A DNA stretch of 34,753 bases, taken from contig JAAFJS010000034.1 in assembly GCA_013298985.1 (NCBI GenBank), positions 1-34,753 on the forward strand, given 5' to 3'. The notes below the pieces were generated by a model that saw only the letters and a program-made list of their open reading frames with translations, made no database searches and was not told the DNA's origin. Shown piece by piece: positions 1 to 34,753 of this stretch (the first letter of the stretch is position 1; every line of letters starts with the position of its first letter). Source of the stretch: Cytophagales bacterium (GTDB taxonomy: Bacteria; Bacteroidota; Bacteroidia; Cytophagales; Thermoflexibacteraceae). A program made the position numbers and the translations under genes.

Positions 1-366
1 TTATATTTGTAAAATAGGAGAAAAAGAAGAGCCACCCCCTCAAAAATCAAAAAATGGAAGGTTGAAGTCTTCCAAAGGTAGAAATTTGCTTCATCGTTTG
101 AAGGCATATCAAGCAGATGTAACTGCCTTTGCTTGTCAAGAAAATATCCCTTTTACCAATAATGAGGCAGAAAGGGCAATCAGACACGTTAAAATCAAGC
201 AAAAAATCGCTATGTGTTTTAGAACTTTTGAGGGAGCTAAAATCTATGCTCGTATTCAAGGCGTAATCGATACCATCAAAAAACAAGGACTTAATGTTTT
301 TCAAACACTCAAAAATATCAATCTGTATCAAAATTTCTCCTTTTTGCAAAACGGCTGAATAGTTAC
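1..366 (+). mobile_element. IS66-family insertion sequence, right end
   Basis: This is the right-hand end of the element coding the transposase fragment. The proposed boundary is base 366: read inward on the minus strand the end is GTAACTATTCAGCCG, and IS66 elements typically begin GTAA. The boundary also falls exactly where the regulator's protein sequence stops looking like an AraC domain. IS66 elements usually make 8-bp target duplications; TAGAATTC (367-374) would be the right-hand copy. The left end lies outside the window, so neither the inverted repeat nor the duplication can be checked here. Confidence 0.7.
2..358 (+). CDS. IS66-family transposase, C-terminal part (cut by window start)
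   Basis: The frame is open from base 2 with no start inside the window, so this is the 3' end of a longer gene (118 codons visible). The decisive motif is NNEAERAIRHVKIKQKIAMC at nt 161-220, the IS66 DDE transposase C-terminal signature (N-N-x-A-E-R-x-I-R...K-x-K-I), which carries the last catalytic Glu. It is followed by F-R-T-F-E-G-A and a segment matching the usual I-x-T-x-K-K-Q-G-x-N-V-F family ending. The protein would cut and join the ends of its own element. The gene runs into the 3' end of the AraC-type regulator on the other strand and overlaps it by 31 nt. A TTG at 62 could look like a start, but the residues upstream (Y-I-C-K-I-G-E-K) continue the family's pattern, so it is internal. 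Function in the cell depends on the missing 5' part. Confidence 0.88.
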   Translation, partial: YICKIGEKEEPPPQKSKNGRLKSSKGRNLLHRLKAYQADVTAFACQENIPFTNNEAERAIRHVKIKQKIAMCFRTFEGAKIYARIQGVIDTIKKQGLNVFQTLKNINLYQNFSFLQNG

Positions 367-1275
367 TAGAATTCTATATAATTGCTTTTCGCTTTGCAGA
401 CCGACCCTATTGGCAATTTCAATTTTGGAGAAGTTTGGATTTCTCACTAATTCAACTGCCCTTGCCTTGCGTACTACATTGATATACTCAATGACCGTAA
501 TGCCTGTTTCTTTCTTGAAAATACGTGTAAAATTGCGTTCACTCATCGCCGCAAGTTCCGCCAAATCGAGTAAACTGTTCTTTTTGCTAATATTTTCAAC
601 AATGAAATCCTGTACCTTGTGAATCCCAGAATGTATATGATTTCGGAACTTCAAAAACTCGCTTTCTTGGCTGTCGTTGCCACTTCTGCGATTAAAAACC
701 ACTAATTCCCTTGCCACCAAATAGGCAAAACGATTTCCCTTTAACTTCTCGATAATATGCAAAGTCAAATCTATACCCGAAGTGATGCCCGCACTGGTAT
801 AAATACCGTTTTGGTCAGTAAATAAGATGTTTTCTATCACCTTAATTTTGGGATATTTTTCTTGCAATGCCTTTGTTTTTTTGAAGTGTGTGGTGCAGTT
901 TTTACCATTGAGCAAGCCAGATTCAGCCAGCACAAACGCACCCAAGCAAATGCTGCATACTGAAACTCCTTTTTCATACACCTCATTTATCCACTGAAAA
1001 AGGTCTTTTTGCTTCAAAAAATCTGGGGAAATCAAGTAGGAATAGGAACAGCCTGCCACCATAAGAAAGTCGCCTGTTTTAAAATTTACTTCTGAAAAAT
1101 GTTTGACTGCTCCGAAAGGCAAACCACTTGTAGAAACAACGTCTTGGGCGATTCCACAGTACACTATCTCAAACTCTGCCCCAAAATCAATAGCTTCGTG
1201 AATAGCTTGGTCTGCGCCCGCCAAATCCAAAATGTGGACTTGCGGCAGTAATAAAAATATGAATTTTGTTAACAT
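328..1275 (-). CDS. GlxA-like transcriptional regulator (DJ-1/PfpI + AraC HTH), 3' end replaced by IS66
   Basis: The 315-residue protein has an N-terminal DJ-1/PfpI-like domain (about 1-180: LLLPQVHILDLAGADQ near the start, then SVCSICLGAFVLAESGLLNG with the nucleophile-elbow Cys region near residue 109-112). A C-terminal AraC DNA-binding domain follows (about 220-303: LAELAAMSERNFTRIFKKET, then a second helix-turn-helix IEIANRVGLQSEKQLYRIL). This is the GlxA architecture; such proteins usually regulate nearby catabolic or efflux genes, but the target is unknown. Codon 304 is the first codon inside the IS66 end, so residues 304-315 (VTIQPFCKKEKF) and the stop come from the insertion sequence. 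The normal family tail after the second HTH is therefore lost, and activity may be reduced. The start ATG at 1275 leaves the expected few residues before the first strand. Confidence 0.85.
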   Translation of the reverse strand: MLTKFIFLLLPQVHILDLAGADQAIHEAIDFGAEFEIVYCGIAQDVVSTSGLPFGAVKHFSEVNFKTGDFLMVAGCSYSYLISPDFLKQKDLFQWINEVYEKGVSVCSICLGAFVLAESGLLNGKNCTTHFKKTKALQEKYPKIKVIENILFTDQNGIYTSAGITSGIDLTLHIIEKLKGNRFAYLVARELVVFNRRSGNDSQESEFLKFRNHIHSGIHKVQDFIVENISKKNSLLDLAELAAMSERNFTRIFKKETGITVIEYINVVRKARAVELVRNPNFSKIEIANRVGLQSEKQLYRILVTIQPFCKKEKF

Positions 1276-1484
1276 TCCCTTTGATTTTATGCAACAAAGG
1301 TAGGCAGGAATTAGATACTAAAATGGTCAATAAATAGACATTTTCAGCCAAATGTGTGGGCGTGTTATAGACAATAACCTCGCAGCACTTTCATAGTACA
1401 CCTTCCAAGTATCGTATATCAACAAATTTCATAAAAATTTGAAAAAATATGTTGGGATTTAGACCGCTTTGATAAATTAGATTT
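1276..1484. other. intergenic region upstream of the AraC-type and GTPase genes
   Basis: The two genes diverge here, and the whole gap runs to 1599. Its right part carries the promoter/operator described separately. In the left part I see no convincing ORF, no RNA gene and no clear inverted repeat. The minus-strand promoter of the regulator must lie here, but no exact TAnnTTTG was found for it. Confidence 0.4.
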
Positions 1485-1505
1485 TATATTTGCAACAGTG
1501 TTGCA
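1485..1505 (+). promoter_or_regulatory. promoter -7 element with overlapping 7-1-7 palindromic operator (probable Zur box)
   Basis: TATATTTG at 1485-1492 is an exact match to the Bacteroidota -7 element TAnnTTTG. A perfect 7-1-7 inverted repeat, TGCAACA-G-TGTTGCA, lies at 1491-1505 and shares two bases with it, so a bound dimer would block initiation. The 7-1-7 form is typical of Fur/Zur/PerR-family operators. The gene downstream (start 1600) is a CobW-type GTPase, a class often repressed by Zur. A near copy at the same offset precedes the gene at 2871. The palindrome and its position are seen; the Zur identity is inferred. Confidence 0.72.
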
Positions 1506-1599
1506 TAAAATAAAAATCGTGAAGCATTTTTTGCGGAAAAGGCACTCTTTTCCACAGGTTTTATCAGCCTAACTAACATTAAAATCAAAAAATAAGAAG

Positions 1600-2799
1600 A
1601 TGAATCAAATAAAAAAACTACCCGTTACGGTGCTTTCTGGCTTTTTGGGCGCAGGCAAAACGACCTTGCTCAACCATATTTTGCACAATAAAGAAGGGCT
1701 GAAAGTGGCTGTGATTGTGAATGATATGAGTGAGGTCAATGTAGATGCCGCACTGGTAAAACAGCAAAATACACTGAGCCGTACCGAAGAAAAGTTGGTA
1801 GAGATGAGCAATGGTTGCATCTGCTGCACTTTGCGCGAAGATTTGATGCTCGAAGTGGAACGCCTCGCCAAGGAAAACCGCTTCGATTACCTGCTCATAG
1901 AGAGTACGGGCATTAGCGAGCCTATTCCTGTGGCACAGACTTTTACCTTCAAAGATGAAAAAAGTAACATTGATTTGAGTCGTTTTGCTACCTTAGATAC
2001 AATGGTTACAGTGGTAGATGCCTTCAACTTTTGGAAGGACTTTGGCTCAATGGAAACCATTTTTGACCGCAAACTCAATGATGATGCCCAAGACCAAAGA
2101 ACAATCGTAAATCTACTTACTGACCAAGTAGAATTTGCCAATGTAATTGTCCTTAATAAAACAGACTTAATTGATAATGAGAATCTTAATCTACTCAAGA
2201 ATGCCATTCATAGACTTAACCCCGAAGCAAAAATTATCAATAGTGAGTTTAGCAAGGTCAATCCAAAAGAAATTTTGAATACTCGTTCTTTTGACTTTGA
2301 AAGAGCCTCACAGTCAGCAGGTTGGATTAAAGAATTAGAAAATGAACACACACCCGAAACCGAAGAATATGGTATTGGCTCTTTTGTATTCCGCAGTAAA
2401 AAGCCTTTTCACCCCGAACGCTTCTGGCACTATTTGGCAAACGACTTTTCTGCAAGTATTATTCGCAGTAAAGGACTTTTCTGGCTTGCTTCGCGTCCTA
2501 ATGAGGCAATCAATTGGTCGCAGGCAGGTGGCTCGCTAAGGGCGGACAAGGCGGGTGTTTGGTGGGCAAGTATGCCTTTTAAGGAACGTATGATGTACGC
2601 CGCCTTCATTGAAAATCAGAAGTTTATAGAATCTCGCTGGGATAAGCGTTTTGGTGATAGACTAAATGAGTTGGTATTTATTGGGCAAGAGTTGGATAAA
2701 AAATACATTATCAGTGAGTTAGAAAATTGCCTTTGTACGGAAAATGAAATAGTGGCTATGGAAAATAAAAAGAAGTTTAAAGACCCATTTCCGATATGA
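1600..2799 (+). CDS. CobW/ZNG1 (ZigA-like) family GTPase, putative zinc metallochaperone
   Basis: The protein has 399 residues in two domains. The G3E GTPase domain (1 to about 215) has the P-loop GFLGAGKT (14-21), the metal-binding CxCC motif CICC (73-76) that defines this family, the ESTGISEP segment (101-108) and the guanine-specificity motif NKTDL (186-190). The CobW C-terminal domain (about 255-375) begins [20 protein letters not shown] and contains the family's G-x-x-W-L-A-S-R-P segment. The linker lacks the long His-rich stretch found in some members. Relatives hand zinc to client enzymes when zinc is scarce; the cobalamin or nitrile-hydratase branches are less likely because no such genes are nearby. 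It has its own promoter with a 7-1-7 operator 95-115 nt upstream, and a near-identical operator follows just after its stop. A purine-rich AAGAAG precedes the ATG. Confidence 0.9.
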
Positions 2800-2800
2800 T

Positions 2801-2821
2801 TAATCTTGCAACTATGTTGCA
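2801..2821 (+). promoter_or_regulatory. second promoter/operator of the same design, upstream of the ABC cluster
   Basis: TAATCTTG (2801-2808; one mismatch from TAnnTTTG) overlaps the 7-1-7 repeat TGCAACT-A-TGTTGCA (2807-2821; one mismatch between arms). The palindrome begins at the seventh base of the -7 element, exactly as at 1485-1505. It lies 50-70 nt before the ABC-2 permease start at 2871, right after the GTPase stop. The shared 13 of 15 bases plus identical placement make a common repressor likely; Zur is the leading candidate by inference. Confidence 0.68.
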
Positions 2822-2870
2822 TTATTGAGGTTTTATTTTTTAAGTTTGTCCTAAATCAAATACTTTATTT

Positions 2871-4280
2871 ATGATACTACACATTGCCAAAAAAGAATTT
2901 ACTGAAATGTTACGGGAGAGTAGATTTCAGATAGTTGCTTTTATTATTGCTATTCTGATGATAGTCAGCATATTGATAAGTAAAAATTATTATGAGAAAA
3001 TTCGTAGCGAACACGAGCTTGCCATGCAGACATCGAGGCAGCAGTGGGAAAATCAAGGAGAAAAAAATCCACATTCAGCAGCACATTATGGTACGTATGC
3101 TTTCAAGCCTATACAGTCTTTGTCCTTGATTGACAATGGTTTAGACAAGTATTTGGGAGTTTCTATTTTTTTGGAGGGACACAGGCAAAATGACGCACAA
3201 TACAAACTAATTGCAGACCAAAATAGCTTTGCGCGCTTTGGGGAGATGACTCCATCTTTTATTATGACTTACCTCTTGCCTTTGCTCATTATTTTGATTT
3301 CATTTTCTTCATTATCAGGCGAAAAGGAAAAGGGAACATTAAAGTTACTACTCAGTCAGGGCGTTTCCAAAACTTCGGTCATCTTGGGCAAAATTGTGGG
3401 TGTTTGGCTAAGTGTAGGTTTATTACTTTTACCACTTTTTTTGGTGGGTTTAGGCGTTATCTTTACGACCAATTATCAAGCAGAAGATTTGAGTAGATAT
3501 GCGCTTATTTTCTTGACTTATTTGCTCTATTTTGGTGTTTTTATAAATATTAGCGTACTTTTTTCTTCTTTTGCCAAAAGCTCGACGATTGCACTTGTGG
3601 GCTTGATTGGATGTTGGATAGTGAGTTGCTTACTTGTGCCAAAGCTCACTTCCAATCTCTCCAAATATCTACACCCAACGCCCAGCGCGATGGAATATCA
3701 AGCCTCTTTGAAGGAAAGTTTGGAAAAAGGACTTGACGGACACAATCCGTATAATGAGTTTGCAAAAGCGTTTCAAGACAGCGTTTTAAAAGCAAATCAG
3801 GTAGATAGCATACAAAAATTGCCCTTCAATTATTCGGGCTTGATTATGCAAGCGGGCGAAGAACACGAACGATTTGTGTATGATAAGCACGTACAACAGC
3901 TTAACAATATTTATTTGGCTCAACTCCAAACACACCAAGCAAGTGCTATTTTTTCGCCTACCGTACTTACCAAAATACTTACCATGCAGTTTGCCCGCAC
4001 AGATATGCAAACGCATTTTCACTTTGCTAAAAAAGCAGAAGATTACCGTATAGCACTGGTGCGCCAGCTCAACGGCAACCTACAAAACAATTCCAAATAT
4101 GGTGATTGGGACTATGCCGCCAAGCCCGATTTTTTCAAAAATACGGTCAAATTTGAGTATGTGCCTCCCTCTTTGGGCGAAACTATGCAAACGGCTATGA
4201 GCAGTCTTTTGTGCTTAACGCTTTGGTTTGCATTGAGTTTGGGAGTAGCGATTGGTATAACCACTAAATTAAAAGTATAA
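2871..4280 (+). CDS. ABC-2 type permease, DUF3526 family (first of pair)
   Basis: This is a 469-residue inner-membrane protein. One N-terminal membrane segment (about 20-38) is followed by an extracytoplasmic region with the DUF3526-type block NPHSAAHYGTYAFKP (66-80) and LEGHRQN (101-107). A cluster of membrane segments (about 130-256) encloses the cytoplasmic motif SGEKEKGTLKLLLSQG (149-164), the usual coupling region of ABC-2 permeases. A second large outside loop (about 260-435) and a last membrane helix (about 440-465) complete it. It is the first gene of a compact cluster (4-nt gap to the next permease, then the ATPase). The permeases probably form a heterodimer driven by the ATPase. Substrate and direction are unknown; the operator upstream suggests use under metal limitation. 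Confidence 0.85.
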   Translation: MILHIAKKEFTEMLRESRFQIVAFIIAILMIVSILISKNYYEKIRSEHELAMQTSRQQWENQGEKNPHSAAHYGTYAFKPIQSLSLIDNGLDKYLGVSIFLEGHRQNDAQYKLIADQNSFARFGEMTPSFIMTYLLPLLIILISFSSLSGEKEKGTLKLLLSQGVSKTSVILGKIVGVWLSVGLLLLPLFLVGLGVIFTTNYQAEDLSRYALIFLTYLLYFGVFINISVLFSSFAKSSTIALVGLIGCWIVSCLLVPKLTSNLSKYLHPTPSAMEYQASLKESLEKGLDGHNPYNEFAKAFQDSVLKANQVDSIQKLPFNYSGLIMQAGEEHERFVYDKHVQQLNNIYLAQLQTHQASAIFSPTVLTKILTMQFARTDMQTHFHFAKKAEDYRIALVRQLNGNLQNNSKYGDWDYAAKPDFFKNTVKFEYVPPSLGETMQTAMSSLLCLTLWFALSLGVAIGITTKLKV

Positions 4281-4284
4281 ATCT

Positions 4285-5712
4285 ATGTTTCACATTTTAC
4301 GTTTTGAGTTCAAACAACTTTTGACTAATCGCTTGCTCTGGTGGGTAAGTGCGACATTGACAGTAAGTATCTTTTTTGCGGTCTATAATGGGAAGACGGA
4401 AATGACCTCCAAGCAGACCATTATCAAGGAATTAGGTGAGGAAGAGGCAAAGCGGTACAACAAATTCAAATTGGATTTTGATAGCTTGAACGCAGGCACC
4501 AAAAAGGCAAAATTGGCATGGCATCAAGACCCCAGAACGGCACTGACAATAGGAATGTTTCGCAATTCGGGAAAATATGCGATTTTAGAGCCTGCACCGC
4601 TATCTTTCATCTCTACAGGGCAAAGCGATATTGAGATTTTTTATAGCAAAGTGAGCTATTTGAGTGATATTTTGCAAACAAATAATATCAATTTCGAGAA
4701 TCCTTTTAACATTGCCACTGGGCAGTTTGACTTGGCATTTGTATTGGTTTTTCTTTTCCCTTTATTGGTTATAGCCCTGACCTACAATATTTTATCCTCA
4801 GAAAGAGAGCAAGGAACTTTGCCTTTGTTGCTGTCCCAACCTGTGCAAATCAAGCATTGGTTGGTGGCAAAACTAACTTTTCGCTTTGGCTTTTTGCTAT
4901 TGACAGTTTTTACTTTGCTTCTACTTTCCTTTGCTATTTTTAGCGTTGATTTTATAGTTCTTGGCTTTTTTCATTTGATATTAGCCATTACGCTTTATAC
5001 ACTTTTTTGGTTTACTTTATCTTTCTTTATCAACCTCTTAGCTAAAAGTTCGGCAGTAAATACATTGCTACTCTTGGCTACTTGGCTACTTTTTGTTTTC
5101 ATCATTCCAAGTTTGGCAAATATGATGGCAACTAATCTTTATCCTGTGCCTTCGCGGGCGGAACTGGTTAATGCCAAGCGGCAGGCAGAGCAAGAAACAG
5201 AGCGCAACAAGCAGGCAGTTTTGACGAAATTTTATCAGGCACACCCACAGTTAGTGCAGAAAGCTGAAAAAGAACAATCAAACGAAGATTTTTACAGAGA
5301 ATACGTTACGCTACACGAAGTCATAGACGAGCAAGTGGCGAAAGTACAGCAAGTATTTGATTATCAGCTTGAAGGGCAGCAGGTATTTGCCAATCAGTTC
5401 CAATATTTTTCCCCTGCGGTACTCATGCAAAATGCCTTCAATGAAATAGCCGAAACAGACAGCAAATTTTATAAAATCTTTCAAAAAAACATCATGGCTT
5501 ATCAGCAAAACTGGAAGGCTTTTTTCAAACCAAAATTCATCAATGATGAAAAAATGACGATAGAAACTTTTGCACAAATTCCTGTTTATGCGCCTACTAC
5601 AAAGGCAGAAAGTAGTTTTTCTAAGCAGTTTATTGGATTGGCTTTGTTTAGTCTTGTCTTTGGGTTACTGGCTTGGGCGCGGCAGACAAAGTATCAAAAT
5701 ATGGTTGCTTAA
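4285..5712 (+). CDS. ABC-2 type permease, DUF3526 family (second of pair)
   Basis: The 475-residue protein has the same layout as its upstream neighbour but is clearly diverged: an N-terminal membrane helix (about 18-34), an outside loop, membrane segments from about 150, the cytoplasmic motif SSEREQGTLPLLLSQP (171-186), a second loop rich in charged residues (about 285-445, partly helical) and a final helix near 450-467. It lacks the HSAAHYGTYAF block of the first permease, so the pair is asymmetric. Two such proteins plus one ATPase is the expected make-up of a full ABC-2 transporter. The gene starts 4 nt after the previous stop and is followed by a 56-nt gap to the ATPase. Confidence 0.84.
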   Translation: MFHILRFEFKQLLTNRLLWWVSATLTVSIFFAVYNGKTEMTSKQTIIKELGEEEAKRYNKFKLDFDSLNAGTKKAKLAWHQDPRTALTIGMFRNSGKYAILEPAPLSFISTGQSDIEIFYSKVSYLSDILQTNNINFENPFNIATGQFDLAFVLVFLFPLLVIALTYNILSSEREQGTLPLLLSQPVQIKHWLVAKLTFRFGFLLLTVFTLLLLSFAIFSVDFIVLGFFHLILAITLYTLFWFTLSFFINLLAKSSAVNTLLLLATWLLFVFIIPSLANMMATNLYPVPSRAELVNAKRQAEQETERNKQAVLTKFYQAHPQLVQKAEKEQSNEDFYREYVTLHEVIDEQVAKVQQVFDYQLEGQQVFANQFQYFSPAVLMQNAFNEIAETDSKFYKIFQKNIMAYQQNWKAFFKPKFINDEKMTIETFAQIPVYAPTTKAESSFSKQFIGLALFSLVFGLLAWARQTKYQNMVA

Positions 5713-5768
5713 TTTCTTCAGAAGAGAAGCAAAAAGACCTTTTTTTAACCTCAAAAAAAATTAAAAAT

Positions 5769-6470
5769 ATGCTTAACGCAACACAACTCACCAAAGAATA
5801 TGGAAATTTTTTAGCACTTAACTCACTCAATATCAGCGTAAATATAGGAGATATTTACTGTCTTTTGGGTGCAAATGGTGCAGGAAAATCTACCACTATC
5901 AACTTGTTTTTGGGATTTATTCAGCCTACAAATGGCAAAGTAGAAATCAATGGACTTGACGTAAGCCAAAAAGCTACAGAGAGCAAACAATATATCGCCT
6001 ATATTCCTGAAAATCTGATGCTGTACCCGAACCTGACAGGCTTGGAAAACTTAGCATATTTTGCAGGTTTGGCAAAAAAAAGATATACTAAAACACAACT
6101 TATTGGTTTGCTCAATGAAGCAGGTTTACAAGCAGATTTTCACGAAAAGCGAGTTTCTGCTTATTCCAAAGGCATGAGGCAGAAGGTAGGCATTGCGCTT
6201 GCCCTCGCCAAAGATGCAAAAGCACTTCTCTTGGACGAGCCTACTTCGGGGCTTGACCCACAAGCAAGCAATGAATTTTCTAATTTATTGCTCAAACTCA
6301 AAAGCAAGGGAGTGGCAACCCTGATGGCTACTCACGACCTTTTCAGGGCAAAACAAGTCGGTACACACATTGGCATTATGAAACAAGGCGTGCTGGTCAA
6401 ATCTTTCAAAGCGGAAGAAGTGAGCTTGGCTGACTTAGAAAAAATATATTTGGAAACGATAAACGCATAA
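5769..6470 (+). CDS. ABC transporter ATP-binding protein of the DUF3526 permease pair
   Basis: The start is placed at ATG 5769 (233 residues), because homology to the ABC fold begins at once there (MLNATQLTKEYGNFLALNSL); the open frame upstream to 5673 lies inside or just after the permease gene and is not needed. Motifs: Walker A GANGAGKST (34-42); a Q-loop region reading YIPEN (78-82), with Glu where Gln is commoner, as in many NosF/CcmA-like proteins; signature YSKGMRQ (132-138); Walker B LLLDEPTSGLD (153-163); and H-loop His 189. It powers the two permeases encoded just before it and acts on the cytoplasmic face of the inner membrane. The next gene starts 10 nt after the stop, consistent with one transcript. 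Confidence 0.9.
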   Translation: MLNATQLTKEYGNFLALNSLNISVNIGDIYCLLGANGAGKSTTINLFLGFIQPTNGKVEINGLDVSQKATESKQYIAYIPENLMLYPNLTGLENLAYFAGLAKKRYTKTQLIGLLNEAGLQADFHEKRVSAYSKGMRQKVGIALALAKDAKALLLDEPTSGLDPQASNEFSNLLLKLKSKGVATLMATHDLFRAKQVGTHIGIMKQGVLVKSFKAEEVSLADLEKIYLETINA

Positions 6471-6480
6471 AAGTTTGAAA

Positions 6481-8679
6481 ATGAGTAAATTTTATATATT
6501 GCTACTGTTATTTATTTCTGGTAGATTACTTGCCCAAACTGCTCCCCAAACTTTCTTACCGCCAGAAAAGCCCTTTATTTTTGAAGCGGCAGAAACTGCG
6601 GAAAAAATGCAAATAGATGGAAAACTTAACGAATCTGCTTGGGCTAATGCACAGATTATCAAAGGGTTTAAACAGCAAAACCCTACGCAAGGTGCAGACG
6701 CAAGCGGAGATACAGAAGTGCGAGTGCTTTTTGATAGTAAATTCCTGTATATCAGTGCTATATGTAAAGATGATTTGAAGAACAGAAACAATGTAAGGGT
6801 ACAAAACGTAAGGCGCGATTTTGAGTGGGACTTCAATGACAACTTTGGCGTAGTCATAGATGGCTTTAAGGATAAGCGCAATGCCGTAAGTTTTCAAACT
6901 ACGCCCAAGGGTAATCTCAGAGATTTACAAATTATTGATGGTGAAACCTTTAATAGAGATTGGGACGCGCTTTGGTATTGCCGCACCTCGATTACCGATA
7001 CGGCTTGGATAGCAGAAATGGCAATTCCTTGGAAAATTTTGCGCTACCCCGAAGGAGCTACTGACCTTGGCATTGTTTTTTTGAGGAATATTCGTAGGAA
7101 CAATGAATACACTGTAAATCCGTCTATTCCAAGAGTTTTCACCCCTTACCGCATGGCTTATGAGGCAATTTTGACGGGGATTAAGCCCCCAAAACCTTCG
7201 GCAAATATTTTGGTGAATCCTTACCTACTTTTGGAAAATAACCGCAGAAAAACAGCAAGCGAAACCACCAATGATTTCAAACCCAAGTTAGGTGGAGAAG
7301 TGAAGTGGGCAATTACGCCCAATACGGTGCTTGATATTACGGCAAATACAGATTTTGCACAGGCAGACGTAGATAGACAAGTAGTTAATTTACAACGCTT
7401 TTCGGTACTTTTTCCTGAGCGCAGGCAATTTTTTTTAGAGAATGCCAATATTTTTAGGGCAAATGTTACCAATTTCATTTTACCTTTTTTTAGCCGCAGA
7501 ATTGGCTTAGACGATTCGGGCAATCCTATTCCACTTGATGGCGGTTTTCGCCTTACCAGCCAAACTTCTAAGCGAAGCGTGGGCGCAATTGCAATGCGAC
7601 AAAGGGCAACAGACAACTCTCCTGTTTCACATTTTGGCGTATTTCGTTACTCAAAAAATTTGGGTTCGCAAAGCAGATTAGGCGGTATGCTTACTTACAG
7701 AAATGATGCAAAGTTTGAGCGCAACGGGCAAAGTATTGCAGAAAACAACAATTACACCGCAACGGTAGATGGCATCTATCGCCCTTCACAAAAATTCAAT
7801 GTGCAAGCCATGCTCTCTGGCTCAAAGGATTCACGCACAGGCGATGGCTTTGCTTCACAAGTTTGGACAAGCTACAACAGCAACCTCATGTACGTAGGCT
7901 GGCTGGGCTATTACGTAAAAAACTACAACCCAGGCATTGGTTTAGAACGCTTTGGGAGAGATTATTTTTACAACAGCCCCGCGATAGATTTTGACCTTCG
8001 CCCTAAGTGGTTGCCCAAGAAAATCAGGCGTTTCTTACCTGCTATTTATGCGGGTATTTTCCATACCGCTGACCTTCGGGATATTATTTCGGCAGAGGCA
8101 GCCCTCAAACCCTTCCACATAGAATTTCAGAATGGCGCAAGCATACAATATGATATGATTCAGAATTGGCAAAAGTTAGATTTTACGGAAAGACTTGTGG
8201 GCGTGGAAGTTGCAGAAGGATATTACCAATACCTCAATCATAGAATCCAAGCAAGTACGGACTTTTCAGCAAAATTGGCAGGAAGGGCAAGCTACGTAAA
8301 CGGTGGTTATTTTAATGGAAAATTGCAGACTTGGACGCTGGCAGGGCGTTTCGCACCTATCCCAAACATAGAATTTACCGTAGATTATGAGTTCAACCAA
8401 ATCAGGGGTTTGGGCGCGGAACAACGAGATTTGGACACACACTTGTTAGGAATTAATACTCGCTTGGCACTAAATCCAAGAGTGCAACTGATTGGGTTTT
8501 ATCAGTGGAATAGCTCTCTCAAAAGGGACATTTGGAATGTGCGCCTTTCTTGGGAGTACCGCCCGCTTTCATTCCTATATGTAGTATTTAATAGCAACAG
8601 AACCAATGGTTTAAACCCGCAAGACCGTATCACACAACAGCAGGGAATTGCCAAACTGACGTATTTGAGGTTGTTTTAA
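6481..8679 (+). CDS. DUF5916 outer-membrane protein with N-terminal CBM9-like domain
   Basis: The ATG at 6481 gives 732 residues; an in-frame TTG at 6475 is less likely. A signal peptide (MSKFYILLLLFISGRLLAQ) is followed by a CBM9/DOMON-like beta-sandwich (about 35-225), recognisable from IDGKLNESAWANAQ and later DALWYCRTSITDTAWIAEMA. The rest (about 230-732) is the DUF5916 domain, rich in alternating polar/aromatic strands (FSVLFPERRQFFLENANIF, FFSRRIGL) and ending in Phe, as expected for an outer-membrane beta-barrel. The exact role of this family is unknown. Here it is the last gene of the operator-controlled ABC cluster, so it may be the outer-membrane step for whatever the ABC-2 transporter moves (inference). 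No TonB-dependent receptor is present alongside. Confidence 0.82.
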   Translation: MSKFYILLLLFISGRLLAQTAPQTFLPPEKPFIFEAAETAEKMQIDGKLNESAWANAQIIKGFKQQNPTQGADASGDTEVRVLFDSKFLYISAICKDDLKNRNNVRVQNVRRDFEWDFNDNFGVVIDGFKDKRNAVSFQTTPKGNLRDLQIIDGETFNRDWDALWYCRTSITDTAWIAEMAIPWKILRYPEGATDLGIVFLRNIRRNNEYTVNPSIPRVFTPYRMAYEAILTGIKPPKPSANILVNPYLLLENNRRKTASETTNDFKPKLGGEVKWAITPNTVLDITANTDFAQADVDRQVVNLQRFSVLFPERRQFFLENANIFRANVTNFILPFFSRRIGLDDSGNPIPLDGGFRLTSQTSKRSVGAIAMRQRATDNSPVSHFGVFRYSKNLGSQSRLGGMLTYRNDAKFERNGQSIAENNNYTATVDGIYRPSQKFNVQAMLSGSKDSRTGDGFASQVWTSYNSNLMYVGWLGYYVKNYNPGIGLERFGRDYFYNSPAIDFDLRPKWLPKKIRRFLPAIYAGIFHTADLRDIISAEAALKPFHIEFQNGASIQYDMIQNWQKLDFTERLVGVEVAEGYYQYLNHRIQASTDFSAKLAGRASYVNGGYFNGKLQTWTLAGRFAPIPNIEFTVDYEFNQIRGLGAEQRDLDTHLLGINTRLALNPRVQLIGFYQWNSSLKRDIWNVRLSWEYRPLSFLYVVFNSNRTNGLNPQDRITQQQGIAKLTYLRLF

Positions 8680-8733
8680 AAAGAAAACGAAAGATAATTG
8701 TATTTTATAGTTTTTCTGTGGTTAAGCCTCATG

Positions 8734-9537
8734 TTAAACAATATACAAATCCTGCTCGTCTTTGAGTAGTACCCCCGAAAGTTGTCTGCTGTGGATAGTC
8801 TCCAGCAGATAAATCAGTTTTTGCGTAGCTTGCTCATAATCAAGCCCTTCGGGGCGCACATTGGAAATGCAGTTCCGTTTTTCGTCCGTAGCCCCAATAT
8901 GGGGCTGGAAAGTAATGTAAAGTCCCAAACTATCCGCCGCACTCAGTCCAGGGCGTTCGCCAATTAGCATGGCTGCAATGGTTGCCCCAAGCAAAACGGC
9001 AACCTCGTCCGCAGAAGCTACGCGACCCTGCTCTACCAAACAAATAGGAGCTATCTGCCAGTTTTTTTCTTGTAGATACGGCACAACCTGATGGAGCAAA
9101 GGCGCGGCATGAGCATTGACCGCCGTTGCCGAAAGCCCATCTGCAATGACAAAAACGATACGTTCGCCGCCGTTGTCGCCGTTGTCTGTGTCCTCACAGA
9201 CAGCTTGTTTCTTGCCGTTGTCTGTGTCCTCACAGACAACTTGCCTTAATTTTTCCACTGATTTTTCAGCTAACCTTCTTCCAAGGTGAGGGTTTTTGAG
9301 GTAATCGAGGCGGTCTATTGCCTGCGAATGAAGTTTGAGGCAGGGAAGGCTTAAATTTAGGTCATGTTCTATTTTTTCTGTATCCAAATTTGCATAAACA
9401 GCATCGCGAGCCTTGGCGTGTTCCAAGCGAAAATTGAGTAAAAAATGTGTGGGCAACGAAGTCCCTGCGCGACCTATCGCGATACGCGCCCGCGTAAACC
9501 GAAGGAGAGATTGCCAATGGTCAGTTTGGAAAGACAT
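8734..9537 (-). CDS. eutC: ethanolamine ammonia-lyase small (beta) subunit EutC, with in-frame repeat insertion
   Basis: This is the small subunit of the B12-dependent lyase that turns ethanolamine into acetaldehyde and ammonia; it works only with EutB. Its 267 residues carry the family landmarks: FTRARIAIGRAGTSLPT (14-30), IADGLSATAVNAHA (131-144), IGERPGLSAADSLGLYIT (192-209) and RNCISNVRPEGL (221-232). Between the N-terminal part and the ADGLS core lies a repeat (VCEDTDNGKKQ then AVCEDTDNGDNG, about 101-122) that I do not recognise as part of EutC. It is encoded by two 36-bp hairpin copies, so it looks like an in-frame insertion. The start ATG lies 1 nt after the stop of the lipoprotein gene, implying coupled translation. 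No eutB or other eut gene is in the window. It converges with the DUF5916 gene (54-nt gap). Confidence 0.9.
   Translation of the reverse strand: MSFQTDHWQSLLRFTRARIAIGRAGTSLPTHFLLNFRLEHAKARDAVYANLDTEKIEHDLNLSLPCLKLHSQAIDRLDYLKNPHLGRRLAEKSVEKLRQVVCEDTDNGKKQAVCEDTDNGDNGGERIVFVIADGLSATAVNAHAAPLLHQVVPYLQEKNWQIAPICLVEQGRVASADEVAVLLGATIAAMLIGERPGLSAADSLGLYITFQPHIGATDEKRNCISNVRPEGLDYEQATQKLIYLLETIHSRQLSGVLLKDEQDLYIV
9178..9249. repeat. two 36-bp tandem copies, each a hairpin, inside eutC
   Basis: Two head-to-tail units at 9178-9213 and 9214-9249 share their first 24 bases with one change. Each contains arms GTTGTCTGTG and CACAGACA(A/G)C around a TCCT loop. The second copy is a perfect 10-bp inverted repeat (9217-9226 with 9231-9240); the first has one G-T mismatch. 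The period is 12 codons, so the reading frame of eutC is kept. This looks like a dispersed REP-type palindrome that entered the gene and doubled. Confidence 0.8.
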
Positions 9538-9538
9538 C

Positions 9539-10246
9539 TTATTTTAAAATTCCTGTGTCAAAAATACTTTGTTCTAAAATTAAACCACTTTCAATGATTG
9601 CCTTGCCAAGGCAGTTTTGGTTGCGGTCTTGGCAGTACACTACTTTGTCAGATTTCTTGTAAATCATACCAACCCCTCTGGCGAAAACTTCGGTGCGAAA
9701 ATCCTTATTTACCAAGTTCGAATCCCTGCTTTGGATAACGGTAATGGTTTCATCATAGTTTTTGAAGTCAAATCGGTAGCTTTTGCCCAAGTCGCGCATC
9801 TGGTAAGTTTCCCTGCCCAAATCATTAAAAGTATTGCCGTCCCATGTTTTTTGTTCTTCCAGCGGGAAAGTCAGCTTCAGGTAAGGGATATTTTCCTCTG
9901 TGCGTACTGCGCCATTAAAGTCCGCCCTCGCCGTCCACACATTGACTATCTGCCAATTTTGCCTACCATTTGCGCGCGTATAGCGCACAATTCGGTAGCT
10001 TTGTTTGCCGCTTTGGTCTATAAAAGCGTTCTCTACCACCTCGCGCAGTTGGTAAGTAACTATCGTAGGAGGCTGATTCAGTGAGTATTGTATCTCTTTG
10101 ACATTGTAAGAAACAAAATGACCCTTCGCCAGCACTACATAATCCTTGCCCAAATCTATATCTCTGGGCGCAACTTTATCAGTATCACAGGCTACTGTAA
10201 TAATACTTAGTAAAAATAGGGTTAAACTGATTTTCAAATTTTTCAT
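9539..10246 (-). CDS. putative lipoprotein of unknown function
   Basis: ATG at 10246 is preferred over the in-frame TTG at 10252, giving 235 residues. The N-terminus MKNLKISLTLFLLSIITVAC is a lipoprotein signal with the modified Cys at 20, followed by D-T-D, so the protein should sit in the cell envelope. The rest is predicted beta-rich, with many Y/W-containing strands (YRIVRYTRANGRQNWQIVNV, LKLTFPLEEQKTWDGNTFND), resembling the general class of Bacteroidota lipoproteins with a lipocalin-like fold; no specific family is recognised. A late Cys pair (CQDRNQNC) could form a disulphide. It is followed after 1 nt by eutC, and a TAnnTTTG element lies 23-30 nt upstream. Why it is coupled to eutC is not clear from the sequence. 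Confidence 0.75.
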   Translation of the reverse strand: MKNLKISLTLFLLSIITVACDTDKVAPRDIDLGKDYVVLAKGHFVSYNVKEIQYSLNQPPTIVTYQLREVVENAFIDQSGKQSYRIVRYTRANGRQNWQIVNVWTARADFNGAVRTEENIPYLKLTFPLEEQKTWDGNTFNDLGRETYQMRDLGKSYRFDFKNYDETITVIQSRDSNLVNKDFRTEVFARGVGMIYKKSDKVVYCQDRNQNCLGKAIIESGLILEQSIFDTGILK

Positions 10247-10268
10247 AGTCAATTTTTAATAATGCTTT

Positions 10269-10276
10269 CAAATGTA
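10269..10276 (-). promoter_or_regulatory. -7 promoter element for the lipoprotein-eutC unit
   Basis: On the minus strand 10276-10269 reads TACATTTG, an exact TAnnTTTG, 23 nt before the lipoprotein ATG. No well-spaced -33 TTG was found (the closest is about 23 nt away). The element overlaps the outer arm of the palindrome at 10273-10360, which may have brought it in or may affect it. Confidence 0.5.
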
Positions 10277-10360
10277 TGATAATCAAAACTTTACCCCTCC
10301 AAAAGTAAAAAAAAGGCTGTTTTCCCCCTTTGGAGGGGGTTAGGGGGAGGTTATCATACA
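10273..10360. repeat. 88-bp nested palindromic element (REP/MITE-like)
   Basis: The outer arms TGTATGATAA (10273-10282) and TTATCATACA (10351-10360) are perfect 10-bp complements. Inside, CCCCTCCAAA (10294-10303) pairs with TTTGGAGGGG (10329-10338), and CCCCC (10324-10328) can pair alternatively with GGGGG (10335-10339). The G-rich core GGAGGGGGTTAGGGGGAGG resembles part of the 27621-27730 element (GAGGGGTTA). It is noncoding. Confidence 0.7.
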
Positions 10361-10553
10361 ATTAGAATCACTACCCAATTTTTTACTCATAAGAAGTCCA
10401 AAGATTTAAAAAACTATCAATAAAACCATACCATATTTTTGATTTACAAATTGTTTAGCCAAATTTAGTTTGTCTTTAAAAAAATCAAAAAACACATAAA
10501 ATATTGAATACCAAATTTTATATAACTGTTTACTGCTCACTGTTTACTGATAT
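10361..10553. other. AT-rich intergenic region with a short direct repeat
   Basis: No ORF or RNA gene is seen. Near its right end, ACTGTTTACTG occurs twice (10525-10535 and 10539-10549) with a 3-nt CTC spacer, just past the stop of the minus-strand hydrolase gene. I see no classical terminator here. Confidence 0.45.
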
Positions 10554-11366
10554 TTATTTCCCCAAGATTTGTTTTATTTTTTCCTCGTACAGTTGAAACG
10601 TATTCAAGTCATTGTGGTCGCCCGCCTCAATGGTAACAAACTCGTCATTGGGTTTCAAAAGTGGCTTTAACTTCACCCCAGACTGATACGGAACGGTGCG
10701 GTCATAAGTGCCATGAAAAATACATATCGGGCAACGTACCTCTTTTAGCCAATCATTAGTCGGCAGTGCGTATTTTAAAAGCAATGAATACGGAAAATAC
10801 GGAAAATGAAAACCAGCCACATCTTTCAAGTTATAATAAGGCGTTTCCAATAGCAGTTGGCTTGGAGAATTGCTCGCTGCCAAGTAAGTTGCTACGCCTG
10901 TACCCAAAGAACGCCCATATACAACTATCTGATTTTCAGCAAAATGAATCTTTGCAAACTCATAGATTAGTTGTCCGTCAGCCAGTATGTTTTTCTCATT
11001 GAGCTTCCCCAAACTTTTGCCGTAGGTGCGATAATCCCAAAGAATAATGTCGTATTCAAACCGCATCAAATCATCTATAATGCTTGCCCAGCGTTGTAAA
11101 TTCCCCGCGTTTCCATGACAGTAAACAATCACGCCCTTGGGTTTTTTAGTTTTAAACCAAAGCAAATTAATCTTTCCATCATCTTGCGATGCAAGTGTAT
11201 GCTCCTCATAATCTTGAATCCATGTACTTTGAAAACGAAATTGATAATTTTCAGGAAGTTTTTCTGGCAAGAAAAGGATTTTTTCTTGCCCCAAATATAA
11301 GCCCAAGCAAGCAAGTAAGTAGGTGATAATGAGTATATTGCAAATTATAAAAATCACTTTTTTCAT
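10554..11366 (-). CDS. alpha/beta hydrolase, membrane-anchored (BEM46/ABHD13-like)
   Basis: The 270-residue protein has an N-terminal hydrophobic helix (about 4-25) that probably anchors it in the membrane with the hydrolase domain outside. The catalytic triad is readable: nucleophile Ser153 in GRSLG (151-155), Asp222 in HGTYDRTVPY (218-227) and His251 in GDHNDL (249-254). The oxyanion-loop motif is HGNAGN (84-89). This pattern, with YCHGNAGNLQRW and DYRTYGKSLG, is that of the BEM46/ABHD13 serine hydrolases, which are likely esterases or thioesterases of unknown natural substrate. The gene is transcribed alone, divergently from kmo, with about 130 nt between starts. Confidence 0.87.
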   Translation of the reverse strand: MKKVIFIICNILIITYLLACLGLYLGQEKILFLPEKLPENYQFRFQSTWIQDYEEHTLASQDDGKINLLWFKTKKPKGVIVYCHGNAGNLQRWASIIDDLMRFEYDIILWDYRTYGKSLGKLNEKNILADGQLIYEFAKIHFAENQIVVYGRSLGTGVATYLAASNSPSQLLLETPYYNLKDVAGFHFPYFPYSLLLKYALPTNDWLKEVRCPICIFHGTYDRTVPYQSGVKLKPLLKPNDEFVTIEAGDHNDLNTFQLYEEKIKQILGK

Positions 11367-11440
11367 TTAAAAGGTTTGCTAATAGATTGTAAATATCGTT
11401 TTTAAACAATAATTTACCAAAAAAATAAGTAAAAGAGCCT

Positions 11441-11448
11441 TAATTTTG
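11441..11448 (+). promoter_or_regulatory. -7 promoter element for kmo
   Basis: TAATTTTG matches TAnnTTTG exactly and lies 51 nt before the kmo start. A TTG at the expected -33 distance was not found. Confidence 0.5.
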
Positions 11449-11499
11449 TTATTCAAAGACTTAACTTTTGGTTTCCTTTGATTTTGATACATAAAAAAC

Positions 11500-12834
11500 A
11501 TGAAAAACATTATTATTCTCGGTGCGGGCTTAGTTGGCTCATTACTATCCATTTACCTTTCCAAAAGAGGCTACCAAGTAACTGTTTACGACCGCAGACC
11601 CGACCCACGCCAAAAGGGATATGTGGGTGGTCGTTCCATCAACTTGGCATTGAGTGACAGAGGCTGGCGCGCACTGGAAAAAGTAGGTATTGAGCAGAAA
11701 ATCAAAGAGATAGCAATTCCTATGCGCGGGCGTATGATGCACGACACGCAAGGCAAGCTCACCTTTCAGCCCTACGGCAAAGAGGAGCAGGCAATCTATT
11801 CAGTATCAAGGGCTTTGCTCAACATAGAATTGATTAATCATGCCGAAAAGGAAACAAACGTAACTTTCCATTTTAATCAAAAATGTATAGAGGCAGATTT
11901 AGACCATAAAATTCTAACATTAGAAAACATTGAAAATGAGGAAATTACCTCTGTTTCTACGGATTTTATCTTTGGCTCTGATGGTGCATTTTCAGCCACG
12001 CGTCTGGCAATGCAAAAGACGGACAGGTTTAATTTTTCACAAACTTATTTGGATTATGGCTATAAGGAACTTACCATTTTGCCGATAGATGGGAAGCACG
12101 CCTTAGAGAAAAATGCCTTGCATATATGGCCTCGCGGCAATTTTATGCTCATTGCCCTGCCCAATACAGATGGAAGTTTTACGTGTACTTTGTTTTTTCC
12201 GTACAAGGGCGCGCCCTCTTTTGACTCCTTGCAGACTGAGCAAGAAGCATTTGCATTTTTCCAAGCATATTTTGCAGACATAATTCCATTGATTCCTCAA
12301 ATTGAAAAGGTATTTTTTACAAATCCCACCTCTTCTTTGGTGATGGTCAAGGCAAATCCTTGGGTCTATCAGACTGATTTTGCGCTAATTGGAGATGCCG
12401 CCCACGCGATTGTTCCTTTTTATGGGCAGGGCATGAACGCAGGATTTGAGGATTGCTTGGTGCTTTGTGAGATTTTGGACAAAAACAAGGACAACTGGGA
12501 ACTTAGCTTGCAAGAATACCAAGAAAGCCGTATCCCTGATGCCAATGCGATTGCAGAACTGGCATTGAATAACTTTATAGAAATGAGGGATTTAGTAGGT
12601 GATGAAAAGTTTTTATTGCGAAAGAAAATAGAGGCAAAAATCTATGCACTTTACCCCGAAAAATGGATTCCACTTTACAGCATGGTAACTTTTAGCCCCA
12701 AATTGCGCTACTCAGAAGCTCTGTCAATAGGAAAAAAACAAGATAAAATTATGCAGGAAGTGATGCAACAGCCTGATATTCAAACCCAATGGGAAAGTTT
12801 GAATTTTGAAGAAATTGTACGAAAATTAGGGTAA
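11500..12834 (+). CDS. kmo: kynurenine 3-monooxygenase
   Basis: This FAD- and NADPH-dependent enzyme hydroxylates L-kynurenine to 3-hydroxykynurenine in tryptophan breakdown and de novo NAD synthesis. Its 444 residues match the bacterial enzyme's size. The FAD-binding GxGxxG motif is GAGLVG (8-13). Next come the family-specific GGRSINLALSDRGWRAL segment (from about 43) and the second flavin motif GDAAHAIVPFYGQGMNAGFE (298-317). The last motif, with the preceding long substrate domain (FxFPYKGAPSF), separates KMO from other aromatic hydroxylases. No other kynurenine-pathway gene (kynA, kynU, haao, nadC) is in the window, so it appears monocistronic. The family's C-terminal membrane helix is not obvious here; the protein simply ends IVRKLG. 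Confidence 0.95.
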   Translation: MKNIIILGAGLVGSLLSIYLSKRGYQVTVYDRRPDPRQKGYVGGRSINLALSDRGWRALEKVGIEQKIKEIAIPMRGRMMHDTQGKLTFQPYGKEEQAIYSVSRALLNIELINHAEKETNVTFHFNQKCIEADLDHKILTLENIENEEITSVSTDFIFGSDGAFSATRLAMQKTDRFNFSQTYLDYGYKELTILPIDGKHALEKNALHIWPRGNFMLIALPNTDGSFTCTLFFPYKGAPSFDSLQTEQEAFAFFQAYFADIIPLIPQIEKVFFTNPTSSLVMVKANPWVYQTDFALIGDAAHAIVPFYGQGMNAGFEDCLVLCEILDKNKDNWELSLQEYQESRIPDANAIAELALNNFIEMRDLVGDEKFLLRKKIEAKIYALYPEKWIPLYSMVTFSPKLRYSEALSIGKKQDKIMQEVMQQPDIQTQWESLNFEEIVRKLG

Positions 12835-12894
12835 AAAAATGATTTTCTAAAAATCAAAAAAATGTATTTTACTAATAACTGCGGAAATCTTTTT

Positions 12895-13092
12895 TTAAGT
12901 TTTTAAGTGTTGGACAAGTTCTGCGATTTGTTCGTTTGTGATATTGTTTTCATTCATCCAAAGGGTTACTTCTTGAAAATTAACCAGTTTTTCAAGCCCT
13001 TTCAAAAGAAAAAATAGGGTTATTTTTCCTTTTGAAAGGGCTAATTTGCATAACATTTTAGAAATGAGATGTTCTTTTAATGCTGTTTCCAA
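12895..13092 (-). CDS. doubtful small ORF (65 aa), carries a palindrome inside
   Basis: This 65-codon frame has an ATG start, and its C-terminal half looks protein-like (WMNENNITNEQIAELVQHLK, probably helical). The middle (KLALSKGKITLFFLLKGLEK) is encoded by a 48-bp inverted repeat, so either a small gene was interrupted by a palindromic repeat that kept the frame, or the frame is accidental. I recognise no family. It lies alone between kmo and the DUF418 gene. It may be the remnant of a once longer gene. Confidence 0.3.
   Translation of the reverse strand: METALKEHLISKMLCKLALSKGKITLFFLLKGLEKLVNFQEVTLWMNENNITNEQIAELVQHLKT
12995..13042. repeat. 48-bp inverted repeat (22-bp arms)
   Basis: The arms at 12995-13016 and 13021-13042 are complementary at 21 of 22 positions, around a GGGT loop; they begin AGCCCTTTCAAAAG. 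It could act as a hairpin in RNA from either strand. There is no clear U-run, so a terminator role is uncertain. It is probably another dispersed palindrome. Confidence 0.7.
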
Positions 13093-13344
13093 CTCCTTAA
13101 AATAACCAATCAGAAAATTGGAAAGATAGAAAAAAATAAAATTGGTTGCTTAAAAAGCTAATTTTTTTGTGAAACAATCAAAAATTGTGCATACTCTCAA
13201 GCAACCTTTCTCCCTTTCCAAACATCTATGGACTACGTTGGCATTGTTCAGAAATGAAAAACAAACTGTTCATTTTCGGATAGTTAATTTTTGAAGTGTT
13301 TTCTAAAATGCTGATTATCAAATTTTTATATTTTGGCATTATCA
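13093..13344. other. AT-rich noncoding stretch upstream of the DUF418 gene
   Basis: No ORF, RNA gene or recognised element is seen. GGTTGCTT (near 13144) and AAGCAACC (near 13199) are complementary but about 50 nt apart, and are of doubtful meaning. Confidence 0.35.
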
Positions 13345-13374
13345 TTGAAATTGCTTTAATAAAACCTATTTTTG
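13345..13374 (+). promoter_or_regulatory. well-formed -33/-7 promoter for the DUF418 gene
   Basis: TTG (13345-13347), a 19-nt spacer and TATTTTTG (13367-13374, exact TAnnTTTG) match the Bacteroidota vegetative promoter in both elements and spacing. The start codon is 66 nt downstream. This is one of the clearest promoters in the window. Confidence 0.68.
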
Positions 13375-13439
13375 TTGCTCACTAAATATTTGTTACTAAG
13401 GGCAATATTCGTTTCAAAAACTTAAACTTCTCGCAATAA

Positions 13440-14735
13440 ATGGAAACCATCAAGGCTCAGGAAATCACTTTGGTAAAGCTTACTGCCCCCATAAAGACAG
13501 ATAGGATTAAAATTATTGATGTATTGCGCGGGTTTGCCCTGCTTGGTATCATTATCGTTCACGTTGCAGAGCAGTATTATGCAGGTGATAGTAGTATTTT
13601 TATGAAAACATCAGGGCTGGATATGGGCATTTCCATTTTCTTGGGAATTTTTGTGGTTGGAAAGTTTTTCCCTATTTTTTCCTTCCTTTTTGGGTTAAGC
13701 TTTGCCATTCAGCTTGACAATGCAGACAAAAAAGGGCAAAAATATACAGTCAGGTTTCTGTGGCGATTGGCTATTTTGATGGGGATTGGCTTGGTGCATC
13801 AGCTATTTTATCGTGGAGATATTCTGATGATTTATGCCGCTTTGGGCGTAGTGTTGGTGCTGGTGCATCGATTACCAAGCAAGGCATTACTGATTGTGGC
13901 ACTTGCGCTTATTTTTAACACCATTGGCTTTGTAGAGCGAACAGGTCAAGTAATTAGCTCATTTTTTACTGAGCCACCCAAGCAGGAACAAGCAAAACCC
14001 CAACCCCAACCTCCTGCGGATTCTCCTACTCCACCCGCAGAAATGGACGATTATCAAAAACAAAACAAGGCATACTTCGACATGGTCAAAAATGGGAACT
14101 GGGTTGCAATAGCCAAACAGCACGTAATGAAAGAAATAGAAACTAAAATGCAGTTTCAAATAGGGTCAGGTAGGCTTTGGCTGACGTTGGGTTTGTTTCT
14201 ATTAGGGCTTTATGTGGGGCGCAAAAAAATCTTTGAAAACCTCCAAGAAAACCTGCCTTTGGTCAAGCGCATTTTTAAGTATTGTTGGGTTTATATTCTT
14301 TCCGCCTTGGCTGTGGTGGGTATTATTATGGCTATTTTTCAGGGCAATCCGCCATTTACACCTTGGCTAAACCTACTTGGCGGCACGCTTTATGATTTTG
14401 CCAACGTTGCTCTGCCTTTCTTTTACATTGCAGGCATCATTTTACTTTTTGAAAAAATAAAATGGAAAAAAATACTGCTTTGGTTGTATCCTTTGGGCAG
14501 AATGGGCTTAACAACCTACGTGATGCAAACCCTCATTGGCACTTTTATTTTCTTTGGCTATGGATTCAATTTGCTCGGCGAAGTGGGCAATGGCGCAACT
14601 TTGCTCATGGCGTTGGGTATTTTTGGCTTACAAATTATCATGAGTAAATGGTGGCTTGATAGGTTTCATTATGGAATATTGGAATGGTTTTGGCGGTCAG
14701 CTACTTACCTCCGATGGGAAAAATTCAAAAAATAA
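13440..14735 (+). CDS. DUF418-domain membrane protein (YeiB-like)
   Basis: The 431-residue polytopic inner-membrane protein begins with the typical family opening RIKIIDVLRGFALLGIIIVH (22-41). It has about ten hydrophobic helices. A cytoplasmic or periplasmic insert at about 178-235 is Pro/Gln-rich (KQEQAKPQPQPPADSPTPPA) and then helical. The C-terminal half is the DUF418 domain proper (GRMGLTTYVMQTLIGTFIFF and later WWLDRFHYGILEWFWRS). The biochemical role is unknown; relatives belong to the acyltransferase-3-like membrane superfamily, so modification of an envelope component is possible but unproven. Its stop (14733-14735) abuts the ATG of the phosphatase gene, so the two are translated from one mRNA. 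Confidence 0.85.
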   Translation: METIKAQEITLVKLTAPIKTDRIKIIDVLRGFALLGIIIVHVAEQYYAGDSSIFMKTSGLDMGISIFLGIFVVGKFFPIFSFLFGLSFAIQLDNADKKGQKYTVRFLWRLAILMGIGLVHQLFYRGDILMIYAALGVVLVLVHRLPSKALLIVALALIFNTIGFVERTGQVISSFFTEPPKQEQAKPQPQPPADSPTPPAEMDDYQKQNKAYFDMVKNGNWVAIAKQHVMKEIETKMQFQIGSGRLWLTLGLFLLGLYVGRKKIFENLQENLPLVKRIFKYCWVYILSALAVVGIIMAIFQGNPPFTPWLNLLGGTLYDFANVALPFFYIAGIILLFEKIKWKKILLWLYPLGRMGLTTYVMQTLIGTFIFFGYGFNLLGEVGNGATLLMALGIFGLQIIMSKWWLDRFHYGILEWFWRSATYLRWEKFKK

Positions 14736-15230
14736 ATGAAAACAATTTATATAGTTCGCCATGCAAAGTCAAGCTGGGAAGACCTGACTTTGCATGACTT
14801 TGACCGCCCCCTCAACAAGCGTGGAAAGGAAAATGCGCCTTTCATGGGTAAGTTATTGAAAAACAAAGACATAAAAATAGATTTGATGCTTTCCAGCCCT
14901 GCACTCAGGGCAAAAATAACAGCAGAAATCATTGCTGAAGCATTGGGCTATCCCACAGAAAAGATTGTTTTTGAAAAGAAAATGTATGAAGCAAACACAA
15001 GCTACTTATTGCAACTTATTCAAAATCAGGACGATAAAATTGAAAATATGATGCTAATTGGGCATAATCCCGAACTGACCGCATGGGTAAATCAGCTCAC
15101 TTCCGCGCACATAGAAAATATACCCACCGCAGGCGTGTGCTGTATCCAATTTGGCACCAAACACTGGGAAAAAATCAGGCTCAAACAAAATGAGTTGGTA
15201 TTCTTTGAATATCCAAAAAAATATCAGTAA
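14736..15230 (+). CDS. SixA-like histidine phosphatase
   Basis: This is a 164-residue single-domain member of the RHG phosphatase superfamily. The catalytic motif is RHAKS (8-12) with His9 as phosphate acceptor. Arg58 in LSSPALRAK (52-60) and His110 in LIGHNPEL (107-114) complete the phosphate pocket. The size, the opening K-T-I-Y-I-V-R-H-A-K and the D-F-D-R-P-L-N-x-R-G block match SixA, which removes phosphate from phosphohistidine in signalling proteins; the true substrate here is unknown. It starts directly on the stop of the DUF418 gene. It ends 11 nt before the end of the convergent parB gene. Confidence 0.88.
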   Translation: MKTIYIVRHAKSSWEDLTLHDFDRPLNKRGKENAPFMGKLLKNKDIKIDLMLSSPALRAKITAEIIAEALGYPTEKIVFEKKMYEANTSYLLQLIQNQDDKIENMMLIGHNPELTAWVNQLTSAHIENIPTAGVCCIQFGTKHWEKIRLKQNELVFFEYPKKYQ

Positions 15231-15241
15231 AACATTCTTTA

Positions 15242-16165
15242 TCAGTTCATTAAATCCAAAATCCGATTTAAGTCATCTTGGGAAACAAAAGGAATCTTAA
15301 TTTCGCCTTTGTTGTCCATGCCTTTTTTGATTTGAACTTTTGCGCCAAAGCGGTTTGCCAGCTTAGATTGTACCTGTAAAAGTGCAAAATCGGCATTTTT
15401 CTTTGGGGTTGCAGCTTTTTTCTCCTCTGTATCTGCCAAATCCCTCACCAAATCTTCTACTTTTCTGACTGACAAATCTTCTTTGATAATGCGATTATAG
15501 ATGGAAAGCTGAACATCTATATTATCGACATTGATAATCGCGCGGGCGTGTCCCATGCTCAATTTGCCATCGCGCAAGCCTGCCTGAATATCAGGTGGAA
15601 GTTTGAGCAAACGCAAATAATTGTTTACCGTAGTGCGTTTTTTGCCTACTCGGTCGCCAAGTTCCTCTTGTTTGAGGTTACATTCAGAGATAAGTCGCTG
15701 ATAGCTAAGGGCAATCTCAACCGCATTGAGTTCTTCGCGCTGGATATTCTCAATGAGTGCCATTTCAAGCATCTGCTGGTCGTTGCCTGTGCGTATATAG
15801 GCAGGAATTTCGGTCAAGCCTGCCATCTTAGAGGCTTTGAGGCGGCGTTCGCCAGAGATGAGTTGGTAAGTATTTTCATCTAACTGCCTGACGGTGATGG
15901 GCTGTATAATCCCTTGAACCTTAATGGATTCGGAGAGTTCGCGCAAGGCATCGCTGTTAAATTCGGTGCGTGGCTGAAACGGATTGACCTCTATCACTTC
16001 TACAGGAATGAGGTTAAACTTGGTCGCTAAGAGGCGCAATTCTTCCAACTCCTGCGATACGCCCAAATCAGTAGTTACGGTTCGGTTATCGTTCAGCAAT
16101 GCGTCTAATCCTCTGCCCATGGCGGGGCGTTTTTTTAATTGTGGTGTTTTTTTTTCGTCAGCCAT
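15242..16165 (-). CDS. parB: chromosome partitioning protein ParB
   Basis: The 307-residue ParB/Spo0J protein binds parS sites and CTP to load a sliding clamp near the replication origin. Motifs: a basic N-terminus with GRGLDALLND (17-26), where ParA-contact residues usually lie; NPFQPR (61-66); GIIQPI (85-90); the CTP-binding GERRLKA (105-111); ENIQREELNAVE (139-150); and the HTH region (about 165-186, LKQEELGDRVGKKRTTVNNY). The C-terminal dimerisation part follows a charged linker rich in E and K (about 248-258). parA lies upstream on the same strand (90-nt gap), the usual order. No parS consensus was found in the window. Confidence 0.95.
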   Translation of the reverse strand: MADEKKTPQLKKRPAMGRGLDALLNDNRTVTTDLGVSQELEELRLLATKFNLIPVEVIEVNPFQPRTEFNSDALRELSESIKVQGIIQPITVRQLDENTYQLISGERRLKASKMAGLTEIPAYIRTGNDQQMLEMALIENIQREELNAVEIALSYQRLISECNLKQEELGDRVGKKRTTVNNYLRLLKLPPDIQAGLRDGKLSMGHARAIINVDNIDVQLSIYNRIIKEDLSVRKVEDLVRDLADTEEKKAATPKKNADFALLQVQSKLANRFGAKVQIKKGMDNKGEIKIPFVSQDDLNRILDLMN

Positions 16166-16255
16166 TTTTTATATATTTTGGATTTTGAGCTTCTTGTTTT
16201 CACTCAAAAAATTTCAATCATTTATGCTCAGAAACCATGAAAAAATCACGATTGT

Positions 16256-17029
16256 TTATTTGGTCATGCCGTTTTTGGTCAGGATTTCCTGCGCCAAATT
16301 CAGGTAGCTCTGCGTGCCTTTGCTATCTGCATCATGCGCGATGGAAGGCATACCAAAACTTGGGGATTCGCTAAGGCGTATATTTCGGGGGATTAAAGTC
16401 TTGAAAACCAGCTCTTTGAAGTGCAAAGTAACTTCATCAACTACTTGGTTTGCGAGGCGCAGGCGTGCATCATACATGGTGAGCAAAATACCCTCTATTT
16501 CCAAGTCTGTATTCAGCCTACTCTGAATTATCTTGATGGTATTGAGCAACTTACCCAATCCTTCTAAGGCAAAATATTCACACTGCACAGGCACAACCAC
16601 CGAATCAGCCACCGTCAAGGCATTGACCGTTACCAAGCCCAAGGAAGGCGAGCAGTCAATGAGGATAAAATCGTAACTTTTCTTGATGGGCGCAAGCGAA
16701 TCCCTCATGCGTTCTTCGCGATTCTTGATGTTAATCATCTCAATCTCAGCACCTACCAAGTCTATATGCGAAGGAATGATGTCCAAATAATCAAAAGCTG
16801 TTTGCAAAATAACGTCTTTTACATCTACCTCGCTAATCATACAATCGTAGATACTTTTACGGATTTCTTTGGGGTTCATGCCCAAGCCCGAAGTCGAGTT
16901 TGCCTGTGGGTCAGCATCGACCACCAGTGTTTTAAATTCCAATGCCGCCAAACTTGCGCCTAAGTTTATTGCCGTTGTAGTTTTTCCTACGCCCCCTTTT
17001 TGGTTGGCAATAGCAATGATTTTACCCAT
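16256..17029 (-). CDS. parA: chromosome partitioning ATPase ParA (Soj)
   Basis: This is the 257-residue Walker-type ATPase that works with ParB in origin segregation. It shows the deviant Walker A motif KGGVGKTTTAINLG (11-24), with the signature Lys at position 11. DADPQANSTSGLG (38-50) and FILIDCSPSLG (about 121-131) are the A' and Walker B regions. It is short, with no N-terminal DNA-binding extension, so it is a chromosomal-type ParA and not a plasmid ParA-HTH. Transcription is divergent from nuoM across a 210-nt region with a minus-strand -7 element at 17104-17111. The gene precedes parB, and the two are very likely co-transcribed. Confidence 0.95.
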   Translation of the reverse strand: MGKIIAIANQKGGVGKTTTAINLGASLAALEFKTLVVDADPQANSTSGLGMNPKEIRKSIYDCMISEVDVKDVILQTAFDYLDIIPSHIDLVGAEIEMINIKNREERMRDSLAPIKKSYDFILIDCSPSLGLVTVNALTVADSVVVPVQCEYFALEGLGKLLNTIKIIQSRLNTDLEIEGILLTMYDARLRLANQVVDEVTLHFKELVFKTLIPRNIRLSESPSFGMPSIAHDADSKGTQSYLNLAQEILTKNGMTK

Positions 17030-17103
17030 GTCAGTCGTTTTTTTACGAGTTACTGTTAGACCACCTAAAAATTGGTTTAGATGAATCGTTTTATTTTGCG
17101 GTG

Positions 17104-17111
17104 CAAATATA
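17104..17111 (-). promoter_or_regulatory. -7 promoter element for parAB
   Basis: On the minus strand 17111-17104 reads TATATTTG, an exact TAnnTTTG, 75 nt before the parA start. A TTTG lies about 22 nt further upstream, slightly longer than the usual 19-21 spacing. Confidence 0.55.
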
Positions 17112-17159
17112 ATTTTTTGTGTGATTATTTATACAAAAAAGCAAAAAAGGTTTTTTTAA

Positions 17160-17190
17160 TTGTTCTTTCCTTTGCTTTTCTTTACTTTTG
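17160..17190 (+). promoter_or_regulatory. -33/-7 promoter for nuoM
   Basis: TTG (17160-17162), a 20-nt spacer and TACTTTTG (17183-17190, exact TAnnTTTG), with the nuoM start 50 nt downstream. This supports nuoM being transcribed on its own and not from a larger nuo operon. Confidence 0.62.
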
Positions 17191-17239
17191 TAGCTGATTA
17201 ATGAAATGACAGGCATTTTTTATAAACAAATGAATTTCA

Positions 17240-18826
17240 ATGAATTATATACTTTCCATTATCATTTTCTTGCCCTTATTTTTTCTTTCCGCCTTTGCTT
17301 TTTTACCTGTCCAGTATGCTAAAACATTCAAAATCAGCAGTATAGTTGCTACATTCTGTCAATTTGCATTGAGTCTTTGGGTGTATGCCTGCCTGCCCAG
17401 AGGCGAGCAGCCAAATCTGGACATTCACCAGATAGAAAATTTTAGTTTTGTAGACAAATACGCGTGGATACATCTTTCATTAGGCAATTTGGGCAGTTTC
17501 GACATTACTTATTTTGTGGGCATTGATGGGCTGAACGCCGCCTTGTTTGTACTCAGCACTTTTGTACTTTGGGTGGGCGCAGTTAGCTCTTGGGAAATTA
17601 AGCAGAAAGAAAAAGGCTATTTCTCACTTTATATGTTGCTATCTACCTCTGTTACAGGCTGTTTCCTTGCCTTAGATTTTTTCCTTTTTTTCCTTTTTTT
17701 CGAGTTTATGCTTTTGCCCATGTATTTTTTGATTGGGCTGTGGGGAGGTGTTCGCAGGGAATATGCCGCCGTTAAGTTCTTCATTTACACCTTTTTAGGC
17801 TCTATTTTTATCCTGATTGTGATGATTGGGCTGTACGTTTCCACACAAAGTTTTGACATGGTGCAGATGACAAATCTCGATAGTTTTCAGCCAAATTCTA
17901 TTTTTCACCCAGAAAATAGATTTACAATCTTTTCATTATCAGGTCGTTACTGGGCTTTTATATTGCTGCTGATAGGTTTTGCTATCAAGTTACCCGCCGT
18001 TCCTGTGCATACATGGCTACCTGACGCGCACGTGGAAGCCCCCACCGCCATTTCCGTTGTGTTGGCGGGGATTCTGCTCAAAGTAGGCGGCTACGGACTG
18101 ATTCGCACCGCCTACAGTATTTTTCCTGATGTGGCGATAGATTTGGCGGCTTGGGTAGGCTTTTTGGGCTTATTTTCTATGCTTTATGGCGGATTTGTGG
18201 CACTTGGGCAAACGAATTTGAAACGCATGATTGCTTATTCTTCGGTTTCGCACATGGGCTTTGTACTGCTTGGGCTTGCATCGGCGACCGTAGAAGGCAT
18301 CAACGGTGCTGTCTATCAGCTATTTAGTCATGGAATCTTATCATCTATGCTATTCCTCTGCGCGGGCATACTTTACAAGCGCACTCACAATTTGGAAATG
18401 GAAAACTACAAAGGCTTGGCTTCGCAAATGCCTCATTATGCAGTATTTACAACCATTGCTTTTTTTGCTTCACTGGGCTTGCCCACTTTTTCGGGCTTTG
18501 TGGGCGAGTTATTTGTTTTCTTGGGCGCGTTTGAGGCGGGTGTGAAGGAAAACAATATTTTACCGCTTTGGCAACCTATGTGTGCTGTTTTTACGCTTTT
18601 GATTGGCGCAGGTTATTTTCTTTGGACTTTACAAAAAATGTTTATGGGCAAATTTTCGGTCGCGCAAACCATTCCTATCGCTTTACTGACTGACCTGAAT
18701 GGGCGAGAAAAGTTGATGCTGACCATATTAGCAGTTTTAGCTATCATTTTTGGTATTTTCCCCAACCTTATTTTAGAAGTAAGCAGCCGTTCGGTGGAAA
18801 ACTTGGTGAAGATGCTACAAAGATAA
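17240..18826 (+). CDS. nuoM: NADH-quinone oxidoreductase (complex I) subunit M
   Basis: The 528-residue protein is one of the three antiporter-like proton-pumping subunits of complex I, in the inner membrane. About 14 hydrophobic helices are visible. The key family residues are present: Glu155 in FFEFMLLPMYFLIGLWGG (153-170), and Lys250 in AIKLPAVPVHTWLPDAHVEA (248-267) with its HTWLPDAH motif. Length is close to the E. coli protein (about 509). It is placed as NuoM and not NuoL or NuoN because of the LLPMYFLIGLWGG block and the MENYKGL segment. No other nuo gene is nearby, which is unusual; normally it sits between nuoL and nuoN. It has its own promoter. Confidence 0.93.
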   Translation: MNYILSIIIFLPLFFLSAFAFLPVQYAKTFKISSIVATFCQFALSLWVYACLPRGEQPNLDIHQIENFSFVDKYAWIHLSLGNLGSFDITYFVGIDGLNAALFVLSTFVLWVGAVSSWEIKQKEKGYFSLYMLLSTSVTGCFLALDFFLFFLFFEFMLLPMYFLIGLWGGVRREYAAVKFFIYTFLGSIFILIVMIGLYVSTQSFDMVQMTNLDSFQPNSIFHPENRFTIFSLSGRYWAFILLLIGFAIKLPAVPVHTWLPDAHVEAPTAISVVLAGILLKVGGYGLIRTAYSIFPDVAIDLAAWVGFLGLFSMLYGGFVALGQTNLKRMIAYSSVSHMGFVLLGLASATVEGINGAVYQLFSHGILSSMLFLCAGILYKRTHNLEMENYKGLASQMPHYAVFTTIAFFASLGLPTFSGFVGELFVFLGAFEAGVKENNILPLWQPMCAVFTLLIGAGYFLWTLQKMFMGKFSVAQTIPIALLTDLNGREKLMLTILAVLAIIFGIFPNLILEVSSRSVENLVKMLQR

Positions 18827-18923
18827 GCTGTCTTCTGCCTTATTTTTTTTAAATTTATTCATCACATTTTTTTTGAAATAAGATTTTTTTTTGAAAACTA
18901 TTAGCAAAGGCACTTTTTTTGTG

Positions 18924-18931
18924 TAGCTTTG
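18924..18931 (+). promoter_or_regulatory. -7 promoter element for the DUF6089 gene at 19069
   Basis: TAGCTTTG is an exact TAnnTTTG. It lies 138 nt before the start, so it implies a long 5' leader. No TTG is at the ideal -33 distance. The leader (18932-19068) is AT-rich without a recognised riboswitch. Confidence 0.42.
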
Positions 18932-19068
18932 TAAACAGATAATTTTTAATGAGTAATGCTAATTAAAATTGGTAATTGCTTACAAATAAAACTTAACTGT
19001 AAAAGATACATATACAAATACTTAAAAAAAATCTGATACATTTATTATTTCTATCAAATCAGAATTAT

Positions 19069-20256
19069 ATGAAGCATTTGAAAATTATTTTAGTGATTGT
19101 AACTTTGCTTGACTTGGTAAGTTTGGATATATTTGCCCAAAAGGATAACCCTACGCAAACGCCCAAATACACCGTTTATAGTAAAAATAAATACAAACAA
19201 AACCCTAAGCATACATGGTCTTGGTTTAGCCGAAAGCGTTATTATAGCATAGGTGGTGGCATCAATGCAATGAACTATTTTGGGGATATTACGCCCCAAT
19301 CGAGCTTTACCAGTTTTGACGTGAAGTTTACACGCATGAACTTTGGGCTATATGTTCAGCGCAGGCTTTACCCAGGAGTTACGGGGCGCGTAGCGTTTTC
19401 TTATGGACGTATCAAAGGCTCTGACGAAGAATCTGTAAAGCCAGGTGGTAATAATTGGGACAGAAACCAATACCGCTACATCAGAAACCTGAGTTTTAGA
19501 AATGATATTTTTGAACTTTCTGGCGTTGGTTTGTTTGATTTGGTCAAAAATAGAGGCGTTTTTTATCAAAGACCGAAGCGCATTATTCCTTATTTACTGG
19601 CGGGTGTTGCCGTTTTTTATCAAAATCCAAAAGCGATTGCGCCACAGCAAGACCAGCTTGGCAACCAACTGGCTGAAGCGGGAGAATGGGTAAATTTGCA
19701 ACCGCTTGGCACAGAAGGACAAGGATACGATGGCTATGCGCGCTACAACGTCCAAGTAAATGATACTGTAAACTGGGGTGGTGGCAATAGATATTCAAAA
19801 ATTCAGATAGCATTTCCGCTTGGCTTTGGGCTGCGCTACAAACTTTCCAGTCGTTGGGACATCTCTTTTGAGGTAGCTTATCGCTTCCTGCTCACTGATT
19901 ATTTAGATGATGTAAGCAAAAGCTATGTAGATTTGGGCGTTTTTGGCGACAATAACTTGGCAAGAGCCATGAGTGATAGGTCGCTGGAAAATGGACGCGT
20001 AGATAACCTAAGAGAAGTAGTAACCAATGGCGTTCGCGAAAGCGTCTTAGTTCCTTATTCTTATGTGGGCGTAGATGGACGACAATATACTACACTTACG
20101 GGCTTTGGCAATGACCAATATGTAGATAATATCAGAGGAAATCGCACAGACAGAGATACTTACATTGTTACAGGTTTCCATGTTTCTTACATCATGCCAG
20201 GACAGGTGCGTTGCCCTGAGCCTTTCAAAAAAATATTCAGAAGACATCGGTTATAA
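19069..20256 (+). CDS. DUF6089 family outer-membrane beta-barrel protein
   Basis: A signal peptide (MKHLKIILVIVTLLDLVSLD..., cleavage after FAQ at about residue 24) leads into 370 residues of mostly alternating beta-strands. The hallmark start of the barrel, YYSIGGGINAMNYFGDITPQ (58-77), is that of the DUF6089/PorG-like family. A long loop insert around 190-230 (QLGNQLAEAGEWVNLQPLGT) is absent from the shorter paralogue next door. The last part, TYIVTGFHVSYIMPGQVRCP, ends as a terminal strand followed by a short basic tail. It should sit in the outer membrane. Family members include the T9SS component PorG; this longer protein may instead be a paralogue with another role. A hairpin at 20282-20331 separates it from the next gene. 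Confidence 0.82.
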   Translation: MKHLKIILVIVTLLDLVSLDIFAQKDNPTQTPKYTVYSKNKYKQNPKHTWSWFSRKRYYSIGGGINAMNYFGDITPQSSFTSFDVKFTRMNFGLYVQRRLYPGVTGRVAFSYGRIKGSDEESVKPGGNNWDRNQYRYIRNLSFRNDIFELSGVGLFDLVKNRGVFYQRPKRIIPYLLAGVAVFYQNPKAIAPQQDQLGNQLAEAGEWVNLQPLGTEGQGYDGYARYNVQVNDTVNWGGGNRYSKIQIAFPLGFGLRYKLSSRWDISFEVAYRFLLTDYLDDVSKSYVDLGVFGDNNLARAMSDRSLENGRVDNLREVVTNGVRESVLVPYSYVGVDGRQYTTLTGFGNDQYVDNIRGNRTDRDTYIVTGFHVSYIMPGQVRCPEPFKKIFRRHRL

Positions 20257-20281
20257 GATACAGGTTGTAAAAATAAATAGA

Positions 20282-20331
20282 TTTGGGGTTTGTTGTTTAA
20301 GGTTAAAAAAATTTAAACAACAAACTTCAAA
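20282..20331. terminator. inverted repeat between the two DUF6089 genes, possible terminator
   Basis: The 19-nt arms 20282-20300 and 20313-20331 match at 17 of 19 positions (core GTTTGTTGTTTAA) around a 12-nt A-rich loop. The stem is AT-rich and no strong U-run follows, so it may attenuate rather than fully stop transcription. It could also be one more dispersed palindrome. Confidence 0.5.
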
Positions 20332-20439
20332 CTTATTTCAAATTCTTCAGATGTTGATTCCTTCCAAGCATACTACATGATAAAATAATTACTTGAACTA
20401 ATTAAAATCAATTTATTACATCTTTTAAACTTTTAGTTT

Positions 20440-21150
20440 ATGATGAAATACAGGATAGTGAATCGGCTATCAATTTGTATTTTGAGCTTTTTGTTGTTGG
20501 CTTTTTTACAAATCAATAGTTTTGCACAAAAAAAAGAATTAGGTTTTGGCTTGGGTGGCATCAACTACAAAGGCGACCTTGCCCCTAATTTCCAGCCACT
20601 AAACATCAAGCCCGCAGGGGAGATTTTTTTCAAATACAACCCTTATTCCTTTGTCAGCCTCAAACTTGGGTTTATGATGGGTAGGATTGGCGCGGCGGAT
20701 AGTATGTCGCAAGACCCTTTTCAGAAAGTAAGAAACTTTCACTTTTCAGGTGATATGAAGGAAATTTCTGGTCGAGTGGAGTATAATTTCTTTAACTTTC
20801 GCCCAAAAAATTATCGCCGTAGGTTTGAGAAATGGTGTCCTTTTCTTTTCGCAGGCGTTGCCGCAAGCAATTATGCCGTTAAAAATAATTTCTCTGACGA
20901 GTCATATAGCAGTACGCAAATTGTGATTCCTTTTGGCATTGGTGTAAAGCACTTTTTGAACCCAAGCTGGAACTTGACAATGGAGTTTGGTGCGAGAAAA
21001 ATGTTTACAGACACCTTAGATGGCATTATTTCAGATGCCAATTTGCCCAAGTTTTCCCAGACCAACCCTGAAAGCAAGGATATGTATTTTTATACGGGCA
21101 TCAGTATCAGCTATTTATTTCAAGGGATAAGATGTCCTGTTACGGAATAA
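20440..21150 (+). CDS. PorG-like (DUF6089) outer-membrane protein
   Basis: The 236-residue protein has a signal peptide ending in FAQ (about residue 29), then a compact eight-strand-like barrel. It starts KKELGFGLGGINYKGDLAPN, matching the PorG/DUF6089 pattern (GxGxxxYxGDL), and ends YFYTGISISYLFQGIRCPV. Its length is close to PorG, the outer-membrane protein that holds the T9SS PorK-PorN ring. The T9SS cargo gene at 30801 shows that the organism uses this system, so a T9SS role is plausible; paralogues of unknown role exist. Both neighbouring barrels end with an R-C-P motif. The stop overlaps the next start by 1 nt (TAATG), so the glycosyltransferase is co-translated. Confidence 0.8.
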   Translation: MMKYRIVNRLSICILSFLLLAFLQINSFAQKKELGFGLGGINYKGDLAPNFQPLNIKPAGEIFFKYNPYSFVSLKLGFMMGRIGAADSMSQDPFQKVRNFHFSGDMKEISGRVEYNFFNFRPKNYRRRFEKWCPFLFAGVAASNYAVKNNFSDESYSSTQIVIPFGIGVKHFLNPSWNLTMEFGARKMFTDTLDGIISDANLPKFSQTNPESKDMYFYTGISISYLFQGIRCPVTE

Positions 21151-21923
21151 TGAAAATTTATGTGATTAATTTGGCAAGCGCAATAGAACGTTATAGGCGT
21201 ATTGACAGACAGTTGCGCGAACTGGACTTGACTTACGAACGCTTTGAGGCAGTTAATGGGCTTACTTTGAATGAATCAGAAATGGCGCAGTTTTGTAGTA
21301 TGGACGCAATTCGGAGCAATCCAACTTGGCTGACCAAAGGCGCAATAGGCTGTGCATTAAGCCATTGGCGAGTGTATCAGAAAATAGTGGCAGACGATAC
21401 CGACCTTACGCTTGTGCTGGAAGATGATGTGATTTTGCCACCAGATTTTCCTCAAATATTACACGCACTCGAAAGCCAGATTGGTGATGAAGAAGTCATT
21501 TCACTTTATTTTCAATCTTTCAAGGAAATTGTATTTTCAGGTCAAACCAAAGTCCCCCTGATTGGAAAATATGAATTAGCTTCTCCGCTAAGTTTGGATA
21601 GCTTAGGCTCGGCAGGTGCTTATTTGCTCAAAAAACAGACTGCTCAAAAGCTGGCGCAGCAGCTTGCTCCCATACGCGCCGCCGCAGATACTTGGCACTA
21701 TTTTCATAAAATTGGCGCATTTCAAAGCCTCCGTTGTGTGCTTCCCTTTGCCGCTACTTCTTCTTTGGCAGAAAGTACGATTGATTATGTGAAAAAAGAC
21801 AATTTTTTGGGAAAACTGAAATCATTTTTGTCAAGACATAACTTCTTCTTTTTCAGAGATTTCCTGACTTGGCGTAGAAAAAGAATTTGGCAAAAACTGA
21901 CACACTATTCTTTTAAAGACTAA
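21150..21923 (+). CDS. glycosyltransferase family 25 (LPS-type)
   Basis: ATG at 21150 overlaps the stop of the porG-like gene (TAATG) and starts the fold at once: MKIYVINLASAIERYRRIDR. The alternative upstream start at 21132 lies inside the previous gene. Of 257 residues, FEAVNGLTL (32-40), TKGAIGCALSHWRVYQKIV (62-80) and LVLEDDV (88-94, with the metal-binding EDD 91-93) are family 25 signatures. These enzymes add galactose or similar sugars to lipo-oligosaccharide or, in some cases, to protein. The C-terminus is basic and aromatic (NFFFFRDFLTWRRKRIWQKL), as if it touches the inner face of the membrane. The sugar donor cannot be told from the sequence. Confidence 0.87.
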   Translation: MKIYVINLASAIERYRRIDRQLRELDLTYERFEAVNGLTLNESEMAQFCSMDAIRSNPTWLTKGAIGCALSHWRVYQKIVADDTDLTLVLEDDVILPPDFPQILHALESQIGDEEVISLYFQSFKEIVFSGQTKVPLIGKYELASPLSLDSLGSAGAYLLKKQTAQKLAQQLAPIRAAADTWHYFHKIGAFQSLRCVLPFAATSSLAESTIDYVKKDNFLGKLKSFLSRHNFFFFRDFLTWRRKRIWQKLTHYSFKD

Positions 21924-21930
21924 GAATTAG

Positions 21931-22218
21931 TATTATTGCCTACAAATTAAACCTCATTGGTACAAGGTGCAAAATCTCTATCCAGATGTCAAACTCAATC
22001 TTTTTATCAGTAATACGCCTTTTGTCAGGTTTGTAGAACAGCAGAAGGCAGGAAAAAGTGATAAAACAGATGCCCTGTTTTTGGCAGATTTTATCAAAGA
22101 ATATCAAGTTTGCTTTGCACTTGCTACCCCGCAAGCAGATATTAGCGAATTAGGTGCTGTCCAGCAAGTGATTACAGATAGCAAGACAGGAGAACGTTTT
22201 GTTGTGTTGGTTAGATGA
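21931..22218 (+). pseudogene. IS110-like transposase fragment (remnant)
   Basis: An open stretch without a proper start codon reads VKLNLFISNTPFVRFVEQQK, then AGKSDKTDALFLADFIKEYQ. The K-S-D-K-T-D-A-x-x-L-A-x-F pattern is that of the DEDD domain of IS110-family transposases, which runs about 300-400 residues when whole. Only about 95 codons remain; the upstream part is cut by a stop at 21928 and the downstream part ends at 22216-22218. Family assignment rests on this one motif. Its ends are not recognisable. A nested palindrome lies 36 nt downstream. Confidence 0.55.
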
Positions 22219-22254
22219 GTTTGATGATTTTACTATCCAGTGGCTATAAAATAT

Positions 22255-22320
22255 TTTCACTGGTTCAAGGCTCAACCTTGAACCTTTTTAGTTTCAAGCG
22301 TAACGCTTGAACCAGTGAAA
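22255..22320. repeat. 66-bp nested palindrome
   Basis: The outer arms TTTCACTGGTTCAAG (22255-22269) and CTTGAACCAGTGAAA (22306-22320) are perfect 15-bp complements. Inside are two smaller hairpins: GGTTCAAGG/CCTTGAACC (22262-22270 with 22276-22284) and TTCAAGCG/CGCTTGAA (22293-22300 with 22304-22311). The first is followed by TTTTTAG, so it could terminate plus-strand transcripts. It has three alternative foldings and is noncoding. Confidence 0.75.
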
Positions 22321-22477
22321 TACTTTTTTTTGCAATAATCCGTATTTTGAAGCTACCATTGGCAAAAAATGCAACAATAGTCATTGCCTTGGCACCGACC
22401 TGCTCAAATTTACGGAAAAGCGATAAAATCATTTTTTGCTGGGCGTAAATCCATTTCCTTTCAGGTAAACCAACTGT

Positions 22478-22485
22478 TATGTTTG
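22478..22485 (+). promoter_or_regulatory. -7 promoter element for the CDP-alcohol phosphotransferase gene
   Basis: TATGTTTG matches TAnnTTTG exactly, 22 nt before the ATG at 22507. No clear TTG is at the -33 position. Its place just upstream of this ATG supports choosing that start. Confidence 0.5.
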
Positions 22486-22506
22486 ATAAAAAACAAACGA
22501 AAACAG

Positions 22507-23106
22507 ATGAAATACCTTCCTATCTCTCTCATTTTGCTTAGATTAGCTTTAGCACCAAGCATTTTGGTTTTGGCTTTTTTATTTGAAAGGACTTTTGCAA
22601 GCCTTATCGTTATCAGCCTTTATGTTGCGCTTTTGAGTGATTTTTTAGATGGCTATATCGCCAGACAGTTGAAAATCGCTGATGAAAAACTAAGACGCAT
22701 GGACAGTCAAGTAGATTTGATTTTTTGGCTATCCGCAGGCATCTGCGTATGGATTTTGCACCCTGCGCTCATCAAAGAGTATGCCTTGCCTATCAGTTGT
22801 ATTTTGGGCTTGGAGTTGGCTTGTTATATGGTAAGCTGGGTCAAGTTTGGCAAAGAAACCTGCACCCATGCTTTCTTTTCTAAGCTATGGGGGCTTTCTC
22901 TGCTTTTGTGTTTTACATTTTTGATTGGGAAAGGAGAGGCTGGTATCTTTTTTCAAATCGCCATATTTTTAGGCATTTTTTCGCAGATTGATGTGCTACT
23001 GATTATCCTGATTTTGCCAAGTTGGACGCATGATATTCCAAGTGCATACCACGCTTGGCTGATTCGCAAGGGCAAAAGTTTCAAAAAGTACAAGTTATTG
23101 AATTAG
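22507..23106 (+). CDS. CDP-alcohol phosphatidyltransferase family protein with altered motif
   Basis: ATG at 22507 (199 residues) is chosen because membrane-helix sequence begins right there (MKYLPISLILLRLALAPSIL); the open frame upstream to 22384 is not conserved-looking. The family motif D-x2-D-G-x2-A-R-x8-G-x3-D-x3-D is present as Asp45, Asp48-Gly49, Ala52-Arg53, Asp66 and Asp70, but the Gly before the third Asp is Leu62. The metal-binding aspartates are kept, so catalysis is possible. About six membrane helices fit the family, which joins a CDP-activated lipid to an alcohol in phospholipid synthesis. The alcohol is not determined; the protein is too diverged to call PgsA or PssA. It is preceded by a -7 element. 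Confidence 0.8.
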   Translation: MKYLPISLILLRLALAPSILVLAFLFERTFASLIVISLYVALLSDFLDGYIARQLKIADEKLRRMDSQVDLIFWLSAGICVWILHPALIKEYALPISCILGLELACYMVSWVKFGKETCTHAFFSKLWGLSLLLCFTFLIGKGEAGIFFQIAIFLGIFSQIDVLLIILILPSWTHDIPSAYHAWLIRKGKSFKKYKLLN

Positions 23107-23150
23107 AAAGTCAGCATAGTGATTAATTTTACATTTTTCATATTTTTGTT

Positions 23151-23179
23151 TTGATATAAAGCAGCAGTTTATACATTTG
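23151..23179 (+). promoter_or_regulatory. promoter for the DoxX-like gene
   Basis: TTG (23151-23153), an 18-nt spacer and TACATTTG (23172-23179, exact TAnnTTTG). The start codon is 19 nt downstream. A second exact match, TATTTTTG, lies at 23141-23148, so two start points are possible. Confidence 0.6.
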
Positions 23180-23197
23180 GTAAAAAAATAGAAAGTG

Positions 23198-24259
23198 ATG
23201 AAAAATCGAGATTTCTTACTAAAATTTGCAGAAGTTTTTTTTCTTTTTATCGTCCTGATTGGCTTGTTGGAACAGGTAGATGTGGTTGTGGAACAGATGA
23301 TGGCGATTGTCAATGATTGGACAAAAATAGGATTGGTATTTGCCGCACTCTGTTCTACCAGCCTTTTGATAGCCTATTTTTGGCAAAAAAGTGGAAAAGG
23401 CGAATCTCTGCATCACTATTTCCAAACCATTGTCATCTTTTATGTAGCCTACGAAATTTCTAATTATGGTCTTGCTAAAATTCTACAAACGCAGTTTCAA
23501 CCACCTCATTATGTGCTGGATACACCCATTGGTGAGTTAGGAGGATTTTGGCTTACATGGACTTACTTTGGGTATTCACAAACTTTTGCTTTCATTTTGG
23601 GTGGTACGCAGGTGCTGGGTAGCTTCTTACTTCTTTTCCGATATACGCGACTGATAGGTGTTTTTATACTTTTTCCAGTCATGGTCAATATCAATTTGGT
23701 CAATCATTTTTACGATATTTCGCGTTTGGCGTATTACAATGCTATTCATTACACTTGGATTTTGATGTGGTTGATGTGCTTGGATTATGACAAACTCAAA
23801 GCTGCCTTTCTGTCGCATCAGGAAAAAATAAAGGTAAATATCAACACGATACTGCTCAATCTGCTCAGAATATTAGTTTTGGGTGCCTCTTTTTGGTATA
23901 TTTATGGTGTAAAAAGCAAATTCCAGCCCCCAACGCAGGTCAATGGTGCGTGGAAAGTAGAAACCGCCACCCAAGATTCCCTCTGGTCAAAAATCTACTT
24001 TGAGTGGCGATATGGCTGTGTTTTTAAGTATCACCCTGAAAAAAATCAAGCCCAAGACCTTTATGGAAAATATGAGGTAGATGAGCAAAACCAGCGCATC
24101 GCCATCAAATTTTCGGGGCAAGACCCCAAAAGCGTAGGTGACTCCTTACAAATGGATTATCAACTTGAAGGTGATAGCCTAATGACAATAAAAGGTTTAT
24201 ATCAAAAAGATTCTTTGATAATGAAACTCAAAAAACTGCCCAGACCAGAAAATTGGTAG
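23198..24259 (+). CDS. DoxX-like polytopic membrane protein with C-terminal soluble domain
   Basis: ATG at 23198 is used (GTG at 23195 is in frame but weaker), giving 353 residues. About seven membrane helices lie between 11 and 236. The segment AYEISNYGLAKILQTQFQ (84-101) resembles the Y-G-x-x-K-x-x-x-x-Q-F motif of Bacteroidota DoxX-like proteins. The last about 105 residues (NGAWKVETATQDSLWSKIYF, then many short strands) form a soluble lipocalin-like beta domain, probably on the outer face of the inner membrane. The function is unknown; DoxX relatives take part in redox or quinone-linked processes. A hypothetical membrane protein outside that family is the alternative. It has its own promoter and a 204-nt gap to the next gene. 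Confidence 0.6.
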   Translation: MKNRDFLLKFAEVFFLFIVLIGLLEQVDVVVEQMMAIVNDWTKIGLVFAALCSTSLLIAYFWQKSGKGESLHHYFQTIVIFYVAYEISNYGLAKILQTQFQPPHYVLDTPIGELGGFWLTWTYFGYSQTFAFILGGTQVLGSFLLLFRYTRLIGVFILFPVMVNINLVNHFYDISRLAYYNAIHYTWILMWLMCLDYDKLKAAFLSHQEKIKVNINTILLNLLRILVLGASFWYIYGVKSKFQPPTQVNGAWKVETATQDSLWSKIYFEWRYGCVFKYHPEKNQAQDLYGKYEVDEQNQRIAIKFSGQDPKSVGDSLQMDYQLEGDSLMTIKGLYQKDSLIMKLKKLPRPENW

Positions 24260-24463
24260 TTTTTTACCACTCTTTATGTAGCTTTATTTTTTTGGCATTA
24301 AATTTTCTTTACAAATCAATTATTACATGAGTAAATTATTGCATATTTACCAAATTTTTTAACTTGCTTTGGCAAAAGCAATCATGGTTAAAAAATAATA
24401 CCCTCTTTAAATGATAAGGCATCATAGAATGAAGCTAAAAAATGACAGAATCTTACCTATAAT

Positions 24464-26731
24464 ATGTTGAAAATTAGGAAAATAAAAGTTATTAATGGTG
24501 TGTACTGGGTAGAGATAAAGGAGGTAAATCTCTTTATCTTGTGTGGCTGTCCCGCGGATACGGTGAAGCACCTAAAAAAACGAGGACTGATAGAAGAAGT
24601 AGAAAAAAATGGATTAAATTATGAAACAGGACCTAATGTGATTCTGCTCTCTGATGTATTGATGCAAAATGGTAGCTTCTCCAATCTCACTGAGTTTCCC
24701 GTTTTGCAAATGCTGTATTTGCAAGGAATGCTCATTCCCAATCACCCCAACAATACGGGCATGAAACCAATGCTCATCGGGACGGAGGAGCAGGTGAAAG
24801 CGCAAATGGAATATATTTATAGAGGAAATTACGGATTGGTTTCCAAAGATGAGATGATGGACGCAGGCGCGACATGGGAAGAGGCGGAGGAGATGATGAA
24901 CGTGAAACTGCGCTTTGCTTTTGGGAAAATTACACCCTCTAACGAACTGATAGACAAGCGAATAGCCAAAAATGAGCCTGTCGAGATTCGAGATAATGTG
25001 TGGATAAAAAGAGTTGCCTTTAATACTTATGAAATCGCCTACGAAGGGGAAAGTGTGCAGGTAGATTTGAACTTAGAAGCTGGGGAACTCTATGACCCAC
25101 CTTACCAACTGGGCTATCATTTCATCAAAAGAGAATATTTTGCGGTCATTCACTCTGGCGAAGGTGATGGCTGGGACTTGCACCGTCCTTGTATGGCGAG
25201 TGTGATTGTATTCCAAGGAAAAATATACCTGATAGATGCAGGACCTAATATCTTAGCCAGCCTTAACTACTTGGGAATTAGTGTAAACGAAATAGAAGGA
25301 ATTTTCCATACGCACGCACACGACGACCATTTTGCGGGCTTGACTACCCTGATTCGTACAGATAGACGGTTCAAATATTATGCGACACCGCTGGTACGCA
25401 TGGCAGTTACTAAGAAACTGTGCGCTTTGATGTCCATGCAGGAAGAAAGTTTTAGTAGCTTTTTTGATATTCACGACCTTCCTTTTGATGAATGGACTAA
25501 TGTGGAAGGACTGGAAGTAAAACCTATCTATTCGCCTCACCCTGTGGAAACTAACGTCTTTTTTTTCAGGGCAAACTGGATTGATGGCTACAAGATTTAT
25601 GCTCACTTGGCTGATGTTACGGCTGATGATATTTTGCAAAAAATGGTCGTTACTAATCCCAATGAAGTGGGCATTACAGAGGAACGTTTTGAGCAAATCA
25701 AGGCAAAATATATGTATCCCGCGCACCTCAAAAAAATAGATATTGGCGGCGGCATGATTCATGGAAAAGCAGAAGATTTCAGAGATGACAAATCACACAA
25801 AATCGTCTTGGCGCACACCTCAAAGCCCTTGACTATTCAGCAGCGCGAGGTTGGCTCCTCAGCAGCATTTGGAATGGTAGATGTACTGATTCCGACCAAC
25901 CGCGATTATCTGGTTGATTTTGCCTACCAGCACCTCAAAAGTTATTTCCCTAATGCCTTAGAAAGTGAACTGAATTACCTGCTCAATCACCCTATCATGA
26001 GCTACAATGCAGGCTCGCTTTTGCTCAAAAAAGGACAAGAATCTAAGTATGTTTATTTGTTGCTCACTGGCTCAGTAGAGTTTTTGCACGCCAAAACGGG
26101 CAAACACGATATGTTGCCCGCAGGTTCGTTCATTGGCTTTTACTCTGGTTATTTGGGGCTTCACTCCCCCGAAACTTATTGGGCTTCCTGCAATATCCAC
26201 GTTTTGCAGATGCCAAGCAGTTCTTACCAAGAGTTTGTGGCGCGAAACAATCTTTACAGCGAACTGAAGCGCATGGAAGACAATATTTTGTTTTTGCAAA
26301 GTACGTGGCTTTTTGGTGATGTGGTTTCTTTCCCAAGTTTGGCAACTATTTCTAAACAAATGCAAAAGATTCAACTGGCACACAACTATCAGATTGCGCT
26401 TTTTCAGAGTGATAAATACCTGAACAATCCTTTTTCTGCCAATGGAAATGCCAACGAAGATATGTTACACATCATAGCAGGAGGCGAAGTTTCCATCAAA
26501 ATCTCTGACAAAGAAATAGAAAAACTGGATACGGCTGACTTTTTGGGTGGAGATAAAACCTTGCTGGGCAAACACAGAAAATTTGAACTCAAAAATGTAA
26601 AAGCAGTGCTTCCCAAAGACACTATTTTATTTGCGATTCCTGCCAGTGCCGTTATCGATATTCCGATTGTGCATTGGAAGCTATTAGAAACATACAACAA
26701 GCGTATCAGGGCGATTTACAATGAGTTGTAG
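24464..26731 (+). CDS. metallo-beta-lactamase-fold hydrolase fused to cyclic-nucleotide-binding domains
   Basis: The protein has 755 residues, apparently cytoplasmic, with no signal peptide. An N-terminal region (1-215: VEIKEVNLFILCGCPADTVK, then NLTEFPVLQMLYLQGMLIPN) is family-specific. The MBL-fold core (about 220-480) has the metal motif HTHAHDDH (282-289), with further candidate ligands His359 (SPHP), Asp384 (HLADV) and His451. A first cyclic-nucleotide-binding-like domain spans about 505-610 (YNAGSLLLKKGQESKYVYLL, then LPAGSFIGF), and a second, weaker one about 615-745 (IIAGGEVSIKISDKEIEKLD). This suggests a hydrolase, perhaps a phosphodiesterase, gated by a nucleotide; the substrate is unknown. 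The 3' end overlaps the convergent folP gene by 16 nt. Confidence 0.8.
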   Translation: MLKIRKIKVINGVYWVEIKEVNLFILCGCPADTVKHLKKRGLIEEVEKNGLNYETGPNVILLSDVLMQNGSFSNLTEFPVLQMLYLQGMLIPNHPNNTGMKPMLIGTEEQVKAQMEYIYRGNYGLVSKDEMMDAGATWEEAEEMMNVKLRFAFGKITPSNELIDKRIAKNEPVEIRDNVWIKRVAFNTYEIAYEGESVQVDLNLEAGELYDPPYQLGYHFIKREYFAVIHSGEGDGWDLHRPCMASVIVFQGKIYLIDAGPNILASLNYLGISVNEIEGIFHTHAHDDHFAGLTTLIRTDRRFKYYATPLVRMAVTKKLCALMSMQEESFSSFFDIHDLPFDEWTNVEGLEVKPIYSPHPVETNVFFFRANWIDGYKIYAHLADVTADDILQKMVVTNPNEVGITEERFEQIKAKYMYPAHLKKIDIGGGMIHGKAEDFRDDKSHKIVLAHTSKPLTIQQREVGSSAAFGMVDVLIPTNRDYLVDFAYQHLKSYFPNALESELNYLLNHPIMSYNAGSLLLKKGQESKYVYLLLTGSVEFLHAKTGKHDMLPAGSFIGFYSGYLGLHSPETYWASCNIHVLQMPSSSYQEFVARNNLYSELKRMEDNILFLQSTWLFGDVVSFPSLATISKQMQKIQLAHNYQIALFQSDKYLNNPFSANGNANEDMLHIIAGGEVSIKISDKEIEKLDTADFLGGDKTLLGKHRKFELKNVKAVLPKDTILFAIPASAVIDIPIVHWKLLETYNKRIRAIYNEL

Positions 26732-27570
26732 GCGGCTATCAAGGCTATCACTTCCCTTGCTTCGCTGACATCATGCACGCGCAAGATGGACGCACCGTTC
26801 TGGACTGCCAGCGTATTCAGCGCAGTAGTTCCGTTCAGTGCTTGCTCAGAGGTGATTTCCAACTTTTTGAAAATCATAGACTTGCGAGAAACTCCTGCCA
26901 AAATAGGTTGGTTTAGTGCTTTGAAATAAGCCATGTTTTTCAATAAGAAATAATTTTGTTCTATCGTTTTGGCAAAACCAAAGCCCAAATCAATCACCAA
27001 ATCATTGCAGCCCAGCTCGCGCAAAAGATGAATACGGTAATGAAAATAATCGAGCATTTCTTCCAATATATTTTCATACTGCGTGAGGTGCATCATGGTT
27101 TGTGGTGTTCCGCGACTGTGCATCAGTACATAAGGCACTTTTAGCTGTGCCACAGTTTCAAACATTTTTTCGTCCATCTGTCCCCCCGAAACGTCATTTA
27201 TCATACACGCGCCCGCCTCTACCGCCGCCTGCGCTACGCCTGCGCGAAAAGTATCTATGGAAATAAATGCGGCTGGAAACTGCTTATTTAACGCGGTAAT
27301 CACAGGAATAACTCTATTCAATTCCTCTTTTTCGCTAATTTCTTCGGCATGAGGGCGAGTAGAGTAGCCCCCCACGTCCAAGAAGGTAGTCCCTGCCGCC
27401 AGCATATTTTCAGCCCTATCGCACAGGGATTTGAGGTCATTGTACCTGCCCCCATCATGGAAAGAATCGGGCGTATTGTTGAGGATTCCCATGACTACGG
27501 GCTTAGAAAGGTCAAGCAATTCACCCTTTACACACAATGTTTTTTTTGTAAAAAAAACGGCATCTCTCAT
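26716..27570 (-). CDS. folP: dihydropteroate synthase
   Basis: This enzyme joins p-aminobenzoate to dihydropterin pyrophosphate in folate synthesis and is the target of sulfonamides. The 284 residues show all main blocks: MGILNNTPDSFHDGG (27-41), DVGGYSTRP (65-73), ISIDTFRAGVAQAA, MINDVSGG, YVLMHSRGTPQTM, VIDLGFGFAKT, LAGVSRKS, and near the C-terminus ILRVHDV, the phosphate-binding Arg-x-His. Length fits the single-domain bacterial enzyme (about 280). It appears monocistronic, convergent with the MBL/cNMP gene, and their coding regions overlap by 16 nt. Upstream lies a large palindromic element (27621-27730), 51 nt before the start. Confidence 0.95.
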   Translation of the reverse strand: MRDAVFFTKKTLCVKGELLDLSKPVVMGILNNTPDSFHDGGRYNDLKSLCDRAENMLAAGTTFLDVGGYSTRPHAEEISEKEELNRVIPVITALNKQFPAAFISIDTFRAGVAQAAVEAGACMINDVSGGQMDEKMFETVAQLKVPYVLMHSRGTPQTMMHLTQYENILEEMLDYFHYRIHLLRELGCNDLVIDLGFGFAKTIEQNYFLLKNMAYFKALNQPILAGVSRKSMIFKKLEITSEQALNGTTALNTLAVQNGASILRVHDVSEAREVIALIAAYNSL

Positions 27571-27620
27571 TTATTCAATTTTTGATATATTTTGCTTTTT
27601 TAAGCAATACAAATAGATAC

Positions 27621-27730
27621 TCTGACAATTTTTGTGGAAAGTTCCCCCCGCTAAAGCGAGGGGTTAATCTAACCCCTCGCTTTAGCGGGGGGAACTCGTA
27701 GAAACTCAGTCTGCCACAAAAATTGTCAGA
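27621..27730. repeat. 110-bp perfect nested palindrome (REP/MITE-like)
   Basis: The outer arms 27621-27637 and 27714-27730 are perfect 17-bp complements (left arm TCTGACAATTTTTGTGG). An inner repeat has perfect 27-bp arms, 27640-27666 and 27670-27696, around a 3-nt loop (ATC). The inner arms are G/C-rich (CCCCCCGC... GCGAGGGGTTA). It lies between folP (minus) and the ATHIRGG gene (plus), in both of their upstream regions. It is noncoding; a frame across it is just the palindrome translated. Confidence 0.85.
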
Positions 27731-27876
27731 CAACCTACAAATATAAATGGATTCTTTTGGAAAAATACTTTTGTATGAATAACTAACTGTTAGCATAAGA
27801 TTTTTTTCATTATTTTTTTGCAACCAATCTCGCCTTTTCTTCGTCATGGTTTAGCACATTTATTTGTTTTGCAAAC

Positions 27877-28668
27877 ATGAAAAAACTACTCTTTTTACTC
27901 ATTTTTTGTGGACTCATGCCCAGTGCATGGGCAACCCACATCAGAGGGGGCTACGTGGTCTATCGTCAGGTAGAAAACAGCCTCTACGAATTTGCCGCAC
28001 ACATTTTCTTTGATGGTTCAGGTGTACCTGCCGACGAAGAAATCGAGATGAACATCAATGGACAGATGCTCAAAGTACGCCTTGTAAAGTTGGAACTTTA
28101 CGACCAAGACAAGTCGCCAATCGAACGCACCGCCAAAGGAATTTACACTGCTACTTATCAAATCAGCCCCAGCCCAATTCCTTTTTTGAGTGGGACTTTT
28201 TACCGAGTCGGCGTGCAAATACGCAACCGAAACCCCAATACAGCTAATATTCCCAATTCGGTAAATACACCGTTTTATGTAGAATCGCTGTTGGCTATTA
28301 CGCAAAACAATAATTCCATTGTTTTTGAAGACAAAATGACAGCCATTTTTGCCAAAGCGGGGCAACCTTTGGTACTTAAAAATAGCGTCAAAGATATTGA
28401 CAATGACCAAGTTACTTTTGCCATTGATGCGCCCTTTCGCGAGATGGGCATTCGCATTGGCGGGTACGCCACCCCAGACCGCGTGAACTGTAACAACTGC
28501 TCACTTTCTATCAATGAAAATTCGGGCGAACTTGTTTGGCAAACTCCCTCACAAGCAGGAAGTTATGTAATCACTTTGCGCGTGGAGGAGTGGCGAATGA
28601 TAGGTGGCACACGCACAAGGGTAGGAACGGTATATCGCGACCTTCAAATTTATGTGGTCAATGAATAA
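27877..28668 (+). CDS. secreted protein beginning ATHIRGG after signal peptide
   Basis: The 263-residue protein has a clear signal peptide MKKLLFLLIFCGLMPSAWA (cleavage near 19-20), giving a mature start THIRGGYVVY. Very similar openings (A-T-H-[IL]-R-[AG]-G) occur at the start of secreted gliding-motility/adhesin-like proteins of Bacteroidota. Then come two beta-sandwich-like parts: about 20-145, and a cadherin-like stretch near 165-255 with DIDNDQVTFAI and SGELVWQTPSQAGSYVITLRVEEW, as in putative Ig/cadherin domains. It has no T9SS sorting tail, unlike many long ATHIRGG proteins, so this may be a short family member left in the periplasm or outer face. The next gene starts 20 nt after its stop and is probably co-transcribed. 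Confidence 0.78.
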   Translation: MKKLLFLLIFCGLMPSAWATHIRGGYVVYRQVENSLYEFAAHIFFDGSGVPADEEIEMNINGQMLKVRLVKLELYDQDKSPIERTAKGIYTATYQISPSPIPFLSGTFYRVGVQIRNRNPNTANIPNSVNTPFYVESLLAITQNNNSIVFEDKMTAIFAKAGQPLVLKNSVKDIDNDQVTFAIDAPFREMGIRIGGYATPDRVNCNNCSLSINENSGELVWQTPSQAGSYVITLRVEEWRMIGGTRTRVGTVYRDLQIYVVNE

Positions 28669-28687
28669 TTCTTAAAAACTTACAACT

Positions 28688-29113
28688 ATGAAAAAGATAA
28701 TCCAAAAATATATTTATGTTAGTTTGTTCGCACTGCTCTGTCAATCCTGTCAAACGAAAGAAAATGAGCAAGTTAAAGCTGAACCTTTGGCTGATTCAAG
28801 TTTTTTGATTGGAAAAATTTGGAAAATTGGCTCGACCAAAGTTGATGGTGAAACCAAAGAGGTGGTTGGTTTCCAAAATCAATTAGAAATTAGGTTTGAG
28901 GCAGGTGGCAAGGGTATGGTAACTTATACCAACAAAGAATTGGGCAAGGACTCGGCGTTTGAATGGGAAATCAGCAAAGACAAAAAAGAAATCTTACTTA
29001 GAGAAAATCAGGTAATTGCATCTTTGGAGGTTATGAATATGGACGCGCAAAACTTTCAATATCGTTTTTCGCAAAATGGAAAAAGCTATGTATTTAATCT
29101 AAAAAGTTTGTAA
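28688..29113 (+). CDS. small putative lipoprotein, lipocalin-like
   Basis: The 141-residue protein has a lipoprotein-type leader MKKIIQKYIYVSLFALLCQS and Cys21 as the likely lipidated residue; the lipobox is loose, as is common in this phylum. The mature part is beta-rich with an opening IGKIWKIGSTKVDGE (W-K-I... strand), followed by FRxxGKGMVTYTN- and WEIS-type strands, a layout like the lipocalin-like DUF4923/DUF5004 proteins. No function is known. It forms a two-gene unit with the ATHIRGG gene and ends at a strong hairpin (29127-29158). Confidence 0.72.
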   Translation: MKKIIQKYIYVSLFALLCQSCQTKENEQVKAEPLADSSFLIGKIWKIGSTKVDGETKEVVGFQNQLEIRFEAGGKGMVTYTNKELGKDSAFEWEISKDKKEILLRENQVIASLEVMNMDAQNFQYRFSQNGKSYVFNLKSL

Positions 29114-29126
29114 AAAATAAAACAAC

Positions 29127-29158
29127 GTTCCATTTTCAAATTCACCTGAAAATGGAAC
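29127..29158. terminator. terminator between the convergent lipoprotein and sulfatase genes
   Basis: Perfect 12-bp arms GTTCCATTTTCA (29127-29138) and TGAAAATGGAAC (29147-29158) surround an 8-nt loop. It sits 14 nt after the lipoprotein stop and 20 nt past the sulfatase end, so it can serve both directions; no long U-run follows on either strand. Confidence 0.65.
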
Positions 29159-29177
29159 TAATGCCTAAGTAGATTTA

Positions 29178-30593
29178 TTATTTGGGCATTGGCAGGATTG
29201 CATTGTGTTTTTGTTGCCATTCCTCTAATTTTTTTAATAATTTTTGTGCTTTCTTAGGATATTTTGTGCTAAGGTTTTGTTTTTCGCCTATGTCATTACT
29301 CAAATCGTACAATTCAAGTTGCTTATTTTCAAAGTGTTGCACCAATTTCCAATCTCCTACGCGAATTGCCGCCGCAGGTTTGCTCTTTTGGTTGCTGTAA
29401 TGTGGATAATGCCAATAAAGTGTCCTTTCTCGTGCCTTTTTTGAGGTAGCAAGTATCTCTTTTTTCAAGTTAAGTCCCTCAATTTCACGTGGATTTGGCA
29501 TAGCAATACCCGCCATCGCAAGCAAAGTAGGATAAAAATCCGCCCCCCAAATAGGCATATTTTCCTGATGTGGCTGTGTATTAGGAACATACATCAAGAG
29601 AGGCACTCTAATTCCGCCCTCATATACGTGTCCCTTGCCCTCGCGCAGGGGCGCATTGGAAGTAGCAGGCGTAAATTGACCTTCCTCAACAGAAAGACCT
29701 CCATTATCCGAGGTAAAAATGAGGATAGTATTTTTGTCTAATCCACTTGTTTTCAAATACTTCACAATCTTGCCTACGCTTTGGTCAAGGCTTTCAAGCA
29801 GTGCGGCGTAGCGAGGATTTTCTGGCGCATTTTCAGGGCGACCATTCAGTTTTTTCTGATATTTTTCTATCAATTCCGCTTTGGCATGAATGGGCGTATG
29901 TACCGCATGATGAGCAAGATACGCAAAGAAAGGACGATTTTTGTTTTGCTCCATAAACCTAATCGTTTCATCTGTCAGGCGGTCGGTGAGGTATTCCCCT
30001 TGCTTGCCTTCGAGATTGAGGTCTTCACTTGTATTATTTTTGTTTTGGTAAGGGAAAAAATAGCTCAAAGGAGTGCCGCTATGAGGCTTCCCTACGGCAA
30101 GGTCAAAGCCTTGTTTTTCAGGGAAATAGGTTTCATTGCCCAAGTGCCATTTCCCAAAAAGTGCTGTTGCATAGCCATTTGCTTTCAACACTTCTGCCAA
30201 AGTAGTTTCTTGCAAATCGAGAAATTGCTTGGTATCTGCCCCAATAAGTCCGTCATTGGGCTTTGTTCCTGTTACTTGCTTACGCCCTGGAATCCAATCA
30301 GTTATCCCTGTGGCGATTGGTGTTTTCCCTGTCATAATGCTTGCTCTCGAAGGCGAGCAAACAGGGCAAGTCGCATACGCCTGTGTGAAATGAATCCCTG
30401 CCTTAGCCAAGCTATCCAGCGCGGGCGTTTCATTGAACATATTTCCGTAACACCCCAAGTCCGCCCAGCCCAAATCATCTGCCAAAATGAATATAATATT
30501 GGGCTTAGGAGTCGGTTCTTGCTTTGGCTTTACGCCTGTCAAAAAGGCAAGCAATACGCAGCAAATACCTGTTAATCTGATATTTATAAACAT
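29178..30593 (-). CDS. sulfatase (arylsulfatase A-type), exported
   Basis: The 471-residue protein has a signal peptide (MFINIRLTGICCVLLAFLTG) and then the alkaline-phosphatase/sulfatase fold. Metal-binding DD is at 39-40 in IIFILADDLGW. The activating motif CSPSR (79-83) has the Cys that must be oxidised to formylglycine, followed by ASIMTG. GKWHLG, HAVHTPIH and TSDNGG supply the other active-site residues. This is an S1-type sulfatase that removes sulfate from a polysaccharide or small ester outside the cytoplasm; the substrate is not predictable. The maturing anaerobic or FGE-type enzyme is not in the window. No SusC/SusD or glycosidase genes are nearby, so it is not part of a visible polysaccharide locus. 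Confidence 0.92.
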   Translation of the reverse strand: MFINIRLTGICCVLLAFLTGVKPKQEPTPKPNIIFILADDLGWADLGCYGNMFNETPALDSLAKAGIHFTQAYATCPVCSPSRASIMTGKTPIATGITDWIPGRKQVTGTKPNDGLIGADTKQFLDLQETTLAEVLKANGYATALFGKWHLGNETYFPEKQGFDLAVGKPHSGTPLSYFFPYQNKNNTSEDLNLEGKQGEYLTDRLTDETIRFMEQNKNRPFFAYLAHHAVHTPIHAKAELIEKYQKKLNGRPENAPENPRYAALLESLDQSVGKIVKYLKTSGLDKNTILIFTSDNGGLSVEEGQFTPATSNAPLREGKGHVYEGGIRVPLLMYVPNTQPHQENMPIWGADFYPTLLAMAGIAMPNPREIEGLNLKKEILATSKKARERTLYWHYPHYSNQKSKPAAAIRVGDWKLVQHFENKQLELYDLSNDIGEKQNLSTKYPKKAQKLLKKLEEWQQKHNAILPMPK

Positions 30594-30744
30594 AAAATTT
30601 ATTGTTTTTATTCATTTGTATTTACCCAAATAGTAATTTTATGAAAACTACTGTTGAAAATGCTACGAAGCACTGCCCTCACTTACAAAGCTACACTTTT
30701 CCATTTGAAAACTTAATTTGATGCAGAGATAGTTAAAGCGCGCT

Positions 30745-30785
30745 TATAAAACAAAGCCCCCACCTGCTTGGTGCAGATGAGGGCT
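30745..30785 (-). terminator. rho-independent terminator of the T9SS FN3 gene
   Basis: Read on the minus strand, AGCCCTCATCTGC (30785-30773), a 5-nt loop and GCAGGTGGGGGCT (30767-30755) form a 13-bp stem with two G-U pairs, followed by TTTGTTTT. It lies 16 nt past the stop of the FN3 protein gene. Confidence 0.8.
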
Positions 30786-30800
30786 GATTATTTTTTTGCT

Positions 30801-33800
30801 TTATTCCTTTACAAGAGGTGTGTGTGCGTGCTGTTTGTCCCCTATAATTTCAACTATGTATTTCCCTGTGGCTAATTTTGAAATGTCAAATATTTCATTA
30901 TCAAGTAGTTGTATGTTTTCCCAATGAAGCACCAAGCGACCTGCATTGTCGTAAATATTGATTCTTGAAACCTTTTTATTATTCCCTTTTAGCTTTAGTT
31001 GGAACGAATTGCTTGTTGGGTTTGGATAGAGCAAAGCAAAATCCTCCATCGTATTGTCCTCTACTGCGGTAACGATTCTGTTCGGAATATTGAAAATGAC
31101 TTCTCCTGCCTCATTGCTGATTTTCAATCTGTAGCCTGCCTGTAGGCGTTGGCTACCTGTAACATCATCAAAGCGCAATGAACGAGCATCAGTCAATAAC
31201 AAAGTAGAAGAAATAGGTCTATAAGGCGCATCTGCTACATCTGAACGTTCTACTACAAAGCGAAGGTTAGAAACTCTGGTAAAGGCAAGCGAAAAATATT
31301 GCCACTCAACTACGGTGGTTCTCGCAGAAGAAATACGGCGCAAGAAAACCTCTTCTGGGAAAAGCGGCAAGGTCAGTTGAGAGGTATTGCCATTGTCAGA
31401 AGCTCCATCTCTGGCGAGTGCTTTGACCCTGATTTGATAGTTGCGATTTCCTTCTAATCGCTGCAAAACGATTTGTGGTGTATTTACTCTTGTCGCATTG
31501 TATGCCATAAGTGTTGTCGCAAAGTTATCAATAGAAACACTGACTTGGTACTGCTCTGCTCCTTCTACTGCGCCCCAATCTAAGGTAAATCCTGTCTGCG
31601 TCAAATTGCTCGTTCTGAAACCAGTAGGAATAGCTAAGATTCTGACACGCTGAACATTGGAAGGTCTTGACACAAGCCTTCTTCCCTGCACAGTGGCAAC
31701 TACTCGCACTCTGTAGAAAAGGATTTTTTCTTGAGATTGCCACCTCACCAAACTCCTCAAACTGCCGCTTACTTCCAAAGATACAAATCCAGCTAACATA
31801 TCTGTAAATGATTCATTACGCGCAACTTCTAATACATAAATATTTGATTGCATTGAGCTATTCCAATTTGCAAAAAACTCTTGAGAACTTATATTTCCTG
31901 CCTCGACGGTAGTGGTAGGATTGGGTAGTGTAATGGTGTTACCAAAGGCACCATTGGCTGATATTCCAGCTTTATTTACTGCCCTTACTCTTACGAAGTA
32001 TGACTGTAAACTATTTAAGTTAGTTGCATTGATTGTAGCCGTATTGCTGGTGAGCCTCCTTACCGAGGTGATAGGGCTAAAATTAAAATTAGTAGCAATA
32101 TCTATTTCGTAACTATCTGCTCCAGTAACGCTGCTCCATGCTACATCAAAACTGTTTTCTGTGATTTGATTAAAAGTAATATTGATGGGCGCAGCAGGCA
32201 GCATAGTAATTGTGAGTGTTTCTGAATAGGCAGACTCGCCTCCTCTACTATGCCTTGCTTTTACCCTTACAAAGTATTGTCTTCCTGCCTCGAAAGTCCC
32301 TGTGAAATTGATACTGGGCGTGGTAGTTGCTCTATCATTGATAATGTTACTGGTAAAGGTACTATTGGTGCTGATATCTACCAAATAAGAAAGTGCTAAT
32401 TCTGACCTCGATGCTGTCCAATTTACATTAATTTGTTGTAAAGAGGCAGAAACAAGAACAAGGTTTTGAGGGACAGTAGGCAAGGTAATGGCTTCTATGG
32501 TATTGCCGTAGCTGGAGTTTCCAGACTTGTTTGTAGCTCTTAATCTGTAAAAATAAGCCTTGCCTGGCTGTAATTGATTGACCACACGAGAAGTTTCTTT
32601 GATTGCTAAATCTTTGAAACCTGCCAGCGTAGTGGTGAAACTTGCCTGCTCTGAAACATCTAACATATAATTGTCAGTATTTCTTTGCTCTCTCCAATTG
32701 GCTGTGAAGCCGTTGTCTTTTATTTCTGTGGCAGTAGTAGCTATAGGTGCATCGGGAACAGGCAATACTTTGATAACATTAGAAGATATAGATGCTACAT
32801 TGTCAGGTGTGATGGCTCGTACTCGATAATAGTAAAAATCAGACTTAGGTAAAATTGAATTTATTACAAAACGAAGTCCACTGGTAATATTGACATTGTT
32901 AAAACCATTGATAATAAACGTAAATCTCTCATCTGTGGCAATGTCTATTCGGTACGAAGTTATGCCTGGTACACCTTCCCAATTGGCAGTGAACCCATTA
33001 GGATTAATATTGGTAGCATCAGTAGCTTTGGGAGCAATAGGAAGCGTAACCACTCTCAATACTGCTGAATTAGCAGATATATCAATGCCTACTAAGGGTA
33101 TGTCAATCACAGTACGTATCCTAACAAAATAAGCTGTATAGCTTTTCAGTGTTTGTACAAAAGTATTGGTTGAAAATAATTGACGATTATTAAAACTACT
33201 CAGCATACGGGTAAAATTAGCATCTTCGGCAATATCTACTTGGTAGTAAGAAACGCCTTGCATAGGTGCTCGCCAACTTAGGTCAAAACTTTGGGTAGTG
33301 ATATTAGTTGCCAGTAGGCTTGCAGGCGGCAATGCCTTTGGTAAAGGTTTGGTAATCACTACTCTAACATTAGAGTTTGCAGAACTTCCTGCGGCATTGG
33401 TTGCTCTTACTCTGTAATAAAATACTTGATAAGAATTAGCAGGAAGTCCAAAAACCAATGCTACTGTTTGTGAACTCGATTGTGTTGTAAAATCAATCGT
33501 AGAAAAATTTACATTGGTGGAAACTTCTAATATATAATCTGTAACACCACTGGTAGATTGCCAATTTGCTTGAAATCCACTTCCATTGATGGCGATATTG
33601 GTTGCTGCCAATGCAATAGGTGCTGTTGGGAAGGTCAGTGGTGTAGCACTTGTAAATGAGGAAGTTCTGTAATTTGCACCACATTGGACGTTTTCATTAT
33701 ATTCAAAAATAGCGATAAAATAAGTAGTATTTGAAGAAAGTCCTGTGATATTGACATTTGTTCCCACATTACCATTATAAACCACTTTGCCTGTGCCATC

Positions 33801-34753
33801 TACTATACTCCCACCCCCAGCAAAATTTGGGTCAGCAGTGTAGGTGGTTCTGTCTGTAATTGCAGTACCATTGACGTTAGAAGCGGGTTTGATTACTACC
33901 AGTCGCTTTGCACCATTACCATTTGTCCAGTTTACAGTAAAACTTGTAGTGGTAATTGCTGTAAAAGTAACACCACTTGCATTAGTAGTAGGCTCTGCGA
34001 TTGGTACAAATACAGGTGTCCCTGCAAAAGTTCCTTGCGTAAGTGTTCCTACTGCACAGTTATTAATAGTGCCATTATTTGTGAGTGTATTGGCAACATT
34101 GACTGCGCCTGCGGCATGAAGTGTGAGCGTTTGAGCAGCATTGACCGTCAAGTTCTGCACGTTTAGATTTCCATTGGTTGCTGTGCTATAGTTTCCAGCC
34201 AAAATTGCAGTTGTGCCATTATCAGGTGCGCCAAAATCCCATACCGTTCCATTCCAAGTGGTTGTTCCTGCGGTGATTTGACTTCCTGCCAAAGGAGAAC
34301 CTGTTTTGTAGGTTTGTCCGCAAGCATTTTGGTTATACTCAAAAACAGCTATGTGATAAGTGGTGTTTGAAATTAATCCTGTTACAGTTACACTATTTCC
34401 TGTACCATCATACACTACTTTACCACCGTCAAGTGCTGTTCCTGCTCCTGCAAAGTTTGCATCTGCAACATACACTGTATTTATAACTGGTGCATTAATA
34501 TCCACTGCTGCGCCCGCTTTGACTACAATCATGCGATTTGCTCCATTGCCAATCGTGCCTACATTGATAGTCATTGCATTGGTAAGTACAGTGGCAAAGG
34601 ATAGGGCTGTGGCTTCGGCAGTAGGAACTACGGGAGCTGCTACTACTGCATTACCGACCAAAGAGCCAAAAGTAACTGTGCCTGTTGTACAGTTATTGAT
34701 AGTGCCATTGTTTGTAAGTGCATTGGTGGTGCTAATGTTTCCTCCTGTACCTA
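30801..34753 (-). CDS. T9SS-exported multi-fibronectin type III protein (5' end outside window)
   Basis: 1316 residues are visible and the frame is open to the window edge, so the N-terminus and signal peptide are missing; a TTG at 34661 is internal. Two long units come first, each with an L-T-N-N-G-T-I-N-N-C stretch and a domain ending in F-E-Y-N (AVFEYNQNACG, AIFEYNENVQCG). At least eight fibronectin type III domains of about 90-100 residues follow, recognisable by N-G-F-x-A-N-W / Y-x-V-R-V-x-A strand pairs. The C-terminus is a type A T9SS sorting domain: LLYPNPTSNSFQLKLKG, then DISKLATGKYIVEI. The protein should be exported through the outer membrane and anchored or released there; it probably serves adhesion or binding, but no catalytic domain is visible. 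A good terminator follows. Confidence 0.9.
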   Translation of the reverse strand, partial: GTGGNISTTNALTNNGTINNCTTGTVTFGSLVGNAVVAAPVVPTAEATALSFATVLTNAMTINVGTIGNGANRMIVVKAGAAVDINAPVINTVYVADANFAGAGTALDGGKVVYDGTGNSVTVTGLISNTTYHIAVFEYNQNACGQTYKTGSPLAGSQITAGTTTWNGTVWDFGAPDNGTTAILAGNYSTATNGNLNVQNLTVNAAQTLTLHAAGAVNVANTLTNNGTINNCAVGTLTQGTFAGTPVFVPIAEPTTNASGVTFTAITTTSFTVNWTNGNGAKRLVVIKPASNVNGTAITDRTTYTADPNFAGGGSIVDGTGKVVYNGNVGTNVNITGLSSNTTYFIAIFEYNENVQCGANYRTSSFTSATPLTFPTAPIALAATNIAINGSGFQANWQSTSGVTDYILEVSTNVNFSTIDFTTQSSSQTVALVFGLPANSYQVFYYRVRATNAAGSSANSNVRVVITKPLPKALPPASLLATNITTQSFDLSWRAPMQGVSYYQVDIAEDANFTRMLSSFNNRQLFSTNTFVQTLKSYTAYFVRIRTVIDIPLVGIDISANSAVLRVVTLPIAPKATDATNINPNGFTANWEGVPGITSYRIDIATDERFTFIINGFNNVNITSGLRFVINSILPKSDFYYYRVRAITPDNVASISSNVIKVLPVPDAPIATTATEIKDNGFTANWREQRNTDNYMLDVSEQASFTTTLAGFKDLAIKETSRVVNQLQPGKAYFYRLRATNKSGNSSYGNTIEAITLPTVPQNLVLVSASLQQINVNWTASRSELALSYLVDISTNSTFTSNIINDRATTTPSINFTGTFEAGRQYFVRVKARHSRGGESAYSETLTITMLPAAPINITFNQITENSFDVAWSSVTGADSYEIDIATNFNFSPITSVRRLTSNTATINATNLNSLQSYFVRVRAVNKAGISANGAFGNTITLPNPTTTVEAGNISSQEFFANWNSSMQSNIYVLEVARNESFTDMLAGFVSLEVSGSLRSLVRWQSQEKILFYRVRVVATVQGRRLVSRPSNVQRVRILAIPTGFRTSNLTQTGFTLDWGAVEGAEQYQVSVSIDNFATTLMAYNATRVNTPQIVLQRLEGNRNYQIRVKALARDGASDNGNTSQLTLPLFPEEVFLRRISSARTTVVEWQYFSLAFTRVSNLRFVVERSDVADAPYRPISSTLLLTDARSLRFDDVTGSQRLQAGYRLKISNEAGEVIFNIPNRIVTAVEDNTMEDFALLYPNPTSNSFQLKLKGNNKKVSRINIYDNAGRLVLHWENIQLLDNEIFDISKLATGKYIVEIIGDKQHAHTPLVKE
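34057..34753. repeat. long-period (633-bp) tandem repeat in the FN3 gene
   Basis: The sequence around 34057-34076 (CAGTTATTAATAGTGCCATT) recurs at 34690-34709 with one change, and the reading frame is kept (211 codons). The coded unit is the L-T-N-N-G-T-I-N-N-C block plus the following F-E-Y-N domain. The second unit is cut by the window edge, so more copies may follow upstream in the gene. Confidence 0.65.

Follow-up and report, generated by a model that had tools for sequence, protein, structure and literature searches.

What would a bacterium do with two unlike DUF3526 permeases, one ATPase and an outer-membrane protein of the DUF5916 family, closely packed and preceded by a Zur-type operator? 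We addressed this question for a window of 34,753 nucleotides, the whole stretch of DNA analysed here (Cytophagales bacterium, contig JAAFJS010000034.1). The locus resembles a gene set for zinc starvation, and it seems to form an energy-spending inner-membrane machine that, together with an outer-membrane barrel, helps the cell to obtain zinc. We favour a reading, in our view as likely to be right as wrong, in which the genes encode a ZnuGHI-type system for acquiring zinc, which Zur represses while zinc suffices and to which a dedicated outer-membrane barrel has been added. Its computed basis comprises the operator, the other operator sites of the genome, the conserved gene neighbourhood, a DUF5916 clade, a predicted NosY-like fold and conserved residues. 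The features of the locus are the following:

1491..1505, no strand given: Zur-type operator TGCAACAGTGTTGCA, a perfect site 94 nt before the ZigA-like gene
1600..2799, + strand: gene of a ZigA-like COG0523 zinc metallochaperone GTPase (NF038288; cobW and CobW_C by Pfam)
2807..2821, no strand given: second copy of the Zur-type operator, TGCAACTATGTTGCA, a perfect site 49 nt before permease A
2871..4280, + strand: permease A gene (ABC2_membrane_2 and DUF3526 by Pfam; predicted NosY-like fold)
H68, H72, E102 and H104 of permease A, TM1-TM2 loop: candidate metal site (conservation and predicted fold)
4285..5712, + strand: permease B gene (ABC2_membrane_2 and DUF3526 by Pfam; without the His block)
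5769..6470, + strand: ABC ATPase gene, ABCA/NosF-like (ABC_tran by Pfam)
6481..8679, + strand: DUF5916 outer-membrane protein gene (DUF5916 and CBM9_1 by Pfam)

The gene coordinates, the intergenic gaps (A-B 4 nt, B-ATPase 56 nt, ATPase-DUF5916 10 nt) and the domain calls of a preliminary description were borne out by open reading frames and Pfam; the ATPase frame starts with ATG at 5769, and a longer alternative frame runs from a TTG at 5673. The same description counted one operator, which proved wrong, as there are two copies. Since the first lies before the ZigA-like gene and the second between this gene and permease A, the ZigA-like gene is part of the unit. We call its product ZigA-like because it reaches 578.6 bits over the whole NF038288 (ZigA) profile, below the cut-off of 600. 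The first operator overlaps TATATTTG (1485-1492), which resembles the Bacteroidota -7 box (consensus TAnnTTTG).

Only four perfect TGCAACNNNGTTGCA sites occur in the 6.06 Mb genome: two at this locus, one at a TonB receptor with a lipoprotein, and one at a MerT-like gene. The upstream context of the receptor (contig C64) holds one perfect and one one-mismatch operator. This receptor is only loosely ZnuD-like, as it scores 109 bits against the ZnuD family, far below the cut-off, and scores higher with a heme-receptor family (also far below its cut-off), which counts against the favoured reading. The absence of a TonB receptor had been taken to mean that this is not a classical uptake system; an HMM scan indeed found none inside the window, but the C64 receptor shares the operator, and many related clusters contain receptors of their own. 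In L083 of Croceitalea dokdonensis, a culturable marine flavobacterium, a receptor, a lipoprotein, the ABC genes and DUF5916 follow one another in a single cluster. The genome also encodes a Fur-family protein (contig C217) that fits an HMM of cluster-linked Fur proteins with 154.6 bits. The regulator of the operator is probably Zur and the metal zinc.

Conservation of the gene neighbourhood and its co-occurrence with the operator, checked in 80 related loci, are both evident; of 12 plasmid records, 10 were looked at. At least one of ZigA, Fur, MerC or the operator was found in 42 of the 80 loci and in none of 20 control loci; counted singly, ZigA occurs in 22, MerC in 17, Fur in 12 and a perfect box in 17. 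The operator yields 21 sites in these 17 loci and ranks first among 180 orderings of its half-site; in the 80 loci the other 179 orderings together give 8 sites (derived from their mean), and the best of these gives 2. The 63 loci without a perfect operator count against the favoured reading, although several of them are truncated. The operator is absent from the Hymenobacter plasmid loci L032 and L033, from G005 (L031), and from two of seven loci found by HMM (L164 and L167, one genus). In the proteobacterial plasmid loci L035, L036 and L038-L041 we found neither a TGCAAC operator with up to one mismatch nor a clean GTTAT-type box, and hence a zinc role is not claimed there.

The earlier suggestion of a role in metal starvation is thus strongly supported by the Zur-type operator, the ZigA, Fur, MerC and AztD-like neighbours, and the znuGHI precedent, and zinc as the most likely metal is well supported. 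The AztD-like lipoprotein lies in an operon of the same family (103 bits, cut-off 400; PDB 6cmk, 4.6e-18), and in L068 and L084 a Fur gene stands 52 nt from a box. It is very improbable that the operator responds to some other metal or signal and that zinc is a mislabel: the receptor and Fur scores well under the curated ZnuD and Zur cut-offs and the putative status of the regulator would fit such a view, but the near-cut-off ZigA score, the AztD-like chaperone, the Fur genes with their box and the Caulobacter precedent speak against it.

Both permeases match DUF3526 (89.5 bits for A and 89.4 for B; Pfam cut-off 25) and ABC2_membrane_2, and at 31% identity over 283 residues they are indeed the unlike pair that had been described. 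The H-x-x-x-H block of permease A, proposed previously as a possible metal contact, is conserved among 12 sequences (that of the window and 11 relatives found by similarity), with H68 in 11 and H72, E102 and H104 in all 12; across the 80 related loci, invariance of the His motifs is partly built in, since the search patterns contained them. Seven further genomes, found with the DUF3526 HMM, carry both HxxxH and ExH in all seven A permeases and neither motif in any of the seven B permeases. These four residues are a good candidate for a metal-contact site. An AlphaFold2 model of A, based on an alignment of 47 of 61 listed full-length A proteins plus that of the window, has a mean pLDDT of 88.7, falling to about 65 around residues 101-110, where E102 and H104 sit, which counts against the favoured reading. 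Its best match is NosY, both by fold (VIA Z 25.6, rmsd 2.8 over 244 residues) and by profile (E 3.7e-8, the next match having 0.052); the next family by fold is ABCA4 (Z 19.6), and matches to unrelated helical proteins with Z below 8 were disregarded. Permease A is accordingly predicted to be a NosY-like fold with added extracytoplasmic parts that hold H68, H72, E102 and H104. A common fold is no proof of a common mechanism, as ABCA lipid transporters match A too. Among solved structures, the ATPase is nearer to ABCA4 (1.1e-52) than to NosF (4.6e-37).

An ABC-2 ATPase beside two ABC-2 permeases is also the gene set of ZnuGHI of Caulobacter crescentus (CC1518-CC1520), by its published description. 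In that work, znuGHI is experimentally Zur-repressed and TonB receptors belong to the same regulon (PMC4176598), and here the C64 receptor takes the corresponding place. Our locus differs in its operator sequence, in having a DUF5916 barrel and a ZigA-like gene within the unit, and in the receptor lying elsewhere. Among 14 control genomes, PF12040 (DUF3526) matches Caulobacter vibrioides alone, a result for the genome that does not specify the matching genes.

The NosDFY system shares the NosY-like permease core, but differs in that here two unlike permease genes replace the single one that supplies two NosY copies per complex, A has 469 residues compared with 276, and the context is zinc rather than copper. 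Nor does any operon protein have a Pfam match to a NosD-like periplasmic protein. NosDFY is a copper maturation complex in which an inactive NosF variant abolishes copper uptake and transfer (PMC11573801). ZnuABC is alike in function, as a zinc-starvation ABC system, but an ABC-3 permease and ZnuA are both missing from this operon by Pfam. PA4063-PA4066 of Pseudomonas is likewise an ABC system of zinc starvation in which no classical binding protein can be recognised; it is described as Zur-regulated and as having a zinc-binding periplasmic protein (PMC10393844). It may be closer to the distinct FtsX cassette of 6 of the 80 loci than to the DUF3526 system.

A, B and the ATPase might instead be a true inner-membrane zinc importer of ABC-2 fold, working without a classical binding protein, as has been proposed for ZnuGHI. 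We consider this unlikely. Zur repression of znuGHI along with receptors (PMC4176598) agrees with import, as do the position of the candidate ligands, in A's first extracytoplasmic loop, and the finding, reached by elimination across 14 control genomes, that Caulobacter has DUF3526 and no ABC-3 match. On the other hand, the solved ABC-2-fold relatives among the matches listed are for the most part exporters, lipid transporters or NosY, and one ZnuA and two ABC-3 permeases are encoded on other contigs of this genome; hence the locus need not be the sole zinc route. A replacement of ZnuABC by DUF3526 systems was considered and rejected: 247 genomes of the class show no clear exclusion, ABC-3 matches (E <= 0.001) occurring in 82 of them and in 4 (one weak) of the only 8 with DUF3526, which also argues against import.

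The export of a metal-binding compound, suggested previously, gains no support from recurring metallophore-type genes. In its full form, in which the ABC complex exports a zincophore, the DUF5916 barrel releases it and the TonB receptor recovers it, this explanation appears quite doubtful: the fold matches do include ABC-2 exporters, and an outer-membrane barrel and TonB receptors do accompany the system in relatives, but none of the listed unassigned neighbour families present in at least 4 loci has, by eye, the look of metallophore biosynthesis.

The DUF5916 protein (PF19313, 55.2 bits, cut-off 22.6) has a signal-like N-terminus, judged by eye, and its predicted fold comprises a CBM9-fold domain (about 30-237; Z 19-21 against CBM9 structures) and a large beta-barrel (about 241-732), in agreement with the outer-membrane barrel with a sugar-binding-like head that had been described. 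In 17 of 71 loci its gene starts between 200 nt before and 300 nt after the end of B; we adopted this narrower count instead of a broader one (19 of 68 within 2.5 kb, without L054 and L065). The ABC-linked DUF5916 proteins, including that of the window, form their own clade (support 100/99) in a tree that kept 23 of 30 frames from related loci, leaving out seven fragments (L052, L055, L061, L085, L104, L106), with 30 loci returned for 36 matches and the genome's own DUF5916 proteins as background. Adjacency and clade together support the barrel as part of the system; four family relatives had at first suggested that DUF5916 lacks conservation, a view that the wider locus set and the tree overturned. 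Against this count the minority of loci in which DUF5916 stands beside the ABC genes, the 17 changes that this label requires on a permease tree made by a quick method and having long branches, and the lack of any invariant His or Cys in the DUF5916 protein.

The CBM9 fold also bears on another explanation, in which zinc-starved cells use the ABC complex to remodel or mature their envelope (for example by handling lipoproteins, receptors or glycans) and the CBM9-fold domain binds sugar. The ABCA-like ATPase points the same way, as does the FtsX permease family of the six loci, of which the L061 member is weakly LolCE-like (51.9 bits, cut-off 362). We nevertheless hold this explanation to be improbable, since the conserved His and acidic residues of A and the conserved His and Cys of recurring neighbours point to the handling of metal itself.

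Returning to the ZnuGHI-type reading, the role of the ABC core may be to power a hand-over of zinc within the envelope, and not classical import or export. Under zinc shortage, Zur would leave both operators, and the ZigA-like chaperone, the A/B/ATPase complex and the DUF5916 barrel would be made, together with the TonB receptor and its lipoprotein and the MerT-like protein encoded elsewhere. The receptor would carry zinc over the outer membrane. The A/B complex would act as a NosFY-like engine, in which cytoplasmic ATP hydrolysis shifts the extracytoplasmic parts of A and B, and the site of A may receive zinc from periplasmic carriers or load it on them. The barrel would be the outer-membrane partner of the engine, with its CBM9-fold domain toward the periplasm. 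We infer the direction of movement, the hand-over mechanism and the contact between engine and barrel. A wider and more tentative proposal, which we think somewhat less probable than its converse, is that DUF3526 ABC complexes in general neither import nor export but work as NosFY-like engines that use ATP to hand zinc over, and that with a TonB receptor, lipoproteins and a DUF5916 barrel dedicated to them they form an envelope-spanning zinc machine across Bacteroidota and beyond; if this were true, ZnuGHI would need reclassifying.

DUF3526 and DUF5916, domains without an assigned role, thereby gain a regulon and a testable job, and both are tied to ZnuGHI, whose repression by Zur is experimental and whose mechanism is unexplained. 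A Zur-type operator is also indicated for this Bacteroidota group. Should the NosFY-like mode be true, zinc would join copper as a metal that is handed over, at the expense of ATP, on the outer face of the inner membrane. In open-licence full text, no paper naming DUF3526 or DUF5916 was found, and none combining Zur, Bacteroidetes and COG0523. Two papers, PMC11960050 and PMC12193353, contain Zur regulon, Bacteroidetes, zinc and ABC transporter together; passages of PMC11960050, on Riemerella, describe ZntR and treat Zur in general terms only. A search of PMC2770081 gave no passage on Zur sites of Bacteroidota.

Several recurring neighbours have conserved His and Cys residues. In phmmer searches against solved structures, no convincing relative appeared for the C64 lipoprotein, for the C127 lipoprotein (best match a designed protein, E 0.007), for one member of the family that we labelled HisLipo, or for one member of a secreted CxxC family. 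The latter is named so because Pfam found no DUF3299 in the three members scanned, and the label DUF3299like was dropped. In HisLipo, the His columns are kept in 7 members. Among six small proteins scanned, a match to DUF2946 (28.9 bits) appeared for the plasmid gene of L039 alone. Finally, a same-order genome (G227) presents two boxes followed by ATPase, A, B, DUF5916, a secreted protein and ZigA.

The preliminary description placed the cluster behind a single operator, but we found two perfect copies of the putative Zur-type site TGCAACNNNGTTGCA, one before the ZigA-like gene and one before permease A. The genes were identified by profile matches:

1491-1505: operator TGCAACNNNGTTGCA, perfect, before the ZigA-like gene
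1600-2799, forward strand: ZigA-like COG0523 GTPase
2807-2821: operator TGCAACNNNGTTGCA, perfect, before permease A
2871-4280, forward strand: permease A
4285-5712, forward strand: permease B
5769-6470, forward strand: ABC ATPase
6481-8679, forward strand: DUF5916 outer-membrane protein
8734-9537, opposite strand: EutC, the next gene after DUF5916

Besides the two copies in the window, only two further perfect sites exist among the 383 contigs (6.06 Mb) of the assembly. The one on contig C64 has a one-mismatch copy 40 nt beyond it and precedes the genes for a TonB receptor and a lipoprotein; the one on contig C127 lies where a MerT-like gene begins, next to a gene for a His-rich lipoprotein. 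With one mismatch allowed, the operator occurs at 11 places in the assembly versus 3 for the backwards control. A set of 80 related loci (1.08 Mb in total), picked regardless of whether they carry the operator, contains 21 copies of it, spread over 17 loci; the mean over all 180 half-site orderings, the operator's included, is 0.16 sites, leaving 8 for the other 179, with 2 for the runner-up. Relative to a predicted cluster-gene start, 20 of these 21 sites fall between 500 nt upstream and about 60 nt downstream. The operator is real. As for its regulator, the window's genome has three FUR matches, and an HMM of cluster-linked Fur proteins gave 154.6 bits for the Fur on C217 and 45.4 bits for that on C142. 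Since the best NCBIfam match of a cluster-linked Fur (locus L081), although to Zur, reaches only 33 bits, far under the cut-off, we infer rather than establish that the regulator is Zur. The label "ZnuD-like" fits the C64 receptor only loosely, because its ZnuD score is 109 bits (cut-off 950), whereas the TonB-hemin heme-receptor family gives 130 bits.

At four Flavobacteriaceae loci (L068 at 2321-3849, L082, L084 and L110), the operator lies between a Fur gene and the genes it faces, MerC and GTP cyclohydrolase I. The operator copy is perfect in L068 and L084, with distances of 52 nt to the Fur-family gene and 16-20 nt to MerC, and carries one mismatch in L082 and L110. The C127 genes (L007:6084-6458, MerT-like membrane protein, 22.9 bits against a cut-off of 32.9; 5564-6055, His-rich lipoprotein) are a candidate zinc-starvation pair.

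Conservation of the gene neighbourhood and its co-occurrence with the operator had been proposed for checking. At least one of ZigA, Fur, MerC and the perfect box turned up in 42 of the 80 related loci but in none of the 20 control loci, which cover 278 kb surrounding unrelated DUF5916 genes from the same class. By number of loci, these neighbourhoods include TonB receptors (32), a small H2C2 protein (30), ZigA (22), MerC (17), a lipoprotein of the C64 type (13), Fur (12) and an FtsX permease family (6). In an HMM-found sample of seven loci from other genomes of the class with DUF3526, five carry the perfect box, and the two without it belong to one genus. In a relative from the same family an AztD-like lipoprotein precedes the ATPase, and in Croceivirga (L064) a small protein, receptor, lipoprotein, ATPase, A, B and DUF5916 form a single run; in the window's genome the receptor and lipoprotein genes lie on C64, apart from the ABC genes and DUF5916 of the window.

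A genome of the same order (G227:C2; L161:1945-10282) carries ATPase, A, B, DUF5916, a secreted CxxC protein and ZigA in this order; upstream lie two perfect operators 39 nt apart, of which the closer one is about 690 nt from the ATPase. The locus is a good model. The small His/CxxC proteins (L091:3604-3912 and 30 similar genes; the TM111 family, 9 genes), whose genes often precede the receptor or the ATPase, conserve two His and CxxC in 31/31 and 9/9 members, respectively; five small-protein members scanned reached no Pfam cut-off. They are candidate periplasmic zinc carriers. A second cassette (L061:11298-13616, L048, L055, L067, L085, L118) consists of an ATPase, an FtsX permease, in L061 weakly LolCE-like and His-rich, and a secreted CxxC protein, often with MerC. 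In a same-genus relative (G011:C40:44351-45757; L009, L028, L042) the system may be decaying, given one internal stop in its permease A frame; sequence comparison found no DUF5916 at that locus.

The Caulobacter genes znuG, znuH and znuI encode an ABC-2 ATPase and two ABC-2 permeases, are 11.6- to 38-fold up in a zur mutant, have a control region bound by Zur and were named a putative high-affinity uptake system (PMC4176598); in the excerpts of that paper, growth phenotypes are described for znuK and znuL, which are receptors, but for znuGHI none is given. A review (PMC6103462) counts znuGHI among the ABC-type systems for zinc uptake. Among 14 control genomes, Caulobacter vibrioides alone has a DUF3526 match, and the other 13 have an ABC-3 match. 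We take permeases A and B to be putative relatives of ZnuH and ZnuI. PA4063-PA4066 is an example of a Zur-regulated ABC system that lacks a recognisable classical binding protein (PMC10393844). It is very probable that the four-gene set is a zinc-starvation system. No ZIP match was obtained in the window's genome; a single ZnuA and two ABC-3 permeases are present, with no copy of this operator close by, so a second route for zinc or manganese may be retained.

Permease A was modelled with a mean pLDDT of 88.7, from 48 sequences. The best Foldseek match of the model is NosY (2.1e-5), the best 11 rows being all NosDFY/NosFY entries; VIA-align likewise ranks NosY first (Z 25.6, 244 residues, rmsd 2.8) and ABCA4 second (19.6), and an independent sequence profile of A finds NosY at 3.7e-8, the next being PmtD at 0.052. 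The ATPase is nearest to ABCA transporters, then NosF. With 469 residues against 276 in NosY, roughly 200 residues of A are additions, located in the TM1-TM2 loop and in the DUF3526 part preceding the last helix, both extracytoplasmic by the established ABC-2 topology. The conservation of the H-x-x-x-H block noted earlier in A was borne out: H72, E102 and H104 are present in 12/12 and H68 in 11/12 similarity-found sequences (window's included), and all four in A of 7/7 further genomes, whereas permease B lacks these His/acidic motifs; invariance over the 48 sequences is biased, because the search patterns contain the motifs. H68 and H72 share a short helix of the model, while E102 and H104 lie at a predicted hairpin with pLDDT of only about 65. 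NosDFY is a copper maturation complex, and copper uptake and transfer need its ABC activity (PMC11573801). We tentatively consider a hand-over of the NosFY kind, as opposed to simple import or export, a somewhat less than even prospect.

The DUF5916 protein had been counted as a member of the system, and both its adjacency to B in relatives and its own clade uphold this. In 17 of the 71 loci with at least 1 kb of sequence past B, DUF5916 starts between -200 and +300 nt relative to the end of B; across its 6 Mb, the genome of the window holds five DUF5916 genes. A 55-row tree groups the window's and the ABC-linked DUF5916s in one clade (support 100/99), which also contains the genome's own paralogue on C102 and L115, with DUF5916 oppositely oriented; outside it fall 29 other background rows and one linked row, L120, on a very long branch. 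The linked set takes in looser cases (L077, L099 and L120, 0.8-2.2 kb away; L091, upstream of the ATPase). Mapping the DUF5916 label onto the permease tree takes 17 changes, of which well-supported branches require at least 12; hence this subfamily was repeatedly joined to and separated from the ABC genes. This recurrence argues for a functional link and also shows that DUF5916 is dispensable at the locus. DUF5916 is quite likely a functional partner of the ABC system. Its predicted structure (pLDDT 83.6; residues 293-320 below 50) agrees with the suggested barrel with a sugar-binding-like head; it combines a domain of CBM9 fold (Z 19-21) with a barrel whose closest matches are MtrB-type proteins (Mtr complex, Z 17.9) and TonB receptors; the alignment has no invariant His or Cys. 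The C102 paralogue (L155:4744-6963), the second own member of the ABC-linked clade, has no ABC genes or operator within the 8.3 kb viewed.

The genes also occur on plasmids, for which we looked at 10 of 12 records, those of Variovorax and Novosphingobium being unannotated and interpreted by sequence comparison alone. Receptor, ATPase, A and B lie together in two Hymenobacter plasmids, Comamonas and Eleftheria; the set has a DUF4374 gene in between in Aureibacter, ends with the ATPase in Spirosoma and with the receptor in Blastomonas, and the Methylocystis locus has no receptor. A perfect operator lies upstream at the Aureibacter and Spirosoma loci. Within the window itself, Pfam identifies an IS66 transposase fragment at the left contig end (62-358), and a short in-frame stretch of the EutC gene is duplicated in tandem (about 9165-9245; VCEDTDNG twice in translation).
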